Both the position numbers and the translations under genes were made by a program. Positions 1 to 52,649 of a stretch of DNA of 52,649 nucleotides are shown here, piece after piece. The stretch is from a virus. The notes beneath the pieces are model-generated. The model ran no database searches. It was not told the DNA's origin and saw nothing but the letters and a program-made list of their open reading frames with translations. Numbering within the stretch: the first letter of the stretch is position 1; each line of letters begins with the position of its first letter. The DNA lies in IMG/VR virus record IMGVR_UViG_3300003885_000004, positions 1 to 52,649 of that record; one strand, given 5' to 3'.

Positions 1-116
1 AACCACGAACATGTCAACCACGAACATGTCAACCACGAACATGTCAACCACGAACATGTCAACCACGAACATGTCAACCACGAACATGTCAGGATACAGA
101 ACCACGAACATGTCAA
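1..116. repeat. Left terminal 15-bp tandem array
   Basis: Five perfect units of CCACGAACATGTCAA (3-77), a sixth with one mismatch (78-92) and a separate perfect unit at 102-116. The same array closes the window, and bases 1-77 equal the last 77, so the molecule is probably circular or circularly permuted and was opened here. On the minus (coding) strand every unit contains TTGACA, the consensus -35 hexamer. The true copy number cannot be known from an assembly that breaks in the array. Confidence 0.95.
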
Positions 117-119
117 CCA

Positions 120-350
120 TTACCTACCAGTCAAGATACAAAAAGATTTCCACGCCAACCAGCAAGCTAAAAGAGGTATCCATACCTGGGCGAGAACAAT
201 CAACAGCAACAAAACGATAGGCGTCACTACAAGAACGAATAAGCAAAGGCCAAGAACCATAGCAACCCTAACAACAATAGACTCACGGAGGATACGGTCT
301 TTACGCTCCACCAACCCAGCACGAATATGCTCCACTAGTCCAGCCATCAT
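120..350 (-). CDS. Small two-helix membrane protein
   Basis: A 76-residue protein with a charged N-terminal 25 residues followed by about 45 strongly hydrophobic residues that can form two closely spaced membrane helices. An AGGAGG Shine-Dalgarno lies just upstream of two adjacent ATG codons; the second (347) has the better spacing. It is the last gene before the terminal repeat array. The topology would suit a holin-like or envelope protein, but no family is recognised and it lies far from the late genes, so no function is assigned. Confidence 0.7.
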   Translation of the reverse strand: MMAGLVEHIRAGLVERKDRILRESIVVRVAMVLGLCLFVLVVTPIVLLLLIVLAQVWIPLLACWLAWKSFCILTGR

Positions 351-375
351 ACACCCTCCTGTTATCTACTAGCCC

Positions 376-411
376 CTACTCATCAACAGTCATCAACAGT
401 CATCAACCATC
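376..411. repeat. 10-bp tandem repeat between small genes
   Basis: About three copies of a 10-bp unit (CATCAACAGT) lie between the 120-350 gene and the nuclease-like gene, overlapping the end of the latter. It is one of several 10-15-bp arrays in the left 1.6 kb. Confidence 0.75.
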
Positions 412-771
412 ATACGCCATTTGACTAATTGCCAGCAAACAAAAACAACAATGACCCCTAGCTACCTCAACACCAATCTCATCCTCAACAATAACCTCTA
501 GCCCACCTTTCACGTCAACTTGACGCCAGACATATGCGCTACCTGGCGTCACTAGGTTCTGTCTCCAAATAAACCTGCTCTGCGTCCGCCCCACCTTAGT
601 GTCTACCCCCTTAAACTCTATAAACCCTTGCCAGACCCTAGAATTAAAATGCCTATCCGACACCCCATGTTGTGACCTAGCCCCAGCAGACAGCACTGTG
701 ATAACAATAGGCACATCTGCCCCCTCTAGGCACCTGCATACCTTTCTAGTCCACTCGGTTTCATGCATCAT
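403..771 (-). CDS. VRR-NUC / PD-(D/E)XK nuclease-like protein
   Basis: About 122 residues. The core reads G-V-S-D-R, then F-I-E-F-K about 14 residues later, then a conserved Q and a G-x-A-Y-V-W-R strand. This is the order D...E-x-K...Q of VRR-NUC nucleases (phage and archaeal resolvase-like PD-(D/E)XK enzymes). The start is the ATG ATG pair at 771/768, which overlaps the TGA of the upstream gene and has an AGGGGG Shine-Dalgarno. A longer frame to 873 is open but runs through the neighbour's 12-bp repeat. A role in branched-DNA cleavage would fit the RuvB-like ATPase at 6.75-7.75 kb (inference). Confidence 0.7.
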   Translation of the reverse strand: MMHETEWTRKVCRCLEGADVPIVITVLSAGARSQHGVSDRHFNSRVWQGFIEFKGVDTKVGRTQSRFIWRQNLVTPGSAYVWRQVDVKGGLEVIVEDEIGVEVARGHCCFCLLAISQMAYDG

Positions 772-1231
772 TAGACCCCCTATCCTTATCAGGTACCCAA
801 ATTTGTTCAGCCCCTTTATCAGCCCCTTTATCAGCCCCTTTATCAGCCCACTCAACATAAGACCCTTTGCCACCGATAGTCTGATCGTCCATATTTACCC
901 CCTGCTCTATCAAACTCGCCACCACCTTGGCAAGTTTGGCAATGTCCACCCGATTCACGAGCAGGCTTAGCTCATCTTCAAGGCCATGTATCTCCGCTAG
1001 CATATCATCAATGCGGCCAACCCCATTGAACAGTATATCCTCAAGATAGCTGATGTGCATAAGCTTATCATCAACAACCTTTTGACACCCTGCCATCTTC
1101 TCCCTTATCCTACTAGGGTTATTGACCTGAGAAGACAGCGCTCTCAAAGACATATTTTTGGTAATCAACACTTCCTTAAGTTGCTTAATCCTCTCTTGGT
1201 CAATCTGCTTATCAGTCTTATCTCTCATCAT
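761..1231 (-). CDS. Hypothetical helical protein with DKGA repeats
   Basis: 156 residues, mostly charged and helical (K/E/D/L rich), probably coiled coil in residues 10-110. Near the C-terminus is a run of three D-K-G-A tetrapeptides from a 12-bp tandem DNA repeat around 809-850. GAGGAG lies directly upstream of two tandem ATGs; the second (1228) has the better spacing. The stop overlaps the start of the nuclease-like gene, suggesting translational coupling. The family is not recognised; a virion or DNA-associated accessory protein cannot be excluded. Confidence 0.75.
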   Translation of the reverse strand: MMRDKTDKQIDQERIKQLKEVLITKNMSLRALSSQVNNPSRIREKMAGCQKVVDDKLMHISYLEDILFNGVGRIDDMLAEIHGLEDELSLLVNRVDIAKLAKVVASLIEQGVNMDDQTIGGKGSYVEWADKGADKGADKGAEQIWVPDKDRGSNDA

Positions 1232-1240
1232 ATCTCCTCT

Positions 1241-1281
1241 ATGTTATGTGTGCCTATGTTATGTGTGCCTATGTTATGTGT
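1241..1281. repeat. 15-bp tandem repeat, intergenic
   Basis: Two perfect copies and one partial copy of ATGTTATGTGTGCCT fill the gap between the genes at 761-1231 and 1274-1561 and run into the stop codon of the latter. The unit length (15 bp) matches that of the terminal array, but the sequence is unrelated. Confidence 0.85.
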
Positions 1282-1561
1282 AGAAGTAATGTGCCGAATA
1301 CTTATGCCCCCTAGGTGACCTACGACTACCCTTGCCAGACAAAAAGTGCCAAACAACAAACCCCGCGACCACAACAAAAACCAGCGCAACAACCTTGACA
1401 ACCTTGACGGCTACCATACTCCTAGCAGTAGACGTACTAGCAGTAGACGTACTAGCAGTAGACGTACTAGACCCTCTTTCTAGCTCAAGTCTTTTCGCCT
1501 CCCATTTAACCATGTCCTTACCCATACCTTTACCCATACCTTTACCTCTCTTTCTACCCAT
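1274..1561 (-). CDS. Small membrane-anchored protein with in-frame tandem repeats
   Basis: 95 residues. The N-terminus is Lys/Gly rich with G-M-G-K tetrapeptides (12-bp DNA repeat), the middle has three S-T-S-T-A pentapeptides (15-bp DNA repeat at about 1424-1470), and residues about 50-70 form one Val/Ala/Leu-rich transmembrane helix followed by a basic tail. The start is ATG 1561 with only a weak Shine-Dalgarno. Both repeats keep the frame, so length variation between isolates is likely. No family is recognised. Confidence 0.6.
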   Translation of the reverse strand: MGRKRGKGMGKGMGKDMVKWEAKRLELERGSSTSTASTSTASTSTARSMVAVKVVKVVALVFVVVAGFVVWHFLSGKGSRRSPRGHKYSAHYFYT

Positions 1562-1665
1562 GTCTTATACATCTTACCCGCGAAAGCCTACCCCCTGACT
1601 TCAACCCTAAACCTTTCTAGTCTAGCCAGCAGAGGGGTGTTTACCACCATTAGAGGGGTCACATG

Positions 1666-1863
1666 TCAATCTAGGTAATCCACGCCCCAAATCCCACCAA
1701 ATCGCTCAGAACGCGTCATCTTACAGACTGGCATAATCCCTGATTCGATCAGAGATATCGCATCCTGGTCGATCTGATGGACAATTACCCACAATTCTCC
1801 GGCCCCGACCGACCAGCCCCAGCCAAAACCGATCTGAAGGCGGCGTTCCCGCGTCCGACCCAA
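1666..1863 (-). CDS. Hypothetical small protein, TTG start
   Basis: 65 residues, starting at a TTG that directly follows an in-frame TAG, with GGGGG just upstream as a possible ribosome site. The C-terminal half (V-C-K-M-T-R-S-E-R-F-G-G-I-W-G-V) looks protein-like and the frame fills the gap after the 1898-2176 gene. No homologue is recognised; the unusual start lowers confidence. Confidence 0.45.
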   Translation of the reverse strand: MGRTRERRLQIGFGWGWSVGAGELWVIVHQIDQDAISLIESGIMPVCKMTRSERFGGIWGVDYLD

Positions 1864-1897
1864 CTACCCCCAAAGAACGCGGCAACAACTACCCCCT

Positions 1898-2176
1898 TCA
1901 CCCCACCCCAGAATCAGGAGCAATATTCGATCCAGAATCAGACTCAACAGACTCCGGCGTTGGCACAGACGTAGACTCATGGGCTGGATTAGACGCCTCA
2001 TGTTGCCTAAGCATACCGCGGCAAAGAGTATCAATCTCGTAGAACACCTTCTCATCCGCCAGCATAACAAGCCTCTCTGCGCTTGCGAGAACATACCCTC
2101 CCTTGCCCCAGACAGTCTGTATCAGCTCTGCTGACAGCTCAGGCGGGACGTGTTCGTACGTGGTTGAACAATTCAT
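1898..2176 (-). CDS. Hypothetical 92-aa protein
   Basis: The ATG at 2176 has a clear GGAGG Shine-Dalgarno. The first 60 residues look globular and helical (E-L-I-Q-T-V-W, then Y-V-L-A-S-A-E-R-L-V-M-L-A-D-E); the last 30 are Ser/Pro/Glu-rich and probably disordered. It begins 30 bases after the strong terminator at 2206-2247, so it needs readthrough or its own promoter, but no good promoter is visible in the short gap. Function unknown. Confidence 0.75.
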   Translation of the reverse strand: MNCSTTYEHVPPELSAELIQTVWGKGGYVLASAERLVMLADEKVFYEIDTLCRGMLRQHEASNPAHESTSVPTPESVESDSGSNIAPDSGVG

Positions 2177-2205
2177 TTTTAGCCTCCGTTTAAATTTTAC
2201 TAGGA

Positions 2206-2247
2206 TAAAAAGAACCCGCCCACCATTGCAAGAGAACAGTGGACGGG
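2206..2247 (-). terminator. Strong intrinsic terminator
   Basis: On the minus strand a 9-bp stem (CCCGTCCAC with GTGGGCGGG, one G-T pair) encloses a 15-base loop and is followed by TTCTTTTTAT. It sits 40 bases past the stop of the 2288-2785 gene and should end the small-gene transcript that starts at the 6534-6561 promoter. Confidence 0.85.
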
Positions 2248-2287
2248 CTTGGCAAACATTGCCACGACGATAAGAACCAGAGGGGCA

Positions 2288-2785
2288 TTACCCCTCTTTG
2301 GCTTCCTGCATTTGGGCAAGCAGAGTGTCCACGTCGACGCCCTGGGCCTTCAGCTTGGAGGATAGGTCGAGCATCTTCGCGAAGTTATCCTTAAGCTTTT
2401 TCATGTCGACAGACTTTTCGGGATTAGCCTGCATATCCCTTGCCTCAACTTCAAGAGCATCCGCCTCTACTCTCTTGACTTTCGCCTCCCAAAATTTCTT
2501 AACATACGGGCCGATGAAGATTCCTGCGGGCGGGATACGGTAAACCTCTGGTATCCAAACCGGCAATCCCATAGCCTTGCACTTATCGGCGCTATCCTCA
2601 TCAGGGTAGAAGTCTATGTGCTTGGTTGTTCCATCCGGGTTGGTTGGTGCGGGCCAAATGATCTTCCGCACACTGTCTTCCTCTGGGGCCGTTTCCTCCG
2701 ATTCAACATTGGATTCGGGGGCAGGAGGAGCAACAGGAGTGGGAGGAGCAACAGGAGCAACAGGGGCAGGAGGAGCAGTAGACAT
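2288..2785 (-). CDS. Hypothetical protein with Pro/Ala-rich N-terminus
   Basis: 165 residues. Residues 1-24 are almost entirely P, A, V and T, followed by an acidic linker ([10 protein letters not shown]), a small globular segment (residues about 40-90, with W-P-A-P and F-Y-P-D-E-D) and a C-terminal helical region with coiled-coil character. The start has a GAAAGGGAC ribosome site 4 bases from the ATG. Last gene before the terminator. The layout resembles phage scaffold or virion linker proteins, but its place among early-type small genes argues against that. No family is recognised. Confidence 0.8.
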
Positions 2786-2853
2786 TTTTAGTCCCTTTCA
2801 AAAGTGTAAAACAACAAGTTTGCAGCCGAACATCGACCGCTGAACAGTCAAGC

Positions 2854-3555
2854 TTAGTGGGTGTCTTTAGATGTGTCAAGCAGGGTGTCTGTAAAATTGG
2901 TGTCTGTGAGATCAACAGACTTGAGATCGGCAGACCAAAGATCGGCAAACTGGAGATTGGCAAACCGAAGATTGGCAGACCAAAGATCAGCAGACTGGAG
3001 ATTAGCAAACTGGAGATTGGCCGACTGGAGATTGGCCGACTGGAGATTGGCCGACTGAAGATTGGCCGACTGAAGATTGGCCGACTGGAAATCGGCAGAC
3101 TGGATATTAGCAAACCAAAGATTAGCAAATCGAAGATTGGCCGACCGAAAATTAGCAAATCGAAGATTGGCCGACCGAAGATTGGCCGACTGAAGATTGG
3201 CCGACTGGAAATCGGCAGACTGAAAATTGGCCAACTGGAAATCGGCAGACTGAAAATTAGCAAACCCAAGATTGGCCGACTGAAGATTGGCCGACTGAAA
3301 ACTGGCAGACTGAAGGTTGGCAAACTGAAGACTGGCAGACTGAAGACTGGCAGACTGAAGGTTGGCAGACCGGAGATTGGCCGACTGAAGGTTGGCCGAC
3401 TGAAGATTGGCAGACCGGAGATTGGCCGACTGAAGGTTGGCCGACTGAAGATTGGCCGACTGAAGATCAGCAGACCGTAGATCAGCAGACCGTAGATCAA
3501 GCGCTATTCCTAGGTTGTTACCCGTCTCAATCAGATATTCGACATTATCTTTCAT
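2854..3555 (-). CDS. Long pentapeptide-repeat protein
   Basis: 233 residues. After a 20-residue start, about 40 consecutive pentapeptides of the type A-[DN]-[LF]-[QRW]-S fill almost the whole protein, which is diagnostic of the pentapeptide-repeat fold (a right-handed quadrilateral beta-helix). Some members (MfpA, Qnr, AlbG) mimic DNA and bind gyrase; others have unknown roles, so gyrase binding is only a possibility. Start chosen at ATG 3555 (AAGGA upstream) rather than the TTG at 3576. The DNA is a nearly perfect 15-bp array (CAGTCGGCCAATCTT type), so copy number may vary. Confidence 0.93.
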
Positions 3556-3572
3556 TTTTCTGTCCTTATCTT

Positions 3573-3779
3573 TCAAACGTCAAACGGAGGAGCGTACCGT
3601 AGTTCAATGTCCAATGGTATCGCGATTTCATTTTCTGGACACGTTTCGGCTTTCGCAGTTTCGTAATTCGGGAATATTTTTGCTTCCCTCAGGTCCTTAG
3701 TCCAGGCTTTGCCAGTGGTCCCAGGGTCACCATGTAGATACCCACCGCCTTGATCATATCGCTTGATTACATGTCTCAT
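3573..3779 (-). CDS. Hypothetical 68-aa protein
   Basis: Starts at ATG 3779, overlapping the TGA of the upstream gene (ATGA), so probably translationally coupled. It resembles short phage proteins with an M-R-H-V-I-K-R-Y start and a G-G-Y-L motif; the C-terminus (I-P-L-D-I-E-L-R-Y) looks like a beta strand. Function unknown. Confidence 0.75.
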   Translation of the reverse strand: MRHVIKRYDQGGGYLHGDPGTTGKAWTKDLREAKIFPNYETAKAETCPENEIAIPLDIELRYAPPFDV

Positions 3780-4018
3780 TTTTCTATCCCCTCTATCCCC
3801 GTTGGTTTGGTCATACGTTTGCATTGTTGTTTGAGAACGTGGAGAAACGCGGTGTACTCATCTCTACTGACCCCTAGGGGGGTATAAGAGTAGGCTTGAG
3901 GTAAGAACCCGTCTTTATTGAACCATTCTTCCAAGTCAATGCAAGCATACCAGCATTCCTCATAGTCTTTTTCAGCAAGCAGGTCAAAAATGCGTTGTAG
4001 CGTTGCGTCCGGGTCCAC
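3776..4018 (-). CDS. Hypothetical acidic 80-aa protein, GTG start
   Basis: The GTG at 4018 begins one base after the TAA of the previous gene; the stop overlaps the next ATG. The N-terminal half is helical and acidic (L-L-A-E-K-D-Y-E-E-C-W-Y-A-C-I-D-L-E-E-W-F), similar in style to small phage proteins that follow a D-x-L-E-E-W pattern. Function unknown. Confidence 0.75.
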   Translation of the reverse strand: MDPDATLQRIFDLLAEKDYEECWYACIDLEEWFNKDGFLPQAYSYTPLGVSRDEYTAFLHVLKQQCKRMTKPTGIEGIEK

Positions 4019-4019
4019 G

Positions 4020-4349
4020 TTATTTGCCCTTTCTTAAGTCTTCCACGTAGCGACAGTAAGTGTAGTACACTTCTGAACAACATGTCGCAGGCATTGATTC
4101 TGGATATATCCAGACCGTGGTAGAGCTGATCGCGTCATAGGTAACCACAAATGACCGCATGGGGTGGCATTTACACCAGTCTGAAAAGTCATTAAGCCAA
4201 TCTTGCGGTAAAGCGTAGTCAAATGTCTTACCAAGGTTGGCAAAACACTCCTGTTTACTAATAACAAGGGCCTTTAATTGTGCAATGTTCAAAATCGGCA
4301 CTGAATCAATTACTTTGTGCCCGTGAATGTATTCATACTCCTGTGTCAT
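4020..4349 (-). CDS. Hypothetical 109-aa protein
   Basis: Starts at ATG 4349, overlapping the TGA of the upstream gene, with an AGAGGGG ribosome site. A longer frame to 4403 lies inside the neighbour and is not preferred. The protein has seven cysteines in the C-terminal half (W-C-K-C-H, then T-C-C-S and Y-C-R-Y), so metal binding is possible. Function unknown. Confidence 0.75.
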   Translation of the reverse strand: MTQEYEYIHGHKVIDSVPILNIAQLKALVISKQECFANLGKTFDYALPQDWLNDFSDWCKCHPMRSFVVTYDAISSTTVWIYPESMPATCCSEVYYTYCRYVEDLRKGK

Positions 4350-4537
4350 TTTGACCCCTCTCGTACTATGCACTGACTTCTCGACCACTCGTTGGCAGAC
4401 CAAAGCGAGTAAAAGTGATTGACCTTTCTGCCATCAAGTACCACTTCCCACGTTGCCCCTTGTTTAATAGCGACATAACCATGGTATAACCTACGCGTGA
4501 TGTGACTGTTTTGGGCGTACTTTGCCATATATGACAT
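4346..4537 (-). CDS. Hypothetical 63-aa protein
   Basis: The start at 4537 is preceded by the repeated leader (ACCCCTTACAAAGAGGAAC) found upstream of several genes in this block. The sequence contains W-E-V-V-L-D-G-R-K-V and an F-Y-S-L-W-S-A-N-E-W segment, a pattern seen in small phage proteins of unknown role. Stop overlaps the next start. Confidence 0.75.
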   Translation of the reverse strand: MSYMAKYAQNSHITRRLYHGYVAIKQGATWEVVLDGRKVNHFYSLWSANEWSRSQCIVREGSK

Positions 4538-4602
4538 CTTTCGTTCCTCTTTGTAAGGGGTGTCGATGCGTGTTTGACTTGAGGTTAGCCACTTTTAATC
4601 CT

Positions 4603-4752
4603 CTATTTCGTCCCCTCGTCATCTATGCAAATCCGGGCAATAGCCTCCTTAGTGGTACAGTCAATCCTAACAGCTCTCCGTTCGTCCTCTGCTTCCCTCT
4701 CCGTATATTCGTGGAGTGTCTCAATTGGTTCACATGGGTGACTCCAATACAT
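4603..4752 (-). CDS. Small acidic 49-aa protein
   Basis: A short frame starting at an ATG that shares one base with the upstream TAA (TAATG), ending with TAG at 4603. It is rich in E, R and D (E-Y-T-E-R-E-A-E-D-E-R-R) and probably one long helix. An AAAGGT ribosome site lies in the end of the upstream gene. It fills an otherwise empty 200-base gap, and the tight overlap supports a real gene. Function unknown. Confidence 0.6.
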   Translation of the reverse strand: MYWSHPCEPIETLHEYTEREAEDERRAVRIDCTTKEAIARICIDDEGTK

Positions 4753-5102
4753 TATGCACTACCTTTCCCCTCAACTAGGTCACAATCATCAGGATGCAAA
4801 TACAGATGGGGCGTGGCAGGTTTTCCGCTTGATGTACCTAGCACAACGATAGCAACATCTGGGGACACAATGGCGTTCTGTATTTTGTGGCCAAAGGCCA
4901 AGTCTCTGTACTCCGTTGTGTACTCCGGCGTGCCTAGGTGCCCCGTGACCAAGTTGATGGCATGATACGTAGACTTACTGCCACTGTCCCACCACGTCCC
5001 GAAGGTCTCAACAGGACCTTCAGTGATTGTGACGACCACGTTCTGCTTGCGCCCCAATGCTCCTGCAATGTGTGGAGGTAAACTCTTGCGTTTGATAATC
5101 AT
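4752..5102 (-). CDS. Hypothetical 116-aa protein
   Basis: Start chosen at ATG 5102, preceded by AAAAGGAAA; an open extension to 5300 overlaps the neighbouring gene and is rejected. The mature region (V-V-V-T-I-T-E-G-P, then V-A-I-V-V-L-G-T) looks like a small beta-rich domain. No family is recognised. Confidence 0.75.
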   Translation of the reverse strand: MIIKRKSLPPHIAGALGRKQNVVVTITEGPVETFGTWWDSGSKSTYHAINLVTGHLGTPEYTTEYRDLAFGHKIQNAIVSPDVAIVVLGTSSGKPATPHLYLHPDDCDLVEGKGSA

Positions 5103-5133
5103 TATGCACTTTCCTTTTAAGCATGCGAGTGAA

Positions 5134-5337
5134 TCAAGTAGCCAGTTCACAATCTTCAATGATCTCAACAGCCATTTCTGCCAGCTCATCAAACTCTGCT
5201 TGGGGAATCGACCCATCTGCATAACGTACGCATGCGTCAGAGGCAAAACGTACTTCTTGACCATTGACGGAGAGTACAGTGTCCAGGGTCCCGTCATCAA
5301 TCAGACAGACGTAGTGATTGTCAATGTAAATATCCAT
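5134..5337 (-). CDS. Hypothetical acidic 67-aa protein
   Basis: Preceded by the repeated leader (5338-5364). The N-terminal half is beta-like (I-Y-I-D-N-H-Y-V-C-L-I-D-D-G) and the C-terminus is an acidic helix. A small acidic protein expressed from the consensus promoter at 6.55 kb would fit an early host-takeover role, but nothing in the sequence proves it. Confidence 0.75.
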   Translation of the reverse strand: MDIYIDNHYVCLIDDGTLDTVLSVNGQEVRFASDACVRYADGSIPQAEFDELAEMAVEIIEDCELAT

Positions 5338-5390
5338 GTCGTTTTCCTCTTTGTAAGGGGTGTGATTGGCTGAAGGGCGGTTGGGTGTGT

Positions 5391-5720
5391 TTACAAGTCG
5401 TCTCGGCGAGACAAGTTGACACTTGCTACGGTTACCTTGTCTTCTTTGGATACGTAATAGGTGGGCCCCCTTCCCATGACTAGAATTTTCATGTTCTCAT
5501 CAGGGTTGTATAGGCTATCGTCCGTGACGTCAACGCATGCCCAATCACACTTTTTATCCATTGTGAACGCGAAAGCCATCTTGCGACCATTGGGCAGCCT
5601 CACAGAAATGGTTGTTGCAACCTTCTTGTCGAGCGAAACCAAGAGATGTTCGCATTCATTGTATCCCATGTATCCTTGCTCGATTGCGTCTGATTTGGTC
5701 TCAACAATCTTTGTGTCCAT
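5391..5720 (-). CDS. Hypothetical 109-aa protein
   Basis: Preceded by the long (57-bp) version of the repeated leader. The predicted protein is beta-rich (T-T-I-S-V-R-L-P-N-G-R, A-F-A-F-T-M-D) with a short acidic end. No family is recognised. Confidence 0.75.
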   Translation of the reverse strand: MDTKIVETKSDAIEQGYMGYNECEHLLVSLDKKVATTISVRLPNGRKMAFAFTMDKKCDWACVDVTDDSLYNPDENMKILVMGRGPTYYVSKEDKVTVASVNLSRRDDL

Positions 5721-5723
5721 GTC

Positions 5724-5780
5724 GTTGTTCCTCTTTGTAAGGGTGGTTGGCGGCGTGTTGAGATGTGTTTACAAACCGGC
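5724..5780 (-). repeat. 57-bp leader repeat, copy 1
   Basis: Perfectly identical to 6006-6062. It contains the ribosome site (AAAGAGGAAC) of the following gene and about 40 bases of upstream leader. Shorter related copies lie before the genes starting at 6248, 5337 and 4537. Confidence 0.9.
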
Positions 5781-5802
5781 TGGCGTAGATGAGGGAGGAA
5801 GG

Positions 5803-6003
5803 TCACATTTTCGTCGTCGAGATAATGTCTCGTATCATTTGACGGTCTCGACGAATATGTTTGGCAACGCATTGGCGATAACGAGGACAGTGTTCCTTTA
5901 TCCCTCTCGACCACCGCACCCGACGAAGCGCTCTGCGACATTTGTTTTGCAGATAGAAAATCCTAGTCAAATCTCTTTGAGTATAGATAGGGCTGTACGT
6001 CAT
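5803..6003 (-). CDS. Basic 66-aa protein, paralogue of next gene upstream
   Basis: Shares with the 6051-6248 protein a basic pattern R-R-x-R near residue 25 and a C-terminal V-A-K-H-[IL]-R-[RQ]-D-R-Q-x-I-x-D-[MI]-I segment. Together with the identical leader this shows a tandem duplication of gene plus leader. The high Arg/Lys content suggests nucleic-acid binding (inference). Ends about 20 bases before the next leader repeat. Confidence 0.7.
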   Translation of the reverse strand: MTYSPIYTQRDLTRIFYLQNKCRRALRRVRWSRGIKEHCPRYRQCVAKHIRRDRQMIRDIISTTKM

Positions 6004-6005
6004 GT

Positions 6006-6062
6006 GTTGTTCCTCTTTGTAAGGGTGGTTGGCGGCGTGTTGAGATGTGTTTACAAACCGGC
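6006..6062 (-). repeat. 57-bp leader repeat, copy 2
   Basis: Identical to 5724-5780. It includes the stop codon (TAA) of the upstream paralogue and the ribosome site of the downstream one, as expected if gene and leader were copied together. Confidence 0.9.
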
Positions 6063-6248
6063 AATCATGTCTTGTATTCGCTGACGATCTTGGCGGAGAT
6101 GTTTCGCAACAACATTCCGATAACCGCTATTGCCTTGCTTATTGTGTTTTGACCATTCTGCACTTGCCCGCGTCCGTCGACACCATCTATCCAGCAATAA
6201 GATGCGTTTTACAGTTTGACGGGTTCTACTTACTATGATGATAGTCAT
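6051..6248 (-). CDS. Basic 65-aa protein, paralogue of 5803-6003
   Basis: Start at ATG 6248 with the short leader repeat and AAAGAGGAAA ribosome site; the frame is open to 6287 but that part overlaps the upstream gene. Basic throughout, with the V-A-K-H-L-R-Q-D-R-Q-R-I-Q-D-M-I end shared with its neighbour. No family is recognised. Confidence 0.7.
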   Translation of the reverse strand: MTIIIVSRTRQTVKRILLLDRWCRRTRASAEWSKHNKQGNSGYRNVVAKHLRQDRQRIQDMIAGL

Positions 6249-6273
6249 GTCGTTTTCCTCTTTGTAAGGGGTG

Positions 6274-6489
6274 TTATTTGGTTGCAACTAACCAAGTAGA
6301 TGGGTCATTCTCGAACCCGGAGTCATAAGCCATTCTGACCTGCTTGTTAGCGACCATGTTTCGTACAATCGGCGTAACAATGTCTTGCGGCAGATCAGTC
6401 ATACAGGCAATGTCCGAAATTGACAGCCAAACCTTGCTGACTTCGATGACTTTCGAGATTGCTTTCAAGATTGCTTCCTTGTTTCTCAT
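6274..6489 (-). CDS. Small winged-helix-like DNA-binding protein
   Basis: 71 residues. The order helix (A-I-L-K-A-I-S-K-V), helix-turn-helix (L-S-I-S-D-I-A-C-M-T-D-L-P-Q-D-I-V-T-P-I-V-R-N-M-V) and wing strand (K-Q-V-R-M-A-Y-D) matches small winged-helix transcription regulators. First gene after the consensus promoter at 6534-6561, with AAGGA 7 bases before the ATG. It may regulate this early-type operon (inference). Confidence 0.75.
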   Translation of the reverse strand: MRNKEAILKAISKVIEVSKVWLSISDIACMTDLPQDIVTPIVRNMVANKQVRMAYDSGFENDPSTWLVATK

Positions 6490-6533
6490 GTCGTTTTCCT
6501 TTGTGTTGTGTTGTACTGTCCGCTTGTACCTTA

Positions 6534-6561
6534 ACTATAGTCTTAACCAATTGTTTGTCAA
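6534..6561 (-). promoter_or_regulatory. Sigma-70-type promoter for small-gene operon
   Basis: On the minus strand: perfect TTGACA (6556-6561), 16-base spacer, TATAGT (6534-6539). The next start codon is at 6489. It is the best consensus promoter in the window and suggests recognition by host vegetative sigma factor, i.e. early expression of the genes from 6489 to 2288. Confidence 0.75.
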
Positions 6562-6749
6562 CGGGGTGGAGGGCATTATTTTCAAGATTGTTTACCCCCT
6601 CACCAAACGCCCAAATTTGATCCCTAAGACGTTTTGCAAACATGTGGTATGATTCATCCTAAAATTAAAAGTCGGCAAAGGGGGGGTGACTTGTACCTAC
6701 TTAAGAGGGGTAACCAATTACCTGCAACTATTGTGCCAAAGTATTACCT

Positions 6750-7745
6750 TTATGCCGCAGCCGAATCGTCCTCAAACATCTCTGGATAACGGCACCAAAG
6801 GCTTTGGGGGATAGCATGGTGGCCCCTATGCGAGATACCCCTAAGTATAAGGGCAAGCAATCCCGCACTAGTTATGTGGTATCCTTTCGAGCAAACGCCA
6901 ACTAAAGGTACTGGGCAATCCTCCATTGCGTGGAGCAACGGGGGCATTATATCTTGCTCCAGTTCCTTAGGTCCTACCTGGATAACTCCCGCAAGTCTGC
7001 TCTTGGCAATGGGTCCCTGCCCTAGCTCAGCGAGTACCGACCTGCGGTGAAAGGTCATTCCCCATTTGTCGATTCGTGAGTCATCCGCGATATCGACCAT
7101 AAGCTTTTCAATGTCGCCAGCTCGGCCTTGCATATCCCAGCCAGTCAATACCTCCCTAGCGAAACTAAGCGCCTCACGAGGGATGGCCGAATACTTGGCG
7201 ACCATTTGACATGCAAGGTCTGAAAATCCTGGAAAGGATAGCCCGACTATCTGGGCTATCTCTGCTTTGGTGTAAAGCCGCAGAGAGACTTTGCGAAACC
7301 GCGTCTTGAAGGGACCAAATAGATTACCCCATTCCGTTGTAGCGACCACCCACGATATGTTTTGGGTCTTTAAAATGATACCCTCTTCGGTTTCTAGTAT
7401 ACAGTCAGACTTCTCTACCGCCTTCAGCAGCGCTTGCTCCACATGCTTATTGAGGTTATGTACCTCGTCAATAAAGATGACGCATGGATCAACCAGAGAT
7501 TTCCGCCCTACCGCCATTGTAATTGTCTCATACATGGCGCGCATATCTTTGACGCTGTGGGGCTGTATCTCGACAAAGGGTACTGACAATGATTTGGCAT
7601 AGATGCGTGCGAAGTACGTCTTGCCGCAGGAGGCGGGGCCGATCAAAGCGATGTTTGGCTTAACGTCTGACGTCAGAAACTGGTGGCGACAACGAAGCAT
7701 CTTTCGCTTGGCTCGGCCATTGCCGATGACTTTGGTGTATGGCAT
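6750..7745 (-). CDS. RuvB-like AAA+ ATPase
   Basis: About 331 residues. Walker A G-P-A-S-C-G-K-T at residues 36-43, Walker B V-I-F-I-D-E-V-H-N near 89-97, sensor 1 V-V-A-T-T-E-W, and an F-K-T-R-F-R arginine-finger region. These follow the RuvB pattern (F-I-D-E-[IV]-H...G-A-T-T...L-R-D-R-F), and the C-terminal part resembles the RuvB winged-helix domain. RuvB drives Holliday-junction branch migration; no RuvA is recognised, and a clamp-loader-like role is an alternative. Start chosen at ATG 7745 after a CA-rich leader without Shine-Dalgarno; the frame continues to 7772. It has its own promoter at 7791-7820. Confidence 0.85.
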   Translation of the reverse strand: MPYTKVIGNGRAKRKMLRCRHQFLTSDVKPNIALIGPASCGKTYFARIYAKSLSVPFVEIQPHSVKDMRAMYETITMAVGRKSLVDPCVIFIDEVHNLNKHVEQALLKAVEKSDCILETEEGIILKTQNISWVVATTEWGNLFGPFKTRFRKVSLRLYTKAEIAQIVGLSFPGFSDLACQMVAKYSAIPREALSFAREVLTGWDMQGRAGDIEKLMVDIADDSRIDKWGMTFHRRSVLAELGQGPIAKSRLAGVIQVGPKELEQDIMPPLLHAMEDCPVPLVGVCSKGYHITSAGLLALILRGISHRGHHAIPQSLWCRYPEMFEDDSAAA

Positions 7746-7790
7746 TGTGTTTGTGTGCGTGCATGTGTGCATGTGTGCATGTGTGCGTAA

Positions 7791-7822
7791 ATTGTAGACC
7801 CAAACTAAGTGTCTGGTAACCC
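7791..7822 (-). promoter_or_regulatory. Promoter with 16-bp block shared with SNF2 promoter
   Basis: Minus strand: GTTACC, 18-base spacer, TACAAT (7791-7796). The 16 bases at 7807-7822 match 23450-23465 with one mismatch (GGGTTACC[AG]GACACTT), and in both places a -10-like hexamer follows at the right distance. The block may be a phage-specific promoter or operator element. A CA-rich 45-base leader leads to ATG 7745. Confidence 0.6.
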
Positions 7823-7904
7823 TTAAAATAAAAAAGATATTTTGTACGTCTTTGGCACGACATATTTTCTCCTTGACAAGTACCCTTCTTTAGAGGGTTG
7901 AAGT

Positions 7905-7960
7905 ACCCCCCAAAAGTAGGCCCCCAAACAGGGGGTAATCTAACCCCCCGAAAGTGGGGT
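7905..7960 (-). terminator. Cluster of short GC hairpins, possible terminator
   Basis: Downstream of the csrA operon the minus strand has CCCC-ACTTTC-GGGG and CCCCC-TGTTT-GGGGG stems, the latter followed by CCTACTTTT. These are short stems with a modest T run, so termination is plausible but weak. Confidence 0.35.
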
Positions 7961-7964
7961 ATCA

Positions 7965-8037
7965 TTTTTCAAAACCGTCGGACCAAACCGTCGGACCAAA
8001 CTTTTTCAAAACCGTCGGACCAAACCGTCGGACCAAA
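7965..8037. repeat. Nested 13-bp / 37-bp direct repeats
   Basis: Four copies of AACCGTCGGACCA in two pairs (7973-7998, 8010-8035); the pairs with their TTTTTCAAA lead form a 37-bp repeat. The core GTCGGACC also occurs once in the end of the adjacent gene (about 8062), which may be the source. They sit between the csrA operon and the RuvB-like gene. Role unknown. Confidence 0.9.
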
Positions 8038-8050
8038 GTTAAAAGGTTTC

Positions 8051-8281
8051 TCAAATCCATTCGTCGGACCCTGGCATATTGGGTACATCTTCATTAGGTC
8101 CTTCCTCTGTGTAATCATTTCCAGTGATGTATTTATAAAGCCTTTCAAATAAGTCATCTATTACTTCACTCTGTTCGGTAGCCATTTCTTCTAACTTTTC
8201 TATTTCGTCTGCGGCTATATTACATAGGTCCGAATCAACATCAAATCCACGTAGTCTCTCAACTATTTGACTAGCTATCAT
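8051..8281 (-). CDS. Hypothetical acidic 76-aa protein
   Basis: Last gene of the polymerase-csrA operon, overlapping the previous stop. N-terminal helical half (I-V-E-R-L-R-G-F, I-A-A-D-E-I-E-K-L-E-E-M) followed by an acidic tail. The I-x-x-A-A-D-E-I-E-x-L pattern is common in short phage proteins of unknown function. Confidence 0.8.
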   Translation of the reverse strand: MIASQIVERLRGFDVDSDLCNIAADEIEKLEEMATEQSEVIDDLFERLYKYITGNDYTEEGPNEDVPNMPGSDEWI

Positions 8282-8501
8282 CTAAATAAGCCTCTTTAAA
8301 AGGGTTTATGTAAGGAAAAATTCTTAGTCCATTATGTCTACTATTACGTCGGATGCAACACATGTACGATGTAACAGGGTCAATGTGTAGTCCAAGGTTA
8401 TTTACCTTCAGGTATAGCTCTATCTCGCCCCTAGACATATAGGATAAGGTAACTATAGCCTCTGCTTCATCCATAGAGACTATTTCTATTCTGTTTGTCA
8501 T
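8271..8501 (-). CDS. Hypothetical 76-aa protein
   Basis: Overlaps both neighbours by a few bases. Contains M-D-E-A-E-A-I-V-T-L-S-Y-M-S-R-G-E-I-E-L-Y-L and a basic C-R-R-N-S-R-H-N segment. No family is recognised. Confidence 0.75.
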   Translation of the reverse strand: MTNRIEIVSMDEAEAIVTLSYMSRGEIELYLKVNNLGLHIDPVTSYMCCIRRNSRHNGLRIFPYINPFKEAYLDDS

Positions 8502-8704
8502 GGGTAGAAGGGCCTATTCTTTAGACTTCGTAATTTGGCTAATAATATCTCGTCCCTTATACTTCTAAGTTTTATCTTTAGATAATCAGGAACTATATTA
8601 GAATTTCGCAGGTACTCTGATTCTATGTCTGTTATTTGAGGGATATTTTCAAGGTCCTTTGTATCTAGTCCAGGTAAATTACTAATCACTAGAACACCTC
8701 CCAT
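8498..8704 (-). CDS. Hypothetical 68-aa protein
   Basis: Starts just inside the end of the upstream gene with GGGAGG nearby. Mostly helical; no recognised domain. Part of the coupled chain of small genes after csrA. Confidence 0.75.
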   Translation of the reverse strand: MGGVLVISNLPGLDTKDLENIPQITDIESEYLRNSNIVPDYLKIKLRSIRDEILLAKLRSLKNRPFYP

Positions 8705-8880
8705 AAATCACTAATTCTTCTTAAGAGTCTATGCTGAGTCCCAACAATGACTACTTCGCATGCGTTATTCTCTGCTCCTGGCCTATCAGAGCTATCTGAA
8801 ATTATACGTATGACTACAATCTCTATGGGTTGAAACAGATAATTCGTATAATAGTGTCCACCTTTACTTACACTCTTCAT
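8689..8880 (-). CDS. Hypothetical 63-aa protein after csrA
   Basis: Overlaps the end of csrA by 17 bases and has GAGGAAAAG before its ATG, so the pair is likely co-translated. Beta-rich (I-E-I-V-V-I-R-I-I-S-D-S, V-V-I-V-G-T). No family is recognised. Confidence 0.75.
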   Translation of the reverse strand: MKSVSKGGHYYTNYLFQPIEIVVIRIISDSSDRPGAENNACEVVIVGTQHRLLRRISDLWEVF

Positions 8881-9046
8881 TCTTTTCCTCCTCTATCTTA
8901 TCATACACTTCTTTTCTATGTACGGATATTTCCCTTGGAGCAGCTATACCTAGTCGAACATGTCCTCTATCAATGCTTATGACTACGATCTTTATGTTGT
9001 CATTGATTATAATAGACTCGTGAACCTCTCTAGTTAGGACTAACAT
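8864..9046 (-). CDS. csrA: CsrA/RsmA-type translational regulator
   Basis: 60 residues starting M-L-V-L-T-R, then E-S-I-I-I, G-H-V-R-L-G-I-A-A-P-R-E-I-S-V-H-R-K-E-V and a charged tail, which is the full CsrA pattern including the R-L-G-I-x-A-P core and the V-H-R basic motif used for RNA (GGA) binding. CsrA dimers bind GGA motifs in leaders and control translation or stability. GAGGAGG lies 6 bases before ATG 9046. Here it may redirect host mRNAs or act on phage leaders, many of which carry GGA (inference). Confidence 0.95.
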   Translation of the reverse strand: MLVLTREVHESIIINDNIKIVVISIDRGHVRLGIAAPREISVHRKEVYDKIEEEKNEECK

Positions 9047-9218
9047 TATCTTCCTCCTCAGAAAAATGTACGTTAAATTCTCCAGCAGACCATGATAACT
9101 CACACATCTTTTTTATTCGAGGGTTGTCAATTTTTATGAAATGATGGTTGTACCATGCGTCAAATCCTTTCTTGATTAAGTCCTTTTCAATATCTGCGCT
9201 ATCAACCACTCTCACCAT
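9030..9218 (-). CDS. Hypothetical 62-aa protein
   Basis: Overlaps csrA by 17 bases and the upstream gene by 17 bases. Contains A-W-Y-N-H-H-F-I-K-I-D-N-P-R-I-K-K-M-C-E-L-S-W-S-A-G, a pattern found in small phage proteins (A-x-x-A-W-x-A-G type). Function unknown. Confidence 0.8.
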   Translation of the reverse strand: MVRVVDSADIEKDLIKKGFDAWYNHHFIKIDNPRIKKMCELSWSAGEFNVHFSEEEDNVSPN

Positions 9219-9405
9219 TGAATAACTCCTCTACTAATAGTTCAGCGTGACCACGAAAGCCTATCCAACTATTTTTTGATTTTTTTGGAATAGATAATAC
9301 TGGAAATCGTATAGTTTCCTTTTCCATTTCCCTAGCGAATTCCTCTAAGAATTGAGAAACAACTTTGACCCTCTTATTAAGCTTTTTCTCATCACGCGCT
9401 CTCAT
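9202..9405 (-). CDS. Hypothetical basic 67-aa protein
   Basis: Directly follows and overlaps the DNA polymerase stop. Basic N-terminus (M-R-A-R-D-E-K-K-L-N-K-R-V-K) with a helical middle. No family is recognised. Confidence 0.75.
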   Translation of the reverse strand: MRARDEKKLNKRVKVVSQFLEEFAREMEKETIRFPVLSIPKKSKNSWIGFRGHAELLVEELFNGESG

Positions 9406-11366
9406 ACCTTCTCCTTTTCTCTATAAGGTATCGTAAATTCATCCTCTCCACAATCTGCCCACGATTTCTCAGACACACCTACCTTGCATCTGATCGGTAC
9501 GAACAATTTATCTTGTATCCTAGGGGACTCTAGACATTGGACTAACTTAGTTATAACACAGGGGTCTTTACCTATCTCAATTGGGCAAGTAAATAGTATT
9601 TCATCATGTACGGGTATCAGAGGATATACGCCTAATGGTCCTGCTACTTGTGATACGGCCACTAGCCTCTCTTTCATAATGTCTGCTGCGTCCCCTTGGT
9701 TGACCGTGTTAAAAGCTATGTGTGCTACCTTGGGGTCAAGGTGTCTGCGCCTTCCATGCAGGTTAGTTACATACCCCATAGACCTAGCCATATTCTCATA
9801 ATATTTAGAGGTCTGCTTTAGTTCAGGAAATTTAGCATGGTACATGTCGTATATCTCTGCCCCACGGCGAGAACATAGAGATAAGAAATAGGCTCGATTT
9901 GTACCTGCTTGTTCTCTTAGGTCCTCCATCAAATCCATATTCTTTCCCATTCCTTTTCTTCCAGTACCATAGCCCATAGAGAAATTGATCGTTTTAGCCC
10001 TTGTCCTGGATATATCTCCAGGTAATTTAGATTGTACCCATGAATGAAAATCTGTATCTGGGTCTTTCTTGTATGCAGCTATGGCTTCTATGTTGCGTAT
10101 GTAGTTAATGATTAGTCTGAACTCAATTTGTGAGTAGTCAATAGATATGAACATCCAGTCCTTTGGGGGATGTATAAGGTATTTAGCCCTCTTATTCAAT
10201 TGCTGCATATTAGGATTACGGCAGCTCATCCTGCCTGTACTGACTGTTTGGTTGATGTCTGGATGTAAGTAAGATAGGCTATCGTTTCCGTTATGCATGT
10301 AGTCATATAGCAATGTGTAACTACTGGCCAGCTCTAGGTACTTCTCAATAAACAGTCCATTAAAATGATGATGTTTACGGTGTTCGGTTATGTTCTTAAC
10401 AACATTCTTAGGGGAGTCAGGCCATTTGAGATACTCAATTAAGGCTTCCTTGTCAAATGAGGGGTTGTTGCTGTCCTCATTATAAGATAGTATAGGCAAG
10501 CCATACGTATTGACTAGCACATCTTGCACTTGCTTATTAGACGAAGGAAGGAAGTAATGGCCTACTTCCTCTGTTAATTCCTCTTGTATCTCTGCCATCT
10601 TTGTCAAACAGTATAGTTGATGTATTTGTAGTTCTGTCTTATCTATGATCACACCCATTCTCTCCATCGTAAATAAGATAAAGGTTAGTATGCATTCGGT
10701 ATTCATTACATCACGGGATTCATCTGGTATATGAATCCTAATGTAATTAGCTAATTTCCTGACTGTCAATACATCTTGACCACCATAAGGGGCGATAACA
10801 TCTATAGGTATATTACCGTAGTCCTTGTTGCACCATTGTCCAGTAGATGTTTTAAGGTAGGGATTCAGTGCGTCCTGATACCTAGAGATATCCTCACTCA
10901 GCCAATCTTTAGATAGGATATCTAGCCCATATCCTCCCCTATACATCCTATCGGAATCTACTAATTTAGATAAGGCTAGGGTATCTATAAGAACAGGCAA
11001 ATCATTGACATTACCAGGTCCCATGCAATTACAAAAAACATGAGCATCATACTTTATGTTATGATTGATCCATCTTTTAGTGGATTTCATTATTGTATAT
11101 AACCACCCATGTACAGAATCTAAAGACAGATTCCTGTTTTTCTCCCCCTGATACGCCCCCTTTATTGGTATATAATAGGCCATGGGGCAATCATCTACTG
11201 TTACACCTATACCAGCTATATCGCAATTGTGCCAAGGGTTGGTTGACGTCTTCTTAGGGTCACCCGACGTCGTTTCGAAATCTAAGTATAAGTTATCTGC
11301 GCCAGTGAAGTTAGGAAGTTCAGATACAGACTCAACTAATTGAACACTGTTGGGGAAAGATTTCAT
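9402..11366 (-). CDS. polA: DNA polymerase I-type (family A) replicative polymerase
   Basis: 654 residues. An N-terminal 3'-5' exonuclease domain starts with L-Y-L-D-F-E-T (catalytic D29, E31). The polymerase domain has motif A D-Y-S-Q-I-E-F-R (about 409-416), motif B R-T-R-A-K-T-I-N-F-S-M-G-Y-G and motif C V-H-D-E-I (about 585-589). No 5'-3' exonuclease domain, as in T7-like phage polymerases. The residue matching E. coli Pol I Phe762 is Phe. The start overlaps the primase-helicase stop (ATGA), so the two are coupled parts of the replisome. Confidence 0.97.
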   Translation of the reverse strand: MKSFPNSVQLVESVSELPNFTGADNLYLDFETTSGDPKKTSTNPWHNCDIAGIGVTVDDCPMAYYIPIKGAYQGEKNRNLSLDSVHGWLYTIMKSTKRWINHNIKYDAHVFCNCMGPGNVNDLPVLIDTLALSKLVDSDRMYRGGYGLDILSKDWLSEDISRYQDALNPYLKTSTGQWCNKDYGNIPIDVIAPYGGQDVLTVRKLANYIRIHIPDESRDVMNTECILTFILFTMERMGVIIDKTELQIHQLYCLTKMAEIQEELTEEVGHYFLPSSNKQVQDVLVNTYGLPILSYNEDSNNPSFDKEALIEYLKWPDSPKNVVKNITEHRKHHHFNGLFIEKYLELASSYTLLYDYMHNGNDSLSYLHPDINQTVSTGRMSCRNPNMQQLNKRAKYLIHPPKDWMFISIDYSQIEFRLIINYIRNIEAIAAYKKDPDTDFHSWVQSKLPGDISRTRAKTINFSMGYGTGRKGMGKNMDLMEDLREQAGTNRAYFLSLCSRRGAEIYDMYHAKFPELKQTSKYYENMARSMGYVTNLHGRRRHLDPKVAHIAFNTVNQGDAADIMKERLVAVSQVAGPLGVYPLIPVHDEILFTCPIEIGKDPCVITKLVQCLESPRIQDKLFVPIRCKVGVSEKSWADCGEDEFTIPYREKEKV

Positions 11367-14194
11367 AATGCCCTTGGTTTTTTGATTTTAGTGTTTTGTA
11401 ATTCACCACTATTAAATAACTCATGAAGGTATAGATTGAATGCATCACTCTTCTTGTACTTGAATTTACCTATCCTAGAGATAGCATTCTTTCTAACTAG
11501 TAAAGATAAGACTGGTCGGGCGCAATCTCTAGGGTACTCTGTCCAGTCGCATAGATCATCTAGGTCAAAGTCTGTACAGTAGAGCAGTTTGCTGACGAAA
11601 TCCTTTGCATGTATTATCTCGTCTATTTGTGCCCTTATGATGTCGGTGTCTCGTAGCTCACTAATGTATTGCACTGACTCTGAGTACCTAAGGTAGCCCA
11701 TTCTAGTCTCACTGTAAAACTTCATCAGCATGTCAAAAACAAACTCTACATGACACTTACGAATTAGTACCGTGTCTTCATTCTCATTGGAGAATGTTCT
11801 AACTGCGAGCGCTGCTGCTAATCTTGCTACCTTGTATCTAGTTGAGCCCTTGTCTATTATTGGGCAGGTCTCTGAGAATGTCATACATAGTTTATTGACT
11901 ACGGGACCTAATAGTTCGATTGCCACATTCTCAAACTTAATCTGAGAATGATCTCTGGACCAGCCCCATAGTATCAGCTCTCGGCATAGCTCAGATGTGT
12001 ATTCATGATGAATTCTTGGTCGATATGACTGTAGCTTTGAAAGCTTGGCTACATCTATATCATCCTCTGACTCTGTTAAGCATAGGTCAAATCTTCGTAT
12101 GTCCTCTGGCGCCCTGATTAGTTCCTCTATAGCCTGTATGCCAAATGTATACGATCCAACTGACTTCCCCTTTATAGGGTTGGATATCGCTATAAGCCTA
12201 GTTCTAGCGTGAGTCGATCTCTTCTCTATCTTAGTAATCTCTGCTATCCCCGTTGACCGCATGTCTGTCATGCCCTGGAAAGCACCCTTTGTTATTCCAG
12301 ATAACTCTTCTAAGATGACTAGTTGTTTGTCGTATGTTGGAATTATACCCCAAGTAACAAACCACCTATTATTTATTGCAGCTAGTCCTCCTAACAGTCC
12401 AGCGAGTGTAGCCCCTTTACAAGATGTACGTTTACCAACACCGTAATGCTCCTTCAAGTTATTAGCTGTCTTGGTCTTACCTATAGACGAATCACCCACT
12501 ATTAGAATCTCTACCCAACCTTTCTGTAGCTCATCATCTAGGACAAACTGAAGAGGGGAATGGTAAGCTAGGTCTATCGCTAAGTGCATTCTCCTACGCT
12601 CGTAGATGTATGTTACATTAGCTTCCAAGTCACAGTACAGTTTAGTTAGTTTATCTCCTATGCTCTTAGCTGTCCATTTCTCTGGTTGAAATATATTTAG
12701 GTCTGCCACCCCTTCGCCTTTGTATGAGGACAGCTCATCCTCTAGTGGATCATACTTTGAGAAGATAAAACTAGCTGTTTGTGTTTTTGCATGGGCGAAG
12801 TTTCTACCTGTAAATGTGTACTCGCAATTCGGTTCTAACTTGTTACCAACGCAATACGCTGTCTGCATACCTGCTACGTTTTCTCTTTCTGTCATCGACA
12901 ATACATTACTGATCCTAGCTTCTTGTATCGAGTAGTGAGATAGTATCTTGAAAGTACAAACCTTGCACCTCTTTGGTATACCTACAGCAGCCTTTAATTC
13001 TATGTGCTGTATAGCTTCATGGGCATCACACATAGAGATAATAGACTTAGACTCCTCTGGTACTGTATACTCTTCATTCCCCTTAGAATGGAATACAGGG
13101 CAGAAACTACAGAACTCTTGTGACTTATCGCAGTCTATTTTTATTACCTTAGGTATCTCGTATGGCTGGTCTAGTATGGCTGTAACCCGACCCTTTACCT
13201 GTACTCGACTCCCTACATTAGTTCCCTCGATTGCACTAACCAACCCCATTTCCTTTGGTACTTCTCCGTTCTGTTTATATGGCTCTACCTTCTTAAGTTC
13301 ATGTACAATAGAGTTTTCGACTATCGCTCTATGTAAAAATGAGTTATCGTCGGACTTGTATACCCGAACATAGTCGTTGATGTCTCCATTAGGAAACTCC
13401 TTAACATCTAATGGCAGAGAAGTAGTATGCACCTTCTTAGCATAGTTTATCAAAATACTAGCCACCTTTTCAGCAGCCGCCACCCCTGCCTGATCTATGT
13501 CTAGACAGACATATACTGTCTTGCCATGGAATTGTTGAGCTAAGGGTATAGATAGGTTAGACTCACCACTGGTGCCAGATATGGCACCTACCCCGTACTG
13601 ATTGAGATAGTAGGCAGCAACAATAGCTTTTATCTCACCACCGCAGAGAACTATTGTATCGAAAGATAGCTGCTCTATTGGATACAGTCTATTCTCTCCA
13701 CGTCCTTTTTGAGAGATAAACTTGTTGTGTTTCGCGTCGGGTTTGTACCGTCGTACATTAACATAGTATCCGGCTGTATTCTTTATCGGTATTGTTATCC
13801 TGTCTTTGTCCGCGCCCAGTCTATAGTATACGATCAGCTCGGGAGTTAGACCACGATAGAATAGTTGACTCTGTAGCCATTCATCCTGGAGCAATGCTCT
13901 ACAGTATCTTTCAATGGCTTTTACGTTTGCTGTCTTGTCATTAGATACCCCGAACCTTAGAGCTAGGTCGTTTCGAATATCTATCTCAGCCTTGTTTACT
14001 TTCCTAGCTAAGAGATTGTATATTGACCCTTTTGCATCACAGACAAAACAATTCCAAACACCGGTGTTAACCTCTATGCTGCAACTAGGGTTGGTGTCTT
14101 TGTGAAAAGGGCATAGGCATTTTACGTTGTTCTCGTCTGTAGGTAGTGCATCAAATCCATAGGCTTTGAGTATATCTTTTACCGGCAACGACAT
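11363..14194 (-). CDS. Primase-helicase: CHC2/TOPRIM primase fused to MCM-like AAA+ domain
   Basis: About 943 residues; ATG 14194 is chosen because AAGGAAG lies just upstream (the frame runs to 14257). Zinc finger C28-x2-H31...C49-x2-C52 matches CHC2 primases. A TOPRIM fold follows (C-G-G-E-I-K-A; C-L-D-I-D-Q-A-G). From about residue 325 a V-K-G-R-V-T strand and C-S-F-C / C-K-V-C pairs look like an OB fold with zinc ribbon as in MCM N-termini. An AAA+ core follows: Walker A G-D-S-S-I-G-K-T (about 567), G-A-T-L-A-G-L, Walker B V-I-L-E-E-L-S-G (about 626), sensor A-I-S-N-P, arginine finger I-R-R-F-D-L. This is the MCM pattern, not DnaB/T7 gp4. Likely primes and unwinds the fork. Confidence 0.9.
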   Translation of the reverse strand: MSLPVKDILKAYGFDALPTDENNVKCLCPFHKDTNPSCSIEVNTGVWNCFVCDAKGSIYNLLARKVNKAEIDIRNDLALRFGVSNDKTANVKAIERYCRALLQDEWLQSQLFYRGLTPELIVYYRLGADKDRITIPIKNTAGYYVNVRRYKPDAKHNKFISQKGRGENRLYPIEQLSFDTIVLCGGEIKAIVAAYYLNQYGVGAISGTSGESNLSIPLAQQFHGKTVYVCLDIDQAGVAAAEKVASILINYAKKVHTTSLPLDVKEFPNGDINDYVRVYKSDDNSFLHRAIVENSIVHELKKVEPYKQNGEVPKEMGLVSAIEGTNVGSRVQVKGRVTAILDQPYEIPKVIKIDCDKSQEFCSFCPVFHSKGNEEYTVPEESKSIISMCDAHEAIQHIELKAAVGIPKRCKVCTFKILSHYSIQEARISNVLSMTERENVAGMQTAYCVGNKLEPNCEYTFTGRNFAHAKTQTASFIFSKYDPLEDELSSYKGEGVADLNIFQPEKWTAKSIGDKLTKLYCDLEANVTYIYERRRMHLAIDLAYHSPLQFVLDDELQKGWVEILIVGDSSIGKTKTANNLKEHYGVGKRTSCKGATLAGLLGGLAAINNRWFVTWGIIPTYDKQLVILEELSGITKGAFQGMTDMRSTGIAEITKIEKRSTHARTRLIAISNPIKGKSVGSYTFGIQAIEELIRAPEDIRRFDLCLTESEDDIDVAKLSKLQSYRPRIHHEYTSELCRELILWGWSRDHSQIKFENVAIELLGPVVNKLCMTFSETCPIIDKGSTRYKVARLAAALAVRTFSNENEDTVLIRKCHVEFVFDMLMKFYSETRMGYLRYSESVQYISELRDTDIIRAQIDEIIHAKDFVSKLLYCTDFDLDDLCDWTEYPRDCARPVLSLLVRKNAISRIGKFKYKKSDAFNLYLHELFNSGELQNTKIKKPRAL

Positions 14195-14236
14195 TGTGCT
14201 TCCTTGATCTAATGAGATTACCGGTAAACTAACTCT

Positions 14237-14264
14237 AGTATAAACGCAGAGCAGCAAGAGGCAA
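14237..14264 (-). promoter_or_regulatory. Candidate promoter for the replication operon
   Basis: Minus strand: TTGCCT (14259-14264), 16-base spacer, TATACT (14237-14242), 43 bases before ATG 14194. A copy of the GAGCAG motif repeated across the upstream region lies in the spacer, so a protein bound there would compete with RNA polymerase (inference). Confidence 0.5.
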
Positions 14265-14515
14265 TAGATGGACTAACACATACTACCTCAACCCAACACT
14301 ACCTTACGATCGGGGGAGTCTGACTCATACTCCACTGCTCTGCTGTGATTCCTGCTCTGCGATTCCTGCTCTGTGATTCCTAAACCGTGATTCCTGAACA
14401 AATAGAAAGAGTAGAGCAGTAAGAAACGGTATGAGGTCTTGAAAAACATACCGCCTCTACCTAGATATACCTAGGGGCCATATTCCACTGCTCTACTCGT
14501 TCGGTAGCAATACGC
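14265..14515. promoter_or_regulatory. Repeat-rich intergenic region, possible origin or operator cluster
   Basis: No gene is visible. The minus strand has four AGGAATC[AG]C-type units at about 14347-14398, and the word AGAGCAG or its complement occurs at least six times (14246-14495), including a perfect 10-bp inverted pair GTAGAGCAGT (14411-14420) and ACTGCTCTAC (14486-14495). A CCTAG...CTAGG palindrome sits at about 14459-14474. Placement directly before the primase-helicase gene suits a replication origin or a regulatory hub. Confidence 0.6.
14422..14453 (-). terminator. Possible terminator after the middle operon
   Basis: Minus strand stem CGGTATG / CATACCG (14427-14433 with 14447-14453) with a 13-base loop, followed by TTTCTTA. 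It lies 63 bases past the 14516 stop. The loop is long and the T run broken, so this is a moderate candidate. Confidence 0.4.
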
Positions 14516-15571
14516 TTAGAAAGGGATACCGTCTCTGGATGTCGTAGCTACAGGTGCTACTGTAGCTCTAGGTCTAGGAGAAAGAAGAGTCGATTCATTG
14601 GAAACAGGAGCAGCCACAGGAGCTACAACATCAAGGGCAGCTACAGGAGCAGCAAGTAGTGCCGGTGCCGTTTCAACCACGGCCTCGATAGCAGGGGCCT
14701 CATTCTGTATCTCTTGATCCCGAATCATCTTATTGGTCTCAAGATACCCGTCGAACAATAGAGTATTCCTATCCATGTCCTCTTCTTTAACATATCTAGG
14801 TCCTGTCTGCGGGTTGTCTGCGGTTAAAGAATAATAATCACCTTTCTTCGCAACAGTGTACTTTGAATACAGCTCAAAGATACAATGATACATTGGAGCC
14901 TTTCTCAGGTTAGCAAGGGCACCAAAGGATGAACCGTTCTTATAACTTCCTACAGAAAAAGAGATTATAACCGGTATAGAATCGAATCCATCCAAGTGAA
15001 GAAAAGAGATATAGTTAAGAGTCTCACAAAACTTAATACTCTTCTCTCTATTATCAGGTTCCTCTGGATATGGGAGAGTATTGACACTCTTATCAAAACT
15101 CTTAGCCCTGCGAGCTATCTCGCTATTAGGATCGCGACTTCTTTCTCTGACAAATGGTTCCACATTTATTGGATTCCGAATAATCCACTCTACAAAGAAG
15201 CTTAAAGGAGTGAAGGGTATTCTTTGAGACTCCGTTGTTGGGGCACCGTCTGCCGTTAGTATAACAGGAGCAATTACCTCATTAGTTGGGGTCAATATAA
15301 CGTCACCCACTGAACGATCCTTAAGTAGCTCCGTACTAGAGGATTGCACAATCTTAACGTACTGAGCTGTGGTGTACTGCCTAGCTTCCTCTAGACCACT
15401 AGCCAGTGGTACTTCTCTGTCCGCTAGATAGATTTGCAGGTACTCTGGTAGGTCGTTGCTGTTAGTAGGGACAGCAGGTAGGTTTTCTTGAGTCGGCATT
15501 TTTTCCTCTTCTTTGTCTTGAGGGTTAACGTTAAGTATCCTAGTAGCAATCTGATTTTGTGGTGTAGTCAT
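14516..15571 (-). CDS. Replication-associated protein with SSB-like C-terminal tip
   Basis: 351 residues. The L-P-E-Y-L-Q-I-Y-L start, a V-K-I-V-Q-S-S-S-x-E-L-L-K-D segment, V-G-D-V-I-L-T-P and F-V-E-W-I match a widespread phage protein type of unknown biochemistry found near replication genes. The last 80 residues are a low-complexity A/V/P linker ending R-D-G-I-P-F, resembling the D-D-I-P-F tip by which SSB proteins recruit partners. A single-stranded-DNA-binding role is therefore suspected but not shown. Paralogue of 15568-16242, whose stop it overlaps. Confidence 0.85.
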   Translation of the reverse strand: MTTPQNQIATRILNVNPQDKEEEKMPTQENLPAVPTNSNDLPEYLQIYLADREVPLASGLEEARQYTTAQYVKIVQSSSTELLKDRSVGDVILTPTNEVIAPVILTADGAPTTESQRIPFTPLSFFVEWIIRNPINVEPFVRERSRDPNSEIARRAKSFDKSVNTLPYPEEPDNREKSIKFCETLNYISFLHLDGFDSIPVIISFSVGSYKNGSSFGALANLRKAPMYHCIFELYSKYTVAKKGDYYSLTADNPQTGPRYVKEEDMDRNTLLFDGYLETNKMIRDQEIQNEAPAIEAVVETAPALLAAPVAALDVVAPVAAPVSNESTLLSPRPRATVAPVATTSRDGIPF

Positions 15572-16242
15572 CTAATCTCCTTGAGGTTAAATATTCTCTT
15601 TTCCATATCTTCTTCTACGATATAGTCCGGCCCAAATTCAGGGTTAGTTACGGACAGACTATACGAACTCTCTACTTCATCTGTAACATACCTTGAGTAC
15701 AAATCAAATAGACAAAGATGCATAGGTGTTTTCCTTAAAGCGATAAGGTTACCAAAATCTAAGCCATTTTTGTAGTTTCCTAGTGCGAAAGATAGAGTAA
15801 CAGGTAGCACAACAGGCAGTACAACAGGCGTGTCATAGAGTGCCAATATATGGAGAAAGCAAATGTAGTTGAGAATCTCACAATACTCCACCCCCTCATA
15901 CTCACCATTAAACTTCTTAGCTCTACGGGCTATCTCGCTATCAGGGTCCCTACTCCTATCTTTGATAATTGGTAACCCATCTACAAAATTTCTGACCATC
16001 CATTCTCTAAAGAAACTTATAGGGGTGAAAGATGCCTTTCTTGAATCCGTCCCCGATTCATTATTATCTGTCAAAACAACAGTAGCAACCACCTTATTAC
16101 CAGGGTGCAGAACAATGTCACCTGCTAGTCGACCTTTAGATAGTTCCTCGCTGCGTGTTTGTATAACATGAATGTGGGCTGGTTCATTTAGGTTATCTAG
16201 GTATTCCTTCAGGTACTCTGGTTGCTGATATGTATTGGTCAT
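15568..16242 (-). CDS. Shorter paralogue of the 14516-15571 protein
   Basis: 224 residues sharing the pattern Y-L-K-E-Y-L, Q-T-R-S-E-E-L-S-K, G-D-I-V-L-H-P, F-R-E-W, R-S-R-D-P-[DN]-S-E-I-A-R-R-A-K and L-N-Y-I-x-F-L-H with its downstream neighbour, but lacking the A/V/P linker and the I-P-F tip. This is a tandem duplication in which one copy kept or gained the tail. The pair may form a hetero-oligomer (inference). Confidence 0.85.
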   Translation of the reverse strand: MTNTYQQPEYLKEYLDNLNEPAHIHVIQTRSEELSKGRLAGDIVLHPGNKVVATVVLTDNNESGTDSRKASFTPISFFREWMVRNFVDGLPIIKDRSRDPDSEIARRAKKFNGEYEGVEYCEILNYICFLHILALYDTPVVLPVVLPVTLSFALGNYKNGLDFGNLIALRKTPMHLCLFDLYSRYVTDEVESSYSLSVTNPEFGPDYIVEEDMEKRIFNLKEIR

Positions 16243-16820
16243 TTGATTTTACTCATTTCATAAGCTAAACTGCTAGAGAATGAAGCTCTCTCTTTACTTG
16301 TGATAGAATAGACATTACGGACAGCACGCTTATCTCTGAGTACAGGGGCAGTGTCACAACATGTATCGCCATACTTATCTAGTAGCAGAACATGTCCCGG
16401 TACAATAACCATGTAATACGATGCAGTGCTACTCATTCTATTTTTCTTTAACTCTTTCCTTAGTGCTCCGACCGTAATGGATTCAATCTTCATAGCAGTC
16501 TCGACTATCCATCCGTGTTCTTTTAAGATATCTGTACAATCTTCTTTGTACTGAGATTCGTTCCATTCTTTGACTCCCAAATATCTCAAAATTGCTGATG
16601 TACAGGGTGTCCTGTAATACTCGATTATGTCAATCTTGTATATCTCTAGCCAACCAACCCAGTCTGTAGAGTCAGACTTAACTAGGATACAATCTGACCC
16701 TCCCATGCACTTAGGGTGGCCTACTTCTCTCAACGTTTCGAACAGAGGGCCATGCTCCTCTAGTAGAGCGAACATGTCCCCGCTTCCTACCATAGAGGTT
16801 ATCCGTTTGTCACATGACAT
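16239..16820 (-). CDS. Putative papain-like fold protein
   Basis: 193 residues from ATG 16820 (the frame is open to a TTG at 16847). The middle has R-T-P-C-T-S-A-I-L-R-Y-L-G followed by W-N-E-S-Q-Y and I-L-K-E-H-G-W; then Y-Y-M-V-I-V-P-G-H-V-L-L-L-D-K-Y-G-D-T. The order Cys-helix, then G-H-V with D, resembles phage proteins predicted to have a papain-like cysteine-peptidase fold. Catalysis is not established. Confidence 0.75.
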   Translation of the reverse strand: MSCDKRITSMVGSGDMFALLEEHGPLFETLREVGHPKCMGGSDCILVKSDSTDWVGWLEIYKIDIIEYYRTPCTSAILRYLGVKEWNESQYKEDCTDILKEHGWIVETAMKIESITVGALRKELKKNRMSSTASYYMVIVPGHVLLLDKYGDTCCDTAPVLRDKRAVRNVYSITSKERASFSSSLAYEMSKIK

Positions 16821-16824
16821 TATG

Positions 16825-17040
16825 CTATTCGCTCCTTTCCTCTTCAAATACTTCTCTGATTATCTTAAGTAACTCATTATCATCATTTGGTAAAACATAC
16901 CCCTTAGACAGCATTGCCCTACGTATGTTATCGTATGCTTTAGTTAATGTGACATCAACTTCGTCCGGTGTCATTTCGATACCGCGAGCATTCCTAACTT
17001 CTCTTGCAACCTTTTGCAATCTTCTTTTACTTCTTGGCAT
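16825..17040 (-). CDS. Small paralogue A of a tandem triplet
   Basis: 71 residues: basic start (P-R-S-K-R-R-L-Q-K), then G-I-E-M-T-P-D-E-V-D-x-T-L-x-K-A-Y, an S-K-G-Y-V-L-P-N-D-D turn and an acidic C-terminus (E-V-F-E-E-E-R-S-E). Shares this full plan with 17047-17268 and 17270-17476. No family is recognised; small helical, possibly DNA-binding. Confidence 0.8.
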   Translation of the reverse strand: MPRSKRRLQKVAREVRNARGIEMTPDEVDVTLTKAYDNIRRAMLSKGYVLPNDDNELLKIIREVFEEERSE

Positions 17041-17046
17041 GTTATG

Positions 17047-17268
17047 TTATTCGCTCCTTCCCTCTTCAAATACTTCTTTGATTATCTTAAGTAACTCGTC
17101 ATTGTCATCTTCAGGTAAAATATGTCCTCTAGACAACAGTATCTTGCGTATGTCGTTGTAGGCCGAAATCAGTGTCTTATCAACTTGGTCTGGTGTCATT
17201 TCGACACCATAGGCATCTCTAATATCTCTTGTGATCTTTTGCAACCTTTTTTTACTTACCATTGTCAT
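17047..17268 (-). CDS. Small paralogue B of a tandem triplet
   Basis: 73 residues, closest to paralogue A (both end E-V-F-E-E-x-R-S-E, and the DNA of the junction with the next gene is also nearly the same). GGAG lies 6 bases before ATG 17268; a second ATG at 17262 is possible. Function unknown. Confidence 0.8.
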   Translation of the reverse strand: MTMVSKKRLQKITRDIRDAYGVEMTPDQVDKTLISAYNDIRKILLSRGHILPEDDNDELLKIIKEVFEEGRSE

Positions 17269-17269
17269 G

Positions 17270-17476
17270 TTATCTCCACTTTAAAGACTTTGCGATTAGA
17301 GCAGCTACTTTATGCTCATCATCTGGTAAGGTATAGCCCTTAGACCTCATGTCTCCGTGCAGCCTCTCGTACACTAAAGTCATCTCTTTGTCTACTTGAT
17401 CCGTAGTCATCTTAATACCCTTAGTGTTTTTGAGAATCTTTACAATCCTTTGCAATGATTCTTTACTTCTTGGCAT
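17270..17476 (-). CDS. Small paralogue C of a tandem triplet
   Basis: 68 residues with the shared G-I-K-M-T-T-D-Q-V-D and S-K-G-Y-T-L-P-D-D-E features but a basic rather than acidic C-terminus (A-K-S-L-K-W-R). It is the most diverged of the three and first in the transcript. Function unknown. Confidence 0.8.
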   Translation of the reverse strand: MPRSKESLQRIVKILKNTKGIKMTTDQVDKEMTLVYERLHGDMRSKGYTLPDDEHKVAALIAKSLKWR

Positions 17477-17477
17477 G

Positions 17478-18017
17478 TCATGCTATCTCCGTTTTGGTTT
17501 TTCTCATCTTCAAGTCGTATTGGGCTTTCTTTTTAGATGGGTCAACGCCCGGTGGCAAAGGCTTACCTTCTTTAGATAGCTCTGTGCATAGCTCCAGCAT
17601 AGAGGGGTAGTGTGGTCTGACTATCTCTTTGTCGGCTATTTCCTTTGGGATGCCTAGCCAGTCCATCAATTCGTCCCATCCCTCTCTATCTTTCTTGATT
17701 GGGAATGGTGCGTACATCTTCACCTCCGGCATAGCTGTACAATAGGGTGTCCGTATTGGTTCTCCGTTCATCGTGGTGGCTTGGTTTTCTGTCCATAGTA
17801 AACAAGCCATGTTCTTTATGTGAGAGGCAGCTTTGGTCAATTCTTTTCGAAGGTCCTCAAGGTACTTAATTGATTGGGCTAGAGCAAATGCAGCATCAGC
17901 TAGTTCTACCTCACTTAGCTCGTTTGCAACGTCCTCTTTCAGGTCTATTAGCTGTTTGTAGATTTCCCTATGAGCCTTCCTTGCTTGGACGTATAATAGC
18001 TTAGCTGATGTGTGCAT
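17478..18017 (-). CDS. Hypothetical 179-aa protein
   Basis: N-terminal 90 residues form a long helical, probably coiled-coil region (Y-K-Q-L-I-D-L-K-E-D-V, A-D-A-A-F-A-L-A-Q-S-I-K-Y-L-E-D-L-R-K-E-L), then a compact segment with T-P-Y-C-T-A-x-P-E-V-K and W-D-E-L-M-D-W-L-G-I-P, ending in a basic tail. This plan occurs in phage genomes next to replication genes; the function is not known. Confidence 0.85.
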   Translation of the reverse strand: MHTSAKLLYVQARKAHREIYKQLIDLKEDVANELSEVELADAAFALAQSIKYLEDLRKELTKAASHIKNMACLLWTENQATTMNGEPIRTPYCTAMPEVKMYAPFPIKKDREGWDELMDWLGIPKEIADKEIVRPHYPSMLELCTELSKEGKPLPPGVDPSKKKAQYDLKMRKTKTEIA

Positions 18018-18052
18018 AGTGTTCTTTCTTGTACTAGTGTTAACCGTTAATA

Positions 18053-18253
18053 TTAACGTAGAGTATTTTTTGCCATTATACCAATTGTCTCGGACAATTG
18101 GTGTATCTCACTAATTGGGACTAAGTCCACTGTGGTCGTACCTTTCTCTCTTAATATTACACTGATGGCTTTGTATTCATTACAATATTCTATTTCCAGC
18201 GTCCCACCTTGTTGTTTCAAAATTCTTATCATCGCTTCCCAATTTTCATCCAT
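18053..18253 (-). CDS. Hypothetical 66-aa protein
   Basis: Overlaps the end of the PEP-CTERM gene by 25 bases. Beta-alpha pattern (T-L-E-I-E-Y-C-N, A-I-S-V-I-L-R-E-K). No family is recognised. Confidence 0.75.
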   Translation of the reverse strand: MDENWEAMIRILKQQGGTLEIEYCNEYKAISVILREKGTTTVDLVPISEIHQLSETIGIMAKNTLR

Positions 18254-19104
18254 ACGAATAGTCCCATAAGTGTTAGAAGTATTAGGTGTGTAATAGTACT
18301 TGGTTCCGGTACTGCTACTAAGACTGTAGGATAACCCTTACCCCAGTTAACAGCTAGTTGATGCAGGTCAGCGGTGCTAATAAATCCATCCCTAGTGAAG
18401 TCTCCTTGGTCCCAACCGCCATGTTGCTGCCAACTGGTCCCTATGGTGTTCAGGTCAACTGCATTCACTAGACCGTCTCTGTTAGCATCACCCTTGACAT
18501 AGCCTAAGTCTAAACTGTCTAGGGTAATGTCTATTGTAGGTCTTTCTGCCCAATACGGCCTATCAATGTCACTCTTCAGTATAAACCTAGTAACTCCGTC
18601 CTCTAGGAAATCACCAGTTACCAAGGGCAAGTCTTGCAGATAGATCAGAGAGTCATCCCAGACAATATCGGCATCCTTTCTATCGGCAATAGATAAGAAT
18701 GTTGAGAACGTATTCTCTGGCTCACCTGACGATACTAGATTCCATGACCCAACTGCAATACTGTCAAAGGTTGTTGGGGGTGCTGGGCAGCAATCTACGT
18801 AATCATTAGCTATGAAAAGAGCTGTCTCTCCGTTACCTGCATAGGTGAGTGTATCATCTCCAATCGTAGCTCCAAAACCTAATGGGTCACCAGTTACAGA
18901 ATCAATAGAGAACCACCCAGATACATTGTCACCCTTTCTGGCATGTAACATCATGCTATCCGGCCTACCTGTATTGTTAGCAATTTCTTTAACAATGCCT
19001 GTGAAATTGTACTTTACTGGTGATGCAGTCGACATTGATACCAACAATGTTATAACTGTTGCTGCTTCCACGACTCTTCTTGTTGTTTTTCCCATTCTCT
19101 GCAT
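18229..19104 (-). CDS. Secreted dockerin / PEP-CTERM surface protein
   Basis: 291 residues. An N-terminal signal peptide (T-T-R-R-V-V-E-A-A-T-V-I-T-L-L-V) is followed by a beta-rich domain starting Y-N-F-T-G-I-V, like many PEP-CTERM proteins. Residues about 202-264 carry two Ca-binding loops (G-D-A-N-R-D-G-L-V-N-A-V-D-L and G-D-F-T-R-D-G-F-I-S-T-A-D-L), i.e. a dockerin type I module. The last 27 residues are V-P-E-P-S, a hydrophobic helix and a basic end: the PEP-CTERM signal cleaved by host exosortase. Both traits are typical of Planctomycetota. The product should be exported by host machinery to the infected-cell surface. AGAGGAC precedes ATG 19104; it overlaps the gene upstream by 55 bases. 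Confidence 0.93.
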   Translation of the reverse strand: MQRMGKTTRRVVEAATVITLLVSMSTASPVKYNFTGIVKEIANNTGRPDSMMLHARKGDNVSGWFSIDSVTGDPLGFGATIGDDTLTYAGNGETALFIANDYVDCCPAPPTTFDSIAVGSWNLVSSGEPENTFSTFLSIADRKDADIVWDDSLIYLQDLPLVTGDFLEDGVTRFILKSDIDRPYWAERPTIDITLDSLDLGYVKGDANRDGLVNAVDLNTIGTSWQQHGGWDQGDFTRDGFISTADLHQLAVNWGKGYPTVLVAVPEPSTITHLILLTLMGLFVWMKIGKR

Positions 19105-19760
19105 TGTCTTGTCCTCTTAAGAATTTGCCCCGAAACATATTCACGTTCACGTCCACTAAAGTCCCACCAATCTACTACAAAAAACTTGTCGTTATTAGGT
19201 CTCTTCAAAACGACTGACATTTCTTGCGTATTGCCGCTAGGGTCCGGCACCCAACCCATCTTGTATAGGGTTGCTTTGACCTTGCGTGCTCCCCACTCTA
19301 CTTCTTTGCATCCTTTAAACTGGATATAGATGTAACCTTTGAATTCCCTCTCCTCCCAGATGAGACCCTCTTTGAAATCTCTATCAGACCAAGCCCTAGA
19401 TTGTTCGGACCTTAGAATATCAGCTATGCGACCTTTCAAGAAAAAGATATTCCAATACTGATTAACGGGGAAATCACTCCTGTATCCGTACTTTTTTGCA
19501 ACGTACCCATACTTTAAGTCTTGAGGATTCATATTAGGAGGTATGCCGAGTCTCTTGTTATCTGGGTACTTAGAGTATTTTGTCTTCTCCTCTCTTTCGT
19601 ACTTCTCCCTTCTTTCCTTCCAATAATTTAGCTCTTTAAGATACTCAGCAGCTATGGCATTGCTTTTCCTCTGTGCTCTAATCCTAGTCTCATTTGTATG
19701 CTGTCCGTAGCATGGGCTTTGCAGGGCTAGTAGTATCAATGGCACCAGTAATCTTCTCAT
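19050..19760 (-). CDS. Secreted hypothetical protein
   Basis: 236 residues with a signal peptide (R-R-L-L-V-P-L-I-L-L-A-L-Q-S-P-C-Y-G-Q), a charged helical stretch (residues 25-75, E/K/R rich), then a globular region with several W and Y residues and a Q/E/W-rich end. It overlaps the PEP-CTERM gene, so the two exported proteins are probably made together. No family is recognised. Confidence 0.85.
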   Translation of the reverse strand: MRRLLVPLILLALQSPCYGQHTNETRIRAQRKSNAIAAEYLKELNYWKERREKYEREEKTKYSKYPDNKRLGIPPNMNPQDLKYGYVAKKYGYRSDFPVNQYWNIFFLKGRIADILRSEQSRAWSDRDFKEGLIWEEREFKGYIYIQFKGCKEVEWGARKVKATLYKMGWVPDPSGNTQEMSVVLKRPNNDKFFVVDWWDFSGREREYVSGQILKRTRQCREWEKQQEESWKQQQL

Positions 19761-20218
19761 TGCGAGTCTCCCTGCGACACCCCTATAGGTCGAATCACTA
19801 AAGCATACATGTCGATATTAGAGTATAAATCATTAGGCACTGGGTAACAAGCTAACCATTCAATCTTCTCTGAATTACTGTCTCTCATGTTGAGGTACTT
19901 ATCGTTTGGCCTAAGACTACCTTTTGCCACTTCATAGCCATCTGGAATATGTATCTCTTTCCCACTAACAATGACTGTTTGACTGATCTTCTTCCCATTA
20001 AGGATTGTCGTTTGACTCATTACCGACCGTTCAGCTATGTTACCACCTAACCAACTTGTGATTATTTTTTGTTGATTCTCAACCTTTGCTAACCTAGCAT
20101 CAAGTTCAGCGATAGCTGCAATCATCTTGCCAATAGCTTCAGATAGGCATGGCTGACCTGAAATGTCACAACTAAGGCCAACTTCTAGCATTCTTTGTGC
20201 GATGTTTTGTTCGCTCAT
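19757..20218 (-). CDS. Hypothetical 153-aa protein
   Basis: N-terminal helix-coil (residues 25-55, I-A-A-I-A-E-L-D-A-R-L-A-K-V-E-N-Q-Q) followed by beta-rich sequence with T-I-L-N-G-K-K-I-S-Q-T-V-I-V-S-G-K-E. Start and stop overlap the neighbours. The helix-coil plus strand plan suggests an oligomer; the function is unknown. Confidence 0.8.
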   Translation of the reverse strand: MSEQNIAQRMLEVGLSCDISGQPCLSEAIGKMIAAIAELDARLAKVENQQKIITSWLGGNIAERSVMSQTTILNGKKISQTVIVSGKEIHIPDGYEVAKGSLRPNDKYLNMRDSNSEKIEWLACYPVPNDLYSNIDMYALVIRPIGVSQGDSQ

Positions 20219-20412
20219 GTTTTCCTCTCAGATTCTGACTTAGATTCTGACTTAAATATAATATTCATGCGGGCGATGTATCTTTCTGGTCTATCTGAGT
20301 TAGGCATCGTCTGAGTTAAGTTATTACATCCTGAACATTCAATCACTGCAAATTGCCCTTCGGATGTCGTTACCCAAGATGTAATTTCTAAGTAATGTAC
20401 ATGCTTACTCAT
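20215..20412 (-). CDS. Hypothetical 65-aa protein
   Basis: Contains G-Q-F-A-V-I-E-C-S-G-C-N, similar to G-H-F-T-M-I-E-C-T-C-D in the next gene upstream, so the two may be diverged paralogues. Two to three cysteines could bind metal. Ends in a Ser/Glu/Lys repeat (S-E-S-K-S-E-S-E). Function unknown. Confidence 0.75.
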   Translation of the reverse strand: MSKHVHYLEITSWVTTSEGQFAVIECSGCNNLTQTMPNSDRPERYIARMNIIFKSESKSESERKT

Positions 20413-20624
20413 GTTTTCCTCACGACGTCTTGATTGCGAAACTTATCAAACAATTCCTTCATTTGTAAACCAGTAACATCCCTGCATAGAGGGTCACAAG
20501 TACACTCTATCATTGTGAAATGTCCGCCATCAAGATTCTGTTTCATTATTAAATGCATCTTGTCAAACGTATCCTGACTATCCATAGCCTCAACTAGATG
20601 ACAATATTTAACCGGCATGCTCAT
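20409..20624 (-). CDS. Hypothetical 71-aa protein
   Basis: Start at ATG 20624 (or 20618) with GGGAGAG upstream; the leader CTAGGGAGAGAACC is shared with the next gene upstream. Cys-rich middle (I-E-C-T-C-D-P-L-C). Function unknown. Confidence 0.7.
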   Translation of the reverse strand: MSMPVKYCHLVEAMDSQDTFDKMHLIMKQNLDGGHFTMIECTCDPLCRDVTGLQMKELFDKFRNQDVVRKT

Positions 20625-20634
20625 GGTTCTCTCC

Positions 20635-20916
20635 CTAGTACCTTTCATAATGTCTAGTTTGATACTTACATAACATCTGACCTAGCGCGTCCCGTTGTCT
20701 CTCGTTTAGGGTAACTGACCACATGTTTATTGCACCCTGCTTATCTCCTAATCCTTGTTTCCATTGCAATGTCAAGGTTGCATCACCCGCTACATTGATT
20801 GTTACATCTAAGACTGATCCGAACCCATCCGGTTGCCCTAATGCACCAGAAAATCTCATTGCATCAACTTTGCTATTTGACTTTGGTGTCAATTCCCCTG
20901 TATTAAGTTCGCTCAT
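20635..20916 (-). CDS. Hypothetical 93-aa protein
   Basis: Beta-rich (V-L-D-V-T-I-N-V-A-G-D-A-T-L-T-L-Q-W) with a C-terminal helix. The same CTAGGGAGAGAACC leader precedes its ATG. No family is recognised. Confidence 0.8.
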   Translation of the reverse strand: MSELNTGELTPKSNSKVDAMRFSGALGQPDGFGSVLDVTINVAGDATLTLQWKQGLGDKQGAINMWSVTLNERQRDALGQMLCKYQTRHYERY

Positions 20917-20926
20917 GGTTCTCTCC

Positions 20927-21268
20927 CTAGTTTAAGTCAGCAGACGACTTAGCCCCGACTAACAGCTCCACGTACTTGTTATCTATTCTATCCCATGACA
21001 GAGTATAGAATGACTCGTGCTCCGACAAGAGAGCAGACGTCAGCCTACAGTTAGCTGTGATGTTCCCAGCGAAGACAATGAAGTCCTTTTCGTAGTCGTA
21101 CATATTCTCTTTTAGAGACTCCACACATTTAGTCTCAAAGTCAATCATGAATATGTCGGTGTCCTTAAGGTCCTTGAATAGGTACTTGATTATGCCGAAC
21201 TCAGATGCTGGCGTTATGTCTATACCGAAGACATTAGAAACTACGAAACATTTCGGTGAACTAATCAT
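20927..21268 (-). CDS. Hypothetical 113-aa protein coupled to the helicase
   Basis: Starts in the last bases of the SNF2 gene (overlap of 4). Alternating strands and helices (D-I-F-M-I-D-F-E-T-K, F-I-V-F-A-G-N-I-T). The I-D-F-E-T stretch resembles an exonuclease motif, but no second or third acidic motif is visible, so that assignment is not made. Confidence 0.8.
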   Translation of the reverse strand: MISSPKCFVVSNVFGIDITPASEFGIIKYLFKDLKDTDIFMIDFETKCVESLKENMYDYEKDFIVFAGNITANCRLTSALLSEHESFYTLSWDRIDNKYVELLVGAKSSADLN

Positions 21269-23229
21269 ACATTTATTTCCAAGTTGAGAACACTCTTGAG
21301 GACCTTCCTTAGATCAGACAATTCCATTGCAGCTATTTGTTTCTCGACAACAACTAGTCTGATCTGCTCATCTATGCTGTTGGGGACAACTATGTCTGTG
21401 GTTCTAACTGGCACCCTAGTACCTTTCCTATGAGGACGAAAACTAGATTGATCTCTGTCTAGGCTGGACCAGTTTGTGCAATAGTATACAGCCTGGGTCG
21501 TATTCGTGGTTAGCTTAGCTTCGTCCCCATTCCACCAGTCATAACCCACTAGGTTGAGACCTACTCCACCTGCTGCCGGGTTACCTACCCATACTTTGCA
21601 CTTTGGGTCACCATTGAATCGTTCTTCTGCCTCTTGTCTCTTCTTAGAGCTAGTAGCCCCATGGAACGTTACATGGTCAATACCCTCTTCAGTCAGTCTC
21701 TCACTAATCTTCTTGATCGGTGGGATAAAGCATGACCATACTAACGTCTTCTCCTCCGGCCCTTTTTCTTTCAGTATCTCTATTAGTGTTTCAATCTTAG
21801 GTATCGGGTCAAAGAACCTAGTAACAGTGGATAGCACCTTCCCGGTCTCTTCGGACACTTCGCCATCCCATTTGGCGTACCCTGCTGTTATCTCTGACAG
21901 CCTTAGAAGCTTAGTCAAGATATGATTAGTGGTCAATGTATTGACAAAGTCACTACCCTCTATCTCTGCGATCAATTGACTAGCTAGTTGTTTGTAGACA
22001 TCCGTCTGCTCTCCAGTCATTGTTGATTCGATGATGTCAAATGTTCTCTCCGGCAAGTCAGGTAACGCCTGCTCTAGAGTAATAATGAATGAGTGTTTAG
22101 CTAGTCTCTCCTGCAAGAAAGGTACGTTCTGGAATCCAACTAGTTTCTGTATACCATCGGAATGTCCGCCACTAGCCTTGAAGTCTGTATCATAGACAGC
22201 ATGAAAGTTTTTGAATGCTGCAAAGCTAGTGAATCCGCTGCATCCCTTGCCGATCCACTCGAACTGGGTATACAGGTCCAAGAGAGTATTAGCTATTGGG
22301 GTGCCAGTCAGAGCTAGTCTCTTTTCGCACTTGTCCCTTATCTTCTCAATGTACTGCCACCTAGTAGTTGTATGACTCTTAATGTATTGACTCTCATCAA
22401 GTATACCTATGTTCCAATCAATACATTGTAGTTGTGTCCAGAACACGGGTATTGTGTCGTAACCAATAATGCAGACTGTCGCGTCATGCCCACCATCATG
22501 GAACGCCCTTATCAAAGCTTTAATTCTGTCCTCTAGTGTTCCCTCAATTATCGTAGCTTTGACGGAGCAATCGCAGAACCTCTCTAGTTCCTTCTTCCAG
22601 TTTAGTCGGACGTTGTTTGGGCAGATTACTAATGACCTATGCATGTACCCCGTTTGCTCTTTGACATACTTAGCAAAGGTGGAGATCAGAGAGATAGCTA
22701 CTAGAGTCTTGCCACAACCTTGTTTGAAGAATAGACCGTATCCCTCTGATAGAGCAGAGTTAATTGCAGCGACTTTCTGATAACAAGTCATCTCGAAGCC
22801 GTCAGCTATCTTTAGATTGTTCTCAGGTACGGTTTTGTTCTTGAAGTATTCAGCAGTTCTCTTAGCTATTTGATCAGAGTTATAGGACCGCAAGAGAGTG
22901 TTGACAAAGACTACCTTAGTCTTTTCATCCTTAAAGAATATACGGTCTTCAAAGTTTGCCTGAATCAGCTCTACAGTATAGTCAGTGATACCTAGGTGAT
23001 ACTTAGCTACACTGTCTTTACTTACCAGCGCTTTTCTCTCAGGTATTCGAGCTATGACCTTATGCGACCTGTAGCTAGGGTGGGTTGGGGCGTCACCGTT
23101 CTCGCCTGGAGTGTACAGCCGTGCTTGAAACACACTGTCCTTATTGTCCAGAGCTAGAGATATGTGGTCCGTGTCTTTGAGACCAATGGGCTCGAATAGC
23201 CTACGAGTATTGTCAGTGGAGCAGAGCAT
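21265..23229 (-). CDS. SNF2/DEAD-like superfamily 2 helicase
   Basis: 654 residues. Motif I F-K-Q-G-C-G-K-T (about 167), motif II D-E-S-Q (about 277), motif III L-T-G-T-P-I-A-N, then a second RecA fold with L-V-W-S-C-F, F-H-G-A-T-S-S-K-K-R, G-G-V-G-L-N-L and motif VI Q-S-S-F-R-P-H-R-K-G-T. This order is that of SNF2 ATP-dependent DNA translocases, common in phages. Likely acts on DNA in replication, recombination or remodelling. Its transcript probably starts at the promoter at 23435-23463. Confidence 0.95.
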   Translation of the reverse strand: MLCSTDNTRRLFEPIGLKDTDHISLALDNKDSVFQARLYTPGENGDAPTHPSYRSHKVIARIPERKALVSKDSVAKYHLGITDYTVELIQANFEDRIFFKDEKTKVVFVNTLLRSYNSDQIAKRTAEYFKNKTVPENNLKIADGFEMTCYQKVAAINSALSEGYGLFFKQGCGKTLVAISLISTFAKYVKEQTGYMHRSLVICPNNVRLNWKKELERFCDCSVKATIIEGTLEDRIKALIRAFHDGGHDATVCIIGYDTIPVFWTQLQCIDWNIGILDESQYIKSHTTTRWQYIEKIRDKCEKRLALTGTPIANTLLDLYTQFEWIGKGCSGFTSFAAFKNFHAVYDTDFKASGGHSDGIQKLVGFQNVPFLQERLAKHSFIITLEQALPDLPERTFDIIESTMTGEQTDVYKQLASQLIAEIEGSDFVNTLTTNHILTKLLRLSEITAGYAKWDGEVSEETGKVLSTVTRFFDPIPKIETLIEILKEKGPEEKTLVWSCFIPPIKKISERLTEEGIDHVTFHGATSSKKRQEAEERFNGDPKCKVWVGNPAAGGVGLNLVGYDWWNGDEAKLTTNTTQAVYYCTNWSSLDRDQSSFRPHRKGTRVPVRTTDIVVPNSIDEQIRLVVVEKQIAAMELSDLRKVLKSVLNLEINV

Positions 23230-23434
23230 TGGGTGTACCTATGTGGTAATGTGTGCGTGTCGCTCAGCCAGCAGCCGACCGCTGTCCTCTGTCCGAGTCT
23301 GACAACTGAAGCCGCGGCAGTATTACTGGGTCGCCGCATGCTTGGCCGCCAGGCGTCCAGAGAGATCGCTGAGTAGGTGTAACTGTGTGACCGGCATAAT
23401 TCGTGGCCGGCAGTGTAAACGCTGTGTGTACCTC
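23230..23434 (-). promoter_or_regulatory. Long structured leader of the SNF2 operon
   Basis: About 205 bases between the predicted -10 element and ATG 23229 with no convincing gene. By eye it is richer in G+C than its surroundings and has several inverted pairs on the transcribed strand: CCGGC...GCCGG, GCGGC...GCCGC and a GGCGGCC-type stem. It could be a regulatory RNA leader, for example a CsrA or ribosomal control element. No known riboswitch class is recognised. Confidence 0.45.
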
Positions 23435-23465
23435 CATTATACGAGATACCAAGTGTCCGGTAACC
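23435..23465 (-). promoter_or_regulatory. Promoter for the SNF2 operon
   Basis: Minus strand: TATAAT (23435-23440, perfect -10) with GTTACC 17 bases upstream (23458-23463). The 16-bp block 23450-23465 repeats that at 7807-7822. A weak inverted pair (CCCC...GGGG) lies directly upstream. Confidence 0.65.
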
Positions 23466-23540
23466 CCTCTACTGGGGGATGGGCAAGGAATTGACCTTTA
23501 GGCAGCCAATTAACCTAAACCCATCAGACCCAAGCCACCC

Positions 23541-23729
23541 CTACTTGTCCGGCAGAAAGTCGAGAAAAGATTTCTTCTTGTTTCTCTTCTTCTTTCCGAC
23601 CATATTGATAGCCTTAGCTACCGCCTGCTTCGGAGGGATACCTTCTTTCTTTAGTTCGGCAATCTTCTTGCCAACAGCGTCATTACCACTCTTCTTTTTC
23701 TTGTGCGACGACTTCTCGTGCAACCCCAT
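23541..23729 (-). CDS. Small very basic protein
   Basis: 62 residues, about one third Lys. The core G-K-K-I-A-E-L-K-K-E-G-I-P-P-K-Q-A-V-A-K-A-I is like short phage proteins with a K-I-x-x-L-x-x-E-G-x-P-x-K-Q-A-V-A-I-A helix motif, thought to bind nucleic acid or be packaged. It is the last gene of the structural module. Function unproven. Confidence 0.8.
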   Translation of the reverse strand: MGLHEKSSHKKKKSGNDAVGKKIAELKKEGIPPKQAVAKAINMVGKKKRNKKKSFLDFLPDK

Positions 23730-23756
23730 AGTGTCTCTCCCTAAGTATTAAGTAGT

Positions 23757-26672
23757 CTAGTCAACCGTAAAAACCAGTAAAGCTTCCTCCAGATCAGTTT
23801 GACCATTTTGACCCGCATCACTAGATATAGTGAATTGCATAGTATCTCCAATATTTGGTTTCCAAAACCCTCTCGTAGGTTTACTGTCTCTAAACGTCCC
23901 TGTTCTTGTATGAGTAAAGCTAGAAAATACCGGAACAAAAAGCCTTAACCCAGTGCCAGTTGCAAGTTCAATAATGTTTCCTTGCGCATCCTGATTATTA
24001 GCAGACATTATAAACCGCCACAGTACATCAAGATTTATATCTGTACCCATATCAAAATTCGCTGTAAAGACACCTGAGACATAAGAGAATAAGGTCGATA
24101 CCTGCCCGGTATACAGAGGAGAAAATGTCCATAACATTGTTGCACCACCAGAGGGTACACTAACAATGGGTGTTGCTGTCCATATCTCTGTATAAGGGCC
24201 TTCCATAGCTACCGACTGAAGCAACCAATTAGCTCCATCATAATCATACTCCCTTGCCTCTCCACCCTGGAGCATAATTGCTGTGTCCTGTAGCTTACGA
24301 GATAGTAGGGACTCCACCTGACTGGCACTAGTCAAGGCATCTATAGTGACGCCATTAGCCCCTAGTGGAGAAGACTTCTTAACGTGAAATCTATCACTAG
24401 ACTTAGCACCTAAGGGAGTAAATATAGTTACAGCTCCAGCAGTTGGATCGGCAATTATCCAATCATTAACTGATGCTTGATAAGGACTATCAGTGTTAGT
24501 TATGTTGACCTGTTTAGATAACCAATCCACCCAGTTAGTACCATCACTCCAGGTGGGTTTATTTGTATCCAGGTTCCATATCTTTGTACCTATAGGTACT
24601 TCATTAGCAGGTGGAAGGTTAGCTACGGTTGATTCAAAGTGATCGTTAGCGCCTTGGATGACACCGGTGTTATCTTGATAGATTAGCCCTGCGTCTGGCT
24701 GGTCAACTACTGCAAAGTATTGACAACGTATTCGGTTGCCGTTATATGCTGTATGAAATAGTAAATCGCAAATAAATAGAGTTTCTGTTGACGGTAACGT
24801 AAAAGGTATCGACACCCATTGCGGCTTGCCCCCTTCAATTCGAACCGTATATTGACTGCCAGCACCAGAAAATGGAAGAAATGTCCCTGTTACCCAATCT
24901 AATACATCCCCACCGACTCTCTGCAATTGAATTCTCACAAATATTTCATAATCAGCCCAAACAAGAATGTTAACCCAGTATTTTCCGGCAACGGTACTTG
25001 TTGTATTTTGAATCCTCACTGTATTATTTACAGGTGGAACAGGGGCTGAATCAACCCAAGATAAACATACGGGCCTACCCTCTGTTACATCATGAGCACT
25101 TGCAGGATGAATACCAAAACTATCAACAAATGATTCCGTTTCAGTTCCACTAACACTCTCAAGAGCTAATGGCCGAGTCGGGATATAAGTGTCCTGAATA
25201 AGATTAGCATGATTCTTTTCTGTTACTGGAGGCAAATCACGAACACCAGCCATTTGTCCGCCAAACGGAATAATCTTATTTAGTCCAGGGTCGTTTGCAT
25301 CTTCAATTACGATCTTAAGAGATTCATGTGGTGGCATAAATATGATATTCTGTGTACACCCCTTTTCGATAACAATTTTTTGATTATCTCCTATAGCACC
25401 ACGAATATGTACAACATTACCTTGTGAATTTCGTACCACCCCGCCACTATCAGTAAAATTTGCAATCCTTATAATTTCTCTTGTATTATTCTCAGATACC
25501 ATCATCCCATCAATTAAAACATTCCCGACACCGGCTAATTTAATACCGATAGGCGTTGCCTCTGCATAGAAATTATGAATTATTTTTGAGTCGTATTTAT
25601 TCCGATCTATGGAACGTACTTCATCATATTCTATAAGCAGACCCCCAGTATCGCATTGATCCGTTCCACAATTATCCATTGTAAAAGCAGCCGAGCCATG
25701 GATATAGAATCCCCAGCCATTATGAAACTCGCTATCAATTTGCTCAAGCCTAACTTGACCAGCACCAGCTACCTCTAATCCATTTGAGCTACCATTTGTA
25801 ATATGACAATCTGATATCTTAAAATTATAGTTATTTACATAAACAACTGGATCGGCTGTTGTATTAAAATCGCGCAATCCTGAAAAGCTTACTCCCTGTA
25901 TTGATCCATTGAATAGAGGGGATGATCCAGAGGCATCTAGCAACCCTGTATTCTCTCCAACAGCAACACGCAATAAGCTATTTCTCTGCCCATCCCCTAT
26001 AATATTTCTCTGACCACCACCAATTAATAGATTAAGGTCTATTTTTTTGGTATCAAATCCCGACGGACCAGGTATATACAAGATACCACCTGCTTGGGCA
26101 GCATTTATATTACGCCCAGCGATGTATGTACTGTCTATTGCATCTTTATTATCAGTTGCATTAGTTCCTGATTCCAATATATTTAATGCCCCAAACCAGC
26201 GAATATTAACTCTTGATTGAACTATATCAATAACACCACGGTTAAGCTGATCAACATGGTCAAACAGTTTTACACCGGACCTTACTTGTCCTTTTATAAT
26301 CAACGTCCCGCCAGTAGGTACAGACAAAACCCCACTAGCACCTATGAGAGTTATCCCCTCCGAAACAGCATAGGATGATACAGCTAACGTCTCACTAACA
26401 TCAATATACAACTCCCCGTTGCCACTCATGATTGACAATGCAGTCGCGAAGTCTGGATAGTGGCTAAGCTTGTTAAGTGTATCGAACTCCCTAACATAGG
26501 CACCTGTTCCGATACCCACAGCCTCATAGTTAATAACCTCATCAAATACAGTGACACCAGAGTCATAACGGAACATATCATGCTCACCATTGATGAACAC
26601 TTTATCCCCGTCGATACTCAGGGTATATATCTTCATCTGCGCTATGGTAGGGAACTGCGCTCTACGTGCCAT
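23757..26672 (-). CDS. Tailspike with right-handed beta-helix
   Basis: 971 residues. A short N-terminal virion-binding domain, then from about residue 80 repeated strands with G-V-I-D-I, G-G-I-L-Y-I-P-G, I-S-D-C-H-I-T-N-G-S-S-N-G-L-E-V and D-G-M-M-V-S-E-N-N, the pattern of the pectate-lyase-like beta-helix in tailspikes. C-terminal beta domains (about 520-970) look like carbohydrate-binding or trimerisation modules. Likely receptor recognition and surface-glycan cleavage; the catalytic residues cannot be picked by eye. Last large gene of the tail module. Confidence 0.85.
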   Translation of the reverse strand: MARRAQFPTIAQMKIYTLSIDGDKVFINGEHDMFRYDSGVTVFDEVINYEAVGIGTGAYVREFDTLNKLSHYPDFATALSIMSGNGELYIDVSETLAVSSYAVSEGITLIGASGVLSVPTGGTLIIKGQVRSGVKLFDHVDQLNRGVIDIVQSRVNIRWFGALNILESGTNATDNKDAIDSTYIAGRNINAAQAGGILYIPGPSGFDTKKIDLNLLIGGGQRNIIGDGQRNSLLRVAVGENTGLLDASGSSPLFNGSIQGVSFSGLRDFNTTADPVVYVNNYNFKISDCHITNGSSNGLEVAGAGQVRLEQIDSEFHNGWGFYIHGSAAFTMDNCGTDQCDTGGLLIEYDEVRSIDRNKYDSKIIHNFYAEATPIGIKLAGVGNVLIDGMMVSENNTREIIRIANFTDSGGVVRNSQGNVVHIRGAIGDNQKIVIEKGCTQNIIFMPPHESLKIVIEDANDPGLNKIIPFGGQMAGVRDLPPVTEKNHANLIQDTYIPTRPLALESVSGTETESFVDSFGIHPASAHDVTEGRPVCLSWVDSAPVPPVNNTVRIQNTTSTVAGKYWVNILVWADYEIFVRIQLQRVGGDVLDWVTGTFLPFSGAGSQYTVRIEGGKPQWVSIPFTLPSTETLFICDLLFHTAYNGNRIRCQYFAVVDQPDAGLIYQDNTGVIQGANDHFESTVANLPPANEVPIGTKIWNLDTNKPTWSDGTNWVDWLSKQVNITNTDSPYQASVNDWIIADPTAGAVTIFTPLGAKSSDRFHVKKSSPLGANGVTIDALTSASQVESLLSRKLQDTAIMLQGGEAREYDYDGANWLLQSVAMEGPYTEIWTATPIVSVPSGGATMLWTFSPLYTGQVSTLFSYVSGVFTANFDMGTDINLDVLWRFIMSANNQDAQGNIIELATGTGLRLFVPVFSSFTHTRTGTFRDSKPTRGFWKPNIGDTMQFTISSDAGQNGQTDLEEALLVFTVD

Positions 26673-27057
26673 CTGATATTTTCTCCGCTTTCTTCAGCAT
26701 TCTACTTATACCGAACTTAGGTATCTTTAATCCCTGCTCAACAGCATTGTTATGAACTGCCTGTACAATAGCATCATGGTTAGCCCTAACCCACCTTGCG
26801 CCATTCTGATTCATTAGTTTCTCTAGGCTTATGCAACTAGCACACTTAGTATACTCGATCCTAAGAACATTAGCCCACCACTCCATTAGATTAGTAAAGT
26901 CTGTCCCTATCCCTTTGGCTGAGCAAGGATACTTTCCATCATATCTCTCAGGAGTACCAGACAGTGTCCTACCACACGATGTACACTTAACATGGTATTC
27001 GTCTACCTGAATGAATTCACAGGTTATTACATCTTTTGTTATTGTACACTTTGCCAT
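26662..27057 (-). CDS. Cys-rich zinc-ribbon-like protein
   Basis: 131 residues with Cys pairs C-T-S-C, Y-P-C and C-A-S-C in the first 85, then a helical end (I-V-Q-A-V-H-N-N-A). A zinc ribbon is likely. It lies between two tail proteins, so it could be a small tail component or a chaperone. No family is recognised. Confidence 0.8.
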   Translation of the reverse strand: MAKCTITKDVITCEFIQVDEYHVKCTSCGRTLSGTPERYDGKYPCSAKGIGTDFTNLMEWWANVLRIEYTKCASCISLEKLMNQNGARWVRANHDAIVQAVHNNAVEQGLKIPKFGISRMLKKAEKISDGT

Positions 27058-27062
27058 TATAG

Positions 27063-27182
27063 CTATACAAATTCCATAATAGCATCATCATTGAACAACA
27101 TATCAGCGTCATCATTGAACACCATATTACCACCACCAGACGCTAGTGAGAAGACGGAGCCTCCGTCTCTTGCTAAAACGTA
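27063..27182 (-). other. In-frame 39-codon continuation after TGA
   Basis: The frame of the 27183-28451 gene continues past its TGA for 39 codons to TAG at 27063, five bases before the next ATG (27057). The translated end (Y-V-L-A-R-D-G-G, then two F-N-D-D-A units) reads like real protein. It may be reached by stop readthrough, or the TGA may be a mutation or sequencing error. Confidence 0.5.
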
Positions 27183-28451
27183 TCACGTACCACCATTAGG
27201 TGTACCTAACTCCGAGACAGTATTTCCTGGGTCCTGAGGGATACCATTAACCTCCATGAAAACCGGCCCCTCATCAGGGGCATTCCAAGATATAGAAATA
27301 CTTTTACAGCTCTTTGGTATTGCAGGGGCATTATCAGGTAAAGATATATTTATCTGGGCACTACCTCCGACAATAGGCAAATCCGCTAACCTAGCATATC
27401 CCCAGCTAAAAGTTTCAAATCCAGGTTCAGCACTAGGATAAATCAACCGAGCTATGAGTCTACAATTAGCGTCTCGGCATTCAACAATAGGCCGCCCTTT
27501 GGACGGAGGAGTCATAGCATTGTCTACGTCTACACATAACGTAAGAGCACCAAATAGCTCACTAGCCCCAGATATTAAAGACTTAGGGGCCTCACAAGCG
27601 TTCATCGCCCTCTGACCACCACATGAACAGGTACAAGCACCAGAGGGTATGTCTAAAACACAACCACAAGGCGGACATGTGAGATCAGAACAACCACTAA
27701 TCCCTGTAAATCCGCCAGGTAATCCGCTAGGTAAATCTTTTGAACACTCTAAGGGACGTAAACATGTTGTACTGTACCCATCATTTAAATAAATTGGATC
27801 GTTAGTTATTATACCGGCACAAGGGGATGGCGGTACACACGTATAATTAGGCGTAACGCACTGCTCTTTGCAACCACCGGTTATTGGACCAAAGTCTATT
27901 ACGAATTCGTAAGTACCTCCAGGAGCCAAGTCAGGAGAAGTCTCGGTATTAGCAGTAAGCAGAGGAAAAGGACATTCTGGTTCAGTTGGAAATTCAAACC
28001 CTAGTGAAAACGAGGGCTGGCGTAACTCTACATTTATGTTGTTTGATCCAGGAAGATTATCATTACATACAGTAATCTTAACTCTGAAATTTGGAGCATT
28101 CGGAAATGCCGGATCACAAGGACAAAACACATCCTCTAGAGGTATGTCTAATCCAAACAAGCACCCCTGCATATTACGCCCGGAGGGAAAGTTCGCTTGC
28201 ACTTGTCCAATAGTATTAGTTATGTCGTTAAATGTACTCCAGTCTGCGCTAATCTGAGAATTACAGAGATTCTCAATCGTCATACGTTTAACTACTGCGC
28301 CAGTAAGAGGACCCCCAGCTATTTCTGCAACAAAGAAATCTGCTTGTACGCCAATATTTCTAATGCAGCAAGGGTAATGATCTCTACAGCTATCATCTCC
28401 GCAGCAATTAGTGCAAGGAGATGTATTCTTAGCCCAAGGTAGTTGTGCCAT
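27183..28451 (-). CDS. Cysteine-rich tail or virion protein
   Basis: 422 residues with well over thirty cysteines, many as C-C, C-x-C or C-x-x-C (C-T-N-C-C near the start; C-x-x-C-x-C and C-T-C-S-C near the middle). Beta-rich between them. Its place between other tail genes and the tailspike suggests a distal tail or adhesion protein; the cysteines may bind metal or form disulfides outside the cell. No family is recognised. See the in-frame continuation at 27063-27182. Confidence 0.85.
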   Translation of the reverse strand: MAQLPWAKNTSPCTNCCGDDSCRDHYPCCIRNIGVQADFFVAEIAGGPLTGAVVKRMTIENLCNSQISADWSTFNDITNTIGQVQANFPSGRNMQGCLFGLDIPLEDVFCPCDPAFPNAPNFRVKITVCNDNLPGSNNINVELRQPSFSLGFEFPTEPECPFPLLTANTETSPDLAPGGTYEFVIDFGPITGGCKEQCVTPNYTCVPPSPCAGIITNDPIYLNDGYSTTCLRPLECSKDLPSGLPGGFTGISGCSDLTCPPCGCVLDIPSGACTCSCGGQRAMNACEAPKSLISGASELFGALTLCVDVDNAMTPPSKGRPIVECRDANCRLIARLIYPSAEPGFETFSWGYARLADLPIVGGSAQINISLPDNAPAIPKSCKSISISWNAPDEGPVFMEVNGIPQDPGNTVSELGTPNGGT

Positions 28452-28526
28452 TGTATGTCATATATGCTATGGTGTTGTGATGTTATGGTGTTATGGCTGT
28501 GATGCTGTGGTTATGGTGTTATAATG
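28452..28526. repeat. Short simple repeats between tail genes
   Basis: The gap consists of variants of GTTATGGTG / GTGATGCTG, a low-complexity tract without a visible gene, promoter or terminator. Confidence 0.6.
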
Positions 28527-29621
28527 TTATGGCGGGCAGCAAACGACATCGACATAGGGGACGCCATCAATGAATTTGCCCTGTATACGCTGATCCATAA
28601 CAACAGGAACACCACAATGATTGTACGTTTGTATCTCTACAGGCTGACCACCGGAATCCAGTATATCTATGAAGGTCGCAGTTCCATCTAATTTCTGTAG
28701 CCTAACGTTAGGGCCAGCAGTAGTCCCGGCAGTACCACCAGGGTTTGTAGTCGGTGTACCAGCAGGTATTGTAGCTATAGTCCAACCTATAAAGCCCACC
28801 TCAGAGTTAAGAACTATTGCCATCATACCGATTCCACTATAGGAATGGCACGCAACAACTGTATCTTTTAGAATCGTCTGTGGAGAAACATTAAAAACAG
28901 GGTCTAATAGGAAAAATGGTCCTGCGGCATTTGGATCAGCCGCTTCAAAAAGAATATTACTTGCTGGCCCTCTAGCATAAATCCTTACACTACCTTCACC
29001 CATTACCAAATTTACACCATCGTAAGGTGTCAGCTCGGTCTCTACTGCGCCTAATAGTCCATTAGTCTGTGCCAAACTAACCCATACGCCCTTAACACCT
29101 AACTTAGTCTCTGAGGGAGAAAAGCATACAAATCCTGCATTACGTTCGTCTACTGAGAAACCATTAGTTCTAATTCCACACGGATACCCAATCTTAGGAT
29201 CAGGTCCAGAAAGGGAACAAAAATACCTACGACCCGGAACTATAGGATAAGCGTATCCTTCCCGATTAGCCTTTATAGGTACTTGTCCATTAGTATAATA
29301 ACTTAATAAAGAACCATCACCATTAACACTAGTGGTCCCTAACCTAGACACAAACATAGGGATAGGGTCTTTAGAATTTGTACTTGAACCAGTCCTAATC
29401 CCGAACACGCTAAAAGAGCCATAATCTTCAGGAGGCACTACAAAGATAGGGTCAGGGTCTACATATAGTTGAGTGTTTTGATATGTACCTGAGTCTGTGA
29501 CATGCCCAGCCTCTATCTTCATCTCCCTCTGTGCCATAGCCCTATAGGCATTCAAATCCTCATGTCTAATACCAAGATCGCCTTTAGAGTATTCTCGTAT
29601 TTGTGAAGGGTCTATGGCCAT
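28527..29621 (-). CDS. Distal tail protein, hypothetical
   Basis: 364 residues, beta-rich, Gly/Pro/Thr rich, no signal peptide. Segments such as G-V-K-G-V-W-V-S-L and P-I-V-P-G-R-R-Y-F-C resemble phage tail or adhesion proteins. It follows the 286-aa tail gene by 2 bases. Precise role unknown. Confidence 0.85.
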   Translation of the reverse strand: MAIDPSQIREYSKGDLGIRHEDLNAYRAMAQREMKIEAGHVTDSGTYQNTQLYVDPDPIFVVPPEDYGSFSVFGIRTGSSTNSKDPIPMFVSRLGTTSVNGDGSLLSYYTNGQVPIKANREGYAYPIVPGRRYFCSLSGPDPKIGYPCGIRTNGFSVDERNAGFVCFSPSETKLGVKGVWVSLAQTNGLLGAVETELTPYDGVNLVMGEGSVRIYARGPASNILFEAADPNAAGPFFLLDPVFNVSPQTILKDTVVACHSYSGIGMMAIVLNSEVGFIGWTIATIPAGTPTTNPGGTAGTTAGPNVRLQKLDGTATFIDILDSGGQPVEIQTYNHCGVPVVMDQRIQGKFIDGVPYVDVVCCPP

Positions 29622-29623
29622 AC

Positions 29624-30484
29624 TTATCCATCCTCTTCTTCAACAGTTATTCCAAAACGGAATATTCGCGTCTTAGTCCAATCAGCAAGTGGATAGTTCT
29701 TAACAGCCGCTAGAGTGCCACCCTTATCGGTCACCATTTCCACATACCTGTTATCTACTGTCCGCCAATACTTGTTCCAAGTACCGGGCCTATACACCAA
29801 CCTTTGAACTACTTTTGCTATCTTCCCACCATTAGCCTTGCTCTGTATATCAATAGAAGGGTCAGAATACAACAAAGTCTCTGGAGCGGCTCCCCACCTT
29901 ATAACAGGTAGAATAAAAATATCCTTATTTACTGTACCTATAAAATCCAAATAATCATCATCAATAGGTACGGGTATTTCACTTAAAGTTCTAATAAGAA
30001 CCCAACCCGTTCTATAGAATCCCGGTGCCTCAGCAATCGAAACCTTATCGCCAAGGGTTGCTGGACCGGGAGGGTCTTCAGGATCAGCCGGCGGAACAGT
30101 TCCATTCCAATATACATGTTGTTCTGAGAGTTTAAGGAATTCAGAATTTGGCCTTACTTCCTCACGAACTAATCCGGTGAATGGAGAATTACTGTATTTA
30201 ACTGTAAGAATAGCATGTGCATAAACAATCTTTTCCCCAGTTAAGGTTTCTTCACATCCTTCAGGAACTACTGATATAGCAAAGGCCCTTGGCGGTCTAG
30301 CGAGTAATCTTGAATCTGGCCATTTTCTCCTATTATCTAATATATCCTCGACTACGTTGTTCCTTTGACTCCAGGGTGTTCTAAGGCGAACACTAGCACT
30401 AGTCGTACCTTGTACAGAGTCGAACTCCTCACGTGGAGAACCTTCCTCTTCCCACACATTAACTAGTTTTGAATAAAAGCCCAT
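29624..30484 (-). CDS. Tail protein, hypothetical
   Basis: 286 residues, second gene after the tape measure, the place where distal-tail and hub proteins are encoded in siphoviruses. Beta-rich with P-P-R-A-F-A-I-S-V-V-P-E-G and D-K-V-S-I-A-E-A-P-G-F. No family is recognised with certainty. Confidence 0.85.
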   Translation of the reverse strand: MGFYSKLVNVWEEEGSPREEFDSVQGTTSASVRLRTPWSQRNNVVEDILDNRRKWPDSRLLARPPRAFAISVVPEGCEETLTGEKIVYAHAILTVKYSNSPFTGLVREEVRPNSEFLKLSEQHVYWNGTVPPADPEDPPGPATLGDKVSIAEAPGFYRTGWVLIRTLSEIPVPIDDDYLDFIGTVNKDIFILPVIRWGAAPETLLYSDPSIDIQSKANGGKIAKVVQRLVYRPGTWNKYWRTVDNRYVEMVTDKGGTLAAVKNYPLADWTKTRIFRFGITVEEEDG

Positions 30485-30496
30485 TGTACAATATCG

Positions 30497-31735
30497 TTAA
30501 AATACAAGAATGCGTGATTGTGCCTCTGCCAACCGCTCATTTAGAGCATCTCTTTGTGACTTAGCTTGTTCTTCTTGTGTAATTCTCTCACGAGTAGCTC
30601 CCTCCAAACCTCCAATGGCATTGGTCAATTTTTCCTCATCATTCTCAATGCCTGCCTGCCTTCTTACTTCTTGAACTCTTCTATCTTCCGCAGCCTGCTC
30701 AATACTAAATGCGAAGTCTTCCAGAGGCGTAGCCAACCTTAAGTTCTTTTGTTTCTCCAACTCCTTAGTTACCTCTTTCTCTCTATTGACCCTACTGGTA
30801 TTCCCTCTCTCAGTTAATTCAAGAAACTTAACCCAATCCTGCACTATCTCATCGAATGCTTCTTGAGTACCAAACAATTGAACAATTATTGTCTGAATTA
30901 TCAGTCCGATAGCTTCCAAGATAGGCAACAATGCATTAGCTAGTATCTCTATTATACTGAGTATAGGTCGTATGATTGCAAGGACCATTTCAGCAAATGG
31001 AGCTAATGCCTGAAAAAGTTGTTCATTCAAGTTCTTAAGCCTGATGACTAGAGCATTAAGTTGTCCACCCAATGTCTTAGCTTGTGCCTCAGCTACACCT
31101 GAAAACCTAGATTCTACAGACTCAAGTATAACCTCTGCTGCCTTTGCAGTCTCACCTATTGCTACGAACCCTTCAACTAACTTTTTCTGAGACGCAGTTA
31201 ATTCAAGGCCGACTCTCTCCAATCTTTCAATACCTTTTATAGGTTGCTGTAGGGCCTTACCCAACCTAATAGTGGCACTAGTAACATCTGTGCCAAGAAC
31301 GGATGCCATGTCAAAAGCAGCTTTTGTAGCTCTTTGAAAGTTCTCTCCACTGATTTTATTGAAAGTAGAGAGCACACCTTGTACATTCAGGATTACCTCA
31401 TCCGATACAGATATGATATTCTGTAACTCTTTGGCTTGCTCTTTTAGTTGACTTGCAGTGAATCCCGAAGCATTACCTGTAGCCCTAAGAACCGACTCTA
31501 ACTGTACCTCTGCCCGTATCTGTTTGTCATACTGTGCAAACAACCTCTGGAAAGCACCTATAAGTCCATCAATAGCTCCTGTTACTTCTCCAACAGTAAG
31601 TGTAAGATGGTCTAATGCAAAACCAGCAAACCTAAGAACAGCACTCTCAGATTCCTTTAGAGAATCTAATAGGTCCTCATTTTCAGCTAACAAATGAACG
31701 ACTACACTAGCCGCAATACCTGCCACAGCAGCCAT
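30497..31735 (-). CDS. Tape measure protein
   Basis: 412 residues, helical. Residues about 140-235 have the tape-measure signature (A-F-D-M-A-S-V-L-G-T-D, L-G-K-A-L-Q-x-P-I-K-G, L-E-R-V-G-[LI], then A-x-V-I-L-E and L-G-G-Q-L-N-A-L). Two hydrophobic stretches near 250-290. At about 0.15 nm per residue this predicts a tail near 60 nm, short for a siphovirus. The start lies 5 bases after the stop of the frameshifted chaperone extension. Confidence 0.92.
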   Translation of the reverse strand: MAAVAGIAASVVVHLLAENEDLLDSLKESESAVLRFAGFALDHLTLTVGEVTGAIDGLIGAFQRLFAQYDKQIRAEVQLESVLRATGNASGFTASQLKEQAKELQNIISVSDEVILNVQGVLSTFNKISGENFQRATKAAFDMASVLGTDVTSATIRLGKALQQPIKGIERLERVGLELTASQKKLVEGFVAIGETAKAAEVILESVESRFSGVAEAQAKTLGGQLNALVIRLKNLNEQLFQALAPFAEMVLAIIRPILSIIEILANALLPILEAIGLIIQTIIVQLFGTQEAFDEIVQDWVKFLELTERGNTSRVNREKEVTKELEKQKNLRLATPLEDFAFSIEQAAEDRRVQEVRRQAGIENDEEKLTNAIGGLEGATRERITQEEQAKSQRDALNERLAEAQSRILVF

Positions 31736-31737
31736 GA

Positions 31738-31980
31738 TTACACCTGTCTCCTAGCAACCCACTTATTAGGGGTATTAGCAATAGCTTTGCTCCTTTGTTT
31801 CTCTATCTCTAGCAACTTATCTATCACTATGCCATGTTCCCCAGGAGTCATCTCCCGTATTTGCTCAAACGTCCAACCACAACTAGAAGCAAGGAATGTA
31901 TACAACATCTGCTTACTATCTAAGAATTCATCGTATGATCTTTTTCTTTGTTCAAAGCTTTTCTCTTCTTTTTTTTTATA
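31738..31980 (-). CDS. -1 frameshift extension of the tail chaperone
   Basis: In the -1 frame relative to the 31920-32411 gene, the sequence after a 9-A run (31969-31977) is open for 77 codons to TAA at 31738, just before the tape-measure ATG. Residues include L-Y-T-F-L-A-S-S-C-G-W-T-F-E-Q-I-R-E-M-T-P-G. This is the layout of lambda gpG/gpGT and many siphophages: a minority of ribosomes slip and make a longer chaperone that binds the tape measure. A fused product would be about 224 residues. Confidence 0.75.
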   Translation of the reverse strand, partial: YKKKEEKSFEQRKRSYDEFLDSKQMLYTFLASSCGWTFEQIREMTPGEHGIVIDKLLEIEKQRSKAIANTPNKWVARRQV

Positions 31981-32411
31981 CCAACAGACTCGCTAACCTC
32001 CTCCCCATTCTTCTCAGAAGCCGGAACTAGCTGATTCATTTTCACAACTAGATCATCAATCACCTCTGACTTGCTCATTTCTTCCATCAGCATATCTGAT
32101 GTCAAATTTGGATGACTTTTCTTTGCTAACTTGCATAACAAGAATGTCATACCATCAACAGTTCTGATATGTTTGAGACCTAACTCTGATCTAAAGAAAG
32201 CGACTGATGCCTCTCTAACAGCTATAGATAAGATTAGTTCTCTAGAGTCAGAAGGTAGGGTCTTAGAAGCCCTATCAGCTATGGTGATTATTCTTTCCTG
32301 TATGAAAGAATCTATCTCTGAAATAGATTCATCAGAAAGAGTAGAGAGAGTTAGGTCTAGTTCACCGATTTTGAATTGTATGGTCTTGTTACTTCGCACA
32401 TCTATAGTCAT
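31920..32411 (-). CDS. Tail assembly chaperone (gpG-like)
   Basis: 163 residues, acidic and helical, placed between the tail tube and tape-measure genes, as in gpG-type chaperones. The C-terminal K-K-K-K-R-K region is coded by an A-rich slippery run. The zero-frame product ends 185 bases before the tape measure, and the gap is filled exactly by the -1 frame. Confidence 0.8.
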   Translation of the reverse strand: MTIDVRSNKTIQFKIGELDLTLSTLSDESISEIDSFIQERIITIADRASKTLPSDSRELILSIAVREASVAFFRSELGLKHIRTVDGMTFLLCKLAKKSHPNLTSDMLMEEMSKSEVIDDLVVKMNQLVPASEKNGEEVSESVGIKKKKRKALNKEKDHTMNS

Positions 32412-32458
32412 AAGTGTCCCAATGTTGAAGTGTAAAAGTGTATAAAGTATTCAAAGCA

Positions 32459-33370
32459 TTAGGGGGTAGGGGTAGGCCACCAAACAGGGGTGCCTCCAGG
32501 AAAAACGATCTGTCCTGTAAGTCCCCCATTAAAAGCTTGCATTTCAAAACTCTTGTCAAACCCGACTATAGTGCTAGGAGAACTTTGAATATCCCCTTGT
32601 ATGTTGGTATGATCCTTCATTATAGCCCACTTTAATAGCCAGAATAGAGCAGCATCAGTATACATCCTAAGTTGATAATCTACCCCTGAATCAATCTCTA
32701 ATGTAGTATTAGGTCCCCCTACATTAAGAACTTGTTGCATCGTCTCTTGCCTACTCATACCAAGTGTAAAATCTATACCACCGGGTAAAGACTCCTTAGC
32801 ACAATTAGTATTACTATTTGCATATTGAGTATTAGCTGCTGTAAATGTTAGAGCCGCAGACGTTAAATTCTCTAATTCAAAGAATTCTGTAGCTGCCGCA
32901 TCAGATATCTCTATCTTAGTGGGGCAAACATCATTAACATTCACTGCTGTAGTATCAGGAGTAAAATCAGCGTCATACGCACGAGAAAGAGGGCCTATAC
33001 CTGTAAACGACACTGTATGCATCATTGGGTCCTGAGTTTCCCAATTCCAATTGACCACCACTTGGTCAATTATGATATCTCCAGTATAAATAGTACCCTT
33101 CATAGTAGTAGGGTTGTACACCCCATCATCTGGACCTAAGAAAAACTGTTGAGCAACTACTATATCCTTAGGCATCAACTGAGGTATTGCACCCAGAGCT
33201 GAATAAGTACCACTAAACCCAAATATCCCTTTGTTTCTGCCAGTAGCTCCAGCAGTATTCGACGCCTTGTACGATTTTGTCTCTCTGTTCTCACTAAGAG
33301 AAAAACTCAATACTGACGAGATACCGGCAACACTTCCAAAGTCACCAGATATGATATTACTGATACCCAT
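32459..33370 (-). CDS. Major tail tube protein
   Basis: 303 residues. Starts G-I-S-N-I-I-S-G-D, beta-rich with G-D-I-I-I-D-Q-V-V-V-N-W-N-W-E and H-T-V-S-F-T-G, features of tail tube proteins in siphophages of environmental origin. It lies between the tail completion genes and the chaperone, the canonical tube position. Confidence 0.75.
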   Translation of the reverse strand: MGISNIISGDFGSVAGISSVLSFSLSENRETKSYKASNTAGATGRNKGIFGFSGTYSALGAIPQLMPKDIVVAQQFFLGPDDGVYNPTTMKGTIYTGDIIIDQVVVNWNWETQDPMMHTVSFTGIGPLSRAYDADFTPDTTAVNVNDVCPTKIEISDAAATEFFELENLTSAALTFTAANTQYANSNTNCAKESLPGGIDFTLGMSRQETMQQVLNVGGPNTTLEIDSGVDYQLRMYTDAALFWLLKWAIMKDHTNIQGDIQSSPSTIVGFDKSFEMQAFNGGLTGQIVFPGGTPVWWPTPTP

Positions 33371-33380
33371 AAGTATATCC

Positions 33381-33920
33381 TTAAGGTAATTCGTTAGCTA
33401 ATTGCAAAGCCACGTCAGATGTCCTAAACGACATTCCAACAACAAACCGCATTAGGTTAGCCCAACCTCTTTTTCGTACTTGTCCCTGAAGATCATCTAC
33501 TTCAGAAACTCCTACGGTATCACCCTGTATATTCACAGACGTGATAAAAGAATTTCCTTGCCATTGTAAAGAACCAAGGTTATTACGCCAATCCACAAGA
33601 GTACCGAAGAGCATCCATTGTACTTGAGCTAAGAATTCGGTGTATCGAAAATCACCTGTAGACCCACGAACACCGTATGCAACAGCTATACTAGTAGAAT
33701 TAGATGTTGCCTTTATGTTGCCCGTTATACCCTCAGGAGCAATTAGTATCTCAGGAACATCGAAGGTAGAAATGTTGTCTTTGTGAGGGTCTCTGTCTTG
33801 ATCGTATCTTATTCGATTCCCAACTACAACTAACTTGTCAATCTCAGAACGAGCCTCTATGATGTTCCATAGCTCAGTATACACCATAGTGAACGGATTA
33901 GTTGCATAGAATTCTGTCAT
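33381..33920 (-). CDS. Tail terminator-like protein
   Basis: 179 residues. A mixed alpha/beta protein ending with F-V-V-G-M-S-F-R-T-S-D-V-A; the plan and its place between the completion gene and the tube suit a tail terminator (lambda gpU type). Similarity is by position and style only. Confidence 0.65.
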   Translation of the reverse strand: MTEFYATNPFTMVYTELWNIIEARSEIDKLVVVGNRIRYDQDRDPHKDNISTFDVPEILIAPEGITGNIKATSNSTSIAVAYGVRGSTGDFRYTEFLAQVQWMLFGTLVDWRNNLGSLQWQGNSFITSVNIQGDTVGVSEVDDLQGQVRKRGWANLMRFVVGMSFRTSDVALQLANELP

Positions 33921-34447
33921 TTACTCAGTTTGTTTTTCTTGGCTATCTTGTCCAAGGCTTTCTTTATATCAGTAGATAGGTCTCTGTTAAGACTTGCTGT
34001 AGGTTGTATCATAACTAACCTACGTGGATTGTTACCGATACCCTCATGGTGATACTCAGCAAGTTGACCTACAGTTATTGGACTAGCGGGGTGTTTACCT
34101 GGACCACCAACACCCACAGCTATTCCATTAGACACAAACTGTTGAAACTGCCCAGGCAATCCCTTGAATACTGGTGTAAACGCCCTAAGAAGAGTATCAG
34201 TATCCCTGAGAATTAGGTTACTACCCTTTTTGTCTCTTGTACTCTTAGACGTTTTTCTCCAGTTACCACCACCCCTAGAAAACTTCTTAAAACGAACAAA
34301 AAGAAACTTCCTATACTTCTGCGCCCACTTTTCGTATACACCTTTGAATTCAGCAGTACCTTTACGCAACTCTTTCGTTACAGCCTTTTCGTACCTCTTC
34401 CATCCTGTAAGGTTATTTGTAACGTTAGAATCAATAAACTTAGCCAT
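33917..34447 (-). CDS. Mu gpG / HK97 gp10-like tail completion protein
   Basis: 176 residues from ATG 34447 (the frame is open to 34483). Basic N-terminus (K-R-Y-E-K-A-V-T-K-E-L), then G-G-G-N-W-R-K-T-S-K-S-T, R-D-T-D-T-L-L-R-A-F, G-V-G-G-P-G-K-H, L-A-E-Y-H-H-E-G and P-R-R-L-V. This order (L-x-D-T-G-x-L, then A-x-x-H-x-x-G, then P-R-R) matches virion morphogenesis proteins that act at the head-tail joint. Confidence 0.8.
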   Translation of the reverse strand: MAKFIDSNVTNNLTGWKRYEKAVTKELRKGTAEFKGVYEKWAQKYRKFLFVRFKKFSRGGGNWRKTSKSTRDKKGSNLILRDTDTLLRAFTPVFKGLPGQFQQFVSNGIAVGVGGPGKHPASPITVGQLAEYHHEGIGNNPRRLVMIQPTASLNRDLSTDIKKALDKIAKKNKLSK

Positions 34448-34452
34448 TGTAA

Positions 34453-35499
34453 TTACGCACCCATACGGACTTCCACGATGCAAGCAGGTCTCTGGGTAAC
34501 AAACATCGGGTTTGAATTAGTATGCAAGTCCACACGGGTATTCCACTTGTCCCGTGTCTGCTTGACATAGATATCCCGACCCTTAGTGTTTACCGTCTCA
34601 ATAAACGGAGCAGGAGCATTGTATCTCTTAAATACATTGCGAGTACCAATAGGAAATACATAAGCAATGGGATCACCAGGAACAGTCGGATGCTCGATAT
34701 ATGCAATATCGGTAACCGTAAGCCCCGACTCAACTGACCGCACATTCCGGTACTCTTCCCACATAATACCGTGGATGTCTACCGAATTGTATGCCTGTTG
34801 CTCACGCAAGAATTGACCGTCCTGCCAACGAGCATAAGCTTCTTTGACACCAATATGAGCAGCAAATAAGTCCATGAAACCTTCGTTGCAAAACGCATGC
34901 ATTCCGGTAAAGGATTCACCACCTAGAGCATCAATGATGTGCCTACGTGCTTGCATTGCGACTGTCTTAGGCCCATCCAAATCGACTGCGCTAATGGTAA
35001 GAACCTTTTTAGTAATACCAAATTGGGTAAACCAATCAGTCACCACCGTGCCATCAGCATCAAGAATCTGGCCACTAAGACATTTAGCCATGTGCCATTC
35101 CCAAGTAGCACCTTGGTCTGCCTTTAGTTGTTCCAACTTATCTGCAACCAGAGTAGAGACAGCCTCCATCTTGCCAGCAGAATTAAACTGACGAATGTTT
35201 GCCACATCATCTGCCATGATAGCATCATTCTTTGGCAAATGCGGAACCTCAAACAGTTTTGCTGTACGAGTACGAGCAGTGTCATACTCAGGCATAGCAC
35301 CTCTAGCTCCAATAGGAACTAGGGTAAGCTTACCTCGCCGTTCCTCTATCTTTACAGTGGTGTTGAATACACCCTCTGTACGAAACAGATTCATACCGCC
35401 AATTCTACCAGGGACATAGGGTAGCTTGTCTATACCCTCTGTCAGAGAGACCATACCAAAAGCGTTGCTATTAAATACATCAAGAACTGAAGCGGCCAT
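34453..35499 (-). CDS. Major capsid protein, lambda gpE family
   Basis: 348 residues. The start (D-V-F-N-S-N-A-F-G-M-V-S-L-T-E-G-I-D-K-L-P-Y-V-P) and R-T-E-G-V-F-N-T-T-V-K-I-E-E-R, then L-V-P-I-G-A-R-G, are typical of the Phage_cap_E family (HK97 fold). The companion decoration protein next upstream supports this. C-terminal D-L-H-T-N-S-N-P-M is also family-like. Confidence 0.93.
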   Translation of the reverse strand: MAASVLDVFNSNAFGMVSLTEGIDKLPYVPGRIGGMNLFRTEGVFNTTVKIEERRGKLTLVPIGARGAMPEYDTARTRTAKLFEVPHLPKNDAIMADDVANIRQFNSAGKMEAVSTLVADKLEQLKADQGATWEWHMAKCLSGQILDADGTVVTDWFTQFGITKKVLTISAVDLDGPKTVAMQARRHIIDALGGESFTGMHAFCNEGFMDLFAAHIGVKEAYARWQDGQFLREQQAYNSVDIHGIMWEEYRNVRSVESGLTVTDIAYIEHPTVPGDPIAYVFPIGTRNVFKRYNAPAPFIETVNTKGRDIYVKQTRDKWNTRVDLHTNSNPMFVTQRPACIVEVRMGA

Positions 35500-35550
35500 A
35501 GTGTATCTCCGTACAAAGGATATTTGTTTGTGAATTACTGAATTGCTGAA

Positions 35551-35976
35551 TTATGTGACTTGTTCGCTACCCATAGCACTCTTACCTGGACGAGAGATAA
35601 TCCCTACAGCAGCAAGAGCAGTAACTATAGCTGCAATATCTAGACCGCCACCCAATGGGTCAGTTACACTTAGGGCAGATTCCCAAATCACACCACTTCT
35701 AGCGAGAATGGGATACAACTTCGTAGTCTGTCCAGCAGCGGCAAGAGTAACGATTCCCTGCTCTGCAACAATACCATTAGCTGCTGCTTCGCCAGCACCT
35801 TCAACCAATGTTGCAACACCAGCAGCAACAGCAACAGGTCTACCGCCGATTTCAACATCGGTATACAGACCACCACCACCATTCCTCAGAACTGCTTCAT
35901 CCAGAGAGTATTCTGAACTCTCAAAATACTTTACAACGTCCCCTGCCACTTTCCCCTTAACTAATGATGTAGCCAT
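35551..35976 (-). CDS. Head decoration protein, lambda gpD-like
   Basis: 141 residues. The segment G-D-V-V-K-Y-F-E, many Ala/Gly/Val with A-A-A-G-Q-T-T-K-L-Y-P-I, and its position directly before the capsid gene match the gpD family of trimeric head stabilisers. It binds capsid three-fold sites after expansion. Confidence 0.85.
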   Translation of the reverse strand: MATSLVKGKVAGDVVKYFESSEYSLDEAVLRNGGGGLYTDVEIGGRPVAVAAGVATLVEGAGEAAANGIVAEQGIVTLAAAGQTTKLYPILARSGVIWESALSVTDPLGGGLDIAAIVTALAAVGIISRPGKSAMGSEQVT

Positions 35977-36033
35977 CCTTTATTCCTCTATGTTTGGTAC
36001 TTGATGTTTTGAAACTAGCTAACTAAGAAGCCA

Positions 36034-37158
36034 TTAAGAAGCCATAGCCTTAGCACGCTTCTCAACTTCGGCTGCAAAGACATTCTTTGTTGGGTCACTG
36101 ACGTCTGAATTTGAGAGTGTAAGTGAATCCCCACGGTTCTGAGGACGTGTCTCCCCATTCTCGTCTGTGAATAGAGTCTCTGATAGGCCCAACTTCTCAT
36201 TTTTCACCCACCACTCAAAGTCATCGGTACTAGACTCAGAGGATAAGGAAAGAACCATGCAAGGCTTTGAACAATACTTATCACTAGCATTCTTAGCCTG
36301 CGCAGAACTAATGAAACCTTCACGAAGAAGATCATCAATCTTGTGCTGACGATTCTCAGTACCCATACCAAGGATGCTTGCAGAGATAACCGGCAGGTTC
36401 TTCTTTGCAGGAATTTGTTTGGTTAGACTCTCAACTTCCTTCTCCAAGAGAGAAGTTTTTTCTTTCAAGGAAGAAGATTCTTTTTGCAAAGAAGAAAAAG
36501 CACCAACAATTCCTTCGGAGGTAACCTTGTCATCTTGCTTTTCCTTAACCTCTATACCTAGAGACTTAGCAAGAGCCGATAGTGAAATTGTATCTGCCAT
36601 GTCAATATCCTTACTTTTGAAGAAATCTTTAGTGAAAACGGGAGTAGCATTAAGACTTGCAGCAATCTCTGTAAACTTATCCATACCAGGTAAGACGGGA
36701 TAGTTAGTGAAAGCTACATGGGTTATTGGCAAGTGGTGGTGTTTTTTCTTAACAGGAGTTATCATCTCCCGTTCTACATAGATTGAAGTTTGAGAATCGC
36801 ATAAATCTCTTGCCGCAGTTTCATTCTTAAACTTAACCTTTCCAAACAGACCAACGCGGCCTTTTGAATCCGTCTTTTTAAAATATGATAACGCTGTAGC
36901 CCTTTTCTTCTCTGGATTGTCTTTATTGATATGCTCCAGAGGCATGGGAACCTCTATATGCTCAGACAACAGAGAATCTTGAACATCAACCCAATGGTCT
37001 ATAGCTTGCTCCGTTATTTCAAATTCAATGTCATCAGCAGCTTTGTAAAACTGTCCCACGTATGCGAACTGTTTATCATACACCAATGATTCATTGTCCA
37101 CCTTAGATAGTTTGAAACTATCACAATCACTAGGCGTAGGTATAATCCAATTCAGCAT
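36034..37158 (-). CDS. Prohead protease/scaffold, Mu gpI-like
   Basis: 374 residues. N-terminal protease part (residues 1-165) has V-P-M-P-L-E-H, a K-V-K-F-K-N-E-T-A strand, S-I-Y-V-E-R-E and H-V-A-F-T-N-Y-P-V-L-P-G, which is the order of the Mu gpI peptidase with H in P-x-x-H and the final A-[LF]-T-N-x-P. The C-terminal half is a long coiled coil (K-E-K-T-S-L-L-E-K-E-V-E-S-L) as in scaffolds fused to or overlapping such proteases. Confidence 0.85.
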   Translation of the reverse strand: MLNWIIPTPSDCDSFKLSKVDNESLVYDKQFAYVGQFYKAADDIEFEITEQAIDHWVDVQDSLLSEHIEVPMPLEHINKDNPEKKRATALSYFKKTDSKGRVGLFGKVKFKNETAARDLCDSQTSIYVEREMITPVKKKHHHLPITHVAFTNYPVLPGMDKFTEIAASLNATPVFTKDFFKSKDIDMADTISLSALAKSLGIEVKEKQDDKVTSEGIVGAFSSLQKESSSLKEKTSLLEKEVESLTKQIPAKKNLPVISASILGMGTENRQHKIDDLLREGFISSAQAKNASDKYCSKPCMVLSLSSESSTDDFEWWVKNEKLGLSETLFTDENGETRPQNRGDSLTLSNSDVSDPTKNVFAAEVEKRAKAMAS

Positions 37159-37177
37159 AGCACACTCCTCTACTATC

Positions 37178-37207
37178 TATATACCGGTTTTTCACTGAAA
37201 TTGACAA
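37178..37207 (-). promoter_or_regulatory. Candidate promoter upstream of the protease-capsid genes
   Basis: Minus strand: TTGTCA (37202-37207), 18-base spacer, TATATA (37178-37183), 20 bases before ATG 37158. It sits in the only notable gap (77 bases) inside the head module and could raise capsid expression independently of the upstream genes. Confidence 0.5.
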
Positions 37208-37234
37208 ACCATTTTAATAATTAGTCAAAGCACC

Positions 37235-38242
37235 CTAGACTGCTAGTGGAGTAGTTTTCCTTAGTACAGACTTACTAGGATCGAACCTGTATCTTCTAAC
37301 CATTATTCCATCAATAGTCTTATCTACCTGATCTCTATGCCACTTAAGAAGATCATTTTTAGGGTCAGCATTGGTTGGTCCACGACATTCATACAACAAA
37401 GCACCAGTTAACCTAGCGGATAAATCAACCAGTATTCCTTCGTATGGCTCCACAATGAAAGGTATCTTGTAAGGTCCCGCCCGCATCCTGCAATTGATCT
37501 CATTATCAGCTAGGTCAATAAACTTATCTATCCTAGTATCAACCTCACTAGTAAGTTTATTATTGTTTAAGTCAGCCCATTTGACAATGTTAGTTAGTCC
37601 GTATATAGCTTCAACATCAGATTTGACACAATAACGATTAGGTTGTACATCTTCGTCTAATGTACCACCAGATATTATAGTCACACCATTCGCAGCGGGG
37701 ATATGTGTCCTCACTGTACTAAGAGCATAGTCTAGTCTCCATTTCCTAGATAGTATCCAATTGATAACCTTATCCACATAGTCTCCATGCCAATTCAATT
37801 CATGTTTTTGTTCTGCGGAATCAGTTATACCTCGATGTTCATAGAGTAGAAACCCTGCAAGTCTAGTTGACAAGTTAATTATAGTTCTCGGATACGGGGG
37901 TACAAAAGGTACTTTATATGGGCCATCCCTTAGCTTAGCATCAATGATGGAATCTGCTTTAACCATCATCGCTATCATTCTGGCACGTTTGGCAGTAGAA
38001 TTCTTAGTATTATCTAAGTCTGCCCATATATTTACATTGTTAATGCCAAATAGGTTATCTAGCTCAGCTTTAGAAGAGTACCTATCTATGGTCTCTAACT
38101 CTATTTCACGATAGAGACCAAGAAGATCGCTTAGATCGGGCTCCTGAAAAGTTATAGCTGGAGCGATAGGTATTGGAAGTAGAGTATTGATACTCCCGAA
38201 ACTGAGCATAGAGAATAAATTCTCTTTTGTATCAAGAGCCAT
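37235..38242 (-). CDS. Head-tail connector with two gp36/DUF1320-like domains
   Basis: 335 residues built of two similar units (about 50-160 and 205-315). Each has R-Y-[SC]-x-K-[AS]-[ED]-[LV]-[DE], then W-A-D-L-[DN]-N, a helix ending I-[DN]-x-[KR]-[LM]-R-x-G-P-Y-K-[VI]-P-F, and L-S-[TA]-R-L-[AT]-G-x-L-L-Y-E. This is the gp36/DUF1320 connector pattern, normally one domain of about 140 residues; here it is duplicated in tandem. Confidence 0.85.
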   Translation of the reverse strand: MALDTKENLFSMLSFGSINTLLPIPIAPAITFQEPDLSDLLGLYREIELETIDRYSSKAELDNLFGINNVNIWADLDNTKNSTAKRARMIAMMVKADSIIDAKLRDGPYKVPFVPPYPRTIINLSTRLAGFLLYEHRGITDSAEQKHELNWHGDYVDKVINWILSRKWRLDYALSTVRTHIPAANGVTIISGGTLDEDVQPNRYCVKSDVEAIYGLTNIVKWADLNNNKLTSEVDTRIDKFIDLADNEINCRMRAGPYKIPFIVEPYEGILVDLSARLTGALLYECRGPTNADPKNDLLKWHRDQVDKTIDGIMVRRYRFDPSKSVLRKTTPLAV

Positions 38243-41200
38243 TTATAAACCAACTGTTAACTTGCCCTTAGTTGCGGAGGTAGCATCACCCGTAACAATA
38301 GTTTCTTGGTCAACTACGGTAGTCGCAAAGTTCCACAACTTAAACTTAGCGTTGTCTTGATCTTTCCTGTTAACATTTATCTTATACCCGTACCCTATCT
38401 TGGTAGCGAGACTAGCTATCTCGGGTGGATTCTCCTTAGGTGGTTCTCCGTAAACATCAACAGTAAGGGCACCAATCATTTCAGTTCGGACTTCAGCAAC
38501 AGTAACTGTACTTACAGCATAGTTGCCTTGTATTGTTGCAAGAGTAGCTCCGTCAACACCTGTAATGATAACGATATTAGATTCCATCTGACCAAGTGCT
38601 AATCCTGTACTGCCTATGATACCGTGGTCTATTACAGGTTCCTCCCAAACAGCAAAGGCAACCTGTGCTGCTGTAGGTGCATTACCTGCAACCAATGCTT
38701 CACCTGTACTGCCAAGTTGCTGGTAAAGACTAGTTTGTGCATCCCAGACACCTTGTACATTTTGTAACACTGTAGGTACGGCGGCAACGTTGACTATTAC
38801 CTGAGCTAATTGCGTACTATTTGCATCCATCTCCTGCCTATGCTGAACAGACACATTGTTATTTACAGCATTAGATGTTATAGCCCCTACAGCAAATGTT
38901 GAACTATCAATCGAACCTACGGCCATTGACCCTACGATAACCTGATCTACACCTGGATCAAAATTATTAAGAGTAGCTACACTGGCATCCACCTCAGACC
39001 TTACCTGCGCCCTCATAGAGGTTGACATAAGGCCAAGATCATTAAGACTTGCACCACCTACACCTATTCTAGTGTATGAGTCTCCTGTCTGTGCTATATG
39101 GCTTGTTAGAGCATCAGATATAATCCTACCAGCCGAACCTGGTATATAGGGACCTGGTAACTGTATAGGCCAAGGATCGCTACTTGCTCCAGCAGCAACT
39201 AATGCTTCACCAGTACTACCAGGTTGTTGATAAAGGCTAGTTTGTGCATCCCAGACACCTGTGACTATTTGACCTACAGTCAAACCAGCCCCACCCGCGG
39301 CTAATGAATCACTAATAGTATCAAATCCAGCACCAGCAATATCATTAAGGTTAAGGAACAATGTAGCTCCACCCCCTAAATCATTTGCCGTACCTATACG
39401 AGAACTAATCGTACTACTAGCATCTAGGTCCTGCCTAATGTCAAGAACGGAGTGCGTAGATACATCGTCAACAGTTATGATCGTAGTTGGGTTAACATCA
39501 AAAAAGAGAGAAAAGTTTTGTGCCAGTCCACTAGACCCGGCACCACCTATTGGTTCTGTAACAACAGTACCTAGAATCTGTGTTAAATTAGCAGATACAG
39601 TTTCGAGATTAGGTACATTAGTGATAGGAGGGGTTATAGTACCGTCTACACCCAAACGATACCGTATATTCTCTCTTTCTGTTGCTGTCCAATCCGTTCC
39701 ACCTACACCCCCACCTACATCATCTACAATGGATGTAGTTAGCGCATTAGCATTACCATAAAACACACTAAAGTTATCCGCCAATAGAGTAGTTGTAACG
39801 GGGGGTGATAATGGCGCTCCCGATATCTCAATAAGATTAGCGTCTACTGTACCAGAAAACCCAGTATTAGCTAATGCAATAGCCGTGAACTGAGTGACTC
39901 CACCCCCATTATCCTGTACTAGCTCATTAGCCCAAGATGTAGCTATACCTGGGGGTGTAGCTGGGTTGTAGTCAACTGCGAACATCCTATCCAAGAATAT
40001 CGCAACAAGGGCATCGTTAGTTTTAGTCTGTATCTGAGTCTGCATGCCCGAAGACATTCCGCCAAGAGCATTAAGATTTATACCACCTGTACCAATTATT
40101 GGACCAACATCTAAAGTCTGTGGAGCACTATTAGAAACATTACCAGTAGTAGCGACTAAGCTAATAGTTCCTGCACTAGTATCAAGAGGCACCCCTCCTG
40201 TGAAGAAATCAAAGATATCCATTGGGTCGTCAGCAACGAGACCTTTCCAATAACCTACATCTACTTTCGGAACACCTCCAACTGACGGAGTAGCAACAGT
40301 GACACCTGCCCAACTAATAACATTGACATTAGTTCCACCAACCCCCACACCTACATCATCAACAGTATTAGTTGTTAAGGCATTAGCATTGCCATAAAAC
40401 ACACTAAAATTGTCTGCTAACAAAGTAGATGTAGCTGGAGGAGTTAAGGGTGCCCCTGCTATATTGGCCATATTGACATTTGGGACACCCGGTGTCAAAG
40501 GAGTAGTAACAGCAACACCTGCCCAACTAACAACGTTAACGTCTGAACCACTTGCATCTGCTAAAGCTTCAAGAGAGTCTGTAGTATTGTCAAATGAAGT
40601 CCAAACAGGTGTTACACTCTTTGAAACCATATTAGCAATAATGGAATTAGCAACAACATCAGTTGGACCTACAGTTGTGCTTATCAACTTGTCTAACTGA
40701 ATAACAGATAGAGCAGTATCAGGTAGATTTCCAGGTGGAGAACCTAGCCAAGTATTCACATTATCTACCTGATCTACACTCTTACTAGTTATGCTATCCC
40801 CATTGTCGTAAAAGGTACTAAAGTTTGCACTGAGATTATCTGCTGTAGTTTGACCTAAAGCACCGCCAAGTATTTGCATCGTATTAGCCTGTACTACACC
40901 AGTAGCGTCAAATCCATTGGCACCCGAAGCGTATAATGCATCATAAATGGCTTCTTCAACAACCATAAACTTCGCAGTAACAACTAATGCACCAGAAACC
41001 AGTACAGATACCTCTAATTCTCCTACGGTATCTGTATCCGATGCGGATAGAGATACGCCATACATGCCATTCACATCTGATGTTGCCCCAGCCGAAGCAT
41101 TAACGGATGCCACACCATTTTTTGACAACTTAACATCTGTATTAGCTATAGTCAACCCGTCATTAGGCGTTTTAAAATCAACATCACTAACAAAAGGACC

Positions 41201-41251
41201 TATTCTCCTGCCCTGCGTAGCAGTAGACTGTCTTAAGTAAATAGATGACAT
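38243..41251 (-). CDS. Large repetitive virion protein
   Basis: 1002 residues. Residues 1-100 form a beta domain (F-V-S-D-V-D-F-K-T-P-N-D-G-L-T, D-V-K-L-S-K-N-G) seen in environmental phage structural proteins; the rest is Gly/Ala/Val/Thr rich with diverged repeats such as G-V-W-D-A-Q-T-S-L-Y-Q-Q and N-F-S-V-F-Y-G-N-A-N-A-L-T-T. The DNA shows matching direct repeats (near 38.70 and 39.21 kb, and near 39.75 and 40.38 kb). Probably a fibre or head-surface protein. Confidence 0.85.
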   Translation of the reverse strand: MSSIYLRQSTATQGRRIGPFVSDVDFKTPNDGLTIANTDVKLSKNGVASVNASAGATSDVNGMYGVSLSASDTDTVGELEVSVLVSGALVVTAKFMVVEEAIYDALYASGANGFDATGVVQANTMQILGGALGQTTADNLSANFSTFYDNGDSITSKSVDQVDNVNTWLGSPPGNLPDTALSVIQLDKLISTTVGPTDVVANSIIANMVSKSVTPVWTSFDNTTDSLEALADASGSDVNVVSWAGVAVTTPLTPGVPNVNMANIAGAPLTPPATSTLLADNFSVFYGNANALTTNTVDDVGVGVGGTNVNVISWAGVTVATPSVGGVPKVDVGYWKGLVADDPMDIFDFFTGGVPLDTSAGTISLVATTGNVSNSAPQTLDVGPIIGTGGINLNALGGMSSGMQTQIQTKTNDALVAIFLDRMFAVDYNPATPPGIATSWANELVQDNGGGVTQFTAIALANTGFSGTVDANLIEISGAPLSPPVTTTLLADNFSVFYGNANALTTSIVDDVGGGVGGTDWTATERENIRYRLGVDGTITPPITNVPNLETVSANLTQILGTVVTEPIGGAGSSGLAQNFSLFFDVNPTTIITVDDVSTHSVLDIRQDLDASSTISSRIGTANDLGGGATLFLNLNDIAGAGFDTISDSLAAGGAGLTVGQIVTGVWDAQTSLYQQPGSTGEALVAAGASSDPWPIQLPGPYIPGSAGRIISDALTSHIAQTGDSYTRIGVGGASLNDLGLMSTSMRAQVRSEVDASVATLNNFDPGVDQVIVGSMAVGSIDSSTFAVGAITSNAVNNNVSVQHRQEMDANSTQLAQVIVNVAAVPTVLQNVQGVWDAQTSLYQQLGSTGEALVAGNAPTAAQVAFAVWEEPVIDHGIIGSTGLALGQMESNIVIITGVDGATLATIQGNYAVSTVTVAEVRTEMIGALTVDVYGEPPKENPPEIASLATKIGYGYKINVNRKDQDNAKFKLWNFATTVVDQETIVTGDATSATKGKLTVGL

Positions 41252-41264
41252 TATTGTTCATCCT

Positions 41265-42059
41265 TTAAGAGTAAACACCGAGATTTTGTAAATGATGGTA
41301 CATTGCTGCTCCATCATCCCCTACTGGAGGTAAAGGTCCACCTGGAGGCAGAAATTCTTGCAATGGCTTTTTAGGAAATGGGCTAATTGGTACATAATCT
41401 AGTAAAGAGACACTTACGGGTGTTCCTGGGTTATTAAACCCAGAGTAATCAGGTTGTGTACCTAATCCACTAAGCCCATAATAAGACAATAATTCACAAC
41501 CATCAAGAATAAGTAACGGATTTCTTTGCACTACCTTAAGTTGACTTAGTGTCAAGTCAGTAAGTGGCCATACAGCAACAGTTGCTATACGACCCTCAAA
41601 AGGAAAACCAGTGCTTGCCTGTCCAACTAAGAATGGGTCGCTAGTTTTGGAAGCATAACTTCCCGAAGACGGCGTATTAGAAGAATAACTAACTTCAGAA
41701 ACCTCTGTATCAAGGTCACCCCAAAACAGCCTGACTTCTGGTGTTGTATTAAACTGGAATACGACAGCCAAAAAATTCCACTGATTGACTAATACAGTAT
41801 TTATAACACTAAGAGAGTCCGCAGTTTGTGATATATGCGGAGCAAACCCTCTCATAGCCCCTGGACCTAAAGCATCACTAGAAGCAAGCCTAGTTTCAAA
41901 ACCAGACGCTGCATTTCCACAAACCTGCTTGAAAACAGCATCTATGTTTGTTGGATACACCCATGCAGCCATTGTAAAAGCAAGAGTCAGGGAGTCCCCT
42001 ATAGTCGGACCAATACCATGGTTTACTAAAGCAGACGAATTCTGAAAAGATAAAGACAC
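41265..42059 (-). CDS. LamG/concanavalin-like virion protein
   Basis: 264 residues. Pattern of a LamG jelly-roll: T-L-A-F-T-M-A-A-W-V-Y-P near the start, W-N-F-L-A-V-V-F, then G-R-I-A-T-V-A-V-W and L-S-Q-L-K-V-V-Q. Such domains bind sugars; here a capsid or tail decoration that helps adsorption is likely. The Pro-rich C-terminus (P-P-G-G-P-L-P-P-V-G) is a linker. Confidence 0.85.
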   Translation of the reverse strand: MSLSFQNSSALVNHGIGPTIGDSLTLAFTMAAWVYPTNIDAVFKQVCGNAASGFETRLASSDALGPGAMRGFAPHISQTADSLSVINTVLVNQWNFLAVVFQFNTTPEVRLFWGDLDTEVSEVSYSSNTPSSGSYASKTSDPFLVGQASTGFPFEGRIATVAVWPLTDLTLSQLKVVQRNPLLILDGCELLSYYGLSGLGTQPDYSGFNNPGTPVSVSLLDYVPISPFPKKPLQEFLPPGGPLPPVGDDGAAMYHHLQNLGVYS

Positions 42060-42062
42060 TTA

Positions 42063-42569
42063 TTAGGTTTCCCTTCCGATCATTTGGTCTACCCATAGCT
42101 GCGCATCACCAACAAGGGCACCCGCCTCCGGCGCATTTCTTTGCAGTCTAACAATAGCTAACTCTCCGTCCAACCAACCATCTATCTGTGCATTAGTCAA
42201 CGCTACAAGAGTATTGGTGAACTTACCAACAGCATCCGCAGTTGTACCGAACACCCCTTGGTACGCATAAGTTTTTGATGTAGTTAAAACAGTCACATCC
42301 GCTTCCATACGCCTGATAGCTATTCTCCATTCTACATCCCCAGTTACTTGTGTATTACCAAACCAAGGAATAGCAAATGTCAAACCGCCCCCAGCATATC
42401 CCTCCAATAGACATGCAAAGTCAAGATACTCTGGTATACTATCATCGAAATTCCAGATATTGACCTTTTCTGCTGGCGTAGTTCCACCAGTAATCTGCCC
42501 AGGAGTAGCAAATGCTATTGATAGGGGCATAATGCCCAAGAAATGAACTACAGAATCGCCACTTGCCAT
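42063..42569 (-). CDS. Conserved virion-associated protein
   Basis: 168 residues starting M-A-S-G-D-S-V-V; it has T-P-A-E-K-V, W-N-F-D-D-S-I-P-E-Y, G-G-L-T-F-A-I-P-W and G-D-V-E-W-R-I-A-I-R-R. This arrangement is typical of a structural protein found in many uncultured marine phages, whose exact role is not known. Beta-rich, no signal. Confidence 0.85.
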   Translation of the reverse strand: MASGDSVVHFLGIMPLSIAFATPGQITGGTTPAEKVNIWNFDDSIPEYLDFACLLEGYAGGGLTFAIPWFGNTQVTGDVEWRIAIRRMEADVTVLTTSKTYAYQGVFGTTADAVGKFTNTLVALTNAQIDGWLDGELAIVRLQRNAPEAGALVGDAQLWVDQMIGRET

Positions 42570-42778
42570 TACATCACCTTAAACTCATTAGCACATTTAG
42601 GGCAAAATACATTCCCATAGTCTGCCCCTAAGACTTCAAAAAACTCAAGTTGATTCTCTATACTAAGGTCTTGTTCCAATCTCTGAACACTCTGATAATG
42701 GCTAAACGGCTTACCGGAGGAACTAAGAACCTCGTCAAGAGGGGTATACTTACATGATTGACATTGAATTATTGGCAT
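42569..42778 (-). CDS. Small zinc-ribbon protein
   Basis: About 69 residues with C-Q-S-C near the start and C-P-K-C near the end, forming a zinc ribbon. ATG 42778 (or the one three bases upstream) overlaps the TGA of the previous gene. It lies between structural genes; possibly a packaging or assembly factor, but the function is not shown. Confidence 0.75.
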   Translation of the reverse strand: MPIIQCQSCKYTPLDEVLSSSGKPFSHYQSVQRLEQDLSIENQLEFFEVLGADYGNVFCPKCANEFKVM

Positions 42779-43314
42779 CATACAACACCAACGACGCTCG
42801 GAACAACTGGATCATCACTAATACCTGAATTGATGTCATCCTTGTAATCTTTCACAGCATTCCCTAGCTGTCTAAGTTTGGTATTACTCCAGTTACTCGG
42901 AATAGCTGCACGAAGATTATCAACATTCCCTGTAGAAGCTTTCATGGTATTGAGAGCTAATTGTAGCTCCAATAGTCTTGTAAGTATGTAATTGTCTTGC
43001 TTATTGTAAGCCTGGACAACAGCTCTGTCTGTAACTCCTAGGGGCATCTGCCCCTCAATACGGTTAGTTACATTTTTTCTTGTATCTGACTGAATCTTAG
43101 CATCTATTGCTGCATCAACAGATGCCTTTTCAGGAGCCGTCATCTCACCTATATCTGTATTTCCAGATATGAGTTTCCAATACTTAGGTTCAACAGACCC
43201 ATGTAGAACATCAAACCCGGCAGGATTACGCAACCAATCTGCTGGCGGAAAGTTTTGCGTAGCCGCAGACTCTTGAAAATTAGCTGGATTAGCTTTCTCA
43301 ACTACTGTTGCCAT
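42778..43314 (-). CDS. Hypothetical protein after the portal gene
   Basis: 178 residues, helical, with P-P-A-D-W-L-R-N-P and L-L-E-L-Q-L-A-L-N-T-M-K. Directly follows the portal gene. It may be a head-maturation or portal-associated protein; no family is recognised. Confidence 0.8.
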   Translation of the reverse strand: MATVVEKANPANFQESAATQNFPPADWLRNPAGFDVLHGSVEPKYWKLISGNTDIGEMTAPEKASVDAAIDAKIQSDTRKNVTNRIEGQMPLGVTDRAVVQAYNKQDNYILTRLLELQLALNTMKASTGNVDNLRAAIPSNWSNTKLRQLGNAVKDYKDDINSGISDDPVVPSVVGVV

Positions 43315-44603
43315 TATAGAACTCCACTAGATACAGGTAACTCAAAGTCAGTTGTATTCTCACTCTCAGGTATATCTAGTATGTCTCTGATTGTTTTGAA
43401 GTCGATATTAGTGACCTCTGTTTCAATCAACTTAGGATTACCTAGTATCTTGAAATACAACTCTTTTAAAGCCCTTTTCTTCTTGTCCACTACTTCATTA
43501 GCTTTAATGAATACAGTGTTCTCAGTACCAGGACCGTAATTCTCAACTAACAATTGGTTAACTAGATGCCAATTGGTCGTCAATATTATTTCATTATGCC
43601 TCATCTGAAGATTCAAGAAAGCAAAATCACCGTGTTCACCTGCATCAGCCTTAGTGCCATGCTTACCCTCTGTAACAGACCTCTCTGGAAACCCAAGACC
43701 CCTAACCATAAGCATATCGTAATACTTAGCCTTATTTATTAGAGATATTCCTGCATTTCCGCTAGCCGAGATAAGCTCTATCTTCCAAGCATCCTCATTT
43801 GTCTCCATATTCAAGTCACTTATCCACCGCTGTAACTCCCTAGGCACTATGATAACTCCAGATGCCTTTAACCTACTCTCAATAGACAAGGCTATATCAT
43901 AGTTGTCTGTTTCTTTCCCATTGACTTCACTAGTACCTATAGGGTAATGTATTACCCAGTGAGAACCTGCAATCTTCTCATCATATCTCTGACTAGAATC
44001 ATTTAGAATCAGACCCCTATCATAGGGACCTTCTACATTTCGCATCGTAGCATTTCCATACCAATTAGTCCCTTCAACATCAAAATTGTACAACAAAGAC
44101 TTACGCCTACTCAAAAAAACTTCATTGTACTGTTTTATCTGTCTTTGATAGAACCCATTAAACCTACCACTTTTTTTGATCACTCTTATCTGGGTATCAT
44201 CATGTATTAAGGGCTTAAGTTTTCCTATACCTGTACTTCCATCTGCTCTATGAACAAAGACTTTCTCAAATGGTTGCCACCCAAAGTCAGTACAACCAAG
44301 TAAAGATGTCTTAACAAGGTGAAATCGTATCGGAGACAGCTCCCCCTGTATAAACTCAAGAGCACCTTTAGGGGCTTCCTTAGTTGATTGTATAGACCAA
44401 CCTGCTGATAAAGGTCCAGATACAATAAGAGCCCTAACTAATGCTATAGTAGGGTCCCTACGCATTAGTCGTACTTTAGTGTACCAATCGAACTGCTGGT
44501 CGGTATCATTAAGAGAAATAACATTACTCTCAACAATAGAAACCTTACTAGGGTTTAACTGACTGACAGTTCTTTCTCTCTTAAGTTTTTCTTGAGTTAT
44601 CAT
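43314..44603 (-). CDS. Portal protein
   Basis: 429 residues. Sequence such as M-R-R-D-P-T-I-A-L-V-R-A-L-I-V, G-W-S-I-Q-S-T, G-W-Q-P-F-E-K-V-F and a late K-A-D-A-G-E-H-G-D-F motif resembles Mu gp29/DUF935-type portals. Start overlaps the terminase stop. The portal forms the dodecameric ring through which DNA is packaged. Confidence 0.85.
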   Translation of the reverse strand: MITQEKLKRERTVSQLNPSKVSIVESNVISLNDTDQQFDWYTKVRLMRRDPTIALVRALIVSGPLSAGWSIQSTKEAPKGALEFIQGELSPIRFHLVKTSLLGCTDFGWQPFEKVFVHRADGSTGIGKLKPLIHDDTQIRVIKKSGRFNGFYQRQIKQYNEVFLSRRKSLLYNFDVEGTNWYGNATMRNVEGPYDRGLILNDSSQRYDEKIAGSHWVIHYPIGTSEVNGKETDNYDIALSIESRLKASGVIIVPRELQRWISDLNMETNEDAWKIELISASGNAGISLINKAKYYDMLMVRGLGFPERSVTEGKHGTKADAGEHGDFAFLNLQMRHNEIILTTNWHLVNQLLVENYGPGTENTVFIKANEVVDKKKRALKELYFKILGNPKLIETEVTNIDFKTIRDILDIPESENTTDFELPVSSGVL

Positions 44604-45940
44604 CTTACTAACTGTATCACCCTGTTTGTACCAATGCTAACTTTCGCGCTATCACTACCCATCTTAATCCTTATAGGGAACCTACGGAAAATTAGATAGC
44701 CAAAAGCATCCGACATGTGGCCACCATCCTTACCCTTTTCATCATTAACTGTACGAGTACCTGACTTATATGACCTACTGCTCAAATCCTTGATGAGATA
44801 CTTGCATTTTGGTGAAATAAAACAACGTACTTCACCTGCTGCATTCTTGAAAATAGAATTACAAGAAGCAAAACGATCCGCAATACTTGGATTCGACCTA
44901 AGATAGTATAATTTCTTATTCTCAAACCTAGTATCGTTCTTTATGTATGCATAGTCTGTGAACTCAGCAGATGACACTCTATGTCCTGATGAGGCATCAC
45001 CATAAAACTCAAACCCACCCTTATGTCCACCATACATCTTCCATAACTCATTCAGTGTATCAGGTGTATTAGTGTTACGCAGAAATATCTCATCAAACAC
45101 ATAAACCTTGCCATCATAAATATGTGACAAGCACCAAGACATGGGGTTAACATTAAAATCAGACGAGACACAAATAGGTAGTGATGGGTCGTATGTCACC
45201 GAAGACTTAACATTCACTTCTTCGTCAAAAGCATAGAATATAGCCCCACCCGTAGTTTGCCATGTAGCATCAAACTGTTCAGCGTAGTCTCTCTCATCTA
45301 ATTGATGTTTATACGCAAATAGCTGTTGTTCCGTTAAAACAGTATCACTCTTCCATGTGTAAGTTTCTATACTATCATCCATACCATCTAATGTTCCCCC
45401 TCTCTCTCCTTTCTGACAATACTTCCTAAAGAAGTCAGAACCAATCCCTGCTCTCTTAGGAACCCCTATTAGCCATAACCAAGCAAGTTTATGGGCCAAA
45501 GTAGGCATTAGTCCTGTATAGAGAAACTCCTCTAATTTTTGATCACAACATTCATCAATAACACCGCCATCCCACTGCACACCTTCAATACGTTGTGGCT
45601 GATCTAACCCAACAACATATATCTGAGACCCAAATACGGTATCAATAACCATTTCAGAGACATTGGGCTTACCAGAAATCCATTCTTTAGGTATAAGGCT
45701 AACTAGGTCATGCCATGCGACTCTCTTTGCCTGCTTATAAGTAGGTAAACCATAGAAAAATTTAACATCTTCCCAAGGTCTTTTAACAGGCAACCAGCGT
45801 ACTATGTATCGTTTTGCTATAGAAGTTTTGCCACTACCTCTTCCTGCATACACTGCCTTAAACCTAGCTTTAGACCGCCACAACTTACTTTGCAAGTAAT
45901 GTGGTTTAAACGTTTCCCAATGTGAAGGTAGAGCTACCAT
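44600..45940 (-). CDS. terL: Terminase large subunit
   Basis: About 446 residues from ATG 45940. Walker A A-G-R-G-S-G-K-T at about 35, Walker B V-I-D-E-C-C, and the RNase H-like nuclease triad in S-S-D-F-N-V-N-P, F-Y-G-D-A-S-S-G and D-A-F-G-Y. An ATG further upstream (45982) is not used, because an intrinsic terminator (45951-45974) lies between it and 45940. Packages DNA into proheads and cuts the concatemer. Confidence 0.95.
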   Translation of the reverse strand: MVALPSHWETFKPHYLQSKLWRSKARFKAVYAGRGSGKTSIAKRYIVRWLPVKRPWEDVKFFYGLPTYKQAKRVAWHDLVSLIPKEWISGKPNVSEMVIDTVFGSQIYVVGLDQPQRIEGVQWDGGVIDECCDQKLEEFLYTGLMPTLAHKLAWLWLIGVPKRAGIGSDFFRKYCQKGERGGTLDGMDDSIETYTWKSDTVLTEQQLFAYKHQLDERDYAEQFDATWQTTGGAIFYAFDEEVNVKSSVTYDPSLPICVSSDFNVNPMSWCLSHIYDGKVYVFDEIFLRNTNTPDTLNELWKMYGGHKGGFEFYGDASSGHRVSSAEFTDYAYIKNDTRFENKKLYYLRSNPSIADRFASCNSIFKNAAGEVRCFISPKCKYLIKDLSSRSYKSGTRTVNDEKGKDGGHMSDAFGYLIFRRFPIRIKMGSDSAKVSIGTNRVIQLVR

Positions 45941-45950
45941 TACGTCTCTA

Positions 45951-45974
45951 ATAAAAATGGGGCATCCGTGCCCC
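45951..45974 (-). terminator. Intrinsic terminator before the terminase gene
   Basis: Minus strand: stem GGGGCA, loop CGGA, TGCCCC, then ATTTTTAT. It separates the secreted-protein cassette from the packaging/head genes, so the terminase must have another promoter or some readthrough. It also fixes the terminase start to 45940. Confidence 0.8.
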
Positions 45975-45993
45975 TCCCTCATGCCATACCCAA

Positions 45994-46398
45994 CTACCTA
46001 CTGCGGAACCTTGTACGAGTAGTTTGATTAAGAACTGTTTTACCAAGCGAACGATCCCTATTCTTAAGCCTTCGATAAAGAAGTTTAAGAACAATCGGCC
46101 GCAGTTCTAACTCACCAATGCCAATATTAGCACCAATGTTTGCTCCAATACCAATACTAGAGCATACACCACCTAGAACAGGCACTTGCATTTGCTGCAT
46201 AGCGTACCCTGGGTAGTTGCTCACAGTTTGGCTTAACTGTTGTGTAGTCTGTGATACAATCACTGGCCCCCCAATCTGGGATGTCATTGATCCAGCTACG
46301 ACAGGGGCGAGAGGGATGTCTGTCTGACCCGCAGTAAGACTCCTATTCAACGACAACACTAACAACACTGACATACAACATACAATCTTTCCCATCAC
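45994..46398 (-). CDS. Secreted Gly-rich protein
   Basis: 134 residues: signal peptide (K-I-V-C-C-M-S-V-L-L-V-L-S-L), a Q/T/V-rich middle, G-I-G-A-N-I-G-A-N-I-G repeats and a basic Arg-rich end. Exported by the host; periplasmic or surface. Lies directly after the CAP gene and before the terminator. No family is recognised. Confidence 0.8.
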   Translation of the reverse strand: MMGKIVCCMSVLLVLSLNRSLTAGQTDIPLAPVVAGSMTSQIGGPVIVSQTTQQLSQTVSNYPGYAMQQMQVPVLGGVCSSIGIGANIGANIGIGELELRPIVLKLLYRRLKNRDRSLGKTVLNQTTRTRFRSR

Positions 46399-46405
46399 AC
46401 TTCCC

Positions 46406-46693
46406 CTATCTTAAGATTAAAGAACAGTAAGTACCTTTTCTTGTCTTTACGCAGGAGGCACCAGCCTTACGAAACCTATTCGACATAGCGTAGCAAGCAT
46501 TAGCAATCGGGTTACCTCTACTGCTGTAAGACACTCCTTCAGCCCTGCCCGGACTAAAACTACCCCTTACATGAGACATTCGCCCATTCCTAGCTTGTCT
46601 GTTAGCCCTTTCACTAGCTACTTTAGTTAAACTGGCATCATATTGATACTCAGGTAACCCTTTAGCCCGTCTACGATTGTTCAAAACAGCCAA
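46406..46693 (-). CDS. CAP/SCP domain protein, apparently without its own start signal
   Basis: 95 residues from TTG 46693: V-L-N-N-R-R-R-A-K-G-L-P, Y-D-A-S-L-T-K-V-A, A-x-R-N-G-R-M-S-H and P-G-R-A-E-G-V match the CAP/SCP family. The frame is open upstream to the TGA that ends the 46736-47047 gene (46736-46738), with no ribosome site between. So it is probably part of that secreted protein, reached by readthrough, or split by a mutation. Confidence 0.7.
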   Translation of the reverse strand: MAVLNNRRRAKGLPEYQYDASLTKVASERANRQARNGRMSHVRGSFSPGRAEGVSYSSRGNPIANACYAMSNRFRKAGASCVKTRKGTYCSLILR

Positions 46694-46735
46694 GTCATTG
46701 TTCTGTACAGACTGTACAGACTGACCCCCTAGAGT

Positions 46736-47047
46736 TCATGTAGGGCAAAGGTCAACTGCTTGTTGTGCAATCTGTCCCTGTAAGTCCTGCAATTGTGCAA
46801 TAGATTCCTCAGATTTTGATTGCCCTAGTTGCGCCATTAAGGCTTTCTGATGATTCACCCTCTCCAACAAACTAACTAATACTTGCTGCTGCTTCAACAA
46901 TTCCAGACGTTGTATCTGTTGTTGTTTGAATTGTTCTAACTGTTGTTCCTGCTGTATTACAAATTGTTGCAAAGATACAGCATCAATATCCTCAGTTTGA
47001 GCCGAAAGAGGAACTACAAACAACAGTAAACACAAAAACATTCTCAT
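46736..47047 (-). CDS. Secreted Gln-rich coiled-coil protein
   Basis: 103 residues: signal peptide (F-L-C-L-L-L-F-V-V-P-L-S-A), then a Gln/Leu-rich heptad coiled coil (E-Q-Q-L-E-Q-F-K-Q-Q-Q-I-Q-R). The stop TGA is followed in frame by the CAP domain. The ATG overlaps the stop of the 47044-47196 gene. Possibly an envelope protein of the lysis phase (inference). Confidence 0.75.
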   Translation of the reverse strand: MRMFLCLLLFVVPLSAQTEDIDAVSLQQFVIQQEQQLEQFKQQQIQRLELLKQQQVLVSLLERVNHQKALMAQLGQSKSEESIAQLQDLQGQIAQQAVDLCPT

Positions 47048-47196
47048 TTAACCACCTCTTCTGAATAGCGAACTAAAAGAGTTCTCCACAAAAACGTTGC
47101 GCCAGGTTTAGATACAGTAATAAACCGACGGTATGCCCTAATCATCAATTTTTCATCATCAGACAATATATCATTGTCCGTCTTTTCTGTACACAC
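47044..47196 (-). CDS. Small 50-aa protein, GTG start
   Basis: A GTG directly after the TAA of the holin candidate opens a frame of 50 codons ending in TGA that overlaps the next ATG (ATGA). Basic C-terminal half (R-A-Y-R-R-F-I-T-V). The exact fit between neighbours supports a real gene, translated by coupling. No family is recognised. Confidence 0.6.
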   Translation of the reverse strand: MCTEKTDNDILSDDEKLMIRAYRRFITVSKPGATFLWRTLLVRYSEEVVK

Positions 47197-47397
47197 TTAA
47201 TCACTCTTTGCACTAGAGATTACGTACCCATTAAGAATAGCTACTAGAGCTAAGACAAAAGACAAAGCCCTTTCATTCTGCTCTGCTGTAGCAACCTTTT
47301 CAACACTAATAAGGTCATACACAAGCCCAAGCAACAACATGCTAATGGAGAGAGTCAAAATCAACATGATAAAGTCTATAGGGGCCCATTTAGACAT
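47197..47397 (-). CDS. Holin candidate with two membrane helices
   Basis: 66 residues: helix 1 (I-M-L-I-L-T-L-S-I-S-M-L-L-L-G-L-V-Y) and helix 2 (L-S-F-V-L-A-L-V-A-I-L-N-G-Y-V) with a short charged loop between and a charged tail. Size and topology match small class II holins, and the neighbours (secreted and CAP proteins) suit a lysis cassette. No endolysin is recognised nearby. Confidence 0.65.
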   Translation of the reverse strand: MSKWAPIDFIMLILTLSISMLLLGLVYDLISVEKVATAEQNERALSFVLALVAILNGYVISSAKSD

Positions 47398-47403
47398 TTA
47401 AAA

Positions 47404-47793
47404 TCACCCACCGTCAATCATGTGATACCTGACTTTGGACGTTCCAACGGCATTCCTTATCATAAACAAAGAAGCAACACTTGCATTCAGCTCCAAGACA
47501 GCAGGCACCCCTGGAGTTAACTTGCCAATGTATACCCCAGTAGCAAATCCATACTGAACAAACTCCCCTGTAACAACCAGAGTATCATCTGTATCATCAA
47601 TAAGGGATAGTACGCCATTACTAAGAAACTCCGCAGGTATAGCTACTGTCACCTCAGGCGTATCTGTAACATCTATGCGATCACCCTTCTCAAAGTCACC
47701 AACAGTCAATGGAACACTAATATCCCCGTGACCCTGTTGTCTAGGGGATGATGTATTGGTAACTGAGCCAGTTACTATTAATTCTTGTGCCAT
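47404..47793 (-). CDS. Beta-rich small virion protein
   Basis: 129 residues, mostly strands (E-L-I-V-T-G-S-V-T, V-T-V-A-I-P-A), Asp/Thr rich, no signal peptide. Follows the 681-aa gene by 21 bases. Probably a virion accessory; the function is unknown. Confidence 0.8.
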   Translation of the reverse strand: MAQELIVTGSVTNTSSPRQQGHGDISVPLTVGDFEKGDRIDVTDTPEVTVAIPAEFLSNGVLSLIDDTDDTLVVTGEFVQYGFATGVYIGKLTPGVPAVLELNASVASLFMIRNAVGTSKVRYHMIDGG

Positions 47794-47814
47794 CTTATTT
47801 GTCCCCCGATAATC

Positions 47815-49860
47815 TTATTGATCCGCTAGTAAAGAAATGTCCTGTGGCTTACGAGTAGTCAACAACCACTTATCTTTCATGCCCCTCATCTGATTTGCCC
47901 ACTCAACACTGAAGTCTGAGGCATCATTATCTGCTTCAAACTCTATCGCATCACATTTAGAGGCACAATAGCTAAGCAACTCTTCAAAATATACACTTGC
48001 CTCTGCATTACTATTCAAGAAAGCATACTTTATCTTGGCTGAAGCCTGGAAGTTAGCTAGTCTAGTGTTATTCCTCCAACTAGTTACAGTAAAGTTAACC
48101 GGTGAATACACTAATATAGCCCCAGGGTCCTTCAACCTAAGCATGTCTATGATCGCCCTATTAGCATCAAAAAGGTCCACTATTGTATTTAGGACATTTA
48201 TATCTGCATATTGATCTCTACCAGTCAATAAAGTTCCATCTGTCCAATTAACACCACCAGCCCCGGCACTACCTAGGTTATCTGTAGCTAACTGCCAAGT
48301 AGGATTAACTGTACCATCCAACCACTGATAGAACTTATCTGCTAAGGTAGAGTTAGTCTCATAGCTCTGTATCTTCTGAGCAGATATGTAATACCCATCA
48401 ACATTAGGCTCCAATCTTCTTTGTGCAACAATATGATCTGTATACAAGTCCAACCAAGCAAGTCCATTGGGGTCTTGAGGATTAAAGTTCATCTTATTGG
48501 CTTGAGCATACCAATTAACTGCTGGACCACCACCCGTAGGATTATTAGTCAACGTAATAAAATACGGGCTAGTTATCAGTGTACCTGCACTAGTCAAAGC
48601 ACTATAAGATGCAGGCATGACATATCCGGCACCCTCTATCTGAGCCTGAGCTACTGACCAAGCAGGTGCTGGTGCCGCAGGCACCATCCCCATAGCTGCT
48701 GTAGGTAAAGGAACTACATTACCGTCTTTATCAACTATTGTACCCCACTCTCTCTCAGGAAATTGAAGTCCTGTATTAGCCCACATCCACCACAAATCAA
48801 ATCTTAGAAAGGCTAAACATTTCGCATTAGGGACATTAGCCTTTACTGAATTTAGCTCATCTTTTTGATCCTGTCTATACTGCGGCCCGGACCATTGCAA
48901 GTCAGTGTACGTATAATACTCATACTTACGCACATCATCCCAAGTCCACAGTAACTTATTGACCACATTATCATAAATACGTGTTGCCCCTCCCCCGATA
49001 TTATCAAATAGAGGTTCAGATGGATACAATATTATCCGTTTAGTGGTCGGTCTATCCGTACTCTCCAGAGTAACTAGTTGAGAATTATCTGGTAACACCT
49101 GTATACGATAGACACTAGTAGCTCCCTGCTCTTTAGCCTCTCCAGGCTCAGTATCACTGCTAGTCTTAAAGTTACCCCAGTTAACATGATGATTCCCTAC
49201 AGCGTCCTGCTTCATTATCAGCTTGACAACATCACCTGGAGAAACGCCTGTGACCAGACTGGGCATAGTATTCCCGGTTAAAGTCACCTCTCCAGTGGTG
49301 TCACTAGTCGCATCAAAGGCTAGGGCAGTATTAAATGCCAAAGAAAGAACACTATTTAGCCTATTAACTGCTGCCGAAGCACCACTACTCAGCACATTTA
49401 TCTCGCATTCGGCTAGGTCATCTATGGGACTTAGGGTCGATTCAGCCGCTACAGGCACTGTAAACCATGTGGCATTATTGATTACCGGCCCTGTAACACT
49501 ATAGAATAGTGTCCTTGTAGGGTCCCCTTTCTGCCTTATTATCACCAAATCGCCATTATCTAGTGTCAATAACAGCTTCGAAACAGCTAAAGAGTGCAGT
49601 GATGACTGCGAAATGTTCAGCTCTGTCGCCGATGAGGGCAGTACATTATTGATCTTTAGAAACCCAGGTCCAGGGTCACTAGTGGCTATATTAGTTGAAA
49701 ACTGGTAATGTAGGAGCCCATTTGGAAGAGACTTATAGTACACAAGGGGGGTATAGCGACCCTTAGAAACACCGCCAACTATTATCGGTGTATGGTCTTG
49801 CGTTGGGTTAACAGATGATTGTTGTGGGACTGTGCCGTCCATCACGGGTATTACGGCCAT
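47815..49860 (-). CDS. Large protein, possibly glycoside-hydrolase-like TIM barrel
   Basis: 681 residues. N-terminal about 270 residues are beta-rich (tail-protein-like). From residue about 270 the order I-I-L-Y-P-S, Y-Y-T-Y-T-D-L-Q-W, C-L-A-F-L-R-F-D, F-P-E-R-E-W-G, V-D-G-Y-Y-I and A-I-E-F-E-A-D resembles the putative glycoside-hydrolase-like (GHL15-type) TIM barrels. A tail-fibre or surface-glycan-degrading role is suggested. AAAGAGG precedes the ATG. Confidence 0.75.
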   Translation of the reverse strand: MAVIPVMDGTVPQQSSVNPTQDHTPIIVGGVSKGRYTPLVYYKSLPNGLLHYQFSTNIATSDPGPGFLKINNVLPSSATELNISQSSLHSLAVSKLLLTLDNGDLVIIRQKGDPTRTLFYSVTGPVINNATWFTVPVAAESTLSPIDDLAECEINVLSSGASAAVNRLNSVLSLAFNTALAFDATSDTTGEVTLTGNTMPSLVTGVSPGDVVKLIMKQDAVGNHHVNWGNFKTSSDTEPGEAKEQGATSVYRIQVLPDNSQLVTLESTDRPTTKRIILYPSEPLFDNIGGGATRIYDNVVNKLLWTWDDVRKYEYYTYTDLQWSGPQYRQDQKDELNSVKANVPNAKCLAFLRFDLWWMWANTGLQFPEREWGTIVDKDGNVVPLPTAAMGMVPAAPAPAWSVAQAQIEGAGYVMPASYSALTSAGTLITSPYFITLTNNPTGGGPAVNWYAQANKMNFNPQDPNGLAWLDLYTDHIVAQRRLEPNVDGYYISAQKIQSYETNSTLADKFYQWLDGTVNPTWQLATDNLGSAGAGGVNWTDGTLLTGRDQYADINVLNTIVDLFDANRAIIDMLRLKDPGAILVYSPVNFTVTSWRNNTRLANFQASAKIKYAFLNSNAEASVYFEELLSYCASKCDAIEFEADNDASDFSVEWANQMRGMKDKWLLTTRKPQDISLLADQ

Positions 49861-49878
49861 ACTCTTATCCTCTTTATT

Positions 49879-49905
49879 TTATGCAGGTACATACAACACA
49901 TACTG
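49879..49905 (-). other. In-frame 8-codon continuation after TGA
   Basis: After the TGA that ends the 49906-50088 gene the same frame continues Q-Y-V-L-Y-V-P-A to TAA at 49879, directly before the ribosome site of the next gene. It is short and could be chance, but it matches the pattern of two longer cases. Confidence 0.3.
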
Positions 49906-50088
49906 TCACCACCCTATCTCGTCCGTAGCGCTCCACCCTATACTGTCAGTTGCATCCCATCCCTGAGCATCACCACCTGGCCCAGGTGCCGGAGTCTTCT
50001 TAGAGTTTACAAAGACTTTAGCCATCCCTAGCCCTATTAAGCTGGACGTTAGAATAGCAGCTACTATTGTGTCCAAATAGTCAATCAT
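49906..50088 (-). CDS. Small membrane protein with repeated GW tail
   Basis: 60 residues: one N-terminal membrane helix (I-V-A-A-I-L-T-S-S-L-I-G-L-G-M-A), a Pro/Gly linker, then repeats of G-W-x-A-T-D-x-I. Starts 7 bases after the end of the gene upstream. A possible holin or tail-membrane protein; unproven. Confidence 0.75.
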   Translation of the reverse strand: MIDYLDTIVAAILTSSLIGLGMAKVFVNSKKTPAPGPGGDAQGWDATDSIGWSATDEIGW

Positions 50089-50095
50089 ACTGTAT

Positions 50096-50692
50096 CTACG
50101 CCTCTGTCTCTACCAAGGGAATACTGTCGTCCATGCTCATCACAGTCATATCAGGAGTTATCCGAGTCTTTTGTTGGATAAATGACACCTCTGCCTCCAC
50201 CCTCTGTTCGAACACCTCAGCTATCCGTCTATTCTCTGTCCCACACACATCATGCATTAGTCGAACAAGTTGCCCCACCACGTCATACAAGTCACCAACA
50301 GAGAAGTTAGTCTTCGTATTGTTCTTGATGTCGCTCGCAGTTTTAGCACACTTAGTCACCTTCTCTAGGCTATCATGCATTACCGCCCCAGCAAACATAG
50401 TTGCCTCTCGGAGTTTAGCATTGTCTTTGTCCTTCACCCACATAGAATGGGCCTTGCCAAACATCTCTACAGAGACACCTGCTGACTCCCTCATAAGCCC
50501 TAGCTCTTCTAAGACAGACACCTGATCCTCTGTACTCTCTGATAAGATGTCTGTCAGTCGGTCCTTAAGAGTCTTAGTTAGAACTGATGAATAAAACTTA
50601 GGGAGTTTCTGCGCAGACCTTCTATACTTCTCGAATTTCTGATGATTTTCGAGGATACCCTGTACCTCAGGATTGTTTATGTCTGCAATCAT
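50096..50692 (-). CDS. Hypothetical helical protein, possible small terminase
   Basis: 198 residues, almost entirely helical, with Y-D-V-V-G-Q-L-V-R-L-M-H-D-V and K-L-R-E-A-T-M-F-A-G-A-V. It follows the sigma-like gene; the next large packaging gene is 4 kb away. Size and helix content would suit a terminase small subunit, and no other candidate is visible, but the evidence is indirect. Confidence 0.75.
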   Translation of the reverse strand: MIADINNPEVQGILENHQKFEKYRRSAQKLPKFYSSVLTKTLKDRLTDILSESTEDQVSVLEELGLMRESAGVSVEMFGKAHSMWVKDKDNAKLREATMFAGAVMHDSLEKVTKCAKTASDIKNNTKTNFSVGDLYDVVGQLVRLMHDVCGTENRRIAEVFEQRVEAEVSFIQQKTRITPDMTVMSMDDSIPLVETEA

Positions 50693-50712
50693 TTGTTTAC
50701 TCGTAGACCATC

Positions 50713-51237
50713 TTACTCGTAGACCTGCCTCAGTTTACCTAAGGCAATATCCAAGTCCGATTTCACTGTCCGCCTGTCCGAACAAACTAATTTAGATACC
50801 TCCGTCAAAGTTACCTGTTCCATTACTAGTGACTTAACTAGGTAGACCTCATACCCGGTCAGATACCCGGATAGAGTATCCTCTACCTCCTTTATACTGT
50901 TATTCTGGTCCGAATGGCAAACCAAATTGTTATTTAGTGAAGATTGCTCAAATTGCTCAAAGTGTCCATTACTATTGCTACCTGTATGTTTAATCACCCT
51001 CAGTTTTATACAATAGCAAATCCAATCAAGCAAGTTAGGTTGTTTTATTGAGTCCCAATTCTCTATATAAATAGGGATCAAATAAAGGACATAGTTAGAA
51101 TACAGTTCATCAAAATCGTGTCTCCTTCGATATTTCTCAATTATACTACGAAACCTTTTGTCGTATTTATCTATGAATTGTCCTGCTTCCTCCCCGTAAT
51201 CTTCCCAAGCCTTCCTTAACTTTTCTTCATAGGACAT
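50713..51237 (-). CDS. Sigma-70-family-like factor
   Basis: 174 residues. N-terminal helical part with F-D-E-L-Y-S-N-Y-V-L-Y-L-I-P and N-L-L-D-W-I-C-Y-C-I-K-L-R-V-I resembles sigma region 2; the C-terminus (T-L-T-E-V-S-K-L-V-C-S-D-R-R-T-V-K-S-D-L-D-I-A) is a region-4-type helix-turn-helix. First gene of the left-going late group after the iteron region, so it may direct late transcription (inference). Confidence 0.75.
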   Translation of the reverse strand: MSYEEKLRKAWEDYGEEAGQFIDKYDKRFRSIIEKYRRRHDFDELYSNYVLYLIPIYIENWDSIKQPNLLDWICYCIKLRVIKHTGSNSNGHFEQFEQSSLNNNLVCHSDQNNSIKEVEDTLSGYLTGYEVYLVKSLVMEQVTLTEVSKLVCSDRRTVKSDLDIALGKLRQVYE

Positions 51238-51526
51238 AATCTATGCCATTTAAATGGTAGTTGTTGATCTTTTGATATTGGCTATTTGCCATTTAAATGG
51301 TAGTTGATGTTGACAATGGGACGAGGGTGAAGGGTCACCCGCTCGGCCGAAAATTGACATGTTTTCGTCATAAGGAATTCCTTTTTTGTCATGGTCATAC
51401 CCTGGTCATACCCGAGTATAACCCAAGTCATACCCAAGTATAACTCTGGTCATACTTTTATTTTACAAGAGTATAACTCAAGTATAACTCAAGTATAACT
51501 CAAGTATAACTCAAGTATAACTCTGG
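51238..51526. promoter_or_regulatory. Iteron- and palindrome-rich intergenic region
   Basis: No gene seen. A 19-bp direct repeat (51245-51263 and 51288-51306) contains the perfect palindrome CCATTTAAATGG, 43 bp apart. A hairpin with stem GGGTGA/TCACCC lies at 51322-51345, and a second palindrome (CGAAAA...TTTTCG around TTGACATG) at about 51349-51368. It continues into an 11-bp array. Candidate origin or late control region upstream of the sigma-like gene. Confidence 0.6.
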
Positions 51527-51540
51527 TCATACCATACTAT
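51395..51540. repeat. 11-bp tandem array and related TATAC/GTCATAC words
   Basis: About five in-phase copies of AAGTATAACTC (51473-51522 region), preceded by interspersed GGTCATACC and AGTATAACC words. On the minus strand each unit contains TATACT, a -10-like hexamer. The array runs into the end of the gene at 51527. Confidence 0.85.
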
Positions 51541-52210
51541 TAGACAATTGACTAACGACCGACTGCATATATGCGCGGGCCGCATCAACATGCAATGGGT
51601 CCTGAACATCATGGACCATACCTTTGTCTAAGTATGGCTTGAAGATAGTATGAGCAATCTTGTTGGCGATATCATACCCATACTCATCCGTAAGCTCTCT
51701 TAAGCATGCCATGAACTGGCCATAGTACACATGTATACAATCTTTTCCGTCCTGGTATTGATGCATGCAATCACGGCAGACTCTTATGAAACCATAAGAC
51801 ACCCAATACGGAACAACCAACCAGTGGGCGTACGTCGACGGCACTTCCTGCTGACAGCATGGACACTTAGGTATCTGCCACGTCCAGTCATTCACTGTGT
51901 TGCGCTTGAGATTTTTATATTGACTTAGTTTTATAAGGTGTTTTGCTGCTTGTTTTGGGTTCTTCGAGCCACCCCCTAGGCAGTCTACTGCGTCTATTGG
52001 AGCGAAAACAGCTAGTGCTTTGGCCGATTTGTACAGGTCCCCAGATTCCTTAAGTGACAAATTACGGTATTTTTGTATTAGTAAGAGTCTATTTGTGACA
52101 TTATTATGGCTCAAATTGGCACTTAAATTAGCCCTTTCAAGGTCGATCTGAGCGTATCTGCGTGATATAAGCGAAAGTGACCTAGGGGATGATTGCCTGC
52201 TTGTTGACAT
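51527..52210 (-). CDS. Zinc-finger protein, hypothetical
   Basis: About 227 residues from ATG 52210, chosen because AGGAG lies 6 bases upstream; the frame is open to 52423. A K-C-P-C-C-Q-Q-E-V and V-C-R-D-C-M-H-Q pair of Cys clusters (about residues 124-155) makes a zinc ribbon; the N-terminus is basic and Ser-rich, the C-terminus helical. The arrangement recalls zinc-binding DNA-binding or HNH-like proteins, but no nuclease residues are clear. First gene after the terminal array. Confidence 0.75.
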   Translation of the reverse strand: MSTSRQSSPRSLSLISRRYAQIDLERANLSANLSHNNVTNRLLLIQKYRNLSLKESGDLYKSAKALAVFAPIDAVDCLGGGSKNPKQAAKHLIKLSQYKNLKRNTVNDWTWQIPKCPCCQQEVPSTYAHWLVVPYWVSYGFIRVCRDCMHQYQDGKDCIHVYYGQFMACLRELTDEYGYDIANKIAHTIFKPYLDKGMVHDVQDPLHVDAARAYMQSVVSQLSNSMV

Positions 52211-52559
52211 GACTTGCTCCTGACATGTTTGCGGTAGTTGAGGGTCCACGACATTAAACCTAGTAGATAAATTAGGCTGCTGGAATCCCAGCCTGGTGAA
52301 GTAACTTGTACAGCAGCGCTCTCCCCATGAAAATAATCTGTACAAAAACGCCAAATCATATCTCTCATTTACCCCCATATATAGAACGTATGTGTACACA
52401 ATATATATACCTTCGCTCAACAAAAATAAGAATATAAGAAGAAGAAGGTATAAGAACAGTAAGAATAGGTAAGTTGTATTTTAAGCTAAGCTTTTTTGGT
52501 TTGAAGAATGCGGTGGTGAAAGTTATATCACCTAGCTGAAAAAACTACGCTCCAGCATA
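52211..52559. promoter_or_regulatory. AT-rich region between terminal array and first gene
   Basis: No supported gene in this stretch. It is AT-rich with a TGTGTACACA palindrome (52391-52400) next to TATATATA (about 52401-52408), and a second TATATA at 52378-52383. A promoter for the 52210 gene is likely here, but no hexamer pair has correct spacing. It joins the array whose minus-strand units carry TTGACA. Confidence 0.4.
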
Positions 52560-52649
52560 CCACGAACATGTCAACCACGAACATGTCAACCACGAACATG
52601 TCAACCACGAACATGTCAACCACGAACATGTCAACCACGAACATGTCAA
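52560..52649. repeat. Right terminal 15-bp tandem array
   Basis: Six perfect copies of CCACGAACATGTCAA to the end of the window; continues at base 1. On the minus strand each copy reads TTGACATGTTCGTGG. Combined with the left part there are at least seven copies around the junction, more if the ends do not overlap. Confidence 0.95.

Follow-up and report, generated by a model that had tools for sequence, protein, structure and literature searches.

Does a phage use the exosortase of its host to display a protein of its own on the infected cell? The question is raised by a gene in the viral record IMGVR_UViG_3300003885_000004, the whole 52,649-nucleotide stretch of which was analysed and is called the window here. 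Exosortase sorting is a bacterial envelope system, and Planctomycetota, the lineage named as host in a preliminary description made from the sequence alone, are a phylum with few known phages. The gene (18229..19104, minus strand) encodes a 291-residue protein, P0001, that consists of a signal peptide, an N-terminal domain, a dockerin region and a PEP-CTERM-type end; the open reading frame, strand and coordinates match the preliminary description exactly. The gene lies between an SNF2 helicase gene and replication genes, in agreement with the replication-side position described earlier. Judged from the sequence, an AGAGGA Shine-Dalgarno-like element (19112..19117, minus strand) is found 7 nt before the ATG.

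A search of related phage genomes, proposed in the preliminary description, identified an ortholog of P0001 in synteny. The related phage, IMGVR_UViG_3300017530_000010 (G001, 49.4 kb), has a TerL that is 85% identical to that of the window phage, and the two genomes are colinear over most of their length. The block containing P0001 shows 78% DNA identity, like its surroundings. The ortholog has the same neighbouring genes, is 71% identical at the protein level and has the same tripartite plan. With a dN/dS of 0.16–0.24 between the two, P0001 is under purifying selection, and it is an inherited part of its own phage lineage.

Of the two phages, only the window phage has a duplication that gave the adjacent paralogs at 15568-16242 and 14516-15571 (minus strand); G001 has one counterpart, that of the second paralog, to which the first is 37% identical. 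A small gene among the window head genes (42569-42781, minus strand) has its counterpart approximately 34 kb away in G001, at 42.9-43.1 kb; the gene has thus changed position, although the genomes are colinear elsewhere. A CsrA homolog (8864-9103, minus strand; PF02599, E=1.2e-23) has a 55% identical copy in G001. Within the left 8 kb of the window, which is higher in G+C, there is a long pentapeptide-repeat ORF (2854-3576, minus strand; PF00805, E=3.7e-43). Beside the terminase, the region 45994-47047 (minus strand) encodes a cluster of small proteins with signal-like N-termini, and a CAP domain (PF00188) is present in one of the ORFs; the cluster may be a second group of secreted proteins or belong to the lysis region.

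The ORF directly upstream of P0001, P0002 (19050..19760, minus strand), encodes a predicted secreted protein of 236 residues, which has two paralogs in G001. Its end overlaps P0001 by 55 bp in the window, compared with 4 bp in G001. A CYGQ site is conserved in P0002 and both G001 paralogs. The C-terminal domain weakly resembles SHD1, and this resemblance is suggestive only, as just one of the three paralogs ranks at the top of 5001 sequences against a small SHD1 profile. Because P0002 or its paralogs precede P0001 in the same stretch of both phages, the genes may form a small cassette for secreted proteins, lying between the SNF2 helicase and the replication genes.

Hydropathy analysis of P0001 reveals only two strong hydrophobic segments, residues 11–25 and 274–288. 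The first lies within a signal peptide-like N-terminus (residues 1–27; 19024..19104, minus strand), delimited by hydropathy and by alignment with the ortholog, in which the predicted cleavage site lies after MRILVTLIMLLVVAGAHA and before SP (between AHA and SP). These features agree with the signal peptide that had been proposed for P0001.

The PEP-CTERM-type tail occupies residues 265–291 (18232..18312, minus strand), and the protein ends in VPEPSTITHLILLTLMGLFVWMKIGKR. The VPEPS motif (residues 265–269) begins the tail, 22 residues from the end, and is followed by the hydrophobic helix at residues 274–288 (mean hydropathy 2.19) and by the basic end KIGKR. In the ortholog, whose end reads AIPEPNT-TM-KIGRR, the motif is IPEP, and the PEP, the helix and the basic end are kept while the linker and the helix sequence diverge. 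All three parts of the C-terminus as first described, V-P-E-P, transmembrane segment and basic residues, are thus present and conserved. The basic ends, KIGKR and KIGRR, contain three basic residues each and are weaker than the usual arginine cluster.

The Pfam PEP-CTERM model scores P0001 at 13.4 bits against a cut-off of 20.7 (15.0 for the ortholog), and TIGR02595, the NCBIfam PEP_CTERM model, scores it at 9.5 bits against a cut-off of 16; such curated cut-offs are detection thresholds and not biological features. An HMM constructed from PEP-CTERM ends alone (66 planctomycete tails) did not discriminate, and a short model of this kind cannot decide the matter because a spurious window ORF outscores P0001. 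A tripartite test, consisting of PEP, a hydrophobic stretch and a basic end at the stop, is passed by only one of 498 window ORFs, P0001, compared with an expectation of 0.018 per genome from shuffled tails, and by the ortholog alone among the 451 ORFs of G001. Furthermore, a profile of planctomycete dockerin plus PEP-CTERM ends matches P0001 with E=4e-25 and the ortholog with E=9e-28, and no other ORF in either phage falls below E=1. The profile check that had been suggested for this protein therefore has a divided outcome, with scores under the Pfam and TIGR02595 cut-offs on one side and the tripartite test, the ortholog and the combined profile on the other. Since the features are present but the curated cut-offs are missed, we classify P0001 as a putative PEP-CTERM protein by its anatomy, its conservation in the ortholog and the combined profile, and not by the Pfam model.

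The dockerin-type region (18334..18495, minus strand) contains two predicted calcium-binding loops, GDANRDGLVNAVD and GDFTRDGFISTAD (D206-x-N-x-D210 ... D217 and D235 ... D239 ... D246). Aspartate is found at positions 1, 5 and 12 of both loops, while position 3 is asparagine in loop 1 and threonine in loop 2. The two loops of the preliminary description are accordingly both found with their aspartates conserved, at a Pfam Dockerin_1 score (21.1 bits, E=3.7e-4) just under the cut-off of 22.9; the ortholog, at 21.7 bits, is also under it. Weak matches of CTX-M beta-lactamases to P0001 span the dockerin region far under the cut-off and were dismissed as chance. Type I dockerins (PF00404) share with P0001 the two DxNxDG-type calcium loops; P0001 differs in its score below the family cut-off and in that cohesin, the classical dockerin partner, is rare in the candidate hosts. 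In profile searches cohesin was over the cut-off in none of the phage genomes examined. A dockerin-cohesin role for P0001 appears unlikely because cohesin exceeded the cut-off in just one of 12 planctomycete genomes.

The N-terminal domain (residues 28–203; 18496..19023, minus strand) is the most conserved part of the protein, with 80% identity to the ortholog. No credible homologs of this domain were identified in 392 planctomycete genomes, where two weak matches proved spurious (a protein kinase and a compositional frame), nor in INPHARED, PLSDB or PDB sequences. No homolog of P0001 itself was found in INPHARED or PLSDB. The beta domains of cellular PEP-CTERM proteins from Thauera (L100) and a planctomycete (L097) were considered as relatives and are alike by eye only: the real sequences do not score above 5000 shuffles, and the hhalign probability is 2%. 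AlphaFold2 returned a pLDDT of 35 for both the full protein and the N-domain from an alignment of two sequences, and the beta domain proposed earlier is plausible yet unproven.

The distribution of the dockerin and PEP-CTERM combination points to the probable host. We scanned 84,980 genomes with a DNA pattern for a dockerin pair of exactly the spacing found here and identified 83 stretches, all but three of them in Planctomycetota or planctomycete-titled records (Phycisphaerae, Pirellulales and relatives). Of the other three, two are titled 'bacterium' and one is a Pseudomonadales MAG. PEP occurs within 35 residues of the end in 60 of 79 complete ORFs carrying the pattern, which is an undercount as several lie slightly further in. 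This agrees with the earlier statement that dockerin modules with PEP-CTERM ends are common in Planctomycetota; because the pattern was taken from the phage sequence, the genome sample is biased to the P0001 subtype. PEP-CTERM proteins are present in 84 of 199 sampled planctomycete genomes. Exosortase (PF09721) exceeds the Pfam cut-off in all 12 pattern-bearing genomes tested, with one to three copies each; the phage record contains none. In one planctomycete MAG (G002), many contigs start within the last 40–60 codons of a PEP-CTERM gene (for example C1, C3, C8, C12, C21, C25, C32, C37, C38 and C45), suggesting assembly breaks at repeated dockerin/PEP-CTERM ends.

TerL was uninformative as a host marker, being 30–33% identical to relatives in planctomycete genomes and 31% to those in enterobacterial phages. 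As it is no closer to either group, it is the architecture of P0001 that carries the host assignment. From that architecture, the host is predicted to be an exosortase-bearing bacterium, most likely a planctomycete. The planctomycete host of the preliminary description is thus favored by the protein architecture, and TerL lends it no support.

Comparable genes occur in other phages. Looser DNA patterns applied to the viral collection gave 13 matches, including three further clear cases; as the search used exact DNA patterns, the number of carrier phages is a lower bound. Nine of the 13 lack the dockerin/PEP-CTERM architecture and were set aside as repetitive or proline-rich proteins or frames lacking a PEP end. 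A further sequence (G408, which has a tape measure gene) was excluded since its 140-residue ORF (L111), ending IPEPGMLM..., has no signal peptide. The three clear cases show that two otherwise unrelated phage lineages also encode signal-peptide/dockerin/PEP-CTERM proteins. IMGVR_UViG_3300010413_000040 (G406, 55 kb) encodes terminase, portal, MuF, protease, virion structural and tape-measure proteins, and 3300003885_000141 (G407, 18.7 kb) is related to it, with a TerL that is 49.5% identical. In both, the dockerin/PEP-CTERM gene is located between a MuF head-morphogenesis gene and the head protease. The remark in the preliminary description that the gene is not encoded with virion genes consequently holds for the window and is not general. 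The MuF-like protein of G406 (L120:12797-15982) has an apparent intein-like insert (CFVNPKTYVRTDKG ... IVHNC). In the third contig, 3300037070_005035 (G405, 68 kb), genes for portal, terminase and tail proteins were identified, and inspection places an integrase gene and a putative PD-(D/E)XK-type nuclease gene close to its dockerin/PEP-CTERM gene.

A hydrophobic signal segment opens each of the three proteins, and each closes with VPEP and a helix, followed by a basic tail in G405 and G406. At 1e-5, G405 and the G406/G407 pair have no detected protein in common apart from the dockerin/PEP-CTERM protein. The window lineage has just a 57-residue tail-gene stretch in common with G405, and G001 has two weak matches to G407, one of which is the dockerin/PEP-CTERM protein. 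The P0001 tail aligns to planctomycete host tails at 62–72 bits. A tree built from the tails places the window pair in one clade and the remaining three phages in another, both among planctomycete sequences (support 0.98 and 0.99), which would fit at least two acquisitions of such tails by phages, in a host sample drawn with the window's own spacing.

Taken together, we consider it probable (about 0.68) that P0001 reaches the surface of an infected planctomycete through sorting by the host exosortase. The phage would infect a bacterium that has exosortase, most likely a planctomycete, and P0001 would be made in the infected cell, exported and held by its C-terminal tail. The host exosortase would then cut it at the PEP motif and direct it to either the outer envelope or the extracellular matrix, as for the host's own dockerin/PEP-CTERM proteins. 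The calcium-bound dockerin pair may act as a rigid stem or adaptor, while the phage-specific N-domain would alter the surface, for instance by hiding a receptor from further phages or by changing the polysaccharide matrix. We guess at superinfection exclusion or matrix alteration for the N-domain, and rank these first because the domain is both phage-specific and the most conserved part of the protein and because exported exclusion proteins such as Ltp are known; PADLOC gave no match for P0001.

The main rival is a plain membrane anchor, in which the C-terminal helix only holds a periplasmic protein in the inner membrane with no exosortase processing, where it might block DNA entry. A signal peptide plus a C-terminal helix is sufficient for this topology, and the PEP-CTERM scores under the cut-offs and the weak basic tail agree with it. 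However, the two orthologs retain PEP despite divergence of the linker and helix, the same PEP end follows dockerins in three more phage contigs, and the combination of the two is a planctomycete sorting architecture, so that we regard anchoring alone as unlikely. We give still less weight to a captured host gene carried as a passenger (moron) that helps the host cell, for example in matrix adhesion or aggregation, rather than serving phage competition. The P0001 tail is closest to planctomycete host proteins, the genomic context varies between phage lineages, and PMC12642866 cites Gao 2018 for a requirement for PEP-CTERM proteins in Zoogloea floc formation. Yet conservation at a core-gene rate in synteny argues against a recent passenger. 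A role of this kind would require a shared N-domain, but this domain has no host homolog in the 392 genomes, and no lysogeny gene was identified among the window proteins scanned.

A signal sequence at one end and a membrane helix at the other would also suit a protein of lysis, for instance a unimolecular spanin that bridges the inner membrane and the envelope. This reading is very improbable, as neither ortholog has a lipobox cysteine at the cleavage region to provide an outer-membrane tether, calcium loops of the dockerin type have no role in spanins, and the G406/G407 gene is situated in the head module. Hardly any credence remains for an artefact of assembly, the host fragment joined to a phage contig that the preliminary description had allowed for. 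Only the host-like architecture speaks for it, and it is contradicted by a syntenic ortholog in an independent contig with genome-typical divergence; mis-assembly is unlikely because P0001 aligns at that 78% identity inside genome-wide synteny. The local G+C of 0.42, equal to that of the whole genome, also argues against it.

Because at least two unrelated phage groups carry a similar gene, our results suggest that phages borrow the host surface-sorting system, and this recurrence favors a function in infection over capture by chance. Somewhat more tentatively, and with the odds a little against it, unrelated phages of Planctomycetota may repeatedly have fused dockerin/PEP-CTERM tails to phage-specific domains, so that the host exosortase displays a protein of the phage's choosing. 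If true, such display would parallel superinfection exclusion by lipoproteins, with the exosortase as the sorting route. Phage-encoded exosortase substrates would show viruses using exosortase sorting, link orphan phage contigs to planctomycete hosts, and offer natural short substrates for testing exosortase action in Planctomycetota. We found no report of phage-encoded PEP-CTERM proteins in the literature searched, which left most subscription journals outside and is no proof of novelty.

PEP-CTERM proteins were defined by a PEP motif, a helix, a basic cluster and a signal peptide (Haft et al. 2006, PMC1569441). Compared with these substrates of the exosortase (EpsH) system (PF07589, TIGR02595), P0001 shares the signal peptide and a C-terminus in which PEP, a helix and basic residues run up to the stop; like them, it lacks further hydrophobic helices between its two ends and has little homology elsewhere. 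It differs in being encoded by a phage, in a record that has no exosortase, and in its score under the cut-offs and its weak basic cluster. The Ltp lipoprotein of phage TP-J34 is a surface-exposed superinfection-exclusion protein (PMC3952083) and, as proposed for P0001, reaches the host envelope through a sorting pathway of the host. However, Ltp is a lipoprotein, whereas the route of P0001 would be the exosortase, and an exclusion role for P0001 is a guess. P0001 also resembles the dockerin/PEP-CTERM surface proteins of Planctomycetota (such as L078, L069 and L033), which have the same loop spacing followed by a PEP-CTERM end; they differ from P0001 in an unrelated N-terminal domain, and most of the host proteins are longer.
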